From Arthrobacter sp. AQ5-05 (lineage in GTDB: Bacteria; Actinomycetota; Actinomycetes; Actinomycetales; Micrococcaceae), in assembly GCF_003287975.1 (NCBI RefSeq), contig NZ_QMKQ01000021.1:1-64000 (forward strand): DNA of 64,000 bases, in the 5' to 3' direction. Shown piece after piece: positions 1-64,000 of the stretch; within the stretch, counting starts at the first letter, position 1, and the number at the start of each line of letters is the position of its first letter. Under the pieces are notes generated by a model. It searched no databases and was not told where the DNA came from. It saw only the letters and a program-made list of their open reading frames with translations. The position numbers and the translations under genes were made by a program.

Positions 1-338
1 GATGCCTCGGACATGAGAACCCGCCAACCTTCAGGTGGTGCCTAACTGCCTGCGAACACCTTCAGGATCCACCCGGCACCCCGTAAAACCGCGACAACAC
101 GCCGTACCGACCCCCTGACTAGTTACCAATTTTCCCTGATACGACGGGCATTTCGTGGTTAAAACGCCGAGCAGCTCCCAAATCTCATCGGTGGATCAAG
201 GCTAAGAACGCCTGTTGCCGCATCGTCCAACAACAAGCTGCATGCCGTTGGGTACGCGACTCAGCAAAGCCTTAGCGTACGATTTTTTCCGTTTTCTGCG
301 GCGACCCCTTCCACGCCTGTGGGGTGAAACCCGGGGGC
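1..338. other. No recognisable gene
   Basis: Both strands were read and nothing family-like was found. The few open frames are short and arginine-rich, as expected by chance in GC-rich DNA. The stretch ends in a possible small reading frame just before the IS982 element. Confidence 0.5.
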
Positions 339-476
339 ATGATCGATGCCCGCGAGCGGCCCGAGTCCGGCTACCGGAAAGTAATTGCTGCAGGCTTGGA
401 CTACGAGGCTGCACTCTCACAATTGCTGGGCTCCCTTGAAGGTAGCGAGCGATTGCTTTCCATCCGTCTCCCCTAG
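339..476 (+). CDS. Possible small ORF cut by the IS982 left end
   Basis: A 45-codon frame starts at an ATG behind a GGGGG stretch and encodes a short acidic/leucine-rich peptide (MIDARERPESGYRKVIAAG at its start). Its stop codon lies in the first bases of the IS982 left inverted repeat (from 473). The peptide looks more protein-like than the surrounding frames, but I recognise no family. It could be the surviving 5' part of a gene interrupted by the insertion sequence, or chance. Confidence 0.3.
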   Translation: MIDARERPESGYRKVIAAGLDYEAALSQLLGSLEGSERLLSIRLP

Positions 477-496
477 ATGATTGAGTTCTATTCATT

Positions 497-1402
497 TCAG
501 TGGTCGTAGGCGGTCAGGGAGCGTTTGCGTGGCTCGTTGGTTTTCCAGTTGTGCCAGATTCCGGCCGAGAGGGCCAACAGTTTTGAGGCGACGCGGGCGT
601 ATAGCCCGTCGAGGGTCCGTGCCCCGTGGTGCTCGAGGCCGAGCTGGCCCTTGAGGCTGTCAAAGACGGACTCGATCCACTGGCGGATGCCCCCGAACTT
701 CCCGAACCGGGGCTTTTCGTCCTTGCGGTCCGGCCGCACCAGGTTGGCGCCGAGGTCCTCGGCGATGAACCGTTCGAATTCCTTGCCGGCGAAGCCCTTG
801 TCGGCGAGGATGACCTGCCCGTCGCGGACCAGGTGGTGGTCGTGGCGCAACAACGCCTCGGTGACCTCGCGTTCCCCGAGCTTGGGGTTGGCCAGTCCCC
901 AGATGACCGGCATGCCTTCCGGGGTGCTGATCAGGTACAGGCGGAAGCCCCAGAAGTAGCGTGAGTGCGAGGCGCAGTATCCGTAGCCGGCGTGCCCGGC
1001 CAGCTCGGAGCGCTTGACGGTTTCGCGGCTGGTGCCGCACGGGACCGGGGTCGAATCGAGCAGGCGGAGGATCTCGTGCCAGGATTCGGTGTCCCGTGCC
1101 AGGGCGGTGATCACCGCGGAGATCAGCGGTCCTGCAGCCCGCACCCGCTTGTTGTAGCCGGATTGCTGCGGGATCCCGGGGAATAGACCGCTCAGGTGGG
1201 TGCGCGCATAGCGGACCCACCGGGATTCGGAGGAGTGCCCGTGCAGCAGGTGCTGGGCCACGACCAGGCACAGCAGCTCGGCATCGCTCAAGATGGCCTT
1301 GCGGCCGGGTTTGCTCGACCGGTCGTATCCCAAATCCGGCAGGACACGATCGGTCGGCAGGACGTAGAGTGTGGTCAGGAGGGTGTTGAGTTTTGGGTTC
1401 AC
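497..1402 (-). CDS. IS982-family transposase
   Basis: The 301-residue protein is a DDE-type transposase that would move its own element. It carries the DSTPVPC segment (first catalytic Asp, about residue 115), the ILADKGF block (second Asp, about residue 199) and a C-terminal IESVFDSLKGQLGLEHHGAR stretch with the catalytic Glu. The length is normal for IS982 and no frameshift is seen, so the element may be active. Transcription runs leftward, away from the neighbouring amidohydrolase gene. Confidence 0.9.
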   Translation of the reverse strand: MNPKLNTLLTTLYVLPTDRVLPDLGYDRSSKPGRKAILSDAELLCLVVAQHLLHGHSSESRWVRYARTHLSGLFPGIPQQSGYNKRVRAAGPLISAVITALARDTESWHEILRLLDSTPVPCGTSRETVKRSELAGHAGYGYCASHSRYFWGFRLYLISTPEGMPVIWGLANPKLGEREVTEALLRHDHHLVRDGQVILADKGFAGKEFERFIAEDLGANLVRPDRKDEKPRFGKFGGIRQWIESVFDSLKGQLGLEHHGARTLDGLYARVASKLLALSAGIWHNWKTNEPRKRSLTAYDH

Positions 1403-1433
1403 ATACGAGACTTAGCACTCTTCGCCAGCGATC

Positions 1434-1467
1434 AACAGGGCCCGGGAACAAGTTCCCGGGCCCTGTT
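1434..1467. terminator. 16-bp stem hairpin inside the IS982 right end
   Basis: Two perfect 16-bp arms (1434-1449 and 1452-1467) enclose a 2-base loop. It sits downstream of the leftward amidohydrolase gene ending at 1513 and upstream of the transposase, so it could terminate the former and shield the latter. There is only a weak T-run. Confidence 0.6.
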
Positions 1468-1512
1468 TCGTCCTAACCACCGATTAGGACTAACTCATCT
1501 AGTGGGACGAGG

Positions 1513-2307
1513 TTAGTGCTGTTCGGCGAAGACCGGGTCTGCCGGAGCTTCCACCTCGGGCTGGGGATCCGAGAGGGTCTTCGGGACGGTGTCCTTGAAC
1601 AGCGGGAGGCGGTTGAGGTAATCCACCACCGAGTCCGTGGACTCCACGTCACCGAACTTGTTGTCGATGTCGTAGAGGTTCCACTGCACGACGCCCGGCA
1701 CGCGGTCCCCGATGGTCTCGCGGGGGATGATCGGGCGGAAGCCCTTGGCGATCGCGTCCTCGACGGTGTGGCGCACGCACCCGGCCGCGGTCGCACCGGT
1801 CACAATCAGGGTGTCGATGCGGTTGGAGGTCAGGAAGAGCTCGAGGTTCGTCCCCGGGAATGCCGAGGCACGGTTCTTCTCGAGCACGACCTCGCCCTCT
1901 GCCGGCGCGATGCGGTCATCAATCTGCGCCCAGTAGGAATCCGCCGGAAGGGTTTCCGTGGGAATCTTCGAGTACCACAGGCCCATGTCGTTCGTGCCGG
2001 AGGTCGCATCGCGGTTGCGGTACACGTTGGTGGTGTAGAAGACCGGGACGCCCTTGGCGCGCGCGGCCTCGTTGATCCGCTGCACGTTCGGGATGATCGT
2101 GTCCATGCCCGGGCAGCTGAACGGGTGGCCCGGACGGGTCCAGGCGTTTGCGAGGTCGATGTGGATGACGGCGGGGCGGTTGCCGTAGCCGATCCGGCGC
2201 TTGAATCCGCGCTCGTTGTAGATGCTGTTTCCGGCTTCGAACGCTTCTTCCAGCACTGCTGCCAGACGGGCTTCGATGTCGTTGAACTTCCCTGTCGCTT
2301 CAGTCAT
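1513..2307 (-). CDS. N-carbamoylsarcosine amidohydrolase (EC 3.5.1.59), copy 1
   Basis: This cytoplasmic cysteine hydrolase of the isochorismatase fold splits N-carbamoylsarcosine into sarcosine, CO2 and ammonia, the last step of the N-methylhydantoin route from creatinine. From the start MTEATGK the protein has 264 residues and places Asp51, Lys144 and Cys177 (in TAAGC) at the catalytic positions known from the Arthrobacter enzyme. That start is preferred over an upstream ATG 18 bases earlier because a GGAGAG ribosome site lies 5 bases before it. The gene is identical to the copy at 5529-6323. Its promoter carries the locus operator at 2336-2352. No creatinine deiminase or sarcosine oxidase is in view. 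Confidence 0.94.
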   Translation of the reverse strand: MTEATGKFNDIEARLAAVLEEAFEAGNSIYNERGFKRRIGYGNRPAVIHIDLANAWTRPGHPFSCPGMDTIIPNVQRINEAARAKGVPVFYTTNVYRNRDATSGTNDMGLWYSKIPTETLPADSYWAQIDDRIAPAEGEVVLEKNRASAFPGTNLELFLTSNRIDTLIVTGATAAGCVRHTVEDAIAKGFRPIIPRETIGDRVPGVVQWNLYDIDNKFGDVESTDSVVDYLNRLPLFKDTVPKTLSDPQPEVEAPADPVFAEQH

Positions 2308-2335
2308 TTTTCTCTCCACTCTCATTCACTGGGGT

Positions 2336-2372
2336 GTTGCTATCGAAGCAACAATGTTGCTCTGGTAAGTAC
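2336..2372. promoter_or_regulatory. Tandem IclR-type operator of amidohydrolase copy 1
   Basis: Positions 2336-2352 read GTTGCT-ATCGA-AGCAAC, a perfect palindrome. A degenerate second site with the same left half GTTGCT begins exactly 20 bp later (2356-2372). The same motif recurs before the other transcription units of the locus and before the IclR gene at 13030, which is the likely binding protein. Confidence 0.8.
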
Positions 2373-2555
2373 CATAGCGCATGGTTCGACCCAGCGCCAG
2401 AGCTTTGCCGAATCCGCATCTCCATCGGAGCAATCGCTCGGCAGGGCGTGCGGATTGGTGGGTGCGAGTATCGACAACCCGTCAAGGATCGGGTCCGCCC
2501 GCTCGTATTGAGCCTCCTCGCGCGGCTGGATGAATCAGGACAAAAGCCTTGACCT

Positions 2556-2592
2556 GTTGCTGTTAGAGCAGATAAGTTGTTGCCTGACCAAC
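2556..2592. promoter_or_regulatory. Tandem operator upstream of the MHS transporter
   Basis: Two sites lie 20 bp apart: GTTGCT-GTTAG-AGCAGA at 2556-2572 and GTTGTT-GCCTG-ACCAAC at 2576-2592. Each matches GTTGCT-N5-AGCAAC in 10 of 12 arm positions. They lie about 100 bp before the transporter start at 2694. The remainder of the 2308-2693 gap shows no gene. Confidence 0.7.
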
Positions 2593-2693
2593 AGTGGCCT
2601 GGATCACATACGAAATACTCGGCCCGCAGTATTCTGGGCTGGAAGTGAACCACCACGCGGTCTTCGGCGCCATCCCCCCTGAACGGAGACAAC

Positions 2694-4073
2694 ATGGAAC
2701 GCAACCTTGCAGACAGTTCACTGGAGAAGGTGAGCCCGGAGCGCCTACGAAAGGTGGTTCGCGCCTCTTTTGCGGGGACCGTAGTGGAGTGGTTCGACTT
2801 TGCCATCTACGGCTACATGGCAACTCATATTGCTGCCACCTTCTTCTCGTCCACGGATCCGGTCACAGGCCTGCTGGAGACGTTCGCCGTATTCGCTGTG
2901 GCATTCTGCCTGCGGCCATTGGGTGGAATCTTCTTCGGACGCCTGGGAGATCGCCTTGGACGCAAAAAGATCCTGGTACTGACTGTGCTGCTCATGTCCG
3001 GATCCACGGCCGCAATCGGTCTCATCCCAAGCCACGAAACGATCGGCATGTGGGCCGCCGTCCTACTGGTGGTTGCCCGGTGTTTGCAGGGGTTTTCCGC
3101 CGGCGGCGAATACGCAGGCGCCACGATCTACGTCGTCGAACACAGCCCCGACAGACACAGGGCCCGCTACTCGTCCGCCATGTCGGCGGCCACCTTTTCC
3201 TCATTCGCTCTCGCGGCCGGGCTCGGCGCGCTGCTCAGCTTTATCCTGCCGGCTGCGGCCATGGGCGATTGGGGCTGGCGCATCCTCTTCCTGTTGTCGG
3301 TGCCGATGGGCCTGGTTGCCTTCTACATTCGCGCCAAACTCCACGAGTCTCCCGAGTTCCAAGCGATGATCGACGATTCCGCCTCACGTCCCGCCCCGTC
3401 ACTGGAGACCGTCTTCCGCACCCAGTGGCGCGCGATGCTGCGCCTAGGCGGGTTTGTGATGCTCACGGCGCTCTCCTTCTACATCTACTCCACATATATG
3501 TCGACCTTCCTGATCAAGGTGGTCGGGCTGCCGCAGCACCTCGCGCTGTTCTCCAGTCTTATCTCGCTGACCATGGCGACGGCGTTCGCCCCGGTCATGG
3601 GCCGCGTCTCGGATCGCATAGGGCGCCGCCCCACCATGCAGGCCGCCGCCGGCCTCCTGGCCATCCTCACCATTCCGGCGTACATGATCGCCGAACAAGG
3701 AACGTTTGCAACCGCCGTTGCCAGCCAACTGCTCATAGGAATCGGCGCAGTAACCGCTAATGTGGTGACCTCGGTCCTGATGTCGGAAATGTTCTCAACC
3801 GACGTGCGCTTCGCAGCATCGGGCACCTGCTACAACATCACCTACGCCGTGTTCGGTGGCACCGCACCCTTCCTGGCAACGTGGCTTGTCGCCGGAACGG
3901 GATACTCGCTCTCCCCCGCCATCTACGTCGCAGCAATCGCCGTCGTATCATTCCTCGTCGCCACCTTCCTCATACCCGAGACCGCCGGACGACCTCTTCG
4001 CCGCTACCACGACGACCCCGTGGCCGCCGAGCCCGCGCGCGCGATGACCCCGCAAATGGCGCCCAAGGTTTGA
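2694..4073 (+). CDS. MHS-family MFS transporter, probable N-methylhydantoin/creatinine uptake
   Basis: A 459-residue, twelve-helix proton symporter of the metabolite:H+ symporter (MHS) family. The N-terminal GTVVEWFDFAIYGYMA signature is at about residues 28-43, and the loop 2-3 motif GRLGDRLGRKK is at about 82-92. A GGAG site precedes the ATG. It sits between the two identical amidohydrolase genes, on the opposite strand, and its promoter carries the same tandem operators, so co-induction with the hydantoin pathway is likely. The substrate is inferred from context only. The last 25 residues form a polar, proline-rich tail. Confidence 0.88.
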   Translation: MERNLADSSLEKVSPERLRKVVRASFAGTVVEWFDFAIYGYMATHIAATFFSSTDPVTGLLETFAVFAVAFCLRPLGGIFFGRLGDRLGRKKILVLTVLLMSGSTAAIGLIPSHETIGMWAAVLLVVARCLQGFSAGGEYAGATIYVVEHSPDRHRARYSSAMSAATFSSFALAAGLGALLSFILPAAAMGDWGWRILFLLSVPMGLVAFYIRAKLHESPEFQAMIDDSASRPAPSLETVFRTQWRAMLRLGGFVMLTALSFYIYSTYMSTFLIKVVGLPQHLALFSSLISLTMATAFAPVMGRVSDRIGRRPTMQAAAGLLAILTIPAYMIAEQGTFATAVASQLLIGIGAVTANVVTSVLMSEMFSTDVRFAASGTCYNITYAVFGGTAPFLATWLVAGTGYSLSPAIYVAAIAVVSFLVATFLIPETAGRPLRRYHDDPVAAEPARAMTPQMAPKV

Positions 4074-4271
4074 TGACCTGCCCGCTGCTCGAACCCGGCG
4101 GGGTTCAAACGTCTCGCATCAGCGGAAATTTCACGGTTATTGACTGCACCGACGCTGAAGTCTCCCGCCGCCGCAGGTATCGGATCCAGACTGGATCTTC
4201 AGTCAGCCAGCAGGACGTAGCGCAGGCCTCTTGTTCTCATTGACGTGATCTGATGTGCAATATCTTGGGCA

Positions 4272-4301
4272 AGCGGACCATCTCTGCAGAGATGGTCCGC
4301 T
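4272..4301. terminator. 30-bp perfect palindrome downstream of the MHS gene
   Basis: The two halves AGCGGACCATCTCTG and CAGAGATGGTCCGCT are exact reverse complements with no spacer. It lies 200 bp after the transporter stop and could act as a bidirectional terminator. No T-run follows, so a role as protein-binding site or mobile-element end is also possible. Confidence 0.5.
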
Positions 4302-5059
4302 CCTTCGGACGGGTCCGCTCGAAAGAAAATGCGCAGTGGCGCACATCCAGCTTCAAGGCTTGGGTGGAACCATCGCATCATGCAGTCACGGCATTCGGGG
4401 AGCTGTGGCTAGCGACGCCTCGACCGCCCTGGTCACGACACAGGATAGTAACGTCGCGGTCCACGCACGCGACGTATCAAGACCTGGTCACTAAGGATCT
4501 GGAGCACTTCCTTACTTTCGATCCGCGGATGCTGTCCGACCGAGGCCTCAGACCACGTCCTCTCCAAACACTTTTTGGTCGGGGAGCCAACCTCTCTTCT
4601 TCCTCCGTGACGTCACTACTGGAGGAGCCAATCGACGTTGTCGTCGCCGCAGGAACCAACATCATATTCATTGAGAACAAGAAAATCGGTCTGGATGACT
4701 TGTTCGATGAAGACGACCCGTTTGACGCCGAAAACTGCCGCTAGCTCCCCTGCCGTTCAATTAAGCGGTCCCGCCCGACGTCAACCCACGTCTGCAGTCC
4801 GGAATACGTGCCGCCCAGGACGCCAACCATGACCGGGCGGCACGCCTTGTCTTAAATTGTGAGACGAACCCCGGAACCCCTTTTAGAGCGCCGGGACCCC
4901 TGTTACGCATGTGAATGTTCAAGCCCATGTGCCTCACAGGAGTTTCTACGTGCCAACTTTCCATCTTCCCGCCGACCTTGGCCAATCCGGCGGGCACCCC
5001 CGGATCCCCGCCGTACCCCCCTGCCCCCACAGCCGCACGGTCGGAGCTTGGGACCCGGC
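4302..5059. other. No supported gene; one doubtful ORF
   Basis: The only long frame (4253-4744, plus strand, 163 codons) starts upstream of the 30-bp palindrome and reads through it. It has no family resemblance and no clear ribosome site, although its last 85 residues (acidic tail EDDPFDAEN) are less chance-like. I do not call it. The stretch probably consists of decayed DNA leading into the IS4 remnant. Confidence 0.45.
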
Positions 5060-5440
5060 GCACCTGGGCGAGCCGACCGGGCAACTGCCCGCCGACCTGG
5101 TGGGCCGGACGCTGGACGCCATGGGGAAGCGTGAACGCCGCGCCCGAACCCTACCCCCGGGTGGTCTGTACTTCACTTCGCGCTTGTCTTGGCCACGGTC
5201 ACCGGATCGGCACTCACCCAGGCCCGGCGTCGGATCGGGGTCCAGCCCCCCCGCACTGGCCCTTCGAGCTGCTCCGCGGCCCGGCCTCGACCGCCATCTG
5301 CCAGGGGTGCTGGTTCGGGTCCCTGCGCATCTACGCGATCGACGGCACCATCCTGACCCTGCCGGACACCGAGCAGGTCAAGACGAAGTACGGCGTGGCG
5401 TGCGGGGCGCCTGCTTCGGATGCCCGGGACTTCCCTGTTT
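5060..5440 (+). pseudogene. IS4-type transposase remnant, frameshifted
   Basis: Pieces of a transposase N-terminal region appear in order but in different frames. GEPTGQLPADLVGRTLDAMG (5070-5130) is followed in another frame by HFALVLATVTGSALTQAR, then by a third piece with YAIDGTILTLPDTEQVKTKY (about 5331-5390), where the DGT Asp is the first catalytic residue typical of IS4. The rest of the transposase is missing. The sequence stops at a hairpin just before the second copy of the 948-bp repeat, so this dead element marks an old rearrangement point. Confidence 0.65.
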
Positions 5441-5451
5441 TCCCAGATACG

Positions 5452-5492
5452 ACAACAGTCCGGCACCCTCTGGAGGGGTGCCGGACTGTTGT
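5452..5492. terminator. 17-bp perfect stem-loop
   Basis: Arms 5452-5468 and 5476-5492 are perfectly complementary (ACAACAGTCCGGCACCC) with a 7-base loop. It lies 37 bp downstream of the leftward amidohydrolase copy 2 and is a good candidate for its terminator, although the T-run is poor. Confidence 0.6.
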
Positions 5493-5528
5493 TGCCATGG
5501 CCTGGGGCCGCTGGCCAGTGGGACGAGG

Positions 5529-6323
5529 TTAGTGCTGTTCGGCGAAGACCGGGTCTGCCGGAGCTTCCACCTCGGGCTGGGGATCCGAGAGGGTCTTCGG
5601 GACGGTGTCCTTGAACAGCGGGAGGCGGTTGAGGTAATCCACCACCGAGTCCGTGGACTCCACGTCACCGAACTTGTTGTCGATGTCGTAGAGGTTCCAC
5701 TGCACGACGCCCGGCACGCGGTCCCCGATGGTCTCGCGGGGGATGATCGGGCGGAAGCCCTTGGCGATCGCGTCCTCGACGGTGTGGCGCACGCACCCGG
5801 CCGCGGTCGCACCGGTCACAATCAGGGTGTCGATGCGGTTGGAGGTCAGGAAGAGCTCGAGGTTCGTCCCCGGGAATGCCGAGGCACGGTTCTTCTCGAG
5901 CACGACCTCGCCCTCTGCCGGCGCGATGCGGTCATCAATCTGCGCCCAGTAGGAATCCGCCGGAAGGGTTTCCGTGGGAATCTTCGAGTACCACAGGCCC
6001 ATGTCGTTCGTGCCGGAGGTCGCATCGCGGTTGCGGTACACGTTGGTGGTGTAGAAGACCGGGACGCCCTTGGCGCGCGCGGCCTCGTTGATCCGCTGCA
6101 CGTTCGGGATGATCGTGTCCATGCCCGGGCAGCTGAACGGGTGGCCCGGACGGGTCCAGGCGTTTGCGAGGTCGATGTGGATGACGGCGGGGCGGTTGCC
6201 GTAGCCGATCCGGCGCTTGAATCCGCGCTCGTTGTAGATGCTGTTTCCGGCTTCGAACGCTTCTTCCAGCACTGCTGCCAGACGGGCTTCGATGTCGTTG
6301 AACTTCCCTGTCGCTTCAGTCAT
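5529..6323 (-). CDS. N-carbamoylsarcosine amidohydrolase (EC 3.5.1.59), copy 2
   Basis: The 264-residue protein is identical to the one encoded at 1513-2307, including Asp51, Lys144 and Cys177 and the GGAGAG ribosome site. This copy is divergent from the fused hydantoinase gene at 7188, whose product it would consume. Each copy keeps its own operator-bearing promoter, so two active copies probably raise the dose of the final hydrolytic step. The downstream flank is an IS4 remnant rather than the IS982 element that follows copy 1. Confidence 0.94.
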   Translation of the reverse strand: MTEATGKFNDIEARLAAVLEEAFEAGNSIYNERGFKRRIGYGNRPAVIHIDLANAWTRPGHPFSCPGMDTIIPNVQRINEAARAKGVPVFYTTNVYRNRDATSGTNDMGLWYSKIPTETLPADSYWAQIDDRIAPAEGEVVLEKNRASAFPGTNLELFLTSNRIDTLIVTGATAAGCVRHTVEDAIAKGFRPIIPRETIGDRVPGVVQWNLYDIDNKFGDVESTDSVVDYLNRLPLFKDTVPKTLSDPQPEVEAPADPVFAEQH

Positions 6324-6351
6324 TTTTCTCTCCACTCTCATTCACTGGGGT

Positions 6352-6368
6352 GTTGCTATCGAAGCAAC
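6352..6368. promoter_or_regulatory. IclR-type operator of amidohydrolase copy 2
   Basis: GTTGCT-ATCGA-AGCAAC, identical to the site at 2336-2352 and again followed by a GTTGCT half-site 20 bp on. It lies 29 bp upstream of the start codon, where a bound repressor would block transcription. Confidence 0.8.
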
Positions 6369-6464
6369 GATGTTGCTCTGGTAAGTACCATAGCGCATGG
6401 CTAGGCCCAGCGCCAGAGCTTTGCCGAATCCGGATCTCCATCGGGCCGGCTGCCCGGCAGGGCG

Positions 6465-6981
6465 CGAACATCCGCGGGTGCGCCACTCCGGAAGCCCGGC
6501 AAGGAGCCGACTCCTGCCCCCAGACCCAGCAGGCCGGGCAGCAGGATTGGAGCCGAGCCCCGGGTGAATGCCGAGGCCCCCTCCGTGACGGAGGCGCACA
6601 TGGCCGCGACCTCGCACCGGCGATCGGGGCGTCGATCCGCCCAGAGGCTTAGTCGATGGATGGGTGCCAGGGGAGGTGGCGGATGGTGATCGCATTGCAG
6701 CGGCCACCGGCCTGAAGCTCACCCGCCCCGGTCCCGCCCTCGATCTTCCTTCAACTTTCCTGCCCAGACCGGGATGAAGGCGGCGGGGAACGTCACGAGG
6801 CTGAAGGGGACGCCCATCCACCGATCGGGAACGGCAGCCCCTCCATGCGGCGTCCAGCGTGGAGGCCGCGGGCCCTCCGGGCTTGACCACCGCATGGACC
6901 AGGAGGCGATGGGGTCGGCGACTGCGGCAGGCCACTGCGCACCCAAAAAAATATCGAATGGATCCCGCTTAGGCATTGCGT
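6465..6981. other. Intergenic stretch without recognisable gene
   Basis: Between the divergent amidohydrolase and hydantoinase promoters there is over 500 bp of GC-rich DNA. The minus-strand frames here (for example 6719-6976) have no family resemblance. The region may be eroded coding DNA, but nothing can be named. Confidence 0.5.
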
Positions 6982-7018
6982 GTTGCTCAGAGGGGCATTA
7001 GATTGCTACCTAAGCAAC
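6982..7018. promoter_or_regulatory. Tandem operator of the hydantoinase operon
   Basis: ATTGCT-ACCTA-AGCAAC at 7002-7018 matches the locus palindrome in 11 of 12 arm positions. A GTTGCT half-site begins exactly 20 bp upstream (6982-6987). The start codon follows 170 bp later, leaving a long leader. Confidence 0.75.
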
Positions 7019-7187
7019 GTTGCGTGATTCGAATCACACGAATTGTCGGAGAAGGTCCCAGCACTGTGGGCCCGCCTTCCCCTCCGGGGCCCGACCCGGG
7101 CCCCGTTCCCTGCATCCCCTGCCCCTCCCCCAGGCCCTTCCTCTTTCCTCAACAGACCTGGGTATCCCCCTTTCGAAAGGACCCATC

Positions 7188-10100
7188 ATGAAGCGCATCG
7201 GAGTCGACGTCGGCGGCACATTCACCGACCTTTACTATTCAGACGATGAACGCCGCATCGCCGTCGTCGAGAAGGTTCCCTCCACCCCACACGACCCGTC
7301 CGAGGCCGTGGTCAATGGCATCAAGATGCTCTGTGAGAAGGCCGGTGTGCCCCTGTCGGAGATCGACCAGCTGGTGCACGGGACCACGGTGGCCACGAAC
7401 ACCGCGCTGACGCATACCGGGGCGGAGGTCGGGATGATCACCACCGAGGGATTCCGGGACATCCTGCACATTGCCCGCCACAAGAAGCCGCACAATTTCT
7501 CCCTCCAGCAGGATTTGCCGTGGCAGACCAAGCCGCTGATCAAGCGCCGCCACCGGCTCACCGTGAAGGAACGCATCACCGCCCCCCACGGCGAGGTCCT
7601 GGTTCCCCTGGACGAGGACGAGGTCCGCACCCGGGTGCGCGAACTCAAGGCCGCAGGTGTCCAGGCCATCGCCGTGTGCCTGCTGCACTCCTACCTGAAT
7701 CCCGCCCACGAGCGGCGCATCGGGCAGATCGTCAACGAGGAGTTCCCCGAGGCCTACCTGTCCCTGTCCAGCGAGATCGTCCCCCTGTACCGGGAGTACG
7801 AGCGGTTCTCCACCACTGCCCTGAATGCCTATGTCGGGCCGCGGGTCTCGCGTTACCTGCACCGTCTGCAGGAACAGGCCGAAGGCTTGGGCTACCGGCG
7901 CGAGATCCTGCTGATGCAGTCCTCCGGCGGCATGGTGCCCATCCGCGAGGCCGCCAAGCGACCGGTCACCCTGATGATGTCCGGTCCGGTGGGGGGCCTG
8001 ATCGGCGGCATGTGGGCCGCCAAGCAGTCCGGCTTCGAGAACGTCGTCACCCTGGACATCGGGGGCACCTCGGCGGACATCGGCGTCGCCTACCAGGGCG
8101 AGCTGCGCATGCGCCACCTGCTGGACACCAAGATCGGGGACCACCAGGCCATGGTTCCCATGGTGGACATCGACACCATTGGCGCCGGCGGCGGTTCCAT
8201 CGCCTATGTCGATGCCGGCGGCGTCTTCCGCGTCGGCCCGCAGTCGGCCGGCGCCGTCCCGGGACCGGTCTGCTACGGACGCGGGGGCACGGAGCCAACG
8301 TCGACCGACGCCCAGGTGCTGCTGGGCCGGATGCGTCCGGACCGCATGCTGGCCGGCTCGGGCCTGGACATGGACCTCGACGGCGCCCGCACGGCCATGG
8401 AGAAACTGGCCGACAAGCTCGGCATGTCCGTCGAGGAGGCCGCCCTGGGCGCGCTGCAGATCCAGAAATTCGGCATGACCCAGGCCATCGAGCAGAACTC
8501 GGTGCGCCGTGGCTACGACCCGCGCGACTTCACCCTGGTCGCGGCCGGCGGCGCCGGCGCTCTGTTCGCCTGCGAGATCGCCGCCGAACTGGAGATCCCG
8601 CATGTGTTGGTCCCGGCCCACCCGGGCATCATCGCCGGCATCGGGCTGCTGGCCACCGACGAGCAGTACGAGTTCGTTGCCACCAACCGGTTCAGGTTCG
8701 CCGACGCCGATCCGGCGGCCATCCAGGCATCCTTCGAACAACTTGAACGCGACGCCAATGCGCAGCTGGACGCCGAGGAAGTCCCCGCCGAACGGCGCAG
8801 GATCGACTGGCTGGCCGACGCCCGCTATGAGGGCCAGGGCTACGAGATTCGCTTCGATGTCCCCGAAGGTCCGGTGACCACCGCCTGGCTGGACCAGGCC
8901 GAGGCCGCCTTCCACGACGCCCACTTCGAGGAGTACGGCCACCGCTTCAAGGACGGCACCGTGGAGGTCATCAACATCCGCGTGGAGGCCCGGGCCGTGA
9001 TGGACGAGCTGCCCACGCCGGAGGCGACGAAGTCCGGCTCCCTGGAACAGGCCCTGGTGGAGACCCGTCCGGTGACCTTCCAGCAGGACGGCAAGCCGGT
9101 CACCCTGGACACCGGCTTCTATGACCGGGACAAGATGGGCGTGGGAACCACCTTTGCCGGCCCGGCAGTCATCGAGCAGTACGACTCCACCACGGTCATT
9201 CCCCCGGGCTTCACCGGGACGGTCGACGAGGCCGGCAACCTGGTCATCGCCTGCCCGGCGGCCACCCAGAGCGTCGAGCAGCTGGCAACCCCGATCCTGA
9301 TGCGCGTGATCGGCGGCGCACTGAACTCCGCGGCCAAGGAGATGGCCTCGGTGCTCTTCCGCATGGCCTACTCCTCGATCATCCGCGAGTCCGAGGACCT
9401 GGGTGCCGGGCTGTTCGACAAGGACGGCAACGTGCTGGCCGAATCCGACTCCACCCCGATGTTCATGGGTTCGATGCCCAAGATCGTCAAGGGCGTCATC
9501 TCGGTCCTGGGCGATGACATCCACGAGGGGGATGTCATCCTGCACAACGATCCGTACCTGGGCGCCACGCACTCCCCGGACGTGGCGATCATCGAACCGA
9601 TCTTCCACGACGGGCAACTCGTCGGTTTCGCCGGCGCCTCCGGGCAGCTCATCGACAACGGCGGTGCGTTCTCCGGGCTGATGGTGGACATCCAGGACAT
9701 CCAGTCCGAGGGCACCATCTTCCGGGCGGTGAAGGTCTATGAGAAGGGTGTCCGCCAGGCGTCCTTGATCCAGCACATCCTCAACAACACCCGGACACCC
9801 ACCTCCAACGAGGGCGACTTCCAGGCGATGATCGCCGCCTGCGACCTCGCCAAGTCCCGCTACCTTGCGCTGGTGGAACGCTATGGCCTGGACTCGGTCC
9901 GCGACGCCGGCCAGTTCTGGATCGACTACTCGGAGAGGATGCTGCGCCAGGAGATCGCCAAGGTCCCGGACGGAGTGTACGAGACGGAGGTCGGCTACCT
10001 CGACGACGACGGGCGCAACTACGGCAAGAAACTGCCCATCGTGGTCAAGGTCATCGTCGAGGGCGACGAGATCACCTACGACCTGACCGGTTCCTCCGAA

Positions 10101-11054
10101 CAGGTGCCCACCGCCTACAACTGCGCGTTCGAGGGCACCACGGTCTCGGCGTTCACGTTCATCACCCGCATGATGTTCCTGGACGAGGTCGCCTTCCCGG
10201 TGTTCGTCCCGCAGAACGAGGGCATGCTCAAGCCGCTGAAGGTGATCGCCCCGGAAGGCACCATCTTCAACCCGACCTACCCGGCGGCCACCTTCAGCCG
10301 GTTCTCCCAGGTCCAGCGGGCCGTGGACCTGGCCCTGCGGGCACTGGCTCCGGTGATGCCCGAACGGGTCACCGCCGGGAACTCGGCGCACATCCACTTC
10401 ATGTCCTACTCCGGCTGGGACCAGAAGCAGGGCGAGTACTGGGTCTACCTCGAGGTCAACGAAGGCTCCTACGGCGGGCGCCAGCACTCGGACGGGCCCG
10501 ACTCGGTCGACAACCTCATCGCCAACACCCGCAACAACCCGATCGAGGAACTCGAGTGGCGCTTCCCGATGCGCACCGACCGCTACGAGCTGCGCGACGA
10601 TCCGGCAGCCGCCGGTGAGTTCCGCGGTGGCATCGGCATCGTGCGGGAGAACACCTTCCTGACCGACACCGCGGTCACCTGCGAGGGTGAGCGCCACGAC
10701 TCGGATGTTCCCTGGGGCGCCTTTGGCGGCCATGACGGCCTGAACGCGTCCTTGGTGAAGAATCCCGGCCGGGACGGGGAGGCGTACTGGCCTTCCAAGG
10801 TCACCGGCTGGCAATTGACGGCCGGCGATTCCCTCCAGATCACTGTGCCCAGCGGCGGCGGATTCGGCGATCCGCTCAAGCGCGACCCGATGAAGGTACT
10901 CGAGGACGTGCTGGATGGCTTCACCACCGCCGAGGCCGCCACCCGCGACTACGGCGTGGTTCTCAAGGAGGTCAACGACCAGCTCACGGTCGACCTGGTC
11001 GCCACCGCAGAACTCCGGAAGAACGTGGCATCCGAGCTCAGTCCCATCAACTGA
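7188..11054 (+). CDS. ATP-dependent N-methylhydantoin amidohydrolase, HyuA-HyuB fusion (EC 3.5.2.14 likely)
   Basis: This 1288-residue protein joins both halves of the hydantoinase/oxoprolinase family. The A half (about 1-690) opens with the ATP-binding GVDVGGTFTDLYY at residues 4-16 and carries a second ASKHA-type motif, LDIGGTSADIG, near residue 290. The B half starts near residue 694 (TPILMRVIGGALNSAAKEM). The length equals that of fused 5-oxoprolinases. The neighbouring N-carbamoylsarcosine amidohydrolases point to N-methylhydantoin as substrate, opened with ATP to N-carbamoylsarcosine. Oxoprolinase is the alternative by sequence alone. The ATG at 7188 follows AAAGGA; an upstream in-frame extension lacks such a site. 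It probably forms an operon with the MFS gene at 11206. Confidence 0.88.
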   Translation: MKRIGVDVGGTFTDLYYSDDERRIAVVEKVPSTPHDPSEAVVNGIKMLCEKAGVPLSEIDQLVHGTTVATNTALTHTGAEVGMITTEGFRDILHIARHKKPHNFSLQQDLPWQTKPLIKRRHRLTVKERITAPHGEVLVPLDEDEVRTRVRELKAAGVQAIAVCLLHSYLNPAHERRIGQIVNEEFPEAYLSLSSEIVPLYREYERFSTTALNAYVGPRVSRYLHRLQEQAEGLGYRREILLMQSSGGMVPIREAAKRPVTLMMSGPVGGLIGGMWAAKQSGFENVVTLDIGGTSADIGVAYQGELRMRHLLDTKIGDHQAMVPMVDIDTIGAGGGSIAYVDAGGVFRVGPQSAGAVPGPVCYGRGGTEPTSTDAQVLLGRMRPDRMLAGSGLDMDLDGARTAMEKLADKLGMSVEEAALGALQIQKFGMTQAIEQNSVRRGYDPRDFTLVAAGGAGALFACEIAAELEIPHVLVPAHPGIIAGIGLLATDEQYEFVATNRFRFADADPAAIQASFEQLERDANAQLDAEEVPAERRRIDWLADARYEGQGYEIRFDVPEGPVTTAWLDQAEAAFHDAHFEEYGHRFKDGTVEVINIRVEARAVMDELPTPEATKSGSLEQALVETRPVTFQQDGKPVTLDTGFYDRDKMGVGTTFAGPAVIEQYDSTTVIPPGFTGTVDEAGNLVIACPAATQSVEQLATPILMRVIGGALNSAAKEMASVLFRMAYSSIIRESEDLGAGLFDKDGNVLAESDSTPMFMGSMPKIVKGVISVLGDDIHEGDVILHNDPYLGATHSPDVAIIEPIFHDGQLVGFAGASGQLIDNGGAFSGLMVDIQDIQSEGTIFRAVKVYEKGVRQASLIQHILNNTRTPTSNEGDFQAMIAACDLAKSRYLALVERYGLDSVRDAGQFWIDYSERMLRQEIAKVPDGVYETEVGYLDDDGRNYGKKLPIVVKVIVEGDEITYDLTGSSEQVPTAYNCAFEGTTVSAFTFITRMMFLDEVAFPVFVPQNEGMLKPLKVIAPEGTIFNPTYPAATFSRFSQVQRAVDLALRALAPVMPERVTAGNSAHIHFMSYSGWDQKQGEYWVYLEVNEGSYGGRQHSDGPDSVDNLIANTRNNPIEELEWRFPMRTDRYELRDDPAAAGEFRGGIGIVRENTFLTDTAVTCEGERHDSDVPWGAFGGHDGLNASLVKNPGRDGEAYWPSKVTGWQLTAGDSLQITVPSGGGFGDPLKRDPMKVLEDVLDGFTTAEAATRDYGVVLKEVNDQLTVDLVATAELRKNVASELSPIN

Positions 11055-11077
11055 TCCCGAAGCCGTAGCGGAAAAAG

Positions 11078-11124
11078 GGGGCGGATTGGAGGCCAGCGTC
11101 ATTGCCTGGTCGCTAATCCGCCCC
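11078..11124. terminator. Stem-loop between hydantoinase and MFS genes
   Basis: Arms GGGGCGGATT (11078-11087) and AATCCGCCCC (11115-11124) are perfect, followed by TTCGTT. It may partially terminate or process the hydantoinase message before the downstream transporter. Confidence 0.55.
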
Positions 11125-11205
11125 TTCGTTCCTGATCCACCACCCTGTCTCTGTCATTTTCCCGCCCTGCCTCTGTCATTTCCCCACCGTCCTCAAGGAA
11201 TCGTC

Positions 11206-12570
11206 ATGTCTACTGTGCAACCAACTCAATTTGTCGAATCGGATGTCCGGCCCAAGGACGTCCGGTTGGCCACCTGGATCTGCTTCTTCGCCTGGACCTT
11301 CGCCGTCTACGACTTCGTCCTCTTCGGGAACCTGTTGCCCCAGCTCGCCGAGGACCTCGGATGGACAGGGGCCCACTCGACCGAAGTCAACACCTGGGTC
11401 ACGGCAGGCACGGCCATCGTGGCCTTCGCGATCGGCCCGATCGTGGACCGGATCGGCCGGCGCAAGGGCATCCTGATCGCCGTGGCCGGAGCCGCCGTGG
11501 CCTCGCTGCTGACCGCCATGGTCGGCTGGGTCATCGGCCTCGCCGCCGGACTGGGGCTCGTCTTCCTGGTCCTGGTGCGGTCCCTGGCCGGTCTCGGCTA
11601 CGCCGAACAGGCCATCAACGCGGCCTATCTCAACGAGATGTTCGCCCACAACAGCGACCCGGCCAAGGCCAAGCGCCGAGGGCTGGTCTATTCGCTGGTC
11701 CAGTCCGGCTGGCCGGTCGGCTCCGTGCTCGCCGCCGGGTCCGTGTACCTGCTGTTCCCCATCGGCGGTTGGCAGCTCTGCTTCATCGTCGCCGCCATCC
11801 CCGCCGTCTTCATCCTCTACGCCGGACGCTGGCTCAAGGAAAGCCCACAGTTCTCCCATCGTCACCAAATCGACCGGATGATCAAGGCCGGTCAACTGGA
11901 GGTGGCACAGTTGCTCGGACAGAAGCACGGCATCGATGTCTCTGAGAAGGCCAGTCCCCTGGCCTCCGTTTTCCGCGGGGAATCGCTGCGCTCCACCGTG
12001 ACGATCGGTGGCGCCTTCCTCCTGAACTGGCTCGGTGTCCTGTCCTTCGCGATCCTTGGCACCTCGCTGTTGACGGCACCCGACGGCAAGGGCATCGAGT
12101 TCAGCAACGCGCTACTGGTCCTGATCATCTCCAATGCCACGGCCTTCGCCGGTTACCTTTTCCATGGCTGGCTGGGTGACCGAATTGGACGTCGCAACGC
12201 CATTGGCATCGGTTGGATCCTGTGCGCCGGGTCCTTCTTCACCATGCTCCAAGCCCCGAACGGGAACTTCCCGCTCATCATCGCACTCTATAGCGCCGGG
12301 CTGTTCTTCCTCATCGGCCCCTTCTCGGCCCTGATGTTCTTCACCGGTGAGAGTTTCCCTGTCCATACCCGGGCCACCGGCAGCTCGCTGATCAACGCCG
12401 CGGGCCAGGTCGGTGCGATCATCGGCGGCCTGCTGATCACCGCTTCCCTGGCCGCGGGCAGCGGCTGGATCAATGCCACGTTGTGGTGGGGTGTCATCCC
12501 CATCCTGGCCTCCGGGATCCTGATCTTCGCTGCCCGCAACGTCGATCCCCGCACCGTCCGCACCGACTGA
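11206..12570 (+). CDS. MFS transporter of the hydantoin locus
   Basis: A 454-residue twelve-helix major facilitator. The first helix contains WICFFAWTFAVYDFVLFG, and the loop 2-3 motif DRIGRRKG lies near residue 85. A second such motif, GDRIGRRNAIG, lies at about 324-334. An AAGGA site precedes the ATG. It lies 151 bp behind the hydantoinase gene on the same strand, without an obvious operator of its own, and is followed by a strong terminator. It is therefore probably co-transcribed and moves a pathway substrate or product. It differs from the MHS transporter at 2694, giving the locus two unrelated carriers. Confidence 0.85.
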   Translation: MSTVQPTQFVESDVRPKDVRLATWICFFAWTFAVYDFVLFGNLLPQLAEDLGWTGAHSTEVNTWVTAGTAIVAFAIGPIVDRIGRRKGILIAVAGAAVASLLTAMVGWVIGLAAGLGLVFLVLVRSLAGLGYAEQAINAAYLNEMFAHNSDPAKAKRRGLVYSLVQSGWPVGSVLAAGSVYLLFPIGGWQLCFIVAAIPAVFILYAGRWLKESPQFSHRHQIDRMIKAGQLEVAQLLGQKHGIDVSEKASPLASVFRGESLRSTVTIGGAFLLNWLGVLSFAILGTSLLTAPDGKGIEFSNALLVLIISNATAFAGYLFHGWLGDRIGRRNAIGIGWILCAGSFFTMLQAPNGNFPLIIALYSAGLFFLIGPFSALMFFTGESFPVHTRATGSSLINAAGQVGAIIGGLLITASLAAGSGWINATLWWGVIPILASGILIFAARNVDPRTVRTD

Positions 12571-12598
12571 CGCGCCTGAACTCCGAACCACGGACACC

Positions 12599-12649
12599 GT
12601 CCGCCCGGCGGCAACTCCCTGTTTCCCAGGGAGTTGCCGCCGGGCGGAC
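12599..12649 (+). terminator. 23-bp perfect-stem terminator
   Basis: Arms 12599-12621 and 12627-12649 are perfectly complementary with a 5-base loop, 28 bp after the MFS stop. It marks the end of the hydantoinase operon. The rest of the gap up to the IclR gene holds only its operator. Confidence 0.85.
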
Positions 12650-12858
12650 ATTAATGAGTCCGGGCCACTCCAGCATCCTCTGGACGTAGCGTTGGAACAG
12701 CCGAACCACGCAGCGGAGCATCCGATGCCTGCGTGCCCGGGTTGCTTCCGTGCTCCCTGGAAGCGCGAACCGCAAGGGTGCCGCTGCCACGTGCGCTCGT
12801 GCTGGGCCTGTCCGGGAGTGGGCCGGATGAACGGCGGGCCGTTGCCCGCCCCCCGAAA

Positions 12859-12895
12859 GGTGCTTCATAAGACATATAGTTGCTGGTAAAGCAAC
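12859..12895. promoter_or_regulatory. Tandem operator of the IclR gene (autoregulation)
   Basis: GTTGCT-GGTAA-AGCAAC at 12879-12895 is a perfect copy of the locus palindrome. A weaker site, GGTGCT-TCATA-AGACAT, begins exactly 20 bp upstream (12859-12875). The presence before the regulator gene itself supports autoregulation. Confidence 0.78.
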
Positions 12896-13029
12896 AGCGC
12901 AAGGGGTTGGGTAAACTCTTGCCTTAACCCTTTCGGGGCACCGCTGCCTGGGTTGGCGGGTGCGGACGATCGATGGCCGTGGGTTGAGATGGCTGTCAAC
13001 AAGGCGGAGGATTCCGCGGAAGAAGGTGT

Positions 13030-13848
13030 GTGGTGGGAAAGACGCAACAGGTTTCGGAGAACACCCAAGGTGTTGCCGCGTCGCTGCTCAATGGCCTGGC
13101 GGTATTGGAGGCGTTTTCCATCGAGAACCCCGTCCTGGGGGTCACCGAGATCGCAAACCGGGTCAATCTGCACAAGAGCACCGTCTCCCGGATCCTGAAC
13201 GGGCTGGCCGAGACCGGATACATCCAGCGGGACGAGCAAACGGGGCGATTCCGGCTCGGCCTGGGCCTCATCATGCTCTCCGGGCCGCTCTTGGCCGACC
13301 TGGACGTCCGGCGTGCGGCCCTGCCCTATCTTGAGGGCCTGACATCCGCCACCCGGGAAACCGCTGCCATCTCGGTGTGGAACGGGAAGGAGGCGATCGT
13401 GGTGGAACAGGTGGCCAGTCCCCACCAGGTTAAGCACACCGCCGCAATCGGCACCCGCTATTCCCGGTACGAAAGCTCATCGGTGCGCGTTCTGCTGGCC
13501 GAACTTCCGCCGGCCGAGGTACAGCGCCTCCTGGGGGACGGAACCATGACGATTGAGGCCGACAGCACGGCACCGCACCCGGTGGCCGCGCATCTGGAGC
13601 AAGTGCGGGAGACCGGCTACGCGGTCAATGACGGGTACACCACGGACGAGGAATACGGGGTCTCCGCCCCGGTGCGTGACTACCGGGGGATCGTCGTGGG
13701 GTGCATCACCGTCAGCGCGCCACGCTCGCGCGTGTACAAGCTGAACAGCTTCGAGGCGCTGGCCGAGGCCGTCACAGGCGCTGCCGGGCAGGTCTCGGAG
13801 CGGCTCGGGGCCGCACCGGCCACCAAGGCCGCGGGCGTTCAGGCGTAA
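13030..13848 (+). CDS. IclR-family regulator of the N-methylhydantoin locus
   Basis: A 272-residue regulator with an N-terminal winged helix (about residues 15-75, recognition helix around NLHKSTVSRILNGLAE) and a C-terminal effector domain (about 90-255). Start is GTG at 13030 (a GTG at 13033 is equally possible) after GAAGAAGG. Its promoter and those of the two amidohydrolases, the MHS carrier and the hydantoinase share GTTGCT-N5-AGCAAC, so it probably controls the whole locus in response to a pathway intermediate such as N-methylhydantoin. The effector is inferred. Confidence 0.88.
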   Translation: MVGKTQQVSENTQGVAASLLNGLAVLEAFSIENPVLGVTEIANRVNLHKSTVSRILNGLAETGYIQRDEQTGRFRLGLGLIMLSGPLLADLDVRRAALPYLEGLTSATRETAAISVWNGKEAIVVEQVASPHQVKHTAAIGTRYSRYESSSVRVLLAELPPAEVQRLLGDGTMTIEADSTAPHPVAAHLEQVRETGYAVNDGYTTDEEYGVSAPVRDYRGIVVGCITVSAPRSRVYKLNSFEALAEAVTGAAGQVSERLGAAPATKAAGVQA

Positions 13849-13969
13849 CTGCCAGCCGGCCGGCCCGCGTGCGTTCGGCCCGCTGCCCGGGCTCCAGCTG
13901 CGCGAAGGCGGGCATTATGGAGCGCATCACCTTGCCCATGGACCCCGTGACCGCCCCCCGGGCCGGTCA

Positions 13970-14306
13970 GTGACTCCCAAGAAGGAGAGAGTCACCCGCC
14001 CGCTGCGCCGCAGCGAGTTCGAGATCACCTTCGGGACCGCCAACGCCCGCACTGGGTGGATCAATGTCCTGGCCGTTCAGCGGAACACTGTCGTCCAGGC
14101 TTGGGAACGGATGACCCTTGATCCCCTGGCCAACGACTCCACCTGCTACGGCATGAAGGGCGACCTGGAATTTGTTGCCACTAGGGCACCACCCACAGGC
14201 GCCGGCAATACGAGCTTTTCCACGGGGCCAGGGTCTGGTTCTACGTCGAGGGCAAACAGTGGTCCTGATCGATATCCACACGCACCACCCCAACGCCACG
14301 AAGTAG
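13970..14306 (+). pseudogene. RelE/ParE-like toxin, frameshifted
   Basis: The first frame gives MTPKKERVTRPLRRSEFEIT and continues to YGMKGDLEFVATRAP. The reading then jumps frame to RRQYELFHGARVWFYVEGK and again to VVLIDIHTHHPNATK with a stop at 14304-14306. Together these parts resemble a small RelE-type ribonuclease toxin of actinobacteria. Two frameshifts make it inactive. No antitoxin gene is visible on either side. The family call rests on the QYEL...ARVWFYVEG...VVLIDIHTHHPN pattern. Confidence 0.55.
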
Positions 14307-14599
14307 GTCCTCCACTGCGTGGCCAACACTTGTACGCCCAATACCCCGGGAGGTTCTGCCGTTGACCCACCACGCCGTCCCCGGCCGACCTGGTCGGCGT
14401 CAACCTGCCCGAAGCAAAACCAGCCAGACTAGGCGTCTAGTGACTCCACTCAGCTTGACAGATGTAGTCCAAGAATCCCTAGACGATTAATACCGGACTA
14501 CACGAAATACCAGCCATGCTGGAGAGCCCGGGATGCGTGCCATCGACGCAGGTCATGGTCATCCACCTTGTTCAGGAGCGCGACGTTGTGGCTCCAACT

Positions 14600-14628
14600 C
14601 AATTGTCCAGACGTTGTCTGGACAATTG
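14600..14628. promoter_or_regulatory. 29-bp perfect inverted repeat (operator-like)
   Basis: CAATTGTCCAGAC and its exact reverse complement are separated by three bases. The TTGTCCAGAC/GTCTGGACAA arms resemble operators of GntR- or TetR-type repressors. No intact gene starts nearby, so it may be an orphaned operator. The surrounding 14307-14727 shows no gene. Confidence 0.5.
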
Positions 14629-14727
14629 ACGACGCAAGGGTTTGACGTCATTCATCGACGGAATACCCATTACCAACCGATCACGTATTGGCCGTGGCCG
14701 TGTGTCTTGGGTGCTGTGCAGGATTCT

Positions 14728-14988
14728 TCAGGATTCCTGCCGCGGGTGCTCTCGTGTGAAGTCCTTGAACCAGCGCATCTGGGCGTCGTCGTTGTTCTGG
14801 TCCAGGGCTTCGAGTTGCTGCACCAGGGCAGCAGGCCGGGCTGTACCCGGGCGTGTGGAGATGATCTGCTGTTTGCGTTCGAGGCGCAGACCGTGAATCT
14901 TCTGTTCCCGGGCCTGCGACAGTCTTTCGCTACCCGACGGGTCGACTTCCACGGCATGGCCGTATTCCACAACGGCATGGGGATACAA
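14728..14988 (-). CDS. Hypothetical small basic/charged protein
   Basis: A frame of 86 codons with TTG as first usable codon (start unsure; the frame stays open upstream). It reads as a plausible soluble protein (LYPHAVVEYGHAVEVDPSG, then a charged helical middle and RWFKDFTREHP near the end) rather than the arginine/proline-rich chance frames around it. It lies 57 bp downstream of the HsmA-type gene on the same strand. No family is recognised. Confidence 0.3.
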   Translation of the reverse strand: MYPHAVVEYGHAVEVDPSGSERLSQAREQKIHGLRLERKQQIISTRPGTARPAALVQQLEALDQNNDDAQMRWFKDFTREHPRQES

Positions 14989-15045
14989 GTGCCGCAGCCG
15001 CCGGGAACCGTTCCTGGCTGTGGGACCGGCCGTGCACCGCCGGCA

Positions 15046-15441
15046 TCATCCCATGTTTGCGCCGATGGCTCCGGTGAAGTAGGGAACCAGCCAGATGACC
15101 CACACGATGAGGGAGAACTTGTGAAAGCTCGATTTCTCGGCTTCACGGTTGCGCAGCAGCACGATCACGGCCCACACCAGGTGGAGCACCATGAGCAGCA
15201 AGGCCGCCGCACCGGTGACGGCCATGATGGTGTTGAGCCCGGTCCCCAACTCGCTGGCCTGGACCCCGCCGGTTGCCGCAATCCGGGACATCAGATAGGT
15301 TCCGCTGGCATCGCAAACCAGGCCCACTGCGAAGAACCCGGCGTGCCACCATTTGAGCACGCGCTGGAGGTGTTCGGCCCAGACACCGATCGAGTAGAAG
15401 ATCAGGGCAGCGGTGATGAGTACGATCGCAGGCAGGAGCAT
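15046..15441 (-). CDS. HsmA-type (TIGR03987) membrane protein
   Basis: A 131-residue protein with four predicted membrane helices, opening MLLPAIVLITAALIFYSIGV and containing the WWHAGFFAVGLVCDASGTYL segment (about 30-49) and FHKFSLIVWVIWLVPYFTGA near the end. This matches the layout of the HsmA/TIGR03987 family, whose function is not firmly known. The start at 15441 is chosen because the first hydrophobic helix begins there; a longer frame upstream has no membrane or family character. No operon partner is clear. Confidence 0.75.
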   Translation of the reverse strand: MLLPAIVLITAALIFYSIGVWAEHLQRVLKWWHAGFFAVGLVCDASGTYLMSRIAATGGVQASELGTGLNTIMAVTGAAALLLMVLHLVWAVIVLLRNREAEKSSFHKFSLIVWVIWLVPYFTGAIGANMG

Positions 15442-15670
15442 GATCCGAGGGTATCGGCTGTTTCCAGCCGCCGGATCAACCAAATGGTTGACTCGCATGC
15501 TTTCGGGCATTGTGTGCGGGGAAACCACAACTGAGGCGCATGCCGGATTCGGTCCCGTGCCCCGGGTCCGCCGTCATGCAGCGCAAGGCGTTTGCCACCT
15601 CCGTCCAGGTCCGGGGTCCGCGGCTGGCGGCACTCGGGGCGCTTGGACAGCTGCGCGAGCCTGTGATTGC

Positions 15671-15962
15671 AGGCCACGAGGTGATGGGTGCCGCCCGAGC
15701 CAGCCGCGGCCTGTGCGTTGCACTTGTTGTACGAGTTGTTCACGGCGAGATACCGCCAGGCACCCACCACCTGGTGGATGGGTGCAAGCCAGGTACCGCT
15801 GGGCAGGTCCGCGTTGGCTATCGAAAGCACCGCGACAGCCACGCCAATCCACTGCGCGATCTTGCCGAATACCGGGCTTGAGCCGCCAACCGGGAAGGTG
15901 AGGGCTCCAAGGACGGCGAACGTCTAGACAATGCAGCCAACGATCGTGCCGACCACTGCGTA
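15671..15962 (-). pseudogene. DUF6069-like membrane protein remnant
   Basis: The minus strand reads VVGTIVGCIV-stop-TFAVLGALTF followed by KIAQWIGVAVAVLSIANA and WRYLAVNNSYNKCNAQAAAG. This tracks the intact protein encoded at 44087-44548 (FGQIVGYIVLPFAVLGFLTF, KIAQWIGVAVAVLSIANA, SWYLAVNNSNKKYNEEAAAD). An in-frame TAG replaces two residues, and the N-terminal half is lost or unrecognisable. It is therefore a dead paralogue of the gene 28 kb away. Confidence 0.75.
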
Positions 15963-16228
15963 AAGGAATGAGGGGCATTTCGCGAGCCCGGACATTCCCC
16001 GGGCGAACAGTTCCAGGCCCCCGCCCGGCTCCGGCCGTGCCGGGCTTCGCCGCAGGGTGCCCCGGGGCCGGGATGCGAGGCTGCACCGCCGCGGCAGCTG
16101 ACCCGGTCTGCCTGGTGGAGGCAATCGAAGCCCACACGACGATAGCTAGCTAGGCTAGGGATTGTGTAGGGTTGGAAGCGCAGGTCACAAGCCGTGCCAA
16201 GTTGGCCATTCCTGGACGAGGTGTATGC

Positions 16229-18439
16229 ATGCGGATCCAAAGCTGTCTCGATGCCGTGAAGAAGGCCGACCGGTTGGTCGATGCGCTGCGGCTGGCCGAT
16301 GAACTGGCCGTGGAAGCCGGCAGGGACGGCGGGGTGCGCAACCTGCGACTGCTGCGCAGCACCATTTCCGGGCCCGACCAGGTCGCGGCGATCGCCGCCA
16401 TCCATGCCCTCGCCCAGGTCAACGACGAGGAAGCCGACAGGCTCCTGGCCGAATTGCTCTCCAGCGACCAAGGGTTCATCCGCGAGCATGCCGCCTGGGC
16501 CCACGGTTCCCGGACGCCGCGCAGCAAATCCGTGGGGCGGCTCATCGGACTGGTGCACACGGGGGGATTCGCGGGGATGCTCGCGCAGCGAACCCTTGAA
16601 GACTGGGCGGCCACCGTGCCCGAAACGATCACCGTGGGACTCGAGGGCGCGCTGCTGGGCGTCGTGGACGAGGCGGGACGTTATCGGCTGGTCGAAACCC
16701 TGGGCCTGGTGGAGCACGAGACGGCCATCCACTTGCTTGAGCGCATCGCGCGGAACACCGGCGAGGCGGAAGACGTCCGGGTGGCCGCGGTCGTGGCGCT
16801 GGGCCAGCATGCGTGCTCCGAGGACACCACGATGTACCTCGAAGCGCTCGCGCGGGAAAACGGCCTGCTGGCCCAGGCTGCCCGGCTCACCCTGGCGGAT
16901 CTCGCCGAAACCCCCGCCCCACGGCCCGATCCCGGTATTCCCGGGCAGGGGCTCACGATCGCCCAGCTGTTCCTGCATGCGGACATCGACGCGCACCTGA
17001 GCCACGCCGGCAGCGGGGACACCGGCGGGATCGCCACCTTGCTGGTGCGCCTGGGCGATGCGCTGGTCCACGGCCACGGGAACCATCCGGCCTCCGCCAC
17101 CCCGGGACCCGAGGCGGATGGCCGTTACACGGTCAGCCGTGTGGTGACCCTTTCCCGCGGGGGGCTGGTCGAAGCGGCACGGAGCCTGGACACCCTGCGG
17201 GAGACCGCCACCGGCCACGTCTACGGCCGTGTTCCCCTGCTGCAGGACCCCATGCCCTCCGCAACGGCGTGGCCGTTGCGGGTGGCGGCACGCCGCGGCA
17301 TCCACCGCATCCTCACGTCCCTGGGACGGGTCGATGCGCTGCACCTGCGCATGGCCGACGTGGGAAGCCTGGCCGCGTTCGACGTCGCCCGCAAACTCGA
17401 GATCCCCGTCGTGTTCACCGTGGCACCGGACCCGCACGCGGTGATCAACTCCATGGATCTTTCCGGGCAATTGACCCGGGAGAATTTCGGGAGCATCGAC
17501 GAGGTGGAGCATTTCTGGTTCCGTGCGCGCCTGGTCCAGCGCATGGCCGCCACGGCGGCACACACCGTGTTCTTCCCGCGCCCGGAACTCGCACGGGACA
17601 TGAAGGAACTGGTGGGCCTGGACATGGCCCTGGAGCCCGAGCGCCACACAGTGGTCCCCGAGGGCATCGACCTGAAGGTCATCGACCGGGCGGTGGCCGA
17701 AGCCCAGGAGCTTGCCGCCGGAGGCGAAGCCAGTGAACCGCTGGTGCAGCTGCGCGGGCTGTTGGCCCGGCTTCCCGCCGAACGCCGCGGGAAGCCGCTG
17801 CTCATCAGTGTGGGCAGGTTCCACCGGGTCAAGGGCATGGCCACCATCGTGGAGGCCTGGGCCGGCTCGGACCTGCAGCAGCGGGCCAACCTGCTGCTGG
17901 TCGGCGGGAACCTGAACCATCCCTCGCCCGACGAACGCGAACAGCTCGAACGGATCGACGCGCTGGTCGATCCCGGGTCCCGGGAACCGGCCGGACTGAT
18001 CCTGCCCGGGCACCGGCCCAACGACACCGTGGCCCGTTGGGTCGCCGCGGCACGCACCGGTATTCCGGGACTTGCCGCCGAAGCCGGGGTCTACGTCTGT
18101 GGCAGCCTCAAGGAGGAATTCGGGATTGCCCTGCTCGAGGCCATGGCCTCGGGCCTGCTGGTGGTGGCCCCGGATTCCGGGGGGCCGGCGACCTACCTCG
18201 AGCAAGGACACACCGGGTTCCTCACCGCCACCTGGAACACCGCCCGGCTGCGCGCTGCCATCCTGGAGGCGCTGGATTCCGCCGCGGCCGAGACCAGCCA
18301 GGAACGTGCCACCTACTCGCGCTCCGTTGTTGAGGCCGATTTCACCGTCCAAGCCATGGCGCGCGCCCTGGCCAAGGTATATTCCGATGTGCACCACGCA
18401 GACGTGGAACTTCAACGAGAGCTGGTTTTCGTCCCATGA
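16229..18439 (+). CDS. HEAT-repeat plus GT-B glycosyltransferase
   Basis: A 736-residue protein. Residues 1 to about 230 form helical repeats of the HEAT/PBS-lyase kind (recurrent blocks such as VRVAAVVALGQHA). From about 250 it is a GT-B glycosyltransferase with SGDTGGIATLLVRLGDAL at its start and the nucleotide-sugar E-x7-E element in KEEFGIALLEAMASG near residue 630. An ATG at 16229 behind GGACGAGG is chosen; a TTG 57 bases upstream is possible. The stop overlaps the next gene's ATG (ATGA), so the two transferases are coupled. The sugar acceptor is unknown; glycolipid or wall glycan synthesis is a guess. Confidence 0.8.
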   Translation: MRIQSCLDAVKKADRLVDALRLADELAVEAGRDGGVRNLRLLRSTISGPDQVAAIAAIHALAQVNDEEADRLLAELLSSDQGFIREHAAWAHGSRTPRSKSVGRLIGLVHTGGFAGMLAQRTLEDWAATVPETITVGLEGALLGVVDEAGRYRLVETLGLVEHETAIHLLERIARNTGEAEDVRVAAVVALGQHACSEDTTMYLEALARENGLLAQAARLTLADLAETPAPRPDPGIPGQGLTIAQLFLHADIDAHLSHAGSGDTGGIATLLVRLGDALVHGHGNHPASATPGPEADGRYTVSRVVTLSRGGLVEAARSLDTLRETATGHVYGRVPLLQDPMPSATAWPLRVAARRGIHRILTSLGRVDALHLRMADVGSLAAFDVARKLEIPVVFTVAPDPHAVINSMDLSGQLTRENFGSIDEVEHFWFRARLVQRMAATAAHTVFFPRPELARDMKELVGLDMALEPERHTVVPEGIDLKVIDRAVAEAQELAAGGEASEPLVQLRGLLARLPAERRGKPLLISVGRFHRVKGMATIVEAWAGSDLQQRANLLLVGGNLNHPSPDEREQLERIDALVDPGSREPAGLILPGHRPNDTVARWVAAARTGIPGLAAEAGVYVCGSLKEEFGIALLEAMASGLLVVAPDSGGPATYLEQGHTGFLTATWNTARLRAAILEALDSAAAETSQERATYSRSVVEADFTVQAMARALAKVYSDVHHADVELQRELVFVP

Positions 18440-19755
18440 CACTGCTGATCATCAGTCCCGACTATGCTTCCCACCTTTACCCGCTGGCCGCGTTGGGCGC
18501 CAACTGGCTTGAGGCCGGAGAGCGGGTGGTGGTCGCCTCCGGTGGGGCAACCGCGTCAATCGTGGAGTCCTTCGGCTTCGAGCATGTCCACCTGCAGCTG
18601 AGTCGGGGTTCGAACCCCGGGGTGATCCGGGCGGAGGAACAGCCCGAGGGCGAGGATGACGCCCTGCGCGGGTTTTTTGCCGCCACCCGCCTGGGCATGG
18701 TCCAGACCCTGGCATTCCAGGCCGAGGCCCGCATGAATGACCTCATGTGGGAACCGGTGAAGACCGCAAGGGCCGTGCAGCGGATCATCGAGGATGTTGC
18801 ACCGGAGACGATCATCGTGGACCATTTGGCCTTCAGCGCCCGCTTGGGGATGGTTGCCGCCGGGATCGAGCACATCGATGTGGTCTTGGGCCACCCCACG
18901 GCCCTCCCGCTTCCGGCGGCGGCGGAGGTCTACGGCCTGCCGCCGGCCTGGCCGGCGGCATTCTCCCCGGAGGACCAGGAAATCGAGGAGCTGCGGAACC
19001 TTTGCACCCGGGTGTCCGAATCCTTTACCTCCGAATGGAATTCGGCCCTGGCGCAGTTGGCACCCGAACTGCTTCCCTCCCCCGACGCCTTTGCCGAACA
19101 TGGCGACGTGCTGGTCTTCAACTACCCCGGTGAACTCGTGGGCGAAGAACGTGCCGGGCATCTTCCCCCGCACATCTTCATTGGGTCATCGGTTCGCACC
19201 GAAGCGGCGGAGGCCCACATCGAGGAGTGGATCTCCGAGAGCGATGAACCTTTTGTCTATGTCAGCTTCGGCAGCTTTCTCTCGGTGCGCGGGGATGTGC
19301 TGAACAAGGTCGTCACCGCCTTGAAGGAATCCAATATCCGCGCCGCAGTGGCGTATGGTTCCGCCGGTGCCGAGTCCTTGGGCGAAGTCCCGGATAACTG
19401 GCTCGTCGGTGAATTCCTGCCCCAGGTCACGTTGCTGGGTTCCGCCGCGGCCGCCGTGACCCACGGCGGAAACAACTCGGTCACCGAGTCCCTGACCTTT
19501 GGGGTGCCTACCGTCGTTCTGCCGTTTTCCACGGACCAGTTCGCCGGCGCCGCGGCCCTGGAGGACATCGGTTTTGGTGCCGTACTGGCACCCAACACCG
19601 CGACGGTTCAAGAGCTCCGGCGCGCCCTGGGCGCCATGCTATCGCTTCCACAGGACACCCGCGACGCGATGCACTCGCTGGGCCGATCCCTGCGGGAGGG
19701 CGCTGGACGCAGCCAACTGCGTGCTGCCCTGGCCAAGGCAACTGCCGGGAAGTAG
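18436..19755 (+). CDS. UGT-like family 1 glycosyltransferase
   Basis: A 439-residue GT-B enzyme of the UDP-glucuronosyl/macrolide transferase type. It opens TLLIISPDYASHLYPLAALG, and the donor-site segment runs from VYVSFGSFLSVRG (about 273) through GEFLPQVTLLGSAAAAVTHGGNNSVTE (about 318-345), with the characteristic THGG-N-S-E signature. It overlaps the upstream transferase by four bases. Such enzymes glucosylate lipids, carotenoids or natural products; none can be named here. A hairpin follows the gene. Confidence 0.83.
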   Translation: MTLLIISPDYASHLYPLAALGANWLEAGERVVVASGGATASIVESFGFEHVHLQLSRGSNPGVIRAEEQPEGEDDALRGFFAATRLGMVQTLAFQAEARMNDLMWEPVKTARAVQRIIEDVAPETIIVDHLAFSARLGMVAAGIEHIDVVLGHPTALPLPAAAEVYGLPPAWPAAFSPEDQEIEELRNLCTRVSESFTSEWNSALAQLAPELLPSPDAFAEHGDVLVFNYPGELVGEERAGHLPPHIFIGSSVRTEAAEAHIEEWISESDEPFVYVSFGSFLSVRGDVLNKVVTALKESNIRAAVAYGSAGAESLGEVPDNWLVGEFLPQVTLLGSAAAAVTHGGNNSVTESLTFGVPTVVLPFSTDQFAGAAALEDIGFGAVLAPNTATVQELRRALGAMLSLPQDTRDAMHSLGRSLREGAGRSQLRAALAKATAGK

Positions 19756-19766
19756 ACGGTGCCTGG

Positions 19767-19800
19767 CGCACCCTGCGCCGGCGGCACCCCGCAGGGTGCG
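19767..19800. terminator. Bidirectional terminator hairpin
   Basis: CGCACCCTGCG (19767-19777) pairs with CGCAGGGTGCG (19790-19800) between the convergent glycosyltransferase and DHA2 exporter genes. Confidence 0.6.
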
Positions 19801-19878
19801 GGCTGTCGCCGGCCCATGATCCACTTGCCCGCGGGACTCCGAGCCTGATGGGCATTGATTTGCGCCCGGCGCGCCAAG

Positions 19879-21609
19879 CTACTGGCCCGAGGTGTTCCCG
19901 TCCGTTGCCCGGTGCGCCGTCCGGGCGGTTTCCATGGGCCAGACGCCCTTGGCATGCCGCGGCTTCCTTTCCCCGCCCGCGTCGGCAGCCTGTGGCTCTT
20001 CAGGGGGCGGAAGTGCGGGCTTCAACCTGAGGCTGGTCAACAAGCCGAGCGCCAGGACTCCGGCCGCAATCCATGCAGCCACGGACACTCCCTGGGTCAA
20101 TGCATTCCGTGCCGCGTCGGCGATGGCTGCGGTTTGCGGATTTCCGGCCAATGCCGAGATCGTGCCGCCCGAACTGTGGGTCACCGAATCCACGACACCC
20201 CGGAGCTGCGGGAACTGGGCCACCAACCCCGAAACCTGGGACTCGGTGGAATTCTTCAAGGTGGTGAACAGCGCGGTGCCCAGGATCGCGATTCCCAGGG
20301 CGGAACCCACTTGCCGCGCCGTTGACTGGGTGGAGGCTGCCTGTCCCGACTGCTGCACCGGGACATCGGCCAGTACCACTTGGGTCAGCTGGGCGGTGGC
20401 GAACCCCACCCCGATTCCATAGACAAAGAGGATGGCCGAGGTCATCCAGGTGGAGGAATCGGGGCGGATCAACAGGGCCAGGGTTGCCACTGAAACAATC
20501 TCCAGTCCAACACCCAGCTGCACCATGCGCACTGCAGGCAGCGACTTGGACAGCGCGGATATCGAACCGGAGGCCACAAAGGATCCCGCGGCCAACGGCA
20601 CCAACGCCACCCCGGCCTGAAGCGCGCTAAGTCCCAAGACGTTTTGAAACCACAACGGGAGGGAAAGGATCAACCCGAACTCGCCCAGGCTCACGGTCAA
20701 GGCGGTGAGGTTTCCTCGCGAGAAGGATGAGATGTTGAACAGGGAAAGGTCGAGCAAGACACTTCGATTCGCCCGCGACCGCGAACGTTCCAAGAGAATG
20801 AATCCGACCAGCGCCAGCACCGACAACACCAAGGACACCGGTACCGGGGATAGTCCAAACAAAGGGAATGGCGCATCGGTGTTGGCACTCCACCACCCAT
20901 AGTGGCGCCCCTCGATCAGGCCAAAGGCCAAGGATCCAAAGCCGACCACGGAAAGCAGGGCGCCGAGGTAATCATCGAGTTTCACGGTGGCGTTTTCCCT
21001 GGAGTCGGCCACGAAGTACAGGACACCGCCTGCCGCGATCAACCCCAGCGGGACATTGATCAAGAACGCCCAGTTCCAGGAGAAGGAGGATGTGAGCCAT
21101 CCGCCAACGATCGGGCCCACGGCGGCCATGCCGCCGATGGTCGAGCCCCACACTGCGAAGGCGATGGTGCGTTCTTTGCCGCGGAAGGTGGCATTGAGCA
21201 ACGAGAGGGTGGCCGGAAGGATCATCGAGCCTCCGATCCCCTGCACCGCGCGTGCGGAGATCAACCAGCCGCCGGAGGGGGCCAAGGCACACAGGGCCGA
21301 GCTGGCCAAGAAAATCAGCAGTCCCAGCGCCAGGATCCGGCGCCGGCCGACCCGATCCGCCACCCTGCCCCAGACCAGCAGCAATGCGGCGAACACCAGG
21401 GTGTAGATTTCCTGGATCCATTGCACCTGGGTCGTGCTCAGACCCAAGTCGTTGATGATCGCCGGGACCGCCACCGCCACGATGGTGCTGTCCATGATGA
21501 TCAGTGCCACCGAGAGGCTGATGGCGCCCAATCCAAACCAGCGCAGCCTAAGGTATCGCTCGTTGTCTGCTTCCACGTGTGCCAGACTACTCCTACATAG
21601 TTCCACCAT
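19879..21609 (-). CDS. DHA2-type (EmrB/QacA) 14-helix MFS exporter
   Basis: About 576 residues with fourteen membrane helices. SVALIIMDSTIVAVAVPAI forms helix 1 and contains the D-x-T-I-V-x-V-A-x-P motif C1 of QacA-type pumps; VQWIQEIYTLVFAALLLVWG and GRVADRVGRRR follow, and helix 5 carries the antiporter-type GPIVGGWLTSSFSW. The start is unsure: ATG at 21609 or GTG at 21576 (VEADNERY) both fit, and the long frame further upstream looks non-coding. The C-terminus is a polar tail of roughly 50 residues. It probably exports toxic organic compounds. No linked TetR or MarR regulator is visible. Confidence 0.85.
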   Translation of the reverse strand: MVELCRSSLAHVEADNERYLRLRWFGLGAISLSVALIIMDSTIVAVAVPAIINDLGLSTTQVQWIQEIYTLVFAALLLVWGRVADRVGRRRILALGLLIFLASSALCALAPSGGWLISARAVQGIGGSMILPATLSLLNATFRGKERTIAFAVWGSTIGGMAAVGPIVGGWLTSSFSWNWAFLINVPLGLIAAGGVLYFVADSRENATVKLDDYLGALLSVVGFGSLAFGLIEGRHYGWWSANTDAPFPLFGLSPVPVSLVLSVLALVGFILLERSRSRANRSVLLDLSLFNISSFSRGNLTALTVSLGEFGLILSLPLWFQNVLGLSALQAGVALVPLAAGSFVASGSISALSKSLPAVRMVQLGVGLEIVSVATLALLIRPDSSTWMTSAILFVYGIGVGFATAQLTQVVLADVPVQQSGQAASTQSTARQVGSALGIAILGTALFTTLKNSTESQVSGLVAQFPQLRGVVDSVTHSSGGTISALAGNPQTAAIADAARNALTQGVSVAAWIAAGVLALGLLTSLRLKPALPPPEEPQAADAGGERKPRHAKGVWPMETARTAHRATDGNTSGQ

Positions 21610-21869
21610 GGAAGGATCTCTGGAAGGATTCTTTTGGCTCCGACAAGCCTCGGGGTCGACCACACCGGCCGTGCGGACACTTACCCGGGTTGCGGCCGAA
21701 AACCGAGCCGTCAACCCGGGAATGATGGCACCGCCCAGCGGTGCGCCAGATAACCTGCCGGCTCCGGGCCGGGGGCGCGCAAGCCCGAAAGAAGTCCACC
21801 ATGGAGCCCGAACCCTGAACGAAAGATGACCACCGTGGAACCGAACGCACACAACGAAGCAGGGCGGCG

Positions 21870-22811
21870 ATGAACCGCAGCGAAGTGGTCCTCTTCTGGG
21901 CAGTACGCCTCGTCTCGGCCCTCGGGGCGGTCGCCGTGGTCTGGGCGGGAATCTCCACCGGTGACATGCTCGTGCACGGACACCCGGCGTACGCGATCCT
22001 GCTCGGGCTGCTCTTCATCGTGTGCACGGCGGTCGCCATCCGTTCCTGGCGCCGGCACACGCCCGGGCACCGCAGATTCAAGGTGCTGCGCACCATCGGC
22101 CTGTTGGCCTCCTGTGGGGTCCTGTCCCTGGGCTGCTGGCTCGTGCCGTACAGCGCCGCACCCGCGGCCCTCTCGGCAATGGTCTCCGACGGCACGCTCA
22201 CCGTCACGGAGTCCCCAACGCAAATCTTGATGACACCCACCGGCACGCCCAGCGACGTCGGGGTATTTTTCCAGCCCGGAGCCTTGGTCGACGCCCGGGC
22301 CTATGCCGCGGTCTTGCGGCCGCTGGCCGAGAGCGGCCACACCGTCGTCATCCCGAAACAGCCCTTTGGCATTGCTTTCCTGTCCACGGGGGCCTTCAAC
22401 GCCGCACGCACCGAGCACCGCCCGGTCGCCCGGTGGGTCCTCGGCGGGCATTCACTCGGCGGGGTGGTGGCCGCTATCGATGCGCAGTCCCTCGCCAACG
22501 ATCCGGGAAGACCCGTGGCCGGGGTGCTGTTCTTTGCCTCATATCCAGCCTCGGACATGCGCACCCTGCCGGTGCCCGTGCTTTCGATCTCGGCATCCAA
22601 CGACGCCTTGACCACCCCGGAAAAGCTCAAGGCCTCGCGTTCCCTGCTTCCGAAAGACACCACCTACACGGAAATAAACGGCGGTGTGCATGCAAACTTT
22701 GGTGACTACGGGACGCAATCCGGGGACGGCGAGCCAACGATTTCCCGCGACGAAGCCCGCACCGAAATATCGGCTGCGGGCCTCGCCTTTGTGCAATCGC
22801 TGGGCAGGTAG
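21870..22811 (+). CDS. Membrane-anchored alpha/beta-hydrolase
   Basis: A 313-residue protein. Three hydrophobic segments lie in the first 100 residues (around 8-26, 36-56 and 72-90). An extracytoplasmic alpha/beta-hydrolase domain follows, with the nucleophile elbow GGHSLGG near residue 191 (Ser) and a late His in GGVHANFGDYG. It resembles actinobacterial hydrolases of the alpha/beta-hydrolase family 5 kind with no known substrate. It is divergent from the exporter and converges with the flavin reductase, whose stop lies 17 bp away. Confidence 0.75.
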   Translation: MNRSEVVLFWAVRLVSALGAVAVVWAGISTGDMLVHGHPAYAILLGLLFIVCTAVAIRSWRRHTPGHRRFKVLRTIGLLASCGVLSLGCWLVPYSAAPAALSAMVSDGTLTVTESPTQILMTPTGTPSDVGVFFQPGALVDARAYAAVLRPLAESGHTVVIPKQPFGIAFLSTGAFNAARTEHRPVARWVLGGHSLGGVVAAIDAQSLANDPGRPVAGVLFFASYPASDMRTLPVPVLSISASNDALTTPEKLKASRSLLPKDTTYTEINGGVHANFGDYGTQSGDGEPTISRDEARTEISAAGLAFVQSLGR

Positions 22812-22828
22812 ACCCGCCGCAGTCCTGT

Positions 22829-23902
22829 CTAGTTCTGGATGAACGGGTAGTCGGTGTAGCCGGCGGACCCCTCGGTGTAGAAGGTGGAGGCATCGGGCTC
22901 GTTCAGCGGAAGGCCTTCCTGCCAGCGACGCACCAGATCCGGGTTGGCGATCGCCGGGCGGCCGACCACCACGGCGTCTCCCCAGCCGTTTGCGGCCACC
23001 GCAGCGGCGTCGTCGTAGGTGGTGACGGTCTGGAAGCCGGTGTTCAGCAGGACCGGTCCACCGAAACGGGCGCGCAGGTCCTGGACGAGGGCGCCGGCTG
23101 GATCGGCGTGCAGGATGCTCAGCGCGGCCAGGCCCAAGGGGGCGATCCCGTCGATGAGAGCGGCATAGGTGGCCGCGACATCCGCCGGATCGGTTTCCAC
23201 CGCGCCCTGGACGTTGTGCTCGGGGGAAATGCGCAGCCCCGTTTTGCCTGCACCGATGGCGTCGGCCACGGCCATGGCGACCTCAATCACCATGCGCGCC
23301 CGGTTTTCCGGGGACCCGCCATAGGCGTCGGTGCGGGTATTGGCGCTCGGGGCCAGGAACTCGTGCAGCAGATAGCCGTTGGCCCCGTGCAGTTCCACGC
23401 CGTCGAACCCCGCGGCGATCGCATTGCGGGATCCATTCACGAACTCCTCGACGATGCCCGGAAGCTCGTCGGTCCCCAGAGCGTGCGGGACAGGGTAGGC
23501 ATGCTTTCCCATGTAGGTCCGGGTGACCCCGTCCACGGCGATGGCACTCGGGGCCACGACGTGGCCCTGCCCGGTGGTATCGGGGTGGGTGACCCGGCCT
23601 GCGTGCATGACCTGGGCGACGATCAACCCGCCCTCGGCGTGAACGGCGTCGGTGACGCGCTTCCATCCGGCGATCTGCTCCTGCGTGACAAGCCCGGGCT
23701 GGCGGACGAAGCCCTGGCCGGTGGCGCTGGGGTACACGCCCTCGGAGACGATCAACCCCATCGAGGCGCGCTGGCGGTAGTACTCGACGACATCGTCGTT
23801 CGGCACGCCGTCCGTGCGGGAGCGCGAGCGGGTCAGCGGCGCCATGACCAGGCGGTTGGGCAGTTCGAGGTCACCGAGGGTGAGCGGGGAAAAAAGGTCC
23901 AT
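22829..23902 (-). CDS. Old Yellow Enzyme family alkene reductase
   Basis: A 357-residue FMN enzyme that reduces activated C=C bonds (enones, nitroesters) with NAD(P)H. The TIM-barrel start [27 protein letters not shown] and the substrate/FMN motif [31 protein letters not shown] are typical of the classical NemA/OYE class. The start at 23902 fits the usual N-terminus; an in-frame extension upstream does not. It stands alone next to exporters, suggesting detoxification, but a catabolic role cannot be excluded. Confidence 0.9.
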   Translation of the reverse strand: [357 protein letters not shown]

Positions 23903-24072
23903 GGGGCAGTACTCCAAAGGTCGGGGGTGGTTGTCTGGTGCAACCGGCCCCACCGCATGGCTATTCCTTCCGGGCCTCAGTGGTGAGGCGGAACACCGAC
24001 ACTCCGGAATGCATCAGGGCAGGAATGACGACGCCCGGCACCCGCTCGGCAATCAGTGCCCAAGGGTGGCCA

Positions 24073-25470
24073 CTACTGCTCCGGTGCGCTCTCCGGCGCC
24101 GTGGCGTAGGCTACCGACAGCCGCCGGTACGAACGCGTGGCCAGCGCGGCAAACCCCAGCACGATCGAGGCGATCCCCGACACCAGGAACACCAGCGCGA
24201 TCCCGCGGGCGTCCCCATCCCCCAGCAACCAACCCCAACCTTCCTTCCCGGCTTGGGAGTTCATGTACGGGATGATCCAGAACTCGGCCAGCGGCGCGAT
24301 CAGGAAGGCGGTGATCGGTGCGGCAGCGGCCTCAAAGGTCATGGCAAAGCCGAACACCCGGCCTTGGACCTTGTACGGGACGACCTTCTGGATCACCGTC
24401 TGCTCCGCTGCCTCCACCGCCGGAATCAGCATCATGTAGATCCAGATGCCCACCGCATACAGCCACCACCACTCGCGGATCGTGAAAGTCGCACCCAGGA
24501 ATCCCGTGCACGCCACCAGGACGAGCATGGTGCGGATCGGGTTCTTGCCCAGGCCGAACTTGGCCACCAGCCCGCCCCCGACCAGGAACCCGGTGGCGGT
24601 CACCCCGAGCACCACGCCCCAGATCTGAACCGGGAAGATCGTCAGGCCATAGGGGTCCATGAGCGCCATGAACACCCCGCCGGTGAGGTTGTTGAAGGTG
24701 GTGAACAGGATCAGGGCAAACAGGCCCTGGGTCGCCCGGACCGCGGAGATCCCGGCACGCAGCTCGGCAAAGCTCTCGCGTTCGGCTGCCCGCACGATCT
24801 TCGGTTCCGGGATCCGCAGGACCATCAGGTGCACCAGCACCACCACGCAGGCCACCAGCGCAATGACGATCGTCCCGCCCATGCCCAGGAACCCGACGGC
24901 CAGTCCACTGAAGACGCTGGTGATCATGAAGGCGAGCCCCTGCACGGTGCCCACCAGGCCGTTGGCATTGGCCCGGCGCTCCGCCGGCACCAGCAGGGTC
25001 ACGGTGGTGGACAGGGCAATGTTGCGCAGCTGTTCGACCACCGCACCGATGAGCACCACTAGGGCAAAGAGCCAGAACCAGATCCCGGACAAGCTCAGCA
25101 TCTCGGACTCGGGAACCAGCAGGAACATGGTTCCCGCCACCGCAAAGCAGGCCACCGTGAACAGCGTGGAGCCCACCATCACCGCGTGCTTGCGGTAGCG
25201 GTCCACCAGCACCCCGAAGAAGAGGCCGAAAAATGCGACCAGCAGCATGTAGGTCCCGCCGATGAGCCCGGTGGCCAGCACCGAGCGGGTCTCCAGATAC
25301 ACCCAGAAGGTCAGGGCGAACCAGAGGAAGCTGGTGATGACATTGGCCAGGGCCGTATTGACCAGCACATGCATGAACGTGCGGCGCCCCGATTTCGGAG
25401 GCGCCGCCGCACCGGTGGATTCCGCTTCGGCGGTGCCGGTGTTGGCAGGTGACGGGTCGTCCCGTGGCAT
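24073..25470 (-). CDS. MFS exporter of the DHA3 (MFS_3) type
   Basis: A 465-residue major facilitator with a 30-residue polar N-terminus and twelve predicted helices. LFFGVLVDRYRKH is the loop 2-3 motif (about 88-100). A central block VTLLVPAERRANANGLVGTV matches the macrolide/siderophore-exporter branch. C-terminal polar tail. It is transcribed alone; the gene next to it at 25723 is on the same strand but 250 bp away. The substrate is unknown. Confidence 0.83.
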   Translation of the reverse strand: MPRDDPSPANTGTAEAESTGAAAPPKSGRRTFMHVLVNTALANVITSFLWFALTFWVYLETRSVLATGLIGGTYMLLVAFFGLFFGVLVDRYRKHAVMVGSTLFTVACFAVAGTMFLLVPESEMLSLSGIWFWLFALVVLIGAVVEQLRNIALSTTVTLLVPAERRANANGLVGTVQGLAFMITSVFSGLAVGFLGMGGTIVIALVACVVVLVHLMVLRIPEPKIVRAAERESFAELRAGISAVRATQGLFALILFTTFNNLTGGVFMALMDPYGLTIFPVQIWGVVLGVTATGFLVGGGLVAKFGLGKNPIRTMLVLVACTGFLGATFTIREWWWLYAVGIWIYMMLIPAVEAAEQTVIQKVVPYKVQGRVFGFAMTFEAAAAPITAFLIAPLAEFWIIPYMNSQAGKEGWGWLLGDGDARGIALVFLVSGIASIVLGFAALATRSYRRLSVAYATAPESAPEQ

Positions 25471-25722
25471 GGACCAAGTTTATGGCCGGCCGCGCCGCCC
25501 CGAAAGGGCCGCGGCCGAGAAATGGCGCCGTGGCGCGGAAGCCAGGGCTTCGGCAGCACTGCCAACGGGTGCGCACATGTGCAAGCCCGTGTAAGAAACT
25601 TCAGTGCTCCACTAGTCCCATTGACGGCGACAATCGAAATCTACTTCCGGTTCCGCAAGACACTACTGGATATGTCCTCCGAAAGCGTTCCCCAAGCTAT
25701 CGGGCCGGAAACCGCAGCACAA

Positions 25723-26673
25723 TCATCGCTTGGACACCGTTCCCATCAAGGACGCGATGGGACGGATGAAGACTGGCCGGGCCAGAGCAACCGCAGCTGA
25801 AATGACCACCAGTGAACCCAAGAACAGCCAGAATCCCAGCCATCCGTTGTCGTCCGCGCCAGCATAGATATGGTTAAGGTTTCGCAGAGCGCCAGTAGCC
25901 AGAACCAGAAAAACATGTGTCACGACGAAGACTACAAAGAAGATCATGACGGGGAAATGCACAGCTCGGGCAAGTGTCATCGGGTAGACCTTGTTCAGCC
26001 GCCTGTTGTTCTGTGGCCATATGCCGGACATTCTGATACCGCTCATGAATGCCAAGGGTGCGGCCACGAAAACGATTAGGAAATATGCCAAGAGCTGCAA
26101 TGCGTTGTATGAAACCCATCCATTCTCTGTAGGCCAGTCGAGTGAAGCATATTGAAGAGCGGCCGAGAGCGCATTTGGAAAGACATCCCAGCTGGTCGGG
26201 ACGATCCGCACCCAATGCCCGGTGGCGATGAGAAGTCCGACAAACACCACACCATTGATGAGCCAGAAAGCATCAAGGAGCAGGTGAATCCACAGGTCGA
26301 GGCTGATCTTTCCCGGAGCCCCTTTGGTCCTGATCAAGCCGCTGTTATTCCTGGTCCAATAGGCGTCCGGACGCGAGACCCGACGCACTCGCCATCCTGA
26401 GCGGATGATCAGCACCAGGAAGAACAGATTCAAGAAATGCTGCCAGCCGAGCCACGAAGGAAAACCTGTTGGCGCGGTCGTCGGCAGCATAGCGTGCCCC
26501 GGATACACAGTCAGGAATCCGTCGATGGTTCCCGAACCCCGAAGCCATTTCGCCGAAGCCACCACGAGGACAATGAGCACCACAGCTGCGGCCGCGATAG
26601 CTATCTTCCTGGTCTGTGGCCCCATTTTGGACAACACGTGTTCCTTGGACGGGTTCGTCTTTGACGTCACCAC
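25723..26673 (-). CDS. Cytochrome b-type integral membrane protein
   Basis: A 316-residue protein with about six membrane helices. Histidines suitable for haem b lie in helices (HFLNLFFLVLI near 80, RAVHFPVMIFFVVFVVTHVFLV near 240), as in the cytochrome b/b6 domain of formate dehydrogenase or thiosulfate reductase gamma subunits. GTG start behind AGGAAG with 6-base spacing. It lies 128 bp downstream of the SDR gene on the same strand and may be the last gene of that operon. No catalytic partner subunit is encoded nearby, which is odd for this class. A link to the ETF island is inferred. Confidence 0.72.
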   Translation of the reverse strand: MVTSKTNPSKEHVLSKMGPQTRKIAIAAAAVVLIVLVVASAKWLRGSGTIDGFLTVYPGHAMLPTTAPTGFPSWLGWQHFLNLFFLVLIIRSGWRVRRVSRPDAYWTRNNSGLIRTKGAPGKISLDLWIHLLLDAFWLINGVVFVGLLIATGHWVRIVPTSWDVFPNALSAALQYASLDWPTENGWVSYNALQLLAYFLIVFVAAPLAFMSGIRMSGIWPQNNRRLNKVYPMTLARAVHFPVMIFFVVFVVTHVFLVLATGALRNLNHIYAGADDNGWLGFWLFLGSLVVISAAVALARPVFIRPIASLMGTVSKR

Positions 26674-26801
26674 GAAGGCTTCCTTTCATTTACAACAAAA
26701 AACATGAGTTCGGCTAAGAATGCCGTCGAGTCGGCCGACCAGCGTAAGGCGAAATTTGGGGTGGGCACCAACGTTAATGCCCACCCCAAAAGAATTCGGA
26801 G

Positions 26802-27611
26802 CTACCTGACCGAAGTTCCTTCATGAAGATCCTGAAGGATGCGGTGGTACAGACCTCCGGAAGTGAGGCCGCCATCGACCACGATCTCTGTGCCGGTAAC
26901 GTATCGTGACTTGTCCGACAGCAGGAACATGACGACGTCGGCGATCTCCTCTGCTTGGGCCAATCGGCCAGCGGGGACAGAGCCCAAGCTCTGTTCCACG
27001 AATGTTGCCGACCCGGAATTCAGCAGCGGCGTATCCACCAATCCGGGGTGCACCGAGTTCACGCGAATGTCCATGTCCGCGAATTCCAGCGCGCCCACCT
27101 TGGACAGGCCGCGCACCCCCCACTTGCTGGCTCCATAGCCCGCGGCGAAGTAGCCCAACATGCCCGCGATGGATGAGATATTCACGATGGAACCACCTCC
27201 TGCGGCTTGAATCAACGGTGCCATGGCTTTCATGCCGTAAAAGACACTGTTAAGGTTGATGTCCATGACACGCAGCCAGTCGGTCGGAGAAGTATCCATG
27301 ATATTGCTGCGAAAGCTGATTCCGGCGTTGTTGACCAAGCCGTCAAGCTTGCCATCACGTCGTTGAATGGTCATCGCCAACTTTTCCCAAGCCGCGCAAT
27401 CAGTGACATCGAGTTGATGGAATTGGGCCGATCCGCCTGCCTCCCGGATTTCGTCGGCTACGGCTGCGCCATCTTCCGAGACGTCAGCGATCCAGACTTT
27501 TCCGCCTCCTTGGGCTGCGGCAAGTGCTTCGGCCCGCCCCATCCCACTGGCAGCACCGGTGATCAGAATGCTCTTTCCTGCGAATTCGTCGTGTGCGACG
27601 CACCGTTCCAT
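26802..27611 (-). CDS. Short-chain dehydrogenase/reductase (leftward operon)
   Basis: A 269-residue classical SDR. NAD(P) site TGAASGMG at about 18-25, NNAG at about 93-96, Ser of SSIAG about 145, and catalytic Y-x3-K in YGASKWG about 159-163. The C-terminal RYVTGTEIVVDGG is standard. An acidic residue after strand 2 (IADVSE) favours NAD. It starts 3 bases after the stop of the MHS transporter gene, so both are coupled. The likely role is oxidation of a hydroxyl intermediate in the island's pathway; substrate unknown. Confidence 0.88.
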   Translation of the reverse strand: MERCVAHDEFAGKSILITGAASGMGRAEALAAAQGGGKVWIADVSEDGAAVADEIREAGGSAQFHQLDVTDCAAWEKLAMTIQRRDGKLDGLVNNAGISFRSNIMDTSPTDWLRVMDINLNSVFYGMKAMAPLIQAAGGGSIVNISSIAGMLGYFAAGYGASKWGVRGLSKVGALEFADMDIRVNSVHPGLVDTPLLNSGSATFVEQSLGSVPAGRLAQAEEIADVVMFLLSDKSRYVTGTEIVVDGGLTSGGLYHRILQDLHEGTSVR

Positions 27612-27614
27612 TCT

Positions 27615-28931
27615 CTAGTCGCCCTGCAACTCGATGCCCTTGGTCTCCTTGACGAAGAAGACCGTGACCAGCGTCAGGAGTGCGCAGAAAACAAAGTATC
27701 CGGCCGGGGCCATCGTGTTGCCTGTCACGCTGATCAACAGAGTCGCGATGAATGGCGCAGTGCCGCCAAGGAACATGTTCGTGATGTTGTTACCCAGTGC
27801 AAGTCCGCTGTAGCGGACGGAAGCCTTGAGCATTTCAACATAGGCAACGTATGACGCGCCGTTGACGATGGACACGCAAATGAACAGCGTTGACTGGGCA
27901 ATGGTGGCCTGCCAAGCAACTCCGCTGGACATCAACATGAACATTGGCATCCCAAGAATTAGCGCGCAGGCGGAGCCGGTGCCAAGCACGATCTTACGAC
28001 CGAACTTGTCCGCACAATAGCCTGCGATGGGGAGTGTGATCACGCCCAAGACCAAGGCCAGGGAAGTGGACAGGAATGCAACCCGGGCCGAAAGCCCGCC
28101 AACCGTCTGCAAATACGTGGCGGCGTATACCGAGGCAATGTAGTAACCGCCCGTGATGAGTGCACCCAACCCGATGATCTTGATGAGGTTGAGCTTGGAG
28201 GTGCGCAGGAGTTCCTTGATGGGCAGCTTCGCAATCTCACCCTTCTCTTCAAGTTCCGCGAACTGGGGAGTGTCTTCCATCTTGTTACGGATAATCACGC
28301 CGATGATGCCAATCGGGAGGCTCAGCAAGAAGGGAACGCGCCAGGCCCATTCCATGACCTGCTCGGAGGTAAACATCGTGTTGACGCCAAGAGCCACCAA
28401 CGAGGCGATCAGCGAGCCTAGGTAAGTGCCCGTGTTGACCAAAGATGTCTGGGTTGCACGCCACTTTGCGGGAGCCGATTCGGCCACAAAGGCATTGGCC
28501 CCGGCCAGTTCGCCGCCTGCCGCAAAACCTTGCAAGCAGCGGCACAGCACCAGAAGGATTGTTGCCCACACACCGAGAGTGGCGTAGCTAGGTAGCAGAC
28601 CCATTAGGACGGTGGCAGCGACCATCAGCAAGATAGTCCAAGACAAGGCCTTCTTGCGCCCGTACTTGTCGCCCATGTGCCCGAAGAAGATGCCGCCCGG
28701 GACGCGAAGGAAGAACGCGACGGCGAAGGCCGCAAAGGTGCCCAGCAGTGCGGCGGCGGGATCATGCGCCACAAAGAACTGGGCGCCAATCATTGTGGCC
28801 ATGTAGCCATACATGCCGAAGTCGTAGTACTCGACCACGGTACCGATAACAGCGGCCTTGATTACCTGTGCCGGTTTCTGCTTCGGCTTCTCGGTACTTT
28901 CAGGGGGCAACGCTTGCATTGTTGAATCCAT
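27615..28931 (-). CDS. MHS-family MFS transporter of the ETF island
   Basis: A 438-residue proton symporter of the MHS family, with VIGTVVEYYDFGMYGYMATM at about 28-47 and the loop motif GHMGDKYGRKKAL at about 84-96. GAGGAAT precedes the ATG. First gene of the leftward unit (transporter, SDR, cytochrome b), divergent from the rightward catabolic unit. The shared intergenic DNA carries two TGCG-N5-CGCA palindromes. It probably imports the organic acid or related substrate of the island. Confidence 0.88.
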   Translation of the reverse strand: MDSTMQALPPESTEKPKQKPAQVIKAAVIGTVVEYYDFGMYGYMATMIGAQFFVAHDPAAALLGTFAAFAVAFFLRVPGGIFFGHMGDKYGRKKALSWTILLMVAATVLMGLLPSYATLGVWATILLVLCRCLQGFAAGGELAGANAFVAESAPAKWRATQTSLVNTGTYLGSLIASLVALGVNTMFTSEQVMEWAWRVPFLLSLPIGIIGVIIRNKMEDTPQFAELEEKGEIAKLPIKELLRTSKLNLIKIIGLGALITGGYYIASVYAATYLQTVGGLSARVAFLSTSLALVLGVITLPIAGYCADKFGRKIVLGTGSACALILGMPMFMLMSSGVAWQATIAQSTLFICVSIVNGASYVAYVEMLKASVRYSGLALGNNITNMFLGGTAPFIATLLISVTGNTMAPAGYFVFCALLTLVTVFFVKETKGIELQGD

Positions 28932-28966
28932 GTTTATTCCTCAGGGATCAGAGACCAAATAAGATA

Positions 28967-28986
28967 ATGCGTCGGATGTGACGCAT
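28967..28986. promoter_or_regulatory. Inverted repeat near the MHS start
   Basis: ATGCGTC and GACGCAT are separated by six bases, 36 bp upstream of the transporter start. It resembles the neighbouring TGCG-type palindromes but has wider spacing, so it may be a related or separate operator. Confidence 0.45.
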
Positions 28987-29083
28987 AGTCCGGTGATGGT
29001 GCCAATTGGATATCGCACCGGTGCAACAGGAAAAAATCCATATTTCGGTGCGAGCTTAAACCGTCCTGCGCTGAAATCAGGAG

Positions 29084-29096
29084 TGCGAATAACGCA
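29084..29096. promoter_or_regulatory. IclR-type operator 1 in the divergent promoter
   Basis: TGCGAATAACGCA, of the form TGCG-N5-CGCA, with a further TGCG half-site exactly 20 bp downstream (29104). It lies midway between the divergent operons. Confidence 0.65.
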
Positions 29097-29252
29097 ACAC
29101 GCTTGCGTCGACTCGTATTCTATGTGCCTAAAGTCACGGAACGCAAGAAGGCAAGCTGCGATCCGGCCAATGTTTCCTGCACTCACCACCGGAGCACCCT
29201 CCTGACTTTGTGATGACGCACACTCGGGTTAGGGTTAAATTCGCACACAGAG

Positions 29253-29265
29253 TGCGTTTATCGCA
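29253..29265. promoter_or_regulatory. IclR-type operator 2, before the rightward operon
   Basis: TGCGTTTATCGCA, the same pattern as 29084-29096 and 35220-35232. A TCGCA half-site ends exactly 20 bp upstream (29241-29245). It lies about 45 bp before the GTG start at 29311. Confidence 0.68.
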
Positions 29266-29310
29266 AGTTCATGAGTTGGATAGTGGACGAGGTGGCTATT
29301 GGAGGATCTT

Positions 29311-29730
29311 GTGGACAATTTTGAGCGGACGATGTTGGCCGTACTTCAGCTGTATGGGGCACAGTCCCGTGCCATTGACATTGGTGCCGCGCAGACCTGG
29401 GCCGAGACTTTCGTACCGGACGGTCGTTTCGAATCACCGAGCTACCCCGGCCCCGTGGTGGGGCGCGAGGAACTCGCGTCCTTCGCTGCGAGTTTTGCCC
29501 ACAACACCCCGTTGGCCCGTCATGTCATCACAAATGCCCACATCACGAGCATGGACTCCACTGATCGAGCTACCTCCACTGCATATTTGATGGTCGTTCA
29601 GACACACCGGAACGGCGATGTCCAGATCCTCCGGCTGACCACCATTGAGGATGAGCTGATGAAAACCGATGGCGGTTGGCGAGTTTTGTGCCGACGAGTC
29701 ATCTTGGAAAACAAAGGAAAGCAAAAATGA
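29311..29730 (+). CDS. NTF2/SnoaL-fold protein, first of the catabolic operon
   Basis: A 139-residue small cone-shaped-barrel protein of the SnoaL/NTF2 superfamily (early AQTWAETFVPDGRFESP segment, late MKTDGGWRVLCRRVI). Members act as isomerases, dehydratases, cyclases or as ligand-binding partners. The GTG at 29311 is taken as start because GGAGG lies 5 bases ahead; an upstream TTG overlaps that site. Its stop overlaps the next gene's ATG (ATGA). Two such proteins bracket this operon, hinting at a hydration, dehydration or isomerisation step. Confidence 0.75.
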   Translation: MDNFERTMLAVLQLYGAQSRAIDIGAAQTWAETFVPDGRFESPSYPGPVVGREELASFAASFAHNTPLARHVITNAHITSMDSTDRATSTAYLMVVQTHRNGDVQILRLTTIEDELMKTDGGWRVLCRRVILENKGKQK

Positions 29731-30554
29731 CAGTATTGACCGAGAACCCGACCCGAAGCATCACCACTCCGATGGTTGCGATCCACCCGGAACTTGCCGG
29801 CAAGGTTGCAGTCATCACCGGTGCTGCCCGTGGCATGGGCGCGATTTTTGCACGCGGGTTGGCCCGTCAAGGCGTTCACGTTGTTGCCGCTGATATCAAT
29901 GAAGCCGATGTGGTGCAGACTGCGGCCGACCTCAACGCGATGCACAACTCCAGCGAAACGGCAGGCAGAGTCATCGGCACAGCCGTTGACGTGACTGTTC
30001 CCGAAGCCCACGACGCCTTGTTGCAGACAGCTCTCGACAAGTTCGGTCGTGTCGATTTCTGGATCAACAACGCGGGCATTTTCCCCCAGGCCGAGATCCT
30101 GGACATCACCCCCCAGCAGATCAACTCCACTTACCAGGTCAATCTCAACGGTGTGCTCTTCGGTGCACAGACCGCCGCGCGCCACATGAAGGAAAATGGT
30201 GGCGGCTCCATCATCAACATGGCGTCGGTCGCCGCCGTCCGTGTTCGAGTGACCCGCGGTGCCTACAACTCGAGCAAGGCCGCCGTCAAGCACCTGACCA
30301 ATTGCCTCGCTGTCGAGCTTGGACCGCACAATATCCGCGTCAACGCGGTTGCCCCCGGCTTCATCGACACGGAAATGACGCGATGGGTCCACGAGCAGCC
30401 CGGAGCCCTGGACAATGCCTTGGGCACCATTCCCCTGCGCCGGATCGGCGCACCGGAGGAAGTCTTTGGCACACTCCTGTTCCTGCTTTCCGACAGCGCC
30501 CGATATGTTACCGGTACCACCATTGCTGTCGACGGCGGCTCACAGCACATCTAA
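29727..30554 (+). CDS. Short-chain dehydrogenase/reductase (rightward operon)
   Basis: A 275-residue SDR with TGAARGMG (about 34-41), NNAG (about 116-119) and the catalytic Y-x3-K in GAYNSSKAAVKH (about 178-189). The C-terminal RYVTGTTIAVDGGSQ is normal. An Asp after strand 2 (ADINEAD) points to NAD. About twenty extra N-terminal residues precede the Rossmann fold. It is coupled to the NTF2-fold gene upstream and followed 41 bp later by the FAD dehydrogenase. Substrate unknown; presumably a secondary alcohol/ketone step. Confidence 0.88.
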   Translation: MTVLTENPTRSITTPMVAIHPELAGKVAVITGAARGMGAIFARGLARQGVHVVAADINEADVVQTAADLNAMHNSSETAGRVIGTAVDVTVPEAHDALLQTALDKFGRVDFWINNAGIFPQAEILDITPQQINSTYQVNLNGVLFGAQTAARHMKENGGGSIINMASVAAVRVRVTRGAYNSSKAAVKHLTNCLAVELGPHNIRVNAVAPGFIDTEMTRWVHEQPGALDNALGTIPLRRIGAPEEVFGTLLFLLSDSARYVTGTTIAVDGGSQHI

Positions 30555-30595
30555 CGACCCCTCTGCAATGGGTCAAGGATAGACAGGAAATCACA

Positions 30596-32011
30596 ATGGA
30601 CTACGACCTCATCGTTATAGGCGCCGGTGGCGCCGGGCTTGCGGCAGCAGTAACTGCTGCACAGGCGGGCTTGTCAGTTATAGTTTTCGAATCCGAAACC
30701 GAAATCGGCGGTTCCACACAGCTGTCTGCTGGGATGCTGACGGCAGCCGGAACCAGTGTCCAGCGGGAACTAGGTGTCGAGGACACCGCTGAGCGCTTCT
30801 ACCAGCACTACATGGACCTCAACCAGTGGCGGGTTCTGCCAGGGCCGACAATGGCGTACTGCGAGGAAGCAGCAGCCGTTGTGGAATGGCTGAAGGAACT
30901 TGGGCTGGAGCTGCCCGCACAGGAGTCCTCAAGCGCCCATGAACCGGGGCTGACCCGTGCAGGCGTCGAGGATGTATGGCGCGGCCACGTCCCTAAGGAC
31001 CAAGGTTATGGGTTGGTCCAGGTTCTTGACCGTGCCCGCCGAAGCCTCGACGCTGAGCTGGTCCTGAACACGCGTGTCAGCGAGCTCTTGATCGTCGATG
31101 GCGAGGTTCGCGGGGTCATTGCCGATGGCGTTGAAGTCACTGCCCCAAATGTGTTGGTCGCCAGCGGCGGGTTCGGCCAAAATCCTGATCTGGTGGCCGA
31201 GCTCTACCCGGAGGCCCTGGGAGCCGGAACCTACGGTTTCTCTGTTGCAGCACCGGGCAGCAGAGGCGACCACATCGAATTCGCAAGACAACACGGGCTC
31301 TCCTTGTTTGGACATGGTTGGGGCCTGCTTCTGGTTACCGCGTCCTTCCAGCGCTACCACCACTGGCAGAGCGGTTTCCCTCCTGCTTCCCGCATGTACG
31401 TCAACGCCGAGGGGCGTCGGTTCATGGACGAGGACGCACCGTATGCAATCAGTCCGGGAATCCTCAAGGACAACGACGGATTTGCATGGGCGATCTTTGA
31501 CGAGGAGGCCCGCTTGAGGCTTCCTTCGGGTTATGCAGACTGGAATTCCGAGAATATCCTCGACCAGGTCGCTCTGGGATTGGTCCACCGTGACGATTCC
31601 CTCCCTGGCCTCGCTGTACAAATCGGCGTGAACGCGAGGTCGCTGGAGACCAGCACCGCTCGCTTCAACCAGCTGATGACCGAGGGCGTGGATTCCGATT
31701 TCCTTCGGCATCAGACGCTGCAGGCAAAAGGCACGGACCCGCGCCTTGCCCCCATTGAAAATGGCCCCTTCTATGCAGTGAAGATGGTGCCGGGAGAACT
31801 CGTCTGCACTCACACGGGACTGCAAATTGATGCCAACGCCCGTGTCCAGAACCAGTTCGGCGAACCGGTCATTGGACTCTACGCCGCTGGCGAAGCTGCC
31901 GGAGGTGTCCTTGGCGAACGTTACGTCGGCGGCGGAAATTCCGTTGCCCATGCACTGACATTTGGTCGGCTCGCCGGCTTGCATGCCGCAGCCCGTGTGG
32001 CTGCAAGTTAG
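30596..32011 (+). CDS. FAD-dependent dehydrogenase (fumarate reductase/ketosteroid-dehydrogenase type)
   Basis: A 471-residue flavoprotein. The dinucleotide fold IVIGAGGAGLAAAVTAAQAG occupies residues 6-25 and a C-terminal FAD contact is GLYAAGEAAGGVLGERYVGGGNSVAHA (about 427-453). The FAD_binding_2 fold matches soluble fumarate reductases and 3-ketosteroid dehydrogenases, which desaturate or reduce C-C bonds next to carbonyls. AGGA precedes the ATG. The following etfBA genes suggest that it passes electrons to ETF rather than to haem or quinone directly, which is inference. No signal peptide. Confidence 0.8.
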   Translation: MDYDLIVIGAGGAGLAAAVTAAQAGLSVIVFESETEIGGSTQLSAGMLTAAGTSVQRELGVEDTAERFYQHYMDLNQWRVLPGPTMAYCEEAAAVVEWLKELGLELPAQESSSAHEPGLTRAGVEDVWRGHVPKDQGYGLVQVLDRARRSLDAELVLNTRVSELLIVDGEVRGVIADGVEVTAPNVLVASGGFGQNPDLVAELYPEALGAGTYGFSVAAPGSRGDHIEFARQHGLSLFGHGWGLLLVTASFQRYHHWQSGFPPASRMYVNAEGRRFMDEDAPYAISPGILKDNDGFAWAIFDEEARLRLPSGYADWNSENILDQVALGLVHRDDSLPGLAVQIGVNARSLETSTARFNQLMTEGVDSDFLRHQTLQAKGTDPRLAPIENGPFYAVKMVPGELVCTHTGLQIDANARVQNQFGEPVIGLYAAGEAAGGVLGERYVGGGNSVAHALTFGRLAGLHAAARVAAS

Positions 32012-32086
32012 TCAAGCGCCCAAGGCAGGACAAGAACCTTTATCCGCACCATCCGCGTTAACAACGGGAATCAGCTGGAGAAAACC

Positions 32087-32875
32087 ATGAAAATTGCAGT
32101 ACTGATAAAACAAGTTCCGGACACGGCTTCACCGCGGTCGGTCGACCCGGACACGTTGCGAATCACACGAGACCCCGCAGAAGCCGTCATCGACGAGATC
32201 AGTGAAAGGGCCCTCGAAAAGGCGCTGCAGCTGCGTACCGAGCACGGCGGTGAAGTAGTCGTAGTCTCAATGGGGCCGGACAAGGCGGTTGCCTCCCTAC
32301 GCCATGGGCTTGCCCTGGGCGCAGACCGTGGCGTGCACCTGAACGATGATTCCTTTGCCGGGGCAGACTTGGTTTGGACCGCTACGCTTCTTGCTGCGGG
32401 ATTGAGCACCATCGATTCCGTCGATTTGATCCTCGCCGGCAATGCCTCCACCGACGGTCGTGGAGGTGCCGTTCCGGCAATGTTGGCAGAACTTCTCCAG
32501 ATGGCCCAGGCTACCTCACTACAGGCCTTCGACGTTGTCGATGGCGTTCTGACAGGCGAACGCATCTTGGAAGACGGCGTCCAAAAGATCCAAGCCACGC
32601 TTCCTGTTGTGGTTTCCGTGACGGAGAACATCGCGGAACCACGGTTCCCGGGCTTCAAGGGCATCATGACTGCCAAACGCAAGAAGATCCTCACCCTGGA
32701 TGCCACGTCATTGGCGACGGTCGGCGAGGTCGATCCCAGCGGCCGCCTTGTCGGCGCCAATGTTGTTCGATCAGTCATCGAAAATCCCGCCCGGTCCTCC
32801 GGTGAGAAATTTGTTGATGACGGCCTTTCCGGACAACGGATCTCGGACTACCTCAAAGCAGAAGGACTCGTATGA
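32087..32875 (+). CDS. etfB: Electron transfer flavoprotein beta subunit
   Basis: A 262-residue EtfB/FixA protein that binds AMP and pairs with EtfA to carry electrons from flavin dehydrogenases to the quinone pool. It starts MKIAVLIKQVPDTASPRSVD and contains ISERALEKALQL and the VDLILAGNASTDGRGGAVPAMLAELL block (about 112-137) typical of the family. GGAG precedes the ATG. It overlaps etfA by four bases. Because it sits inside a substrate operon, it is probably a dedicated ETF separate from the housekeeping pair. Confidence 0.93.
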   Translation: MKIAVLIKQVPDTASPRSVDPDTLRITRDPAEAVIDEISERALEKALQLRTEHGGEVVVVSMGPDKAVASLRHGLALGADRGVHLNDDSFAGADLVWTATLLAAGLSTIDSVDLILAGNASTDGRGGAVPAMLAELLQMAQATSLQAFDVVDGVLTGERILEDGVQKIQATLPVVVSVTENIAEPRFPGFKGIMTAKRKKILTLDATSLATVGEVDPSGRLVGANVVRSVIENPARSSGEKFVDDGLSGQRISDYLKAEGLV

Positions 32876-33882
32876 GCTACAAGGACGTGCTGGTCCATGC
32901 AGACCACGCCGAAGGAACATTGCACCCGGATTTCTCCGGATTGCTTGCAGCGGCCAGGAAAATTGGACGGCCCGTAGCAGTCGTAGCAGCCTCCGCGGAG
33001 CACTTGGACAACCTCGTTGAGCAGGTGAAGAGGCACCCGGTGGAGTCCTTGTGCGCCGTCGAAACCCCGGCAGGGGAACAACTGATCACCTCCGAGCTCG
33101 CAGCTCTGACTGCAGCATTGGACCGGCTGGTGGACGGGGACGCCGAAAAGGTGGGGGCCGTCTTGCTATCGAGCGGCATCAAGTGTCGCGAGTTGGCAGG
33201 ACGACTGGCAGTTCGTCGCAATATGGGCCTGATCATTGATGCCGTTGGGCTTGATCTCGTCGATGGCGCTGTCATTGTCCAGCAATCCGTCCTCGGCGGC
33301 CAATACTCCGTCGCCTCCGGAGTCAACCATGGTGCCCCGGTGATTTGCCTGCGGCCGGATTCTGTTTCGGCGGATGTGAATTCCCCGGAGACCGTCGTAG
33401 GCTGCATGGTCACAAGGATGGGTATCGCGGTACCTTCTGATGCCGATGCCGTGGTGCTCTCCACGAGCGAACATCGGGTCTTGGATGGCCGTCCCGAACT
33501 GAACTCGGCACCGATCGTCATCGGCGGCGGACGAGGACTCAACTCTGCGGAGAACTTTGGTCTGGTTCAGGATCTTGCCGATTTGATGGGCGCGGCAGTG
33601 GGCGCATCCCGTGCTGCCGTCGATGCAGGATTCTGTGACAGAAGCCTTCAGGTGGGTGAAACCGGTCAGATCATCGAGCCAGAACTGTATATCGCGGTCG
33701 GGATCTCCGGAGCAATCCAGCACCGTGTGGGAATGCAGAACGCCAAGAAGATCATCGCCATCAACACGGACGCAAATGCACCAATATTTGATATTGCCGA
33801 TCTGGGCATCGTCGGTGACGCATTCACGGTCGTTCCACAGCTAATGGAGGCCCTCCGTGACCGGGCAGGTGCAACCTCATGA
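32872..33882 (+). CDS. etfA: Electron transfer flavoprotein alpha subunit
   Basis: A 336-residue EtfA/FixB subunit carrying FAD. The C-terminal FAD domain shows GGGRGLNSAENFGLVQDLAD (about 215-234) and YIAVGISGAIQHRVGM (about 272-287), followed by INTDANAPIFDIADLGIVGD. The length is normal. It overlaps both etfB and the downstream NTF2-fold gene by four bases each, so all three are translationally coupled. Confidence 0.93.
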   Translation: MSYKDVLVHADHAEGTLHPDFSGLLAAARKIGRPVAVVAASAEHLDNLVEQVKRHPVESLCAVETPAGEQLITSELAALTAALDRLVDGDAEKVGAVLLSSGIKCRELAGRLAVRRNMGLIIDAVGLDLVDGAVIVQQSVLGGQYSVASGVNHGAPVICLRPDSVSADVNSPETVVGCMVTRMGIAVPSDADAVVLSTSEHRVLDGRPELNSAPIVIGGGRGLNSAENFGLVQDLADLMGAAVGASRAAVDAGFCDRSLQVGETGQIIEPELYIAVGISGAIQHRVGMQNAKKIIAINTDANAPIFDIADLGIVGDAFTVVPQLMEALRDRAGATS

Positions 33883-34388
33883 GCCTGGCAGAGAAGCAGG
33901 CCATCGCTGAGGTCCTCTACAGGTACGCACGCGCAGTTGATCGCAAGGACTTCGACGCAGTCGCCGCCTGCTACTTCGAAGACGCAAATGACAACCACGG
34001 CGGCTACAACGGCGGTGTGGCTGGGCTGTTAGAGGACATGGAAGTTCGGCACCGGACGATCGACTCGTCACAGCATTTCATCACCAATGTGCTCATTGAC
34101 CTGGGTACAGACATTGCCGATGCCGAGTCCTATTGTTTGTGCTATTTGCGGCAGCAGAGGAAACCTGGTGAGGAATCGCAGCTTCTTCTGACGATTCGAT
34201 GCCGTTACGTGGACCGCTTCGAGAAAAGAAATGGACAATGGCGGATTGCCGATCGAATCGTCGTGTTCGATGAATCCCGACAAGAATTGATCACGGATAC
34301 CTTGGACCCCGCCTGGGTCACATCCACGCGCAGTTTCGATGACCCGGTCTATTCAAGATTCATCCAGTCAGCGCGGTTACGCCTGTGA
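33879..34388 (+). CDS. NTF2/SnoaL-fold protein, last of the catabolic operon
   Basis: A 169-residue SnoaL_4-type protein: AIAEVLYRYARAVDRKDFDAVAACYFED near the start and YVDRFEKRNGQWRIADRIVVFDE in the second half, the usual spacing for this family. Related folds include bile-acid 7-alpha-dehydratase and polyketide cyclases, so a lyase or isomerase activity is plausible but not shown. Coupled to etfA by an ATGA overlap. A terminator hairpin follows within 5 bp. Confidence 0.78.
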   Translation: MSLAEKQAIAEVLYRYARAVDRKDFDAVAACYFEDANDNHGGYNGGVAGLLEDMEVRHRTIDSSQHFITNVLIDLGTDIADAESYCLCYLRQQRKPGEESQLLLTIRCRYVDRFEKRNGQWRIADRIVVFDESRQELITDTLDPAWVTSTRSFDDPVYSRFIQSARLRL

Positions 34389-34391
34389 TGG

Positions 34392-34441
34392 CATCCCCGG
34401 GTGTTGCGGTGGCGTTCGATTCCCCACAGCACCCGGGGATG
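34392..34441. terminator. Terminator between convergent operon and IclR gene
   Basis: CATCCCCGGGTG (34392-34403) pairs exactly with CACCCGGGGATG (34430-34441), followed by TTTCAT. It ends the six-gene operon. Confidence 0.8.
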
Positions 34442-34464
34442 TTTCATGCTTGGAGTACAGAAGG

Positions 34465-35175
34465 CTATTGAGTTCTTCCTCCAAGGAGCCCGCCGAGCTC
34501 CGCCGCCGAGCGCAGCACCTCGGGAGCCAGAACGTCCAGCAATGAGGACTGGAAAATAGTCACACCGACACTGAACTCACCCATCCCGCTCCCGGCTGGT
34601 ACATGGGCTGAAAGTCCCCACGCCGAGGGGATGACCTCGGCACTGGAAGTTGCGTAACCTCGAACTCGAGCTTCCGCGACCTCCATGCGCTCCCCAGCGA
34701 CGGGCGGGCGTGCCGAAAGGATCGCTAGCCCTCCCGATCCTTGATGGATTGGATGTATCTGGCCCGCGCGGAATGCTATATGTGCCACTGCGTTTGTGGG
34801 CTCCACCACCAGCAGCGCCTGAACCTGGTCTTGCCCCGTTGCCACAATTAAGTGCGCCGTGGCACCAACTTTGTCGGCCAGGGCTTGGAGAACCGGCCGA
34901 GATACTGTGCGCAGGTCTTGATCCACTGATTCTGCAAGTCTAATCAGCCCAGCTGCTGGTGAAATCAGTTTCGTGTCCGATCGACGGACCAGATTGTGGC
35001 GCTCAAGTGTGCCTATCAATCGGTGCGCAATGGTGCGGTGGACACCGAGATGCTTGGCAACCTGGGTCAGGGTAACTCCAGCCGGATGATCTGAAATGTA
35101 TTCCAAAGCCACAAGCCCGCGATCAAGCGTCTTCGAGATTGCAGATTCCTGTGAAGCTACTTCTGCCAGACTCAC
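34465..35175 (-). CDS. IclR-family regulator of the ETF island
   Basis: A 236-residue IclR protein with a winged-helix domain (about 12-70; GVTLTQVAKHLGVHRTIAHR) and an effector domain. GTG start behind GGGGG. A TGCG-N5-CGCA palindrome lies 45 bp upstream and two more stand in the divergent promoter at 29 kb, which suggests autoregulation and control of both catabolic units. It is clearly a different protein from the IclR gene at 13030, and its operator has a different sequence. Confidence 0.87.
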   Translation of the reverse strand: MSLAEVASQESAISKTLDRGLVALEYISDHPAGVTLTQVAKHLGVHRTIAHRLIGTLERHNLVRRSDTKLISPAAGLIRLAESVDQDLRTVSRPVLQALADKVGATAHLIVATGQDQVQALLVVEPTNAVAHIAFRAGQIHPIHQGSGGLAILSARPPVAGERMEVAEARVRGYATSSAEVIPSAWGLSAHVPAGSGMGEFSVGVTIFQSSLLDVLAPEVLRSAAELGGLLGGRTQ

Positions 35176-35219
35176 TGCAGGCCCCCTTTGCGTTAGATTT
35201 ATACTATTCTAACTTGGCG

Positions 35220-35232
35220 TGCGATTATCGCA
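35220..35232. promoter_or_regulatory. IclR operator at its own promoter
   Basis: TGCGATTATCGCA is a perfect 13-bp palindrome matching the sites at 29084 and 29253 in both TGCG/CGCA arms. Confidence 0.68.
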
Positions 35233-35713
35233 ACGTGCGGGCATTCGACACGCTGACTGTTGCATCGGAAATTCAGTGACTGGGCTGAGCAAGAGGATCT
35301 GGATAAAGACTCACTCAAACTTCATCAAACTTGGTGTCATTCGAGGGGTTCGGCGAGACCAGTTGACCAGAAGCTTCGGACTCGCAGACTCTGCACTTTC
35401 TTTGTTGGTTGCAGCAACAGCACCCGAGTTGTTGGGCTTACGTTCATTGGCTCTGGTCTTACGGTTTATTTCCAAAGCTGTGGGCCAGACAGTCCGCCGA
35501 ATTAGTACCGGTCAACAACTAATCATCTTTTCAAGCCCACGTCTTCAACCTTCGGTGTTGTTGTGGTCGTAATCGTAATTGGTGCCGAGCCCAATCATGA
35601 TCGAAGACCTGCGGCTTCCCCGTTGACTAATAACTTCCAGATACGCCGTCGGCGGGCAGACGCTGAGCTTTGCCCCTGCGCCCTCCCGCCCACGAACCTC
35701 GTCCCGGACCTCG
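35233..35713. other. Intergenic stretch without recognisable gene
   Basis: About 480 bp of lower-GC DNA between the IclR promoter and the convergent end of the MHS gene at 35714. Frames are short and unlike known proteins on both strands. Confidence 0.55.
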
Positions 35714-37063
35714 CTAGTGCAGTTCCTTCTTGGAAGTGTCCTTGTTGAGGAGCAACACCGCCAGCACCATCAGCAGCACCGCACCCCAGAACACGCCCAC
35801 GGTTTGGTACGAACCGGAGTTGATGACCAAGGTCTGGGCAATGAGCGGAGATAATCCAACGCCGAGCGCCGCCGCTCCCTGGAATGCAAGCGATGCGCCC
35901 GTGAACCGGACGTCGGTCGGGAATTGCTCCGCGATGTAGGCCCCCACCGGCCCAAAAAGCATGCCTTGGACGATACCGCTGCCAACGACAATCGCCATGC
36001 CGAAGCCAATCAACGATCCACTCTCAAGCATGGAGATGATCGGGTAGGCCAGCACCATTCCCAGAATCGCCGCGGTGGCCATGACGGCCCGCCGCCCGTA
36101 CCTGTCACTGAGGCGAGCCGAGGCAAAGGTCATGGTCAGATTGACCAGCGCAGCGGCCGCTTTCCAATTGAGGACGCCTGTCCGGTCGGCGCCGGACTCC
36201 GTGGCCACGGCCACGCCCCAGACGGTCATCAGGCCTTGGGTGACGGCGAATCCCAACGAGACAATCAGTGCAACGGCAACGGCCCTCGGGTGGTTGGTGA
36301 AGACTTCAACCAAGGGAATCTTCCGCTTGGAACCGGCTTTTTCAAGTCCTTTGAACAGCGGGGATTCCGACACCTTAAGGCGAATGACGAGTCCGACCAC
36401 CACGAGTACGGCACTGAAGAGGAAAGGAATGCGCCAACCCCAGGTCAGGAAGTTGTCCCCGGTGAATGCGGAGGCGGCCGAGAGGGCAAGCGTGGCCAGG
36501 ATGGCGCCGGCCGGACCGCCGGCGGTGGCGAAGGACGTAGCGAATCCCCGCTTCTCCTTCGGCGCGTGTTCCAGAGCCATGAGCGCAGCACCGCCCCATT
36601 CACCGCCAACGGCGATGCCTTGAATGAGCCGGATGAAGGTCAGAATGATTGGAGCGGCGATTCCAATGGTCGCCGTGGTGGGCAGGATGCCAATCGCCAT
36701 GGTGGCGAATCCCACCGTGAGCATGGATATGACAAGCATCTTTTTGCGGCCAACACGATCGCCCCAGTGGCCAAAGAGCGCCCCTCCGAGTGGGCGTGCA
36801 AGATATCCCACCGCGAAGGTTGCAAAGGATGCGAACGTCGCCATGGCCGGCGGCATGTTGATGAAGAAGACCTTGTTAAAGACAATGGCCGAGGCGGTGG
36901 CATAGAGCAGGAAGTCATAGTACTCAACTGCGCTGCCGATAAAGCTTGAAGCGAGAATCCGCTTCATCTCCGGCGTTTTCAATGATGCTTGCAACTGAGG
37001 TTGTTGTCCTTGGAGGTTTGAAGGCACGGTGGAACCCGTTTCAGAAGTGGTGGGCGTGGACAT
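35714..37063 (-). CDS. MHS-family MFS transporter paired with an MBL hydrolase
   Basis: A 449-residue MHS symporter: SFIGSAVEYYDFLLYATASAIVF (about 40-62), loop motif GHWGDRVGRKKML (about 101-113), and the IRLIQGIAVGGEWGGAALMALEH block (about 147-170). AGGAG precedes the ATG. It starts two bases after the stop of the metallo-hydrolase gene, forming a two-gene operon divergent from a LysR regulator. It probably takes up the compound that the hydrolase or the neighbouring island processes. Confidence 0.88.
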   Translation of the reverse strand: MSTPTTSETGSTVPSNLQGQQPQLQASLKTPEMKRILASSFIGSAVEYYDFLLYATASAIVFNKVFFINMPPAMATFASFATFAVGYLARPLGGALFGHWGDRVGRKKMLVISMLTVGFATMAIGILPTTATIGIAAPIILTFIRLIQGIAVGGEWGGAALMALEHAPKEKRGFATSFATAGGPAGAILATLALSAASAFTGDNFLTWGWRIPFLFSAVLVVVGLVIRLKVSESPLFKGLEKAGSKRKIPLVEVFTNHPRAVAVALIVSLGFAVTQGLMTVWGVAVATESGADRTGVLNWKAAAALVNLTMTFASARLSDRYGRRAVMATAAILGMVLAYPIISMLESGSLIGFGMAIVVGSGIVQGMLFGPVGAYIAEQFPTDVRFTGASLAFQGAAALGVGLSPLIAQTLVINSGSYQTVGVFWGAVLLMVLAVLLLNKDTSKKELH

Positions 37064-37065
37064 GG

Positions 37066-38106
37066 TTACTCCTGGTTTCCGAAGGGAATGATATCTAGGT
37101 CATCGGGGAGGAAGAACTCGCCGCTGAAGTTCATGCGCGCGTCCTGCCAAACCAGCGGTGAAGCAGTTCCCGGGACCAAGTGATGAAGTGCCAGTCTCTG
37201 GGCGCCGGCCTTGGTGGCAATGCGAGCAGCGTCGGCGGCGCTCGTGTGGCTCTTGTAGTGGTGGTCTCTGGCGGCAATTGACGTGGCATCGTCCTTCCGC
37301 GCATACAGCCCGTCGATATAGTCGAAATCGATGGCCTCGTGTAGCAGCAACCCCGTGCCTGCGGCGAGAACGGCCGTATTCTGGTTTGGAGCGGTATCCC
37401 CCGAAATCGTGACCGATCCTTCAGCCGAGTCAAAGCGAAAGGCGAAGGCGGGAGCCACGGGAGGGTGCTCAACCAGGATTGCCGAAACCGTGACCCTCGA
37501 ATCCTGATGGATGACAAAAGGTTCCATCGCCGGTGTGGGATTGTCGTTAGGGTGGTATCCGATGCCGTCCGGGATCTTTATGTCACTGGCAACGAATAGG
37601 TCGTGCGGCGAGGGACGCAAGGAATCAATGATTCGGTCATTGAGATCGGTTGCAAATGCCTTCATCAAGGTGGCAAAAGTCTCCTTGGTTCCCGGCGTCG
37701 GTGATTCCGGGGCGATGTAGGCCGGCATCACTGTGGCCCGCGGCGAGAGCGGCGGGAGCATCCCTCTATCGCCGGGGCCGATGATCGGTACGGGGTCTTT
37801 GAGCCGTGACCCCATCTCGTAGAGTCCGAAGAGGGCCAGGCTTGCCAAATCAATCGTGTGGTCCGAGTGCAGGTGCGTAATGAATATCCCGCGCAGGTCC
37901 TTGAATTCCAGTCCCGCCTCATGGATGCGACGCCCGACACCATGTCCGCAATCGACGAGGTAAAACCCGTCCTCGACCACAATCGCAGTCCCGATCCCGC
38001 ATCTCTCTGACCTGACGCCACGTGACCACCAGCGTGGCCCACCGGCTGTTCCCAGTGTCACGACATGTGCCCTCAAAGCACCGTTCTGGCCGCTGGTATC
38101 GCCCAT
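37066..38106 (-). CDS. Metallo-beta-lactamase-fold hydrolase
   Basis: A 346-residue binuclear zinc hydrolase. The HLHSDHTID motif (about 79-87) supplies His and Asp ligands, with further ligands in VTISGDTAPN (about 235) and LHHLVPG near the end. It resembles RNase Z-like and arylsulfatase/lactonase-like enzymes with a small-molecule substrate. The start at 38106 is chosen because GGAG lies 9 bases ahead; an 18-codon extension lacks a site. First gene of the operon with the MHS transporter, divergent from lysR. Ester, lactone or sulfate ester cleavage is the probable chemistry, not proven. Confidence 0.8.
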   Translation of the reverse strand: MGDTSGQNGALRAHVVTLGTAGGPRWWSRGVRSERCGIGTAIVVEDGFYLVDCGHGVGRRIHEAGLEFKDLRGIFITHLHSDHTIDLASLALFGLYEMGSRLKDPVPIIGPGDRGMLPPLSPRATVMPAYIAPESPTPGTKETFATLMKAFATDLNDRIIDSLRPSPHDLFVASDIKIPDGIGYHPNDNPTPAMEPFVIHQDSRVTVSAILVEHPPVAPAFAFRFDSAEGSVTISGDTAPNQNTAVLAAGTGLLLHEAIDFDYIDGLYARKDDATSIAARDHHYKSHTSAADAARIATKAGAQRLALHHLVPGTASPLVWQDARMNFSGEFFLPDDLDIIPFGNQE

Positions 38107-38207
38107 TTCTTTGTCTCCTAGTCTCAAGCTTTCACTACCCTCAATGGTGATCCGCATCATGAATTCTGTATAGTCGATATATGCGAAGGTCTACATAAGG
38201 GGAATTG
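38107..38207. promoter_or_regulatory. Divergent promoter region of MBL operon and lysR
   Basis: The short gap contains an AT-rich element TATAGTCGATATATGCG around 38171-38187 that resembles the T-N11-A style of LysR boxes. An AGGGG ribosome site for lysR follows. The binding site is a guess. Confidence 0.4.
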
Positions 38208-39116
38208 ATGGCAGAAGCGACGCTGCGTCAAATGCAGTACTTTTTGGCGGTTTTGGACCACGGCTCTGTCACTGCAGCCGCCAAGCAATCCCATGTCTCG
38301 CAATCCGCACTGTCCATGGCCATTGCGCAGCTCGAGTCCATCTTCGGCGCGCAGCTCTTTGTGCGGAACAAGGCCCAAAAGGTCGTCCCCACGCCGGCGG
38401 CACTGCGTCTGGAACCGCACGCACGGAACGCTTTGGAGTCAGTCGACCTTGCCCATCATGCAATCCGGGACGAACGACACCGTATCGGCGGACTGGTCAG
38501 AATCGGATGCTTGACGACCCTCTCGCCATCGATCATGCCCGCCTTGATAAAGGTCTTCTTTGATAAATATCCTGAAATCAGCGTGCGAATACTTGAGGGC
38601 AGCGCTGTTGAACTTCAAGAGAAGCTACGTGGCGGTCAGCTTGACGTGGTCTTCCTTTACCACCGCCTTTTCGAACAGGACCTGGTTTGCCAGGACCTGC
38701 AAAAAGCAACGATGCATGCCATGCTTCCTGCCGGGCATCCCCGCGCCACGGATGATTCGGTGTTCGTGCGCGATATCCAGGACCTTCCGCTGATATTGCT
38801 CGATATCCCTCCGACCGCCGACTCCATCCTCGGGATCCTTACCGGATTGGGCGTGGAAAAAGCCCCTCGCCTGCGCTCGTCAAATGTGGAAACGATCCGG
38901 GAGTACATCGGATTGGGACTCGGTTTTTGCCTGACAAATACCGTGCCCGTGAACCGGATGAGCTTTGGGGGGCATTACGTCGCCTACGTGCCCTTGGCCG
39001 ACAACATCCCTGCCAATGCGATTACGGCGGTCACGCGTCCCGGGCATCCAACCAGCCGGCGCGTGGGGATTGCGATCAACGTCGTTGCGGAGAATCTCCA
39101 CGACCGCGGCACATAG
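38208..39116 (+). CDS. LysR-family regulator
   Basis: A 302-residue LysR protein: N-terminal helix-turn-helix (about 4-62; HGSVTAAAKQSHVSQSALSMAIAQLE) and a substrate-binding-like effector domain (about 90-295). The ATG at 38208 is preferred to the TTG three bases earlier. It is divergent from the MBL/MHS operon and most likely activates it. It converges with fahA across a 15-bp-stem terminator. Confidence 0.88.
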   Translation: MAEATLRQMQYFLAVLDHGSVTAAAKQSHVSQSALSMAIAQLESIFGAQLFVRNKAQKVVPTPAALRLEPHARNALESVDLAHHAIRDERHRIGGLVRIGCLTTLSPSIMPALIKVFFDKYPEISVRILEGSAVELQEKLRGGQLDVVFLYHRLFEQDLVCQDLQKATMHAMLPAGHPRATDDSVFVRDIQDLPLILLDIPPTADSILGILTGLGVEKAPRLRSSNVETIREYIGLGLGFCLTNTVPVNRMSFGGHYVAYVPLADNIPANAITAVTRPGHPTSRRVGIAINVVAENLHDRGT

Positions 39117-39277
39117 TGCGCTTACTTTCAGCAACGTTGGCATGTCCGCGTGGGATGAACGTCAAAGGACTCCGTCCCTGGCCCCTCCCTTGGCCGGGTG
39201 GGTCCAGCGCACCTCGGGCCTCCCGAACGTCCGCTTTCGCTCCCGCAAGCAGTTGAAGATCACCTGTGGGAACGCCC

Positions 39278-39321
39278 TCAAGGCCCATGGGAACCGGCTT
39301 TCCGGATCCCATGGGCCTTGA
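39278..39321. terminator. Bidirectional terminator, 15-bp perfect stem
   Basis: TCAAGGCCCATGGGA (39278-39292) pairs exactly with 39307-39321, and the loop contains a further CCGG/CCGG stem. It separates lysR and fahA. The rest of 39117-39411 is without a gene. Confidence 0.75.
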
Positions 39322-39411
39322 AGAAGGTATGTAATTACTCCCCGGGGGGGGCGCGGCCCGTGCAAGGGCGCTAAGCACGCCGTGATGGCGGCGCTGCCGG
39401 CATTGGAATGC

Positions 39412-40662
39412 CTACGGTCCAGCGGGCACGCTATCGGCGGCCGGCGTCGCCGGAAGAATGGTGGCGGTGCATTCCCCGAAGTCGATAATCGTTCCGTCGG
39501 GTCCCGGAGCGGTCCCCCTAAGCGTGACGGTCTGCCCGTCGCCCAAGAACGTCATTTGCTTTCCATCGGCCAGCAGCACGGGCTCCTTGCCGCCCCAGGA
39601 TAGCTCCATGAAGGACCCTCGCTGGTTCTTCTCCGGCCCGGAAACGGTGCCCGAGCCAAAGAAGTCCCCGGGCCGCAGCCCGGCGCCGTTTACCGTCATG
39701 TGGGCAACCATCTGGGGCGCCGTCCAGTACAGGGTGCGCACCGGCGGGTGGGAAATGCTCTGGCCATCGACGATCACCTCCATGGTGATGTCCAGGCCCC
39801 ACGGTCCACCCGCGCTGTCATCGAGGTAGCCGGCGACGGCCACGTCCCGCACCGGGGGGTCGACCCGGGCCGCGCCAAGCGCCTCGAAGGGAACCACCCA
39901 GAGCGAAATCGACGAGGCAAAGGACTTGCCCAGGTAGGGGCCCAGCGGGACGTATTCATAGTTCTGGATGTCGCGGGCCGACCAATCGTTGAACAGGACG
40001 GCACCGAAGATGTGTTCGGCAGCAGCCTGGGCCACGCCGACTTCCCCGGCGGGGGCGCTTCCCCCGAGGACAAAACCGATCTCGGCCTCGATGTCCAACC
40101 GTCGGGACGGGCCGAAACTGGGGTTTCCGCCGGGCTCGGGGCGCAGCCCCTTGGGCCGGGGGAAATTCCGGCCGGAGGGTATGACGGTTCCGGCGCGGCC
40201 ATGGTATCCCACCGGAAGGTGCTTCCAGTTGGGAAGGAGTGGGGCTTGGTCCGGCCGAAACATCTTGCCGATGTTGCTGGCGTGGTGCTCCGAGGCGTAG
40301 TAGTCGACGTAGTCCGCGACGGTAAAGGGCATGTGCATCTCCACCTGCTCCACCGGGAACGACGCGGCCTCGACCTCATCACCCAACCCCTCGCGCGTGA
40401 CGACGTCCACGAGCCATCGGCGAAGCGAAGCCCATGATTGGTGCCCGGCGGTCAACAACGCGTCGAGGTTCGGCGTGTCAATTGCGAGGCGGGTTTCACC
40501 GTCCAATCCCTCGACCGCGGTGGACAGCGCCTGCAGGTCGATGGCGCGTCCTCCCAGGCGGACTCCGAGGCGTGGTCCGGCACCCTTCGGGGAGAAGGAT
40601 CCATAGGGCAGGTTCTCGGGGCCGAACCCCGGACTCGCAAAACGTTCGGCTGCGGTATTCAT
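39412..40662 (-). CDS. fahA: Fumarylacetoacetase (EC 3.7.1.2)
   Basis: A 416-residue enzyme that cleaves fumarylacetoacetate into fumarate and acetoacetate, the last step of tyrosine/homogentisate breakdown. The N-terminal SH3-like part is followed by the catalytic C-terminal domain with FNDWSARDIQNYEYVPLGPYLGKSFASSIS (about 221-250) and FFGSGTVSGPEKNQRGSFMELSWGG. AAGGAG lies 8 bases before the ATG. It is the third gene of the leftward hmgA operon, 57 bp after the unknown middle gene. Confidence 0.94.
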   Translation of the reverse strand: MNTAAERFASPGFGPENLPYGSFSPKGAGPRLGVRLGGRAIDLQALSTAVEGLDGETRLAIDTPNLDALLTAGHQSWASLRRWLVDVVTREGLGDEVEAASFPVEQVEMHMPFTVADYVDYYASEHHASNIGKMFRPDQAPLLPNWKHLPVGYHGRAGTVIPSGRNFPRPKGLRPEPGGNPSFGPSRRLDIEAEIGFVLGGSAPAGEVGVAQAAAEHIFGAVLFNDWSARDIQNYEYVPLGPYLGKSFASSISLWVVPFEALGAARVDPPVRDVAVAGYLDDSAGGPWGLDITMEVIVDGQSISHPPVRTLYWTAPQMVAHMTVNGAGLRPGDFFGSGTVSGPEKNQRGSFMELSWGGKEPVLLADGKQMTFLGDGQTVTLRGTAPGPDGTIIDFGECTATILPATPAADSVPAGP

Positions 40663-40719
40663 GTGGTGGTGCTCCTTGGATCGGGTGAAGACTGTTGGGG
40701 TTGGTCCCGCTGTGCGGGT

Positions 40720-41577
40720 TTAGGCCATGCCGTGGGGAAAGAGGTCCATGGCTTCCAGGCTCTCGGCGGGTTCGACCACGCTGCACGTTCCGAATGAGGC
40801 GAATGACTGGCGCCAGTCCCCACCGGAACTCCGTGCCAAGCGTTCAAGTTTCGCCGTATCGAATTCGGACAGCAGCGCCGTGACCTGCTCGACGCCCGCG
40901 CCTTGCCGGGCTGCCTCGGTGGCCATCGCGATGTTCAGGAAGCCGTGGTGCGTAAACCCGGTGTCAAGATCCGTGTAGCGCACGGCTTCATGCAGTCCGG
41001 CGGTCAGCTTGAACTTGAGGCCGGCTTCAACCGCCTTGAGGAGTACGCTGGCCAGCTGCTCGGGAGTCGGGAAGAGCTCGGCACGGATCCCGCCGGTGCG
41101 GTATTTCAGGTGCAGGGCGCTTCCCGCCATCAGGTCAAGGGCTCCCGCTGCCATTTGGGCGGCATCCAGCTCAACGTACACTGGCAAGCGCGATAGTTCC
41201 TTGGCCTGCAGGATCTGCGCCCTCCAGCGCTCCGGGTCTTCCGGGGTGGTCTTGAGTTCCAATGCCACCACCTCCAGTTCCGGACCCAGCCTCCCGGCAA
41301 GCTCCAAGGCTTCGCTCAGCCCATCGGCAGGCACAACGGCCGAGACCTCCACCGGACGGCCGTCGAGCTCCAATCGGGATGCGATGGCCCTGGCCTCGGG
41401 AAGGTCCCTGAGCGCAAGCACTGCGGGACCGACGGCGCCGCTGTGCCGGTTGGCCCGGCGTGCCACGTGGTCGGTGATTGCCTTCTCCAGCGGGGCCAGG
41501 CCGGGCGGAAAGGTGGCTGCGTCGTCGAAGAAGCCGACGAACTGCCCGGGTACGGTTTGCATGTCCATTCCCGTCAT
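40720..41577 (-). CDS. Unknown protein coupled to hmgA
   Basis: A 285-residue soluble protein. Its ATG overlaps the hmgA stop (ATGA), and fahA follows, so it belongs to homogentisate catabolism. Alternating strand/helix blocks (AVGPAVLALRDLPEARAI, VEVSAVVPADG, PVYVELDA, ALHLKYRTGG, LKFKLTAGLHEAVRY) suggest a TIM-barrel-like fold with a possible binding segment at LKYRTGGI. I do not recognise the family. No maleylacetoacetate isomerase gene is visible in the operon; a role at that step or as an accessory factor is speculation. Confidence 0.75.
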   Translation of the reverse strand: MTGMDMQTVPGQFVGFFDDAATFPPGLAPLEKAITDHVARRANRHSGAVGPAVLALRDLPEARAIASRLELDGRPVEVSAVVPADGLSEALELAGRLGPELEVVALELKTTPEDPERWRAQILQAKELSRLPVYVELDAAQMAAGALDLMAGSALHLKYRTGGIRAELFPTPEQLASVLLKAVEAGLKFKLTAGLHEAVRYTDLDTGFTHHGFLNIAMATEAARQGAGVEQVTALLSEFDTAKLERLARSSGGDWRQSFASFGTCSVVEPAESLEAMDLFPHGMA

Positions 41578-42791
41578 TTGGAGGCCTCGCTGATCCAGCG
41601 ACCGCCGGTCCAAGAGGACGCATATTTCCCGTCATCGGTGGCCACGGCGGCTTCCCCGAGGTCAAGGGGGCGGAAGGTGTCGACCATGACGGCGGTCTCG
41701 TCAAAGTACTCGACGCCCAGGGATGCCTCGATGGCCCCGGGCTGGGGGCCGTGCGGATGGCCGCCGGGATGAATGGAGATGGACCCCCTGCCGATTCCCG
41801 AGCCCTTGCGCGCCTCGTAGTCGCCATCGACGTAGAACATGATCTCGTCGGAATCGACATTGGAATGGTAGTAGGGAACCGGCACCGCCAGCTCGTGGTA
41901 ATCGACCTTGCGCGGCACGAAGTTGCAGATCACGAAGTTGTGTCCCTCGAAGACCTGGTGGACCGGTGGCGGCTGGTGGACCTTGCCGGTGATCGGCATG
42001 TAGTCCTTGATGTTGAAGGTGTAGGGGTACAGGCATCCGTCCCAGCCCACCACGTCAAAGGGATGGTGCGGCAGGATGTGGACGGTGCCTTGCAGTCCCG
42101 AGGCCCCACGGCCGCGGTGCTTGATGTACACCTCCACGTCGGTTTCGTCGTAGAGCAACGGTTCGGTGGGCCCGTGCAGGTCGCGCTCGCAATATGGTGC
42201 GTGTTCCAGAAGCTGACCGTATTTGGAGAGGTAGTTCTTTGGCGGGGCGATGTGTGAATTGGCTTCGATGAAGTACAGGCGCGCGCGCTCCCCGTCCCGC
42301 ATGACCCACCGGTGGATCGTCGCCCTGGGGATCATGACATAGTCGCCTTCGGTGGCTTCAAGCGAACCGAACTGGGTCTCGACCAGGGCAGAACCCTTCT
42401 CGACGTACACGCATTCGTCGCCGATGGCGTTCTTGTACAGCGGCGAAGTCTTCCCGACATGGCCGTAGGAAATGCGAACGTCGGAGTTGCCCAGGACCAG
42501 CCGACGTCCGGTCACCGCGTCGACCTGCGACACCTGATCCTCGGTAAAGAGATCATGAAGCTTCAGGTGGCGCGGCAGCAACGGGTTGTTCGAAGTCAGC
42601 TCCTGGTCCGGAAGTGCCCATGACCGGGCACCCACCATGGCGGACGGAATGTGGCGGTGGTAGAGCAACGATGAATCCATGGAGAAACCCTCTTCCCCCA
42701 TTAGCTCTTCATAGAGGACGTTGCCGTTCTCGTCCTTGAACAGTGTGTGGCGTTGCTTGGGCACCGGGCCCACCTGGCGATAGTAAGCCAT
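41574..42791 (-). CDS. hmgA: Homogentisate 1,2-dioxygenase (EC 1.13.11.5)
   Basis: A 405-residue cupin-type iron dioxygenase that opens the homogentisate ring to maleylacetoacetate. The C-terminal iron region runs VHQPPPVHQVFEGHNFVICN to DSDEIMFYVDGDYEAR and HPGGHPHGPQPG, with His and Glu ligands in the expected order. The start at 42791 fits a GGAG site and the common MAYYRQVG N-terminus; upstream frame is leader. It is slightly shorter than animal enzymes but normal for actinobacteria. First gene of hmgA-unknown-fahA, divergent from the MarR gene, with two operators between. Confidence 0.93.
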   Translation of the reverse strand: MAYYRQVGPVPKQRHTLFKDENGNVLYEELMGEEGFSMDSSLLYHRHIPSAMVGARSWALPDQELTSNNPLLPRHLKLHDLFTEDQVSQVDAVTGRRLVLGNSDVRISYGHVGKTSPLYKNAIGDECVYVEKGSALVETQFGSLEATEGDYVMIPRATIHRWVMRDGERARLYFIEANSHIAPPKNYLSKYGQLLEHAPYCERDLHGPTEPLLYDETDVEVYIKHRGRGASGLQGTVHILPHHPFDVVGWDGCLYPYTFNIKDYMPITGKVHQPPPVHQVFEGHNFVICNFVPRKVDYHELAVPVPYYHSNVDSDEIMFYVDGDYEARKGSGIGRGSISIHPGGHPHGPQPGAIEASLGVEYFDETAVMVDTFRPLDLGEAAVATDDGKYASSWTGGRWISEASK

Positions 42792-42831
42792 GACCGTCTC
42801 CTTGGTTGTAAATGTTGTGGCCCTACTCAAG

Positions 42832-42849
42832 TAGTAAAGACTTGAACTA
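42832..42849. promoter_or_regulatory. MarR-type operator 1
   Basis: TAGTAAAGACTTGAACTA sits inside the wider AAGTAGT-N10-ACTACTT palindrome (42829-42852), 41 bp upstream of hmgA. It matches the second site at 15 of 18 positions. Confidence 0.72.
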
Positions 42850-42868
42850 CTTTGGGTCATGTCTAAAA

Positions 42869-42886
42869 TAGTAGAGACTTATACTA
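42869..42886. promoter_or_regulatory. MarR-type operator 2
   Basis: TAGTAGAGACTTATACTA repeats operator 1 37 bp away in the same orientation. It lies directly before the marR reading frame, which fits autorepression. Confidence 0.72.
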
Positions 42887-42889
42887 AAT

Positions 42890-43534
42890 GTGACAAGCCC
42901 CATGACGCGCTCTATTTTCAAGCGCCCAATTGCCGCCCACCCGCGGCGCGGAATCGGAGTGATTTCCTCCATGCCATCACCGGTGTCCCCAAAGAACGAA
43001 CCGGCGGACCTGACCGGAACGTCGCCGGATTATTGGTCGTTCGTCGAGGCCGCCAAACGTCGGATCTCCGAGGAATTCCCGGACGCGGACCTCAGCGCCA
43101 ACCAGATGTTCTTGTCGCTTAACCGCGCCTCAAGCACGGTGATCTACGACTTCGAGTCAACGATCCACCGCCCCGCCGGGCGCACCTGGTCCAGTTTCCG
43201 GCTGCTGCTGGCGCTTTGGGTCAACGGCCCGCTCAGCCCCAACGAAGTTGCCCGGCTGGCGGGGATGAGCAAAGCCGCGGTATCCAGCCTGGTTACGACG
43301 CTTCTCAACAAGGGCTTGTTGCTTCGCGAAGCCTCGCCAATCGACGGCCGCTCAGTCATCCTGCATCTCACCCAAGCTGGCACAGCAGATATTCGCACTG
43401 CGTTCCAAGCCCAAAATGAACGCGAATCGCTGTGGGCAGAGGCGCTCACCCAAGTCGAACAGGAAACCCTGGTCGGGCTCTTGGAAAAGGTCATGGCCCA
43501 GCGAAACGCCATTGGAGCCCGGTACAGGAATTAG
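42890..43534 (+). CDS. MarR-family regulator of homogentisate genes
   Basis: A winged-helix regulator of up to 214 residues. The core (about 95-165) reads LSPNEVARLAGMSKAAVSSLVTTLLNKGLLLREASPIDGRS, the typical MarR recognition helix and wing. The start is uncertain: GTG 42890, ATG 42902 or ATG 42971, and none has a strong ribosome site. If GTG 42890 is used, the message would be nearly leaderless next to operator 2. Divergent from hmgA, so it is the probable repressor responding to homogentisate or a related acid. Confidence 0.82.
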   Translation: MTSPMTRSIFKRPIAAHPRRGIGVISSMPSPVSPKNEPADLTGTSPDYWSFVEAAKRRISEEFPDADLSANQMFLSLNRASSTVIYDFESTIHRPAGRTWSSFRLLLALWVNGPLSPNEVARLAGMSKAAVSSLVTTLLNKGLLLREASPIDGRSVILHLTQAGTADIRTAFQAQNERESLWAEALTQVEQETLVGLLEKVMAQRNAIGARYRN

Positions 43535-44086
43535 GGATTCCCCACACCGGAACCAAGGTCACACTCCAACCCGCTTGGCGACCTGCGGCGGGCACTGGTA
43601 GCAGTTTGCCATGTTCCGGAGTAATTGCCTGCGCGAGGTGCGCAAACCATGAACGGCGCGAGCCTCAGCATCACCGTGTGTCTGGAGAAGCAACCGACCA
43701 TCATGTAGATCCCGCTAATTTGCCCTGGTGCAGGCAGCGACCGTGCCACCCATGAGATTCAAAAGGTCAATGCTGGCCGGGGGAACTGGTCAGCATTTCG
43801 TACTTCGGCATACTGCCAATGCCAAGAAGTCCGGGTCTTCACGCTGCGGGGGCATCCCATGCGGCCCGACGGTAAACACATCGACGGCGATGCCGGCCTG
43901 CGGCTTCCAAGGTATCCTTGCCTCTGCGTCGTTAATCCCCAACCCCGACGTCCGGGACTCCAGTCAGTTTCGCGTCCAACATCGGGCCCATAGTCCTCCA
44001 CCCAACGGCGGCCAGAACACCACAAACAAAGGTGGCGCTGGCATCTTTCCAGACGAACCAGCGCCACCCTTGCCCACTGATGGAAT
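43535..44086. other. Intergenic stretch, possible decayed coding DNA
   Basis: No intact gene. A short plus-strand piece around 43855-43915 (MRPDGKHIDGDAGLRLPRY) reads more like protein than its surroundings and may be a remnant, but I cannot name it. Confidence 0.4.
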
Positions 44087-44548
44087 CTATGTGGCAACCA
44101 ATTCACCACGGTCTGCCGCGGCCTCTTCGTTGTATTTCTTGTTCGAGTTGTTCACCGCGAGGTACCAAGATGCACCTACAACCAGGTGGATGACGGCAAG
44201 CCCTATACCGCTGGCCGGGTCCGCGGCGTACAGGATCGCGTTGGCGATCGAAAGCACCGCGACAGCCACGCCGATCCACTGCGCGATCTTGCAGAATCCC
44301 GGCCTTGACCTGCCGATCAGGAAGGTGAGGAACCCAAGGACGGCGAACGGCAAGACGATGTAGCCAACGATCTGACCGAAAGTCAGATGCGTGAACAGAC
44401 CGCCACTGAAATACATGGAAGCGCCAGCTGCCTCGCTGACGAAATAAACAAAAATGCTCGTGATCACGGCCCCGAAAGTCGCGATGACAACCTGCACGTA
44501 GTTGAACGGCATCTTGAACTTTTTGTACGGCTGCACCTGAGCAGTCAT
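44087..44548 (-). CDS. DUF6069-family four-helix membrane protein
   Basis: A 153-residue protein with four hydrophobic segments (about 15-38, 58-80, 90-108 and 115-132), including FGQIVGYIVLPFAVLGFLTFL and WIGVAVAVLSIANAILYAADP. The start follows GGAGATGG. The family has no known function. A degraded paralogue with the same core lies at 15671-15962, next to the HsmA-type gene. No operon partner here. Confidence 0.78.
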   Translation of the reverse strand: MTAQVQPYKKFKMPFNYVQVVIATFGAVITSIFVYFVSEAAGASMYFSGGLFTHLTFGQIVGYIVLPFAVLGFLTFLIGRSRPGFCKIAQWIGVAVAVLSIANAILYAADPASGIGLAVIHLVVGASWYLAVNNSNKKYNEEAAADRGELVAT

Positions 44549-44891
44549 GGTTGACCATCTCCTCGACGCTAAGTCTGTATGCCCTCGTATTTTCACTGTA
44601 CGCCCGATTGGACAACTTGCATTCGGAAGTCCCGAAAGGAACTTCCAAGCCCCCAATAGGGAATGACCGAGCCGCCGGGAGCGCATCGCCCCGACGTCTC
44701 GCACCCGGCATGAGCGCCACGCTCCGGTGCCTCACAGTGACGCCGAAGCGGTTCCAGCCCCGGGTGAACCGCCGGGAAACACCCGCCAACCGCTCCCTCA
44801 TTTCCGTTGCTTGCCTCGCGGCAAGATCAGCCTCACCAAGGCTCCGGAACGATTCCATGTCGGTCCCTTGGTGGGGCCGATCCATTTCCGG
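44549..44891. other. Intergenic stretch without gene
   Basis: Contains the promoter region of the DUF6069 gene and a weak GGAAGT/ACTTCC inverted repeat near 44626-44650 downstream of the phosphatase gene. Nothing else is seen. Confidence 0.5.
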
Positions 44892-45704
44892 CTAAGCGCC
44901 CGCCCGGCAGCGAAGCAGCAACGGAGCCAGTTCCTCCGGCCTCAAGTCTTCGGGCCAGTGCTCCATGGACTTGCCGAAGCGGGTCGCCGCCACGAAGGAT
45001 GCCCGCTCCACGGAACTGTCCGAGCCGTGTCCTCCGGCATCCACGTGTCCGTGGTCCGTGGTCAACACCAGGTACCAGTCCTCGCCAAGCTCCTTGACCC
45101 GGCGGGTGATGGCATCCTTGATGCGCGCCAGGTGCCCCTCCACCCGCGTCATGGCCGCGGCGTACTTCTCGCTGTGCGGCCCGTGGACATGGCCCTCGTC
45201 ATCGGCGTCGCAGAAGTAGATGAACGAAACGTCCGGGCCCTTGGTGGCCAGCGCCTCCACCGCGTGGTCGGCGATCAGCGCATCGACCACCTGGTAGCCG
45301 TAGGTTTCCCCATCCCGGGAAATCACCCGGTGGTGCCCGGAACGCTGCTGCTCGCGGCGTTCCCAGATCACCGGACCGGAATCCGCGGGATCCACCAGCG
45401 GCGGCCAGCCCGCCGCCGCCAGGGTCGTGGTGGATTGGTCGGCGAAGTAGGCCTGACTCAGGAAATCCGGGTGGTGCAGCAGCCGGTGGCCGACGAACTT
45501 GTTGTCCTTGACCCCGTGCTGGGAGTGGGCGCTTCCGGTCAACAGCGTGGACCATCCTGGGCCCGAGAGCGTCGGGACTTCCATCTCCAACTCGTTGAAC
45601 ACGCCGCTGCCTGCCACGGCATCCAGCGTGGGCATCATCCCCGTTCCGCGCGCCAGGTCAATGCGCAGCCCGTCGATGCCGACCAGGGCGATCTTCGCGC
45701 TCAT
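44892..45704 (-). CDS. Alkaline-phosphatase-superfamily hydrolase (phosphodiesterase/phosphonohydrolase type)
   Basis: A 270-residue cytoplasmic metalloenzyme of the nucleotide pyrophosphatase branch. Metal and nucleophile motifs appear in order: ALVGIDGLRID (metal Asp), PTLSGPGWSTLLTG (Thr/Ser nucleophile), FCDADDEGHVHG (metal Asp and His) and LTTDHGHVDAGGHG (Asp-His pair and a later His). The branch includes phosphonoacetate hydrolase and phosphodiesterases. It is the last gene of the leftward ABC operon and overlaps the ATPase stop by four bases, so it probably hydrolyses the imported phospho-compound inside the cell. Confidence 0.78.
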   Translation of the reverse strand: MSAKIALVGIDGLRIDLARGTGMMPTLDAVAGSGVFNELEMEVPTLSGPGWSTLLTGSAHSQHGVKDNKFVGHRLLHHPDFLSQAYFADQSTTTLAAAGWPPLVDPADSGPVIWERREQQRSGHHRVISRDGETYGYQVVDALIADHAVEALATKGPDVSFIYFCDADDEGHVHGPHSEKYAAAMTRVEGHLARIKDAITRRVKELGEDWYLVLTTDHGHVDAGGHGSDSSVERASFVAATRFGKSMEHWPEDLRPEELAPLLLRCRAGA

Positions 45705-46822
45705 GCCGCGCGCCCCGCTCCGGCCAACAGTGCGCTGCCAAGCAATGTGTTTTCCGGCTGTGGGACATCTGAACGCGCCGAATCAACAAGGACGGAGTCG
45801 CGGCGCGGACTGACCGCCACGCGCTGGGCCGGGAAGAATCCTGCGGCCTCGTGGGAGGGAAGATCGATGCGCAGCGGCGCACCCAGGTGGTTGACCATGA
45901 CGCTGGTGGTGGCACCGCGCAGCACCATGGATTCGACGATTCCGGTGCCTTCCGGGTGCCCCGAAAGACACAGGTCTTCGGGCCGCACCAATGCCTCGAG
46001 CCCGGAGGCCTGGCTCGGTGCGGTTGCGGGGTTGGAGATCTGCAGGATGCGGCCCAGCACCGCGACCCCTCCGGTGGTGGCGAGCGCGGGGATGCGGTTC
46101 ACGGCGCCGACGAACTCGGAGATGAAGGCGGTGCGCGGGCTGGCGTAGATGTCCTCCGGGGTCCCGAGCTGTTCGATGCGCCCGTTGAGCATCACGCCCA
46201 CCCGGTCGGCAATGGTCAGGGCTTCCTCCTGGTCGTGGGTGACCAGCAGCGTGGTGGTGCCCGACTGGGTTTGGATGCGCTTGATCTCCTCGCGCAGGTG
46301 CACCCGCACCTGGGCGTCCAGTGCAGAGAGTGGTTCGTCGAGCAGCAGCACCCGCGGTTCGATGGCCAGCGCGCGGGCCAGGGCAACACGCTGGGCCTGG
46401 CCTCCGGAAAGCTGTGCCGGGTACTTGGCACCGTGCTCCCCCAGTCCCACCATTTCCAGCAATTCCTTGGCCCTCAGGGTGCGCCTGGAGCGGCTTGCCC
46501 CGGCAATGCGCAGCCCGTAGGCCACGTTGTCCAGCGCGCTCATGTGCGGGAACAGGCTGTAGGCCTGGAAGACGATCCCGATGCCACGTCCGCGCACCGG
46601 CGCGGACGTGACGTCCTTCGAACCGATCTTCACGGTGCCGGATTCCGGGATTTCAAGCCCGGCAAGCACCCGCAGTGTGGTGGTCTTCCCGCAGCCCGAG
46701 GGGCCGAGCAGTGCGAGCAGTTCGCCGCCGGCCATGGACAGGTCCAGGCCGTCGAGCACGGTGCGCCCTCCGTAGGACTTGGTGATCCCGGTGAGGGTGA
46801 CTTCTGCAGAATCCCGGGTCAT
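45701..46822 (-). CDS. ABC transporter ATPase (AEP/polyamine importer type)
   Basis: A 373-residue ATPase. Walker A GPSGCGKTT (about 40-48), signature LSGGQAQRVALARAL (about 142-156), Walker B VLLLDEPLSALD, and the H-loop in VTHDQEEA. A TOBE domain occupies about 290-355. The start at 46822 overlaps the upstream permease stop (ATGA). It energises the two permeases encoded just upstream. The family is shared by putrescine, iron and 2-aminoethylphosphonate importers; the neighbours favour a phosphorus compound. Confidence 0.9.
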   Translation of the reverse strand: MTRDSAEVTLTGITKSYGGRTVLDGLDLSMAGGELLALLGPSGCGKTTTLRVLAGLEIPESGTVKIGSKDVTSAPVRGRGIGIVFQAYSLFPHMSALDNVAYGLRIAGASRSRRTLRAKELLEMVGLGEHGAKYPAQLSGGQAQRVALARALAIEPRVLLLDEPLSALDAQVRVHLREEIKRIQTQSGTTTLLVTHDQEEALTIADRVGVMLNGRIEQLGTPEDIYASPRTAFISEFVGAVNRIPALATTGGVAVLGRILQISNPATAPSQASGLEALVRPEDLCLSGHPEGTGIVESMVLRGATTSVMVNHLGAPLRIDLPSHEAAGFFPAQRVAVSPRRDSVLVDSARSDVPQPENTLLGSALLAGAGRAA

Positions 46823-47676
46823 CGGGATCCCCCTTTCGTGGTGGGGTTCTTGATGCCGCGCTTGCCGCTGGCTCCGGTCAGGGAGGCGAGCAGCAGCCAA
46901 GTGGCAAGGATGGTGAGGAAGGACAGGGCCGCGGCGGCGCGCGGCTGGTTCATGCCAACCTGCACCATGAAGACCGGGAATGTCGAGTGCAGCAGCAGGG
47001 ATGCCAGGGCGTATTCGCCCAACACCATGGCGCAGGAGAGCAGCGAGGCTCCCAGCAGGGCGGTGCGCATGTTCGGGACCACCACGCGCAGCAGGCTCTG
47101 CCAGGGCTTGGCGCCCAGGGATTCGCTGGCGGACCAAAGGGTTGGCAGGTCCATGGCGCGAATTCCGGCGTCCAGGCTGCGGTAGACCAAGGGAAGGGTG
47201 AGCACCATGTAGAACGGGACCAGCGAGTACGTGCTGACCAGGAACCCGGGGGCCACCTGACGGAAGAACAGGTTCGCCCCGCCCACCAGGGCAATGGCCG
47301 GAACGACGTACGGAACCACCGAAAGCCATTCGGTGAAGCGCAGCAGCTTCGGTGCCTTCAGATGAAGGAAGAGCAACGTGGGCACCAGCAGGACCAGCGA
47401 CCCAAGGGTGCTGAGGACCGCAAGCTTCCCGGTGGTCAGCAACTGCGCGCCCGCATCCGTGCCGGCCAGCGCGTCGCGCAGCGGGTCCAGGGTGAATCCC
47501 TGGCCCGGCAACGTGAAGCCAAAGGCGGCGGAGGCCACCAGCGGCAGGAAGAAGAGCAGCAGGGCCACGGAAATGATGGCGATGCGCGCCATGTCCTGCG
47601 GAGCCTGCCATGAACGGGTGTGCCGCGGCCCCGCTTCGGAACGGGTGCCTCGTGCCAGGTTCTCTAGCGCAGCCAT
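46819..47676 (-). CDS. ABC transporter permease 2
   Basis: A 285-residue inner-membrane permease with six helices and the cytoplasmic EAA-type loop around ASESLGAKPWQSLLRVVVPNMRTALLG (about 180-206) that contacts the ATPase. AAGGA precedes the ATG. Its start lies within the last codons of permease 1 (13-base overlap) and its stop overlaps the ATPase start, so the whole operon is translationally coupled. Confidence 0.88.
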   Translation of the reverse strand: MAALENLARGTRSEAGPRHTRSWQAPQDMARIAIISVALLLFFLPLVASAAFGFTLPGQGFTLDPLRDALAGTDAGAQLLTTGKLAVLSTLGSLVLLVPTLLFLHLKAPKLLRFTEWLSVVPYVVPAIALVGGANLFFRQVAPGFLVSTYSLVPFYMVLTLPLVYRSLDAGIRAMDLPTLWSASESLGAKPWQSLLRVVVPNMRTALLGASLLSCAMVLGEYALASLLLHSTFPVFMVQVGMNQPRAAAALSFLTILATWLLLASLTGASGKRGIKNPTTKGGSR

Positions 47677-48572
47677 TTGTTTGTCCTTCTTTCGAGCAGG
47701 GTGCGCAGGCCCATGGCCGTCACCACGATCACGATCATGCCGGTGACCAGTGCCGCTGCGAAGCTTTCGTCGCTCATCACGTCTCCCGAGATGAAGAATC
47801 CAATGAGGATGGGGACAAGGTTCACCCGTCCCCCGGCCAGCGCATAGGCGGTGGCGTAGGCACCGAACGCGTTGGCGAAGAGCAGCAGCAGCGACCCGAC
47901 GATCGGTGGCCACATGATCGGCAGGGCCACATCCAGCAGGTAGCGGCCGCGGGTGGCACCCAGCGAATAGGCAGCTTCGGGCCATTGCTTCTTCAAGGAT
48001 CCAAAGGCCGGCAGCAGCAGGATGGCCATCAGCGGGACCTGGAAGTAGAGGTAGACCAATGCCAGTCCGTTGAAGGACGCCAATTGGACGTCTTCGCTCA
48101 CATCCCAGCCGGTCAAGCCAAGGATCAATTGGGTGGCAAGGCCTTGGACCCCGAGGGTGGCAATGAAGGCGAAGGCCAGTGCCACGCCTCCCATCTGCGA
48201 AGCGACCGCGGAGAAGGACAGCACCAGGTTCTGCAGCCAGGCCGGCTTGCTTCCGGTGGCCAAGGCCCAGGCCAAGATGAACCCAAGTGCCCCTCCCACC
48301 CCCGCGGTGAGCAGGGAAAGGTTGATGGTTTGGATGAAGGCATCCAGGTATTGCGGCTCAAGGAGTTGGGCCATGGCGGCGAGGGAAAACTTTCCGTCGA
48401 CCCGGAAGCTGGTGACGACGTTGGCGGCGATCGGGATGATGAGGAACACCGCCAGGAAGAGCAGCAGCGGGGCGGCACCCACCCAGCCGGGAATGCCCCG
48501 CGCGCCGCGCGAGCGCATTCGCCCCCGCGGCGACGGTTCCGGTGTCCCCGCCGGATTGCGTTCGAGTTGCAT
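47664..48572 (-). CDS. ABC transporter permease 1
   Basis: A 302-residue permease with a charged 30-residue N-terminus, six helices and an EAA loop, AAYSLGATRGRYLLDVALPIMWPPIVG (about 210-236). The ATG at 48572 lies two bases after the stop of the binding-protein gene. A longer upstream frame overlaps that gene and is not needed. It forms a heterodimer with permease 2. Confidence 0.88.
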   Translation of the reverse strand: MQLERNPAGTPEPSPRGRMRSRGARGIPGWVGAAPLLLFLAVFLIIPIAANVVTSFRVDGKFSLAAMAQLLEPQYLDAFIQTINLSLLTAGVGGALGFILAWALATGSKPAWLQNLVLSFSAVASQMGGVALAFAFIATLGVQGLATQLILGLTGWDVSEDVQLASFNGLALVYLYFQVPLMAILLLPAFGSLKKQWPEAAYSLGATRGRYLLDVALPIMWPPIVGSLLLLFANAFGAYATAYALAGGRVNLVPILIGFFISGDVMSDESFAAALVTGMIVIVVTAMGLRTLLERRTNKWLR

Positions 48573-48574
48573 CG

Positions 48575-49738
48575 TCACTGCGAGGCGACCTTCTGGGCCC
48601 ACTGGTCAACGATGAGCTTGCCGGCAGCCTCGCCCTGCTCGACGGTGGGGAACTTGATCTTCTCGATGACCCCGGCCTCGGGCAGCTTGGCCAGTGCCTC
48701 TGCGGAAAGCTTTCCGGCCTCCTTGAGTTCGATGTAGCGTGCCGGGATTCCGCCGCCGCGGGCGAAGAGCTCGGAGCCCTCGTCGCTGGTCAGCCAGTCG
48801 ACCCAGAGGCGGGCACTGTTGGGGTGCGGCGAGTCGGCGACCACGGGCTGGGCGTAGTAGTTGCCGAAAACGCCTTCCTCGAAGGTCTTGGTTTCCAGGA
48901 CGACCCCGGACTTCTTCAACTCGGCTTCCATGCCCAGGAAGTTGTAGTTCCAATCAAGGACCACCGCGGCCTGACCGGTGCTCAGCGCGGAGACCGGCGA
49001 GGTGATGGAGACCAGATTGCCGGACTTGGCGAGCTTCTCGAAGAAGTCGATGCCGGGCTGGATGTCATCGACGCTGCCGCCGTGGGCCAGTGCCGCGGCA
49101 AAGACCGCGGCGATCGAGGATGCACCCTTGCGTGGGTCACCGGGCAGGGCGACCTTGCCCTTGTACTTGGGATCGAGCAGGTCGTCCCAGGTTTGCGGGG
49201 CCTCGACGACGTTGGTGTTGGTGCCGACCTGGACCACGCCGTAATACGCACCGACCCACATGCCGTCGGGATCCTTCAGGTCGGCCGGGATGGCGTCGAA
49301 GTTGCTGGGCTTGTAGGGCGCAATGAGCTTCTCGTCCGCGGCCTTGCCGGTGAACGAATAGCCGATGTCGATGACATCCGGCTGGGTCTTCTGGCCGCGC
49401 AGGTTCTTCACAGCCGTCAGTTCGTCGGCGCTGGAGGCATCCGGGGTGGCCACCGGGGTGGCAATGCCGTATTTTTCGGTGAACGTCGAGAACTGGCTGC
49501 CGTAGTTGGCCCAGTCCGCCGGGGTAGCGATGAGCTGGACCGTGCCCTCGGCCTTGGCCAGGGTGGTCATTTCCTCGAGGCTGGTTCCGATGGTTGCCGC
49601 CGCGGTGGGCATCTGGCTGCAGGCTGCAAGCGAACCGCCGAGGGCTGCCAGGACTGCGACGCCGGCAACCGAGCGAAGCACGGTGCGTCGGGAGGCTGCG
49701 AGTGAACGTCGTGCTGGCGGAACGAGTGGGTTATTCAT
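48575..49738 (-). CDS. ABC transporter substrate-binding lipoprotein
   Basis: A 387-residue periplasmic-type binding protein anchored by lipid. Residues 10-40 hold an arginine-rich region (PARRSLAASRRTV), a hydrophobic stretch and the lipobox LAAC, so the Cys at about 40 would be lipidated; twin arginines permit Tat export. The body fits the SBP_bac_8 fold of spermidine/putrescine and aminoethylphosphonate binders. First gene of the five-gene leftward operon. A GGTCTAGACC operator lies 115 bp upstream of its start. Confidence 0.88.
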   Translation of the reverse strand: MNNPLVPPARRSLAASRRTVLRSVAGVAVLAALGGSLAACSQMPTAAATIGTSLEEMTTLAKAEGTVQLIATPADWANYGSQFSTFTEKYGIATPVATPDASSADELTAVKNLRGQKTQPDVIDIGYSFTGKAADEKLIAPYKPSNFDAIPADLKDPDGMWVGAYYGVVQVGTNTNVVEAPQTWDDLLDPKYKGKVALPGDPRKGASSIAAVFAAALAHGGSVDDIQPGIDFFEKLAKSGNLVSITSPVSALSTGQAAVVLDWNYNFLGMEAELKKSGVVLETKTFEEGVFGNYYAQPVVADSPHPNSARLWVDWLTSDEGSELFARGGGIPARYIELKEAGKLSAEALAKLPEAGVIEKIKFPTVEQGEAAGKLIVDQWAQKVASQ

Positions 49739-49853
49739 GGCGAGGGTGCTCTCCGTGTGAGTGAGTCGGGCCCGTGGAGGCCCGCTTGCTCACCCAACCT
49801 AACGACGGCACGTTGACTGTCAGCGACCTGAAAGTGTCCGCCAGATGAACAAT

Positions 49854-49863
49854 GGTCTAGACC
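49854..49863. promoter_or_regulatory. GntR/HutC-type operator of the ABC operon
   Basis: GGTCTAGACC, flanked by AAT and GAT. The core equals that of HutC-type GntR operators, such as DasR sites, and recurs at 50798-50807. Confidence 0.7.
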
Positions 49864-49904
49864 GATCAGTTAAGCCCTTCGCCTTGCACCCGACCGGCAA
49901 GCCC

Positions 49905-50675
49905 CTACTCCGTGCTGCGGCCCGACACCATGATCTTGAGCCTGTCGGTGCGGATCAGGTCCTCCGAATACTCGACGGGACGCCCGTCGCGGGCCAGTCC
50001 GGTCCTCTTGATGCCAAGCACCGCCGTGGTCGGACCGATTTCCAGGTGCCGCGCATTTTCCGCCCCTGCCACCGCCGGGTTCAGTTCCTCCACCGAGGAG
50101 AATGGTGCCAGTCCGTAGCCCTCACCCATCACCGCATAGATCGAACCGCCCAGGTTCCTTTCCGGCAGCCCCGGGAAGAGTTCCGCCGGAAAGTACGACT
50201 CCTCCAGCACCACCGGGGTTGCGGCGGCAAAGCGGACCCTGTGGATCCGGTGCACCGGGTCGCCAACGGCCAGCTGCAGAGCCTCGGCCACCGCTCGGTC
50301 CGCCGGGATCGTCCGCGCAGAAAGGATTTTTGATGAGGCGCTATGGACGCTCTTGAGCAGCTGGGCGCTGAGCCCCATCAAGTTTGAGATATCCACCGGA
50401 ACCCGGGTCTCCGCCACGAAGGACCCGCCGCGACTGCCCACCGCACGCACGATCCGCCCCTCGTGGAGCAAGGTATCCAGTCCTTGGCGCAGGGTCATCC
50501 GGCTGACATCCATTGCCTGGGCAAAGACCCGTTCGGCGGGCAGCCTGGTCCCGGGCGAAAGCAACCCCTCGGCGATGATGCCGCCGAGCCAGTTGCTGAT
50601 CGATTGGTGCGTTGGCTGCCCTGGTTCGAATTCGAGCCCGCGGGCCCGCTCGAGCAATTCCTCGGTGTTGATCAT
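49905..50675 (-). CDS. GntR regulator, HutC subfamily (UTRA domain)
   Basis: A 256-residue regulator. Winged helix at about 20-90 (LPAERVFAQAMDVSRMTLRQGLDTLLHEGRIVRAVG) and UTRA ligand-binding domain at about 110-250 (VHRIHRVRFA, VVLEESYFPAELFPGL). Its gene lies between the ABC operon and the HAD gene, and GGTCTAGACC sites stand before both. It is therefore the probable local repressor, responding to a phosphorylated or phosphonate ligand. Confidence 0.87.
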   Translation of the reverse strand: MINTEELLERARGLEFEPGQPTHQSISNWLGGIIAEGLLSPGTRLPAERVFAQAMDVSRMTLRQGLDTLLHEGRIVRAVGSRGGSFVAETRVPVDISNLMGLSAQLLKSVHSASSKILSARTIPADRAVAEALQLAVGDPVHRIHRVRFAAATPVVLEESYFPAELFPGLPERNLGGSIYAVMGEGYGLAPFSSVEELNPAVAGAENARHLEIGPTTAVLGIKRTGLARDGRPVEYSEDLIRTDRLKIMVSGRSTE

Positions 50676-50797
50676 CTGCTCGCTTTCCTGATGCCCGCCG
50701 GGTTCACATTCCGTTTACCCGCTGCCAAGCTGGGGTCCACCCAAAGAGGCGGTCGGCGACACTTCGGCGCGCTAGTTTGATCTCTCGATTGCCCATC

Positions 50798-50807
50798 GGT
50801 CTAGACC
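50798..50807. promoter_or_regulatory. GntR/HutC-type operator between gntR and the HAD gene
   Basis: A second GGTCTAGACC, 44 bp before the HAD start and within the divergent gntR promoter, which suggests joint control and autoregulation. Confidence 0.7.
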
Positions 50808-50850
50808 TCAAGGGCAGCTGCACTACACACTACAAGATTGGAAACGCATC

Positions 50851-51549
50851 ATGCGCGCCACCGCCGCCACCGCAATTCTGACCCTCGAGGACCTCGACGG
50901 CGTGCTCTTCGACTTCAACGGAACCCTCTCCGACGACGAGCCGATCCTGCGAGATTTGTTCATCGAACTCGCGGCGGACCACTGCCAGGTGGAACTGACT
51001 GACGCACAATACCGCCACGCCCTGGCCGGGCGCAGCGACCGGGAGATCATGGCCGACATCCTGGCGCTCTCACCGATCGATGCCGGCCCGGTGGAGAAGT
51101 ATCTGCCGTTGATTGACGCTGAATACTCCGCCCGGATCGACCGGGAAGAAACGATCCGACCGGCCACCCGCGAACTGGTCTGCGCGCTGCATGCGGCCGG
51201 GGTGAAGTTGGGCGTTGTCACCGGGGCAAGCCGGTTGCAGGTGCTCCCCGCGTTGGAACGAGCTGGGTTGCTGGAACTGTTCGAGGTCGTGGTCACGGAC
51301 GAAGACGTGGTCCATGGCAAGCCGAACCCCGAGGGGTTCCAGCGAGCGGCGGCGTTTCTTGGTCTTGAAAACCCCGCCCGCATTGCCGCATTCGAGGATT
51401 CGGTTCCAGGGCTTGGAGCTGTGGAAGCGGCTGGCATGATTGCCATCTGCGTCGAGGGCACCCACCCGCGGGAGGTCCTGGAGCAGCATGCACGCATCAT
51501 CGTGCCGAGGCTCAGTACCGATTGCCTCAAGATCGATCTGGGTCACTAG
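50851..51549 (+). CDS. HAD-superfamily phosphatase
   Basis: A 232-residue HAD hydrolase of the beta-phosphoglucomutase/phosphatase class. Motif I DFNGTLSD (about 24-31), a helical cap, motif II in VVTGAS (about 125), a Lys in VVHGKPNPEGF (about 152) and motif III-like FEDSVPGLGAVEAAG. It differs from true phosphonoacetaldehyde hydrolase, which has DxAGTT. Divergent from gntR with a shared operator, so it probably removes phosphate from the compound imported by the ABC system. Confidence 0.85.
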   Translation: MRATAATAILTLEDLDGVLFDFNGTLSDDEPILRDLFIELAADHCQVELTDAQYRHALAGRSDREIMADILALSPIDAGPVEKYLPLIDAEYSARIDREETIRPATRELVCALHAAGVKLGVVTGASRLQVLPALERAGLLELFEVVVTDEDVVHGKPNPEGFQRAAAFLGLENPARIAAFEDSVPGLGAVEAAGMIAICVEGTHPREVLEQHARIIVPRLSTDCLKIDLGH

Positions 51550-51793
51550 ACGGCGAGGCGTTCGCGGCATGCCTGCATCATGGATATCGCGAAGTCCTTG
51601 CCGGTCTTCGGTCAAAGCAGGACCGGGAACAAGCAGCGGTGGCACCCGTTGGGATTGTCTTTATGAATGGATTTATGGTCAATCAAGCGACAACACCCAT
51701 GCGCCCAACCACATGGTCTACTTCTCTTTCAAGAGGACCGGAAAGCATCAAAAGCGAAAACGGATGAAGGAAGTCCGGCGCCGGATTTTGACT

Positions 51794-51970
51794 TCAGGAA
51801 GAGCTGGGATACCAGGACTCGAACCTAGAATGACGGTACCAGAAACCGTTGATGATCGGTTCAATGGTGTTCTGGCCAAAGGCCCGCACCCGGTCACGCA
51901 GTGCCCGGTCGACGTCGGTGAGATCCGCATCAAGCAAGAAATAGTCCGGGTGGTCAATAACCGAGGCCAT
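51794..51970 (-). pseudogene. Truncated acyl-CoA (glutaryl-CoA type) dehydrogenase start fused to tRNA DNA
   Basis: The first 44 codons read MASVIDHPDYFLLDADLTDV and RDRVRAFGQNTIEPIINGFW, the N-terminus typical of glutaryl-CoA dehydrogenases. After the NGFW codons the frame enters a tRNA-Gln 3' sequence and stops at residue 58. More than 300 residues of the enzyme are missing. The join lies where the enzyme and the tRNA anticodon arm share ACGGTTTCTGG. This is a recombination scar. Confidence 0.72.
51804..51850 (-). tRNA. tRNA-Gln (CTG) 3' fragment, attachment-site-like
   Basis: On the minus strand the sequence holds a complete anticodon arm (stem ACGGT/ACCGT, loop TTCTGGT with anticodon CTG), a short variable region, a T arm (CTAGG-TTCGAGT-CCTGG) and the 3' acceptor strand TATCCCAG. 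The 5' acceptor strand and D arm are missing, so it cannot be a working tRNA. Partial tRNA 3' ends of this kind are the usual mark of att sites left by integrative elements. Confidence 0.75.
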
Positions 51971-52623
51971 GGTCCATCTTTCTCTTCTCTTTCATCAGGG
52001 ACGCGTGGTTGCCAAGAAAGCACCATCGGACAGGGACAACGGGCAGCCTTCAGTGGCGGAAACGGTGAGCCACCCACCATTGGCGCAGCAAGAGGCAGGG
52101 CATTGTCTCGACCCGCCGCGGACATTCACCACGTCGTTGCAGTGCACACCACACCAACAAGCGCGTTGGGCGCACGGAATCGGGCCAACCAACGTGGTCA
52201 CGGCCGTAGGACATGTCGATCGGTACAACCCTTCACACTCCTTGAGTCAGTCCGCCGGGCGACCAGCGGGGTCTCGCGAAGCGCGTATTTCCGCATGCTG
52301 ACCACGAATGATGCGCTTTCTGTCCCCCGTAGCCGTTTGAGTTCCGCGCCGAAAGTCTGACTCGCGATCATCGCCATGGGGCTTCAAGCCGCATGCTTCG
52401 ACTGATCACCGTGATAGTTGTGGTTCTGCGCCTTGTGACGTGAGTTGAAGTGCATTGGACCGGCTGACTTCTTCCTGCGCCGCCGTGGCCCATCAGCGGC
52501 CTGGGCCCTTGACGCGGCGTGTTCAAACACGGCGGGATCGCGTTTAGGCTGCCTGCAAGATGCTGGAATCGAGTTCGCGTCGACCCTGAACCGCGGCAAC
52601 CCCTCATCTCTGGGCAAGCCGGC
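51971..52623. other. Scar DNA without intact gene
   Basis: About 650 bp of mixed character between the truncated dehydrogenase start and the IclR pseudogene. No integrase, transposase or RNA gene is visible. It is probably debris of past insertions. The stretch 51550-51793 on the other side of the tRNA fragment is likewise without a gene. Confidence 0.5.
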
Positions 52624-53090
52624 TTAGCGCCCAGGCAGCGCCTGTGCGCCGCGCAGTTCCTTGGACAGCTCGTGGGCGTGGTGCAGCAACAGCCGGCCCG
52701 CTCGGGCTGCCGGCCGGCGCTGAACCTCGACTCGATGCCGGTCAGGCTCAGCGCCCACGCCGGTTGGTCGGCCGCATCGAAGACGGCCGTTCCCATTCCC
52801 CAGCTGCCTTCCACGATCAATCCGGGATTCACCGCCCAGCCCCGTTCCCGGGTCTCGGCAATGGGCTGCCTCAGCAACTCCTGACCATGCTCGCTGCCGT
52901 GCCCCGCTGCGAGGTCACGGCCCGCCACCTAGCGTTCGATGGCCTGCTCGGGCAGGAAAGAAAGGATCGCCAACCCCGCCGAGGCCACCCGGGTGGGTAT
53001 CCCCGACCACCCGCCCGGAGCGCTGGTCCACCCCCGGCAGACCACCCCTGCGGGTAGTAGCGCTCCACCCCGACCCGCAGTGCAGACTGA
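52624..53090 (-). pseudogene. IclR-family regulator, C-terminal half, frameshifted
   Basis: Pieces of an IclR effector domain occur in order on the minus strand but in shifting frames: VGVERYYPQGWSAGVDQ, then ETRERGWAVNPGLIVEGSWG and DQPAWALSLTGIESRFSAGR, ending LLLHHAHELSKELRGAQALP. The DNA-binding half is absent. It stands directly upstream of, and divergent from, the carboxylase operon, so it may be the former regulator of that operon. Confidence 0.68.
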
Positions 53091-53142
53091 TCAAACACAA
53101 CCGCATATGACTCACATCACATGCCAGGCTTTGGGAGATTCC

Positions 53143-55065
53143 ATGGAACGTTTGATCAACATAGACAACGGTGGCACCCTGACCGACATCGTCGTCGGAA
53201 GCGGCACCGACTTCACCTTCACGAAGACGCTGACAACCCCGGCCGACCTGTCCCAGTGTCTCTTCGATGGCCTGGCCAAGGCCTCGACCACTATCTACGG
53301 GCAGGAAGACCTACCGTCCTTGCTCCACTCCACGCGCCACATCCGCTATTCATCGACCCAAGGCACCAACGCATTGGTCCAGGGAAAAGGTCCACGCATC
53401 GGCCTGATCACCGACGACCCCAATCTCGTGGCGGCGCTGCGCAAAGGTCCCGAAGAAATCAGGCTTTTTGACGACCTGATCGGAGAACGCGTAGGTCTGC
53501 TTCCGGTGGACGGCGACGAGGAATCCCGCGCCCGGTTGCTGGTCACCGAGATCAACCGCCTCACCACGGCCGGTGCCGAGCGCCTGGTCGTTGCCGCAAC
53601 GGACCCTGACCGCGAAAAGCTCTATAAGCGTGCGATGCTGAAGAACTTCCCCCGGCACTTGCTCGGATCCGTGCCGGTGCTCTTCTCCTGGGAATTCACC
53701 TCCGACACCTTGCGCAGCCGCCGGATCTGGTCGGGAATCATCAATTCCTTCCTCCACCCCACCGTCGAACGTTTCCTCTACAGCGCCGAACACCGGCTAC
53801 GTTCCTACAAGGTCAAGAACCCGTTGCTGATCTACCGCAACGACGGGGCTTCCTCCCGCGTGGCCAAGTCGGTGGCATTGAAGACCTACTCCTCGGGCCC
53901 GCGCGGCGGGCTTGAAGGAACCCGGGCCCTGGCGGATGCCTACGGGCTCAAGCATGTTCTGATGATCGACGTGGGTGGGACCACCACGGACGTCGGATCG
54001 GTACTGAACTCGGAAATCTCCGCGGACCGCCGTGGAAGCGTGAAGGGTGTGCCCATTTCCTACGAGATGAGCAACGTCCATTCCAGGGGCATCGGCGGAA
54101 GTTCTGTCATCGCCGTGCAGAACGGCGAGATCACCGTTGGCCCCGACAGCGTGGGCGCGGCACCCGGGCCGGCTTGTTTCGGGTTCGGCGGCCGCCAGGC
54201 AACCATCACCGACGTCAATCTGCTGCTGGGTGTGCTCGATCCTGCCACCTACCTCAATGGGGAAATGAAACTGGATGCCGAGCGCGCCAGGGCGGTCATC
54301 ACCTCGACCGTTGCCGAGCCCTTGGGCATCAGCCTCGACGAGGCCCTGATTCGCATGGAGCGGACCTACGCCGAGCAGATGGCTTCGGCCTTCTCCGGTG
54401 CGATCCAGGACGCGGAAACAACGACCGTTGCCGCGTTCGGTGGCGGCGGGCCGATGAGCGCATGCCTTGCGGCCCGGATCGCGGGAGTCCGCCACGTGCT
54501 GATCCCGCGTCTCGCCGCGGTGTTCTCCGCCTTCGGGATCAGTTTCTCGGATATCTCACAAACCTATGAAACCGACATCACCGGGGCATCCGCCGCACAG
54601 ATCGATGAGGCAAGGCTGGAGATGGAAGGACGTGCGGCCCGTGACATGTTCCAGGAAGGACACACCATCACTGAATGCGGCCTTGACTGGACGCTTGTCA
54701 TTGAAAACGCAGATGGTTCCTTGGCCAAGGAATCGCTATTCGACGAAACCTCAACCCCGCGGATATCGGACGGCCAGAGGGCATTGCTCTCACTGAAATG
54801 CACGTTTGCCCTCCCACACCCGACGCTGCCGGGCAACCATGAACAGTCAAAGAGCGAGGCAGTGGCTGCGGGAACCCGCTCGGTCCGTTCCTCTGCCGAT
54901 TCGGTCGAACAGATCCCGGTGTACCAGCTCGAGGAGCAAGCGCCCGGCGCCACCGCCGCGGGACCGGCCATCGTGGAGGGACCGTTCTTCACGGCGAGGG
55001 TTCCTGCCGGTTGGGTCCTCGACATTTCCGCCGCAGGCGACCTGCTGCTTTCCGACTCGCAGTAG
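53143..55065 (+). CDS. apcA: Hydantoinase A-type subunit, ApcA-like carboxylase subunit
   Basis: A 640-residue member of the hydantoinase/oxoprolinase A family. It begins MERLINIDNGGTLTDIVVG, an altered first phosphate loop (DNGGTLTD instead of DxGGTFTD), and has a second ATP motif MIDVGGTTTDVGS near 278-290 and AAFGGGGPMSACLAARI near 430. GGGAG stands 5 bases before the ATG. It leads a five-gene operon whose gene order and sizes (640, 145, 725, 771, 267) match the subunits of acetophenone carboxylase. It would act in ATP-dependent activation of the ketone or bicarbonate; which one is not visible. The alternative is another hydantoinase-type carboxylase. Confidence 0.75.
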   Translation: MERLINIDNGGTLTDIVVGSGTDFTFTKTLTTPADLSQCLFDGLAKASTTIYGQEDLPSLLHSTRHIRYSSTQGTNALVQGKGPRIGLITDDPNLVAALRKGPEEIRLFDDLIGERVGLLPVDGDEESRARLLVTEINRLTTAGAERLVVAATDPDREKLYKRAMLKNFPRHLLGSVPVLFSWEFTSDTLRSRRIWSGIINSFLHPTVERFLYSAEHRLRSYKVKNPLLIYRNDGASSRVAKSVALKTYSSGPRGGLEGTRALADAYGLKHVLMIDVGGTTTDVGSVLNSEISADRRGSVKGVPISYEMSNVHSRGIGGSSVIAVQNGEITVGPDSVGAAPGPACFGFGGRQATITDVNLLLGVLDPATYLNGEMKLDAERARAVITSTVAEPLGISLDEALIRMERTYAEQMASAFSGAIQDAETTTVAAFGGGGPMSACLAARIAGVRHVLIPRLAAVFSAFGISFSDISQTYETDITGASAAQIDEARLEMEGRAARDMFQEGHTITECGLDWTLVIENADGSLAKESLFDETSTPRISDGQRALLSLKCTFALPHPTLPGNHEQSKSEAVAAGTRSVRSSADSVEQIPVYQLEEQAPGATAAGPAIVEGPFFTARVPAGWVLDISAAGDLLLSDSQ

Positions 55066-55126
55066 CCACTGATCATTCCCTTCCCTTCGCCTTTGAACCA
55101 CCAAGACAGAAAGCCAGGCAACGACC

Positions 55127-55564
55127 ATGCGCGTCCCCATGACGGAATACCTCTACATCGACCTTTCCACCGAGCAGTGGGTGTGCCGCCCGTGCGGCCA
55201 CAACCTCGGTGACGCCCGCGGCAGCTACAAGGAAGGCACCCTTGTCTTCGACCGCGACCCCCGCGAGATCCACCCCCCGATCATCGACCCGGAGAAGTAC
55301 GAGTTCACGTTCTCCCCGGACCCCGCCTTCTGCCGCATCCTCGAATACTGCTGCCCGAAGTGCGGCACGCAGATGGAGACCGAGTATCTTCCGCCTGGCC
55401 ACCCGCCGACAATCGACATGATCTGGGACATCGATGCGCTGCGTACGCAGTGGGAGGAACGCGGGGAAGATCCCGAACTCGTTGTCGACTACGGTCCGGG
55501 CGAAAACGCCGTCACCGACATGCGCTCGACGCACGAGGGCCACCACAACCATTCGCATCGCTAA
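55127..55564 (+). CDS. apcB: Small zinc-ribbon carboxylase subunit, ApcB-like
   Basis: A 145-residue protein with two cysteine pairs, WVCRPCGHN (about 17-25) and YCCPKCGTQM (about 77-86), that would hold one zinc. It ends in a His-rich tail (HEGHHNHSHR). Size and CxxC pattern fit the gamma subunits of acetone and acetophenone carboxylases. It lies 61 bp after the first subunit gene and 29 bp before the next. A second ATG at codon 5 is a possible alternative start. Confidence 0.75.
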   Translation: MRVPMTEYLYIDLSTEQWVCRPCGHNLGDARGSYKEGTLVFDRDPREIHPPIIDPEKYEFTFSPDPAFCRILEYCCPKCGTQMETEYLPPGHPPTIDMIWDIDALRTQWEERGEDPELVVDYGPGENAVTDMRSTHEGHHNHSHR

Positions 55565-55593
55565 GCCAGAATTCCAAAAGGAGCAAACAGGAC

Positions 55594-57771
55594 ATGAAAC
55601 GCATTTCTGTTGACATCGGTGGTACGTTCAGTGACTGCTTTTTCGTCTGGGACGACATCTATGTCGAGTCAAAGGCCCTGACCACCCACCACAACCTTGC
55701 CCTGGGCTTCAATGAAGCCTTGGACCTGGCATGCGCACGAGCCGGAGTCAGCCGCCAGCAGGCACTGAAGGAAGTCGACTCCGTACGTTACGCGACCACG
55801 TTGGGAACCAACGCCTTGATCGAAGGTGTTGGACCCCGTGTCGGGGTCTTGGTCACCCACGGCTTCGAAGACACCATCCACCTTTCCCGCGGACGAGGCT
55901 ACGGTGAAGGCCTTGACCCGCTGAAGCAGGGCGACATGGCCGACGCACAACGACCCGAGCCCCTTGTCCCGCGCCACCTGGTGCGTTCCGTCAAGGAACG
56001 CGTCGATTCCATCGGCACCGTGCTGGTTCCCTTGATGTACGAAGATGTACGCCAGCAGGTCCGCGAGCTGGTCGACAACGGGGCCGAAGCCATCGTCGTG
56101 GCACTGACCAACGCCACCGAGAACGCCGACCACGAGGAAAGGATCCTGGAGATCATCCTCGAGGAATACCCGGCCCATGAGCTGGGATCGATCCCGGTGT
56201 TGCTCAGCAGCCAGGTTTCCGGGCGCAAGGGCGAATACATCCGAGCCATGTCGACGGTGGTGGATGCATTCCTTCACGAAACCATGTTCCACGCATTGAA
56301 CCAGCTCTCCAGCAACCTGCGAGAATCGGGCTACGACAAGCCCATGCTGGTGATCCACAACTCCGGCGGAATGGCCCAGCCAAACTCCACCGATGCACTG
56401 CAGACCATCCACTCGGGTCCCATCGCCGGGGTCGGCGGTGCGCAGCACCTCTCGGAAACCACGGGGCTGGGCAACGTGGTCTCCATGGACATGGGCGGGA
56501 CCTCCTTCGACATCGGACTGGTTCCCGAAGGCGGCATCAAGCACTACGATTTCCAGCCGACCATTGGCCGCTGGATGGTCTCGGCTCCCATGATCCACCT
56601 GAACACCCTGGGCGCCGGCGGCGGTTCCATCGCTTCCTATGACCGCATCCACGGAGCCATCAAGATCGGTCCCGAATCCGCTGGTTCCGACCCGGGACCG
56701 GCCTGCTACGACCGCGGCGGCCTGCGTCCCACCGTGACCGACGCCGATCTGGTGCTGGGATACCTAGACCCGGAAAACTACGCCAACGGCTATATCCCGC
56801 TGAACAAGAAGCGAGCAGCCTACGCGATCGAGGAAGCCTTCTCCGACGAGCTGGATCTGGAAGCAATCCAGATCGCCAAGATCATCAAGCGCACGGTCGA
56901 CGAGGAAATGGCCATCGGCATCGAGAAGGAACTGCGCACCCGCGGCGGCCTGGTCGAGGACTACACCATGCTGGCCTACGGCGGCAACGGCCCGTTGCAC
57001 GCCTGCGGCATCGCGTCCCGTGCCGGCATCAGCAAGATCCTCTTCCCGCCATTTGCCTCGGTGTTCTCCGCCCTGGGCGCGGGGAACATGAAGCCGCTGC
57101 ACATCCACGAACGCAGTGCCTACATCGTCCTCTACGACGCCCTGGAACGCAGTCTTTACAACGAGTACGACGCAATCAACGGCTACATCGAGGAGCTCGA
57201 GCAGAAGGGCGCCGAGGACTTGGTCCGGCAGGGGTACGACCGTGACTCGGTCAAGTACCGCCTGGAGATGGACATGCGCTACGGAAACCAGCTGGTGACC
57301 ACTGCCGTGGCCTTCGACATCAACCGCGTCAACGGAACCGGGGCCGTGTTGCACCTTATCAAGACGTTCTCCGACATCTTCGGCGACCGCTACGGCGAAG
57401 GCACCCAGGCCCCCGAGGCCGGGGTGCGTGTGCAAACGGTCCGGGTCGCCTCCTACGTCGAGGGGGATGTAGTCCAGTTCGAATCACTCGATTCCAGCGG
57501 AACCCGTCGCATCGAACCAGTGGCCGTCGCCGAACGCATCATCCACTTCACCGATGAGGAGGAACCGGTGAATACGCCGATCTACGACACCAGCTCGCTC
57601 AAGAGCCACTACGTGATCAATGGCCCTGCACTGGTCACCACCGAGAGCACCACCTACCTCGTGGAACCCGGATGGCGTCTTGAGCCAACCCCGCAGGGCG
57701 CAGTCTGGCTGCTCAATGACCTCACCAGCACAACCGATGTGACCACCAATCTTCAATTCCAAGGAGCTTGA
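55594..57771 (+). CDS. apcC: Hydantoinase A-type subunit, ApcC-like
   Basis: A 725-residue protein of the hydantoinase A family, with intact ATP motifs ISVDIGGTFSDCFFVWDD (4-21) and VSMDMGGTSFDIGLVPEGG (about 297-315), and LAYGGNGPLHACGIASRAG near 460. The length equals that of AcxA of acetone carboxylase. With the shorter paralogue at 53143 it would form the alpha/alpha' pair of an acetophenone-carboxylase-type enzyme. AGGAG lies ahead of the ATG. It is followed after five bases by the B-type subunit. Confidence 0.8.
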   Translation: MKRISVDIGGTFSDCFFVWDDIYVESKALTTHHNLALGFNEALDLACARAGVSRQQALKEVDSVRYATTLGTNALIEGVGPRVGVLVTHGFEDTIHLSRGRGYGEGLDPLKQGDMADAQRPEPLVPRHLVRSVKERVDSIGTVLVPLMYEDVRQQVRELVDNGAEAIVVALTNATENADHEERILEIILEEYPAHELGSIPVLLSSQVSGRKGEYIRAMSTVVDAFLHETMFHALNQLSSNLRESGYDKPMLVIHNSGGMAQPNSTDALQTIHSGPIAGVGGAQHLSETTGLGNVVSMDMGGTSFDIGLVPEGGIKHYDFQPTIGRWMVSAPMIHLNTLGAGGGSIASYDRIHGAIKIGPESAGSDPGPACYDRGGLRPTVTDADLVLGYLDPENYANGYIPLNKKRAAYAIEEAFSDELDLEAIQIAKIIKRTVDEEMAIGIEKELRTRGGLVEDYTMLAYGGNGPLHACGIASRAGISKILFPPFASVFSALGAGNMKPLHIHERSAYIVLYDALERSLYNEYDAINGYIEELEQKGAEDLVRQGYDRDSVKYRLEMDMRYGNQLVTTAVAFDINRVNGTGAVLHLIKTFSDIFGDRYGEGTQAPEAGVRVQTVRVASYVEGDVVQFESLDSSGTRRIEPVAVAERIIHFTDEEEPVNTPIYDTSSLKSHYVINGPALVTTESTTYLVEPGWRLEPTPQGAVWLLNDLTSTTDVTTNLQFQGA

Positions 57772-57776
57772 GAGCA

Positions 57777-60092
57777 ATGACGCTGACAACCAATGACACC
57801 GGAAACGCGCAAGAGATCCTGAGCGCACAGGAACAGCAGTGGGTCGACAAATTCATGGACGAGACCACGCTGTTCCTGGGCCCTGACCCGGAGATCATGC
57901 GCAACCACCAAATCCACGAACGCACCGCCTACGAAGACGAATGCATCTCCAAGGGCGTCAGCCCGCTTGAAACGGACCGGATCCGCAAGCGCCTGGCCGG
58001 CTCCCTGGACGAGGCCTTCGAAATGTGCGAGAGCATGGGAGCGGCTCCCGGCGCCAAGTGGGCCGATCTTTCGGTGGCCGTGTACACAGCGGAAGGGGAC
58101 GTGACCTACCTGTCCAACCGCGGCGTTATCGCCTTCTCCGCGGTCCTGCACCACCCGATCCGCTACATCATGAAGAACTGGAAGGACGAGCCGACCGTTG
58201 GTATCAATCCGGGTGACGGATTCTTCCACAACGACTCGCGCTACGGCATGGTGCACAACACGGACCAGTCAATGCTCGTGCCCGTGATGCGCGATGGCCA
58301 GATCATTGCCTGGGTCGGGGCCACCATTCACGAGGGCGAGAACGGCGCTTGCGAACCCGGCGGCATGCCCTCGGGTTCGGAGACCCCCTTCGACGACGGC
58401 TTGCGTGCCTCCCCCATCAAGATCGTGGAGCGCGGTCATCTCCGCCGCGACCTGTTGACCTTCCTCCAGCATTCCACCCGTGACCCGAAGCTGATGCTTG
58501 CGGACATCAAGGTAAAGATGGGTGCGGTCCGCCGGGTCATCGAGTCCGTGGACCGAATCATCGAGGAGGTGGGCCAAGAGTCATTCGTGGCCGCACTGCG
58601 AGTCACCGTGGAAAACGTCGAAGCCGAGGTGAGGCGCCGGATCAAGGAACTGCCGGACGGAACGGTCACGTTCAACCAGTTTGTTGACTCCACGTTGAAG
58701 GAGAACATCCTCATCAAGTTCGCCTGCAAGATCACGGTCAAGGGCGAACGGCTGATCGTCGATTTGACGGGCACCGGCCCGGAAATCCTTAATCGTGCCA
58801 TCAACTCGCCCTTAGGGTCCACCAAGGCCTTCATGACCCAGGCGATCCTCTCCTATTGGTGGCCCGACCTGCCGCGAAGCACCGGCGCGCTGTCCCCGAT
58901 CGAGGTCATCTCCGAGGAGCATTCGTGGGCCGATGCCGGCTACGACGCACCGGTGGGCCAGTCCCTGCAGGGCTCCTTCAGAGGCTTCTCGGCGCTGCAG
59001 ACCGCTTATGCCAAGCTGCAGTTCTCCACTCCAAAGAAATACTCCAACGTGATCGCCCCGTGGTTCAACCAGATCAATGATTTCCTGTGGGGCGGCACCA
59101 CACAGCACGGCGAACAGGTAGGAAACCTGTGTGCCGACCTGAACGGCATGGGTGGTGGGGCCAAGGCCTTCCGGGACGGCGAAGACGCGGTCGCCCCGCT
59201 GTTCTGCGCCATGGCAGACATCGCCGAACAGGAGGTCATGGAAGAAGAGGTTCCATTCCTGCAGCTGGTGTCCAAGCGGCTGGTGCGCGACAACCAGGGC
59301 TTCGGAAAGTATCGCGGCGGCATGGGATACGAGATGATCGTTGCCTCCCGCGGCACCCCCAACTGGGGGTTCATGACGGTGACCTCCGGTTCCAAGTTCT
59401 CCTCGATCACCGGAATGTTTGGAGGCTACGGCTGCCCGACCTACCCGCTGTCGATCGTCAAGGGAATCAACATCTACGACATCATCCGCAAGGATCCCTC
59501 GCAGTTCGACTTGTCGATCGAACGCATCATGAACGAGCAGCCCTACGAGGGCGGTTCCTACCAGAGCGCCCACATGGGTCTCCAGTTCGATGTAGCCAAG
59601 GAGGGAGAGCTGTACATGATCTCCCAGGGTTCTGGTGGAGGCTACGGCGACGTCCTGGAACGCGACCCTGAGCTGGTGGCGGCCGACCTGCAACTCGACA
59701 GGATTTCCGCCCAAGTTGCCACCGACCTGTACGCAGTGGTTTGGAACCCGGAGACCTTCGTTGTCGATGTCCAGGCCACGGAGGCAGCGCGGGCCGAGGC
59801 CCGCAAGCGCCGCATCGCCCGCGGCACGCCGTTCAGGGAGTTCATCAAGGGCTTTGTCACGGAGGAACCACCGGCGGATCTGCTCTACTACGGCTCGTGG
59901 GGCCAGGACAACGATGAAGAGGTCTTCGCCACCCACTGGGGCGGGCAGGAACCACAGCGGGTGAAGGGGAAGCTCAGCGAGATCCCCTTGGTCATGATCC
60001 CGGATCGCCGTGTGCTGAAGATCGAGGCCCAAGACAAGAGGATCCGCGAGCTTGAGGCGAAGTACGGGGAAACCGTGGTCCACAAGTCCTGA
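57777..60092 (+). CDS. apcD: Hydantoinase B-type subunit, ApcD-like
   Basis: A 771-residue hydantoinase B-family subunit. Notable segments are INPGDGFFHNDSRYGMVHNTDQ (about 142-163), WVGATIHEGENGACEPGGMP (about 180-199, in place of the hydantoinase GASGQ segment) and GSGGGYGDVLERDPELVAADL near 620. Length and the EPGGMPSGSETPFDDGL block fit the large catalytic subunit of acetone/acetophenone carboxylases rather than true hydantoinases. The ATG at 57777 with AAGGAG upstream is chosen over a TTG nine bases earlier that overlaps the previous stop. Confidence 0.82.
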   Translation: MTLTTNDTGNAQEILSAQEQQWVDKFMDETTLFLGPDPEIMRNHQIHERTAYEDECISKGVSPLETDRIRKRLAGSLDEAFEMCESMGAAPGAKWADLSVAVYTAEGDVTYLSNRGVIAFSAVLHHPIRYIMKNWKDEPTVGINPGDGFFHNDSRYGMVHNTDQSMLVPVMRDGQIIAWVGATIHEGENGACEPGGMPSGSETPFDDGLRASPIKIVERGHLRRDLLTFLQHSTRDPKLMLADIKVKMGAVRRVIESVDRIIEEVGQESFVAALRVTVENVEAEVRRRIKELPDGTVTFNQFVDSTLKENILIKFACKITVKGERLIVDLTGTGPEILNRAINSPLGSTKAFMTQAILSYWWPDLPRSTGALSPIEVISEEHSWADAGYDAPVGQSLQGSFRGFSALQTAYAKLQFSTPKKYSNVIAPWFNQINDFLWGGTTQHGEQVGNLCADLNGMGGGAKAFRDGEDAVAPLFCAMADIAEQEVMEEEVPFLQLVSKRLVRDNQGFGKYRGGMGYEMIVASRGTPNWGFMTVTSGSKFSSITGMFGGYGCPTYPLSIVKGINIYDIIRKDPSQFDLSIERIMNEQPYEGGSYQSAHMGLQFDVAKEGELYMISQGSGGGYGDVLERDPELVAADLQLDRISAQVATDLYAVVWNPETFVVDVQATEAARAEARKRRIARGTPFREFIKGFVTEEPPADLLYYGSWGQDNDEEVFATHWGGQEPQRVKGKLSEIPLVMIPDRRVLKIEAQDKRIRELEAKYGETVVHKS

Positions 60093-60106
60093 GCCACCCG
60101 TCATCG

Positions 60107-60164
60107 GTGAAGTGGTGCCTTTCCGTCCCCGGCTACGGCCGCGGCGGAAGGCACCGCTTCACCG
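60107..60164. terminator. Long stem-loop between apcD and apcE
   Basis: GGTGAAGTGGTGCC (60107-60120) pairs with 60151-60164 with one G:T pair, and the stem extends inward by TTCCG/CGGAA with one bulged T. It lies 15 bp after the apcD stop and could lower expression of the last gene or stabilise the upstream message. Confidence 0.65.
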
Positions 60165-60210
60165 TCACCAATCATCCAGCAAGGTCTGTGCAAGGAAAGG
60201 AGCAAACACA

Positions 60211-61014
60211 GTGAATCTGGCAAATGTCATCGCCGAGCCGCAATCCGGCCGGAAGCATGCAGTGATTCTTGACCACCTCGATTACTCCCAGGCGGTGATA
60301 CTGCAAAACCGTCCCATCCCATGGGAAGATCCCATGGCCTACGCCAACTTCATGGGGCAGGCCCAGGGGCTGCTCAAGCCGGATGCCGCTTTGCTTCACC
60401 TCGACCGGTTCTACGGGCACCGAACGGCAACCAGCCAATCCCTGCAAGACGATATGTCAGCCAGAAGCCGGACGGGCTATGCGCTGCGGACCATGCTGGC
60501 TGATGCGCAAACCCTTGAGATCGTCATGGGTATCGCCAAGACGTTTTCACAGACTCAACGGGAAGCCGTGGTGTTGCATGTCCCATCTCCCATGGCATGG
60601 TTGTCCGTCACTCATGCCTTCTCCGGAAAGGACGACGCCGCGGACCTGGATGCCGATGATGCGGAGAACGCCTCCATGTACGTCGCAGATTGGTTGCGGA
60701 ATTTCTCCGCGCTTCCTGTTGCCGGAGTCTTGCTCGATGACCGGACACCCGCGGGGTCCGCACGGCTCCCCGCGGTGGGACTCGAGGTCTACACCCCCAT
60801 CATCAACGTGGCCCAAAACTACCGCTGGACCTTGGGGATCAGGTCGGAGGATTCCGTTGCATTCAGGGAGCCGGAGATCGAAGGCCAGGTGTTGGGCGAC
60901 GGATTCTGGGGCACTAGCACCTCGCCGCTTCCCGACTCTGGTTTCTATTTTTCCCAGCTGCCTGCCACGGCGGTGCCGGAAGATGTCATAACCGTCATGG
61001 CGGGTTTCAAGTAA
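60211..61014 (+). CDS. apcE: Fifth carboxylase gene, ApcE-like
   Basis: A 267-residue protein starting at GTG behind GGAAAGGAG. I do not recognise a domain; it is acidic and soluble, with LDHLDYSQAVILQNRPIPWED near the start. The call as the epsilon subunit rests on position (last of five) and size, since acetophenone carboxylase needs a separate fifth subunit of about 34 kDa. A strong hairpin separates it from apcD, which would fit a subunit made in different amount. Confidence 0.55.
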   Translation: MNLANVIAEPQSGRKHAVILDHLDYSQAVILQNRPIPWEDPMAYANFMGQAQGLLKPDAALLHLDRFYGHRTATSQSLQDDMSARSRTGYALRTMLADAQTLEIVMGIAKTFSQTQREAVVLHVPSPMAWLSVTHAFSGKDDAADLDADDAENASMYVADWLRNFSALPVAGVLLDDRTPAGSARLPAVGLEVYTPIINVAQNYRWTLGIRSEDSVAFREPEIEGQVLGDGFWGTSTSPLPDSGFYFSQLPATAVPEDVITVMAGFK

Positions 61015-61167
61015 GGCCTTCGCCGCTGCCAGCCGAGGTGTTGGTCGGTGCGGCACTCATGGGACTGCCCGGTTTTGCTTTGCTCGGTGGCACAAGCAAG
61101 GCAAAGCCCCCATGGGCAAGGTCCGTTCCGGATGCGCCCACCAGCGAACTGATAGCATGATCAAAGT

Positions 61168-61180
61168 CACATGACATGTG
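61168..61180. promoter_or_regulatory. Perfect 13-bp palindrome upstream of the LAL gene
   Basis: CACATGACATGTG lies 72 bp before the regulator start, followed by AT-rich DNA and then an AACCCGC/GCGGGTT hairpin (61201-61218). It could be an operator or activator site. Confidence 0.4.
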
Positions 61181-61251
61181 TCTATTTTTCGGCCGAACCC
61201 AACCCGCAGTCGCGGGTTGGGTGGACGACGTGCATCGAGGAGAGCCAGCAA

Positions 61252-64000
61252 ATGCCTCTGGGCCCGCCAACCGCGGCTACGAAATTCCAGCCACCGACTC
61301 CGGTGATGAGCTGGGTGGAGCGCAAGCGCCTCACGGCTGCTCTTGCTGCGGGCGGCAACAAGCGTCTGGCTCTCCTGCATGGCCCTGCCGGATACGGCAA
61401 GTCAACACTTGCCGCCCAGTGGGTGGCCGAACTCGCCGACGACAACTACGTCATTGCATGGTTTTCCTTGGACAAGGACGACAACAACACCATCTGGTTC
61501 ATGTCGCATTTGATCGAGTCCCTGCTCAAGGCCGGAGCGGAACTCGATCCACAGCTGCTCCAACTTCTCCAGGAGCGCCCCGATGATGCGGAGAAGTATG
61601 TGGTTCCCTCGATCATCAACGCCCTGGCCGAAAGCGGGCGTCCCACCGTCATCGCACTCGACGACTGGCACCGCATCCTCGACCCGCGCGCCCGCGCGGT
61701 ACTCGAACGATTGCTGGACGAGGGACCGGAGAGCCTCCGTTTTGTGATCACCAGTCGCACCCGCAACGGGCTCCCCTTGGGGCGCCTGAGTGTACGCGAC
61801 CAGCTGGTTGAGGTAGATGCAACGTCCCTGCGCTTCGACCACCGCGAGAGCTGGCAACTGCTCGTGGGAATCAACCGACTTGAGCTCACCAGCGATGACA
61901 TCGACTCCCTCCTTGAATCAACGGACGGGTGGGCCGCCGCACTGCAATTGACTTCGCTGTCGTTGCGCGGGCAAAGCGACGTTTCCGGGATCGTGCGGAA
62001 GATTTCCGGAAGGCACCAGGCCATCGGCGAGTACCTTGCGGAGAACGTCCTGGACACCTTGGAACCCGAGGTCCTGGATTTCCTGCTCAGCACCTCCATC
62101 ACGGAACGGACCTGCGCCGATCTTGCCGCCACCCTTTCCGGCGTCCGGCGCGGCCAGGCCATGCTCGAGGAGGTCCAGGCCCGCGACCTTTTTCTGCAGC
62201 CCTTGGACGTGGACGGATCCTGGTATCGTTACCACCACCTTTTCGTGGAGTATCTGAGGAAGAGACTAGAGCGTGACGAACCCGATCGGGTTGCCGAGCT
62301 CCACCGGAAAGCGGCACATTGGTATGCCGAGCACAACCACACCAGTGAGGCAGTCGACCACGCCCTGACCGCCGGAGATATCGAGTTTGCTGTTGACGTC
62401 GTCGAGTCCGACGCCATGCTCAAGGTCGAACACTCCCAAATGTCGACGCTGCTGGCCATGGTGGAGAAGCTGCCGGCCTCCCGCGTCGGACCACGGCCAA
62501 GACTCCAGATGGCAATTGCTTGGGCCAATTGCCTGTTGCACTTCCCGAAAGAATCCCGCATCGCCCTCGAGCAGGCTGAGATCTTGTTGGGGCCGGATTG
62601 CGGGCTGGGGACCGAGGATCAGGAAGAACTGAGGCTGGAAGCATTGGTGGTCCGTCGTTGCCTCGAAATGTACGCGGACCAGATAGTACCCACCAATGAT
62701 TTGAGGGTGTTAGTACTCGAGTCGACAAAACCATTGCGGCCCTGGATCGTTTCTGTTGCGGCCAACATCGCCACCTACGCAGAACTCCAAAAGGGCAGTT
62801 TCGCTGCGGCTTTGGCCACGCAGGATGCGGCCCGCGTGGCCCACGACCAAACTTCGGGTCCCTTCAGCGAGGTTTACGGCCACTGTTTTGCCGGTCTTGC
62901 CGCATTCGCCCAATTGGATATCGACACCGCCCAGCGGCACCTGGAAGATGCCCTGGAGTTGGGACGCCGTTCTGCCGGCCGGCAGTCGCATGCCGCCAAG
63001 TTGGCCGGTGGGCTGCTTGGGGAACTGTTGTATTTGCGCGGTGCCTTTGGCGAAGCGGAAAAGTTGCTTGTCGAAGCCCAGGAATTGGGCGCCCACGCAG
63101 GTGTGGCCGACTTCATGATGGCCACCTACAGCACACTTGCCAGGCTACGGGCCTTGCGAGGTGACGTGGAGGGCTCCACCCAGGCCATCGAAGCTGGCGA
63201 ACAGATTGCGGCGGCCTTGGATCTTCCGCGGCTGTCCACCCGGCTCATGGCGGACAGGGCCAATCTGGGCTTCCCGTGGCAAGACGACGGCCGAACATCG
63301 TTTTCCCACCCACACATCACGGATGCAGTGGACGACTCCCGGGAACTTGCAACCCTTGCGTCCATGTTGCTCTCCGGCCAACCCGGCAATGCGTCAACCA
63401 CCGCGGCTCTTGCCGCGAAGTTGTTGGAACGTCGCCGGGAGCATGGAAACAAGTACGAGATTCTGCATGCCCGGTTGGCACTGGCAGAAGCGTTGCAGGC
63501 AGCGGGGCATCAAGAAGAGGCCGAGGCGGAATTCAAGGACGTCTTGACCATTTGCCACGGCTTGGATCTGTCTATGGCGCTGATGGAACGCAGGCAGAAT
63601 TGCCGCGAACTGCTCCGTTCACTATCCGGCGCCGTGGAATCGGGAGCGTGGGTTCCCAGGGACGCAGCAGCGATCCATGCCTTTATCGGGCGGATCCTGG
63701 ATCTTGGAAAACTCTTCGGACAGGATAATAGCGGCGCCATTGCGTGGACCAAGGAATTCATGGAACCGGAAACTGCCGCACTTGTACCGGGCCGGCGAGA
63801 CGCACCAATGCTCTCCGAAAGGGAACAAGAGATCTTGATCCTGGTTGAACGTGGTCTTTCGAACCGGGAAATTGCCCAGTCGCTGTATATCGGCATCAAC
63901 ACGGTCAAGTGGTACCTCAAGAGCCTCTTCGTCACTTTTGGTGTGTCCAATCGCCAGCAATGCGTTGACGCAGCCCGTGAACTCCAGCTCCTGGATCAGT
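61252..64000 (+). CDS. LuxR-family regulator of the LAL/MalT type (3' end beyond window)
   Basis: At least 916 residues, no stop before the window end. Start at ATG 61252 behind GAGGAG. N-terminal AAA-like ATPase: Walker A LLHGPAGYGKSTLAAQW (about 41-57), Walker B TVIALDDWHRILD (about 126-138). A long helical TPR-like middle follows (about 350-800). The C-terminal LuxR helix-turn-helix reads LSEREQEILILVERGLSNREIAQSLYIGINTVKWYLKSLF (about 850-889). It follows the carboxylase operon on the same strand and is its probable ATP-dependent activator. Only a few C-terminal residues are likely missing. Confidence 0.9.
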   Translation, partial: MPLGPPTAATKFQPPTPVMSWVERKRLTAALAAGGNKRLALLHGPAGYGKSTLAAQWVAELADDNYVIAWFSLDKDDNNTIWFMSHLIESLLKAGAELDPQLLQLLQERPDDAEKYVVPSIINALAESGRPTVIALDDWHRILDPRARAVLERLLDEGPESLRFVITSRTRNGLPLGRLSVRDQLVEVDATSLRFDHRESWQLLVGINRLELTSDDIDSLLESTDGWAAALQLTSLSLRGQSDVSGIVRKISGRHQAIGEYLAENVLDTLEPEVLDFLLSTSITERTCADLAATLSGVRRGQAMLEEVQARDLFLQPLDVDGSWYRYHHLFVEYLRKRLERDEPDRVAELHRKAAHWYAEHNHTSEAVDHALTAGDIEFAVDVVESDAMLKVEHSQMSTLLAMVEKLPASRVGPRPRLQMAIAWANCLLHFPKESRIALEQAEILLGPDCGLGTEDQEELRLEALVVRRCLEMYADQIVPTNDLRVLVLESTKPLRPWIVSVAANIATYAELQKGSFAAALATQDAARVAHDQTSGPFSEVYGHCFAGLAAFAQLDIDTAQRHLEDALELGRRSAGRQSHAAKLAGGLLGELLYLRGAFGEAEKLLVEAQELGAHAGVADFMMATYSTLARLRALRGDVEGSTQAIEAGEQIAAALDLPRLSTRLMADRANLGFPWQDDGRTSFSHPHITDAVDDSRELATLASMLLSGQPGNASTTAALAAKLLERRREHGNKYEILHARLALAEALQAAGHQEEAEAEFKDVLTICHGLDLSMALMERRQNCRELLRSLSGAVESGAWVPRDAAAIHAFIGRILDLGKLFGQDNSGAIAWTKEFMEPETAALVPGRRDAPMLSEREQEILILVERGLSNREIAQSLYIGINTVKWYLKSLFVTFGVSNRQQCVDAARELQLLDQ

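Follow-up and report, generated by a model that had tools for sequence, protein, structure and literature searches.

Paired core-promoter palindromes point to an autoregulated IclR-family repressor of N-methylhydantoin catabolism in Arthrobacter sp. AQ5-05

Tandem operators have been described for the IclR family. According to the main text of a comparative study (Suvorova and Gelfand 2021, PMC8222616), the palindrome centres lie 18–22 bp (mainly 19–21 bp) apart in 94 of 181 orthologous groups, an arrangement read as tetramer binding, and three-box operators occur in 32 groups; PcaU, PobR and HmgR have operators of the latter kind. A paired operator is also present in the TtgV-operator complex (PDB 2xro, as cited in PMC8222616). 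On the side of the pathway, the creatine and creatinine genes of Corynebacterium glutamicum are under the control of AmtR, a TetR-family nitrogen regulator (PMC8864220).

Here we analysed 64,000 nt of the soil actinobacterium Arthrobacter sp. AQ5-05 (contig NZ_QMKQ01000021.1, forward strand; hereafter the window). The enzymes are the same as in the AmtR system, namely hydantoinase, N-carbamoylsarcosine amidohydrolase and creatininase (PMC8864220), whereas the regulators appear to be two dedicated IclR paralogues. The operators in the window resemble the tandem operators of PMC8222616, as each pair consists of two 17-bp GTT-11-AAC palindromes with a spacing of 20 bp, within the 18–22 bp range. 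Since tandem sites at such distances were already published for the family, the 20-bp phasing is not new, but the two regulons and the embedding of promoter elements seem to be. The main-text parts of PMC8222616 name no creatinine, creatine or hydantoin regulons and describe no promoter elements embedded in an operator pair. A search of the open literature found no paper that assigns creatinase or N-methylhydantoin genes to an IclR regulator.

The enzymes of the cluster are nearly identical to characterised proteins of solved structure. The fused HyuA-HyuB N-methylhydantoinase (7188..11054, plus strand; 1288 aa; Pfam Hydantoinase_A/B) aligns over residues 1–1287 with the N-methylhydantoinase of PDB 7hk5 (2765 bits). 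N-carbamoylsarcosine amidohydrolase (264 aa; Pfam Isochorismatase) is encoded twice on the minus strand, by copy 1 (1513..2307) and copy 2 (5529..6323), with identical proteins, and aligns with PDB 1NBA over 264 of 264 residues (574 bits). Because GGAGAG lies just upstream and the 1NBA alignment begins at the same residue, translation likely starts at the ATG at 2307 (and 6323), not at 2325. An MHS-type metabolite:H+ symporter (2694..4073, plus strand; Pfam Sugar_tr/MFS_1) is a putative substrate carrier; its best NCBIfam model is TIGR00883, at a score under the cut-off of that model. A second MFS carrier (11206..12570, plus strand) lies downstream of the hydantoinase gene, with which it is co-located in most orthologous loci and probably co-transcribed. 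The pathway, which breaks down a product of creatinine, would run from uptake through N-methylhydantoinase and N-carbamoylsarcosine amidohydrolase to sarcosine. A plasmid search for the cluster returned nothing of note.

The regulator gene (13030..13848, plus strand), placed by an orthologue tree, encodes a 272-aa IclR-family protein, in which HTH_IclR (62.6 bits) and IclR_C (100.7 bits) both score over their Pfam gathering thresholds. The nearest NCBIfam subfamily is PcaR/PcaU/PobR (TIGR02431), at 130 bits against a cut-off of 284.75, and the equivalogs AllR (78.9 against 406 bits), KdgR (100.4 against 275), BhcR (114.9 against 350) and IclR (71 against 380) are likewise below their cut-offs. 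The recognition helix reads LHKSTVSRIL. In PMC8222616, His27 and Lys28 of the helix are predicted to touch the G residues at motif positions 10/22 and 7/25, the Gs of GTTGC in the present sites. Compared with the consensus GTTYCRYW3RYGRAAC given there, GTT...AAC and the 17-bp length agree, while position 4 has G where the consensus has C/T, and T/A occupies position 6; G at position 4 is what the same source predicts for His27. TtgV is similar as an IclR-family protein that uses the same recognition-helix positions on a paired operator (via PMC8222616), but it is an efflux regulator with Pro46-Arg47 in place of His-Lys and a similarity of only ~54 bits. Among 18 aligned IclR recognition helices of the genome, only three carry His-Lys at this position; GTT-N11-AAC is absent from the 2.3-kb locus of the third (L076).

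A preliminary description of this DNA had placed GTTGCT-N5-AGCAAC at five promoters, each with a second site exactly 20 bp away, and every coordinate proved right. All 12 fixed bases are matched at 2336, 6352 and 12879, 11 at 7002 and 10 at 2556, and the partners lie at exactly +20 or −20. The amidohydrolase copy 1 promoter has a strong operator 1 (2336..2352) and an operator 2 (2356..2372; 9/12) whose third box is strong and whose fourth box, AAGTAC, is weak, a pattern kept among the orthologues; the profile described below matches 2336–2372 with an E-value of 2.0e-4. The copy 2 promoter repeats them as 6352..6368 and 6372..6388 (9/12). The operators of the MHS carrier are 2556..2572 and 2576..2592 (10/12). 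In the hydantoinase and IclR promoters, operator 1 is degenerate (6982..6998 and 12859..12875; 8/12 each) and operator 2 is strong (7002..7018 and 12879..12895). However, the sites do not represent five independent promoters, because 1501–2448 and 5517–6464 form a 98.8% identical duplication that contains 2336/2356 and 6352/6372, so that four are independent.

The three perfect sites are the only ones in the 4,647,352-base genome, where ~0.3 would be expected by arithmetic from 12 fixed bases. At up to three mismatches, the window holds 40 matches as compared to 20.6 ± 4.5 in shuffles, none of which reached 40. Single sites with at most two mismatches are widespread by chance (170 across the genome), and the discriminating feature is the site pair, not single sites with one or two mismatches.

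The −35 and −10 boxes, which are consensus readings throughout, lie 17–18 bp apart in the promoters of the hydantoinase and the MHS carrier; operator 1 takes up this gap, and the first bases of operator 2 fall within the −10 box. The probable −35 of the hydantoinase promoter, TTGCGT (6976..6981, plus strand), directly abuts operator 1, which fills a 17-bp spacer, and the probable −10, TAGATT (6999..7004), shares three bases with the beginning of operator 2. In the MHS promoter, operator 1 lies between the probable −35, TTGACC (2549..2554, plus strand), and, 18 bp from it, the probable −10, TAAGTT (2573..2578), which overlaps the first bases of operator 2. TTG is conserved at the −35 position of the MHS promoters and is found there in 24 of 29 orthologous hydantoinase promoters; TTG combined with TA inside the 3-bp gap is present in 23 of 29 hydantoinase and 8 of 9 MHS promoters, where the chance mean is at most 0.02. 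In the amidohydrolase promoters, both operators seem to lie downstream of the −10, over the start region, with a probable TATGGT at 2371..2376 (copy 1) and 6387..6392 (copy 2), both on the minus strand. TATAGT, TACAGT or TATGGT occupies this position in most class-B orthologues, and the −35 is weak (CTGGCG). The IclR promoter has no clear −35; its probable −10, TATAGT (12875..12880, plus strand), sits between the operators and overlaps them, and also precedes the orthologue in another genome (G059).

The half-sites are not used uniformly. The amidohydrolase promoters, like the creatinase promoters and the whole of the sister regulon described below, have three strong alternating half-sites, resembling the three-box operators of PcaU, PobR and HmgR. 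In contrast to those systems, boxes 1-2-4 or 1-3-4 are retained in the promoters of the hydantoinase and the MHS carrier, and the operators overlap the core promoter. AGCAAC-N3-GTTGCT, the dimer unit of the group-2 plan, is not kept by the hydantoinase promoters, in which box 2 or 3 is degenerate; it is a possibility at the three-box promoters alone.

The position of operator 1 in the spacer and of operator 2 from within the −10 suggests repression by promoter occlusion. We consider it very likely that the IclR protein of 13030–13848 represses N-methylhydantoin catabolism locally, along with its own gene, through these paired palindromes. It would bind as two dimers (a tetramer), one on each palindrome, with centres 20 bp apart placing both on one face of the DNA. 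Operator 2 would extend from the −10 across the start in the hydantoinase and MHS promoters; in the amidohydrolase promoters, both operators would follow the −10 directly. Lying within the core promoter, the complex would exclude RNA polymerase until a metabolite of the pathway, most likely N-methylhydantoin or N-carbamoylsarcosine, frees the repressor.

The same protein on the same paired sites could instead be an activator, as PcaU and PobR are, or a dual regulator, and in either role would depend on the pathway compound for recruiting RNA polymerase. The nearest subfamily, even at its sub-threshold score, includes activators, the amidohydrolase operators have the three-box form of PcaU, PobR and HmgR (main text of PMC8222616), and the weak amidohydrolase −35 would suit such a role. 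However, most of the hydantoinase and MHS operators occupy the −35/−10 spacer and the start, and the amidohydrolase operators sit just downstream of the −10, positions from which an activator could hardly work; the promoter of the IclR gene itself is covered too. We thus regard activation as unlikely, though the most serious of the alternatives to repression.

A 37-bp profile was built from the window sites and their orthologues, and was trained on sites beside the regulator gene. In the 4.65-Mb genome, at E-values up to 10, it matched the five window promoters only; a wider regulon, with creatinine deiminase, sarcosine oxidase or other targets outside the cluster, received no profile match. 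As the scan scored prefiltered candidates only (150 of 269), weak distant sites could be missed. Among 149 relatives, matches occurred in exactly the 14 genomes with an IclR orthologue (at least 51% identity) and in none of the other 135. Part of the 14/14 agreement is built in by training on regulator-adjacent sites, but this does not apply to the lack of matches in 135 genomes, to G086, a genome outside the training set, or to the unlinked matches. Three matches unlinked to the regulator gene lie directly upstream of hydantoinase or amidohydrolase genes. As to spacing, 28 of 28 promoters in 12 genomes carry, 20 bp away, a second site that matches 7/12 or better; at other offsets the count is at most 4 of 28. 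A separate collection of 78 loci gave 85 pairs at 20 bp and no more than 11 at each of the other spacings between 14 and 33. With the near-identity of the enzymes to solved structures, these results largely support the claim that the sites define the whole of a local regulon for using N-methylhydantoin, and the co-occurrence with orthologues supports the neighbouring IclR protein as the binder, in the proposed form of two dimers side by side.

Elsewhere in the genome, a sister IclR (C10:16802-17638) with GTTGCA-N5-TGCAAC operators, likewise 20 bp apart, appears to control the creatininase/creatinase genes of the rival creatine pathway. The half-sites differ by one base (GTTGCA as against GTTGCT), and the two paralogues differ cleanly in and behind the recognition helix, e.g. 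NG as against AT after SRIL. This cluster also encodes GntR and PucR regulators, and position before the IclR gene would by itself fit a regulator or a target alike, so that another regulator encoded elsewhere, of the IclR or another family, might bind the hydantoin sites, the IclR gene being merely a target. This seems quite improbable, as the sites are confined to genomes with the 13030-type clade, each of the two IclR clades goes with its own site type in many genera, the His-Lys recognition code agrees with the sites, and most hydantoin loci have no visible GntR or PucR gene. The duplicate pair of promoters and the common two-mismatch sites could speak for chance or for a side effect of the 1-kb duplication, but this reading is effectively ruled out by cross-genome conservation, with the exact 20-bp spacing kept in orthologous promoters of different genera, dozens in all, and unlinked targets correctly predicted.

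A CRP-like dyad is found at a fixed position next to the operators, as AGTGG-N6-TCACA in the MHS promoter (2593..2608; 8/10), where its place is conserved in orthologues, and as CGTGA-N6-TCACA in the hydantoinase promoter (7023..7038; 9/10), a position that it also takes in 24 of 29 orthologous promoters. A plain activator site is unlikely, because in these promoters the dyad follows the presumed start and in the sister promoters it falls in the −35/−10 spacer. We give even weight for and against a broader proposal, in which sister IclR repressors split two creatinine routes, with the operator fitted to the promoter and a CRP-like dyad that adds a second input, of carbon status, at a fixed place. 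The split would rest on one base per half-site, GTTGCT or GTTGCA, in Micrococcaceae and other actinobacteria. In the hydantoin regulon, the 17-bp operator would equal the 17-bp spacer, and the 3-bp gap with the start of the next half-site would form the −10, locking the geometry of the repressor tetramer to that of the promoter.

For a pathway exploited in creatinine diagnostics, these results name a regulator, its operator and the full set of targets; in Corynebacterium, the pathway is under quite different control. The sister pair amounts to a natural experiment on how two IclR paralogues whose operators are a single base apart in each half-site escape cross-talk within the same cell, and their helix differences (NG and AT) allow this question to be tested directly. 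Should the inducers be metabolites of the pathway, the IclR pair would offer ready-made sensors of creatinine or N-methylhydantoin.

The palindrome GTTGCT-N5-AGCAAC is present before all five genes and at all coordinates (2336-12895) named in the preliminary description, and each copy has the partner site exactly 20 bp away that had been claimed for it. The main sites at 2336 (amidohydrolase copy 1), 2556 (MHS carrier), 6352 (amidohydrolase copy 2), 7002 (hydantoinase) and 12879 (IclR gene) match the consensus in 12/12, 10/12, 12/12, 11/12 and 12/12 positions, and their partners in 9, 10, 9, 8 and 8 of 12, respectively. Apart from 2336, 6352 and 12879, the 4.65-Mb genome contains no perfect site. 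The segments 1501-2448 and 5517-6464, each holding an amidohydrolase copy with its operators, form a 98.8% duplication, so the two promoters were counted once. An IS982-family transposase gene (497-1402) adjoins copy 1 and is a possible agent of the duplication.

The genes support the proposed role in N-methylhydantoin use. All 264 residues of the amidohydrolase align with N-carbamoylsarcosine amidohydrolase (1NBA), and residues 1-1287 of the 1288-residue HyuA-HyuB fusion align with N-methylhydantoinase (7hk5; 2765 bits); the other members of the set are two carrier genes and the IclR gene. In the host genome, a sequence-only profile of the 37-bp operator pair (R1) gave seven matches up to E = 10, every one of which falls at one of the five window promoters.

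An orthologue of the IclR-family protein encoded at 13030..13848 (+) was found at 51% identity or more in 13 of the 149 relatives searched, and in all 12 loci fetched from these 13 it lies beside amidohydrolase, hydantoinase or MHS genes. Of 149 genomes, R1 matched all 14 that carry the orthologue and none of the remaining 135, although its training sites came mostly from those 14, with G086 left out of training. Three matches far from the IclR gene, including one in G086 (C94; the others in G035:C7 and G062:C1), are immediately upstream of hydantoinase or amidohydrolase genes. Each of the 28 promoters examined has, at 20 bp, a partner matching in 7/12 positions or more; any other offset from 6 to 60 yields one in at most 4/28. 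A separate scan of 78 loci from named organisms, mostly outside R1 training, gave 85 pairs with a spacing of 20; the next commonest spacing was 23, with 11 pairs, and none of the others between 14 and 33 had more than 4. In the relative G001, a degenerate operator pair precedes a decayed second hydantoinase gene (L061:12632-13493). The phasing, to which the preliminary description drew attention, is already known for the IclR family: in PMC8222616, 94 of 181 orthologous groups have tandem palindromes whose centres lie 18-22 bp from each other, and 32 groups have three-box sites.

From correlations, Suvorova and Gelfand (PMC8222616) predicted that two helix-turn-helix residues contact G in the motif, His27 at positions 10/22 and Lys28 at positions 7/25. 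Numbered after their Table 5 (TtgV Pro46 = 27, Arg47 = 28), the 13030 protein carries His27-Lys28 in LHKSTVSR, and its half-site has G exactly at these places. Among 18 IclR recognition helices aligned from the host genome, only three carry His-Lys: this protein, its sister paralogue and L076. Because this code fits and the gene co-occurs with the sites, the 13030 protein is, as earlier proposed, predicted with high probability to be the binder.

The fit of operator to promoter appears unusually tight. In hydantoinase and MHS promoters, read towards the gene, TTGnnn is followed by operator 1 (17 bp) and then by TAnRTT; the first three bases of the predicted -10 are the 3-bp gap, and the last three begin operator 2. 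In the window, the predicted -35 and -10 elements lie at 6976-6981 and 6999-7004 (hydantoinase), and at 2549-2554 and 2573-2578 (MHS; 18-bp spacer), respectively. The combination of TTG in the -35 position and TA in the gap occurs in 23/29 hydantoinase and 8/9 MHS promoters (mean at random places, at most 0.02). Most amidohydrolase promoters follow another plan, with a probable -10 (TATGGT, TATAGT or TACAGT) directly before the fourth half-site, box 4, and the two operators covering the start region. Either plan would be consistent with repression by occlusion.

A CRP-like dyad, TGTGA-N6-TCACA (8-10 of 10), lies on the gene side, at 26-32 bp from the middle of the paired operators, in 24/29 hydantoinase (null mean, 0.12) and 8/9 MHS promoters (null mean, 0.02); in the window it occupies 7023-7038 and 2593-2608, respectively, downstream of operator 2. 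In nearly all 32 sister creatinase-type promoters it stands between the -35 (TTGAC) and the -10. Neither place suits a classical activator site, and the dyad may be a second repressive input.

The sister regulon uses GTTGCA-N5-TGCAAC. Three such operators, each accompanied 20 bp away by a partner half-site, lie on contig 10 of the host genome (L069:2957, 7255 and 11313), before two MHS-carrier/creatinase operons and creatininase/BCCT genes. The creatinases (L069:213-1469 and 4533-5789; 99% alike in protein), like the amidohydrolase (98.8% in DNA), were duplicated recently, each duplicate having its own operator or carrier. The sister IclR gene (C10:16802-17638, L125) encodes a protein 46% identical to the 13030 protein. 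The sister pattern occurs in 20/59 relatives, and the reversed control in none. The two IclR groups form sister clades (support 93/89 and 100/99; joint 99/99) and are cleanly separated by the residues that follow the recognition helix (SRIL-NG versus SRIL-AT), with further differences elsewhere. In loci L059, L169 and L186, which come from G047 and Citricoccus, their genes are adjacent (G047) or near each other (Citricoccus), which hints at an origin by tandem duplication.

AmtR controls this pathway in C. glutamicum (PMC8864220), whereas here an IclR-family protein probably takes that place. A search of the open literature yielded no publication that assigns an IclR regulator to these genes, and the regulon is apparently undescribed so far. 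Judged from sequence, it is real and well delimited, belongs to a known kind and has a sister regulon; its binding, sign and inducer are predictions. The hydantoin and sister profiles gave no matches on each other's sites in the host genome, and we infer that one base per half-site insulates two rival creatinine routes.
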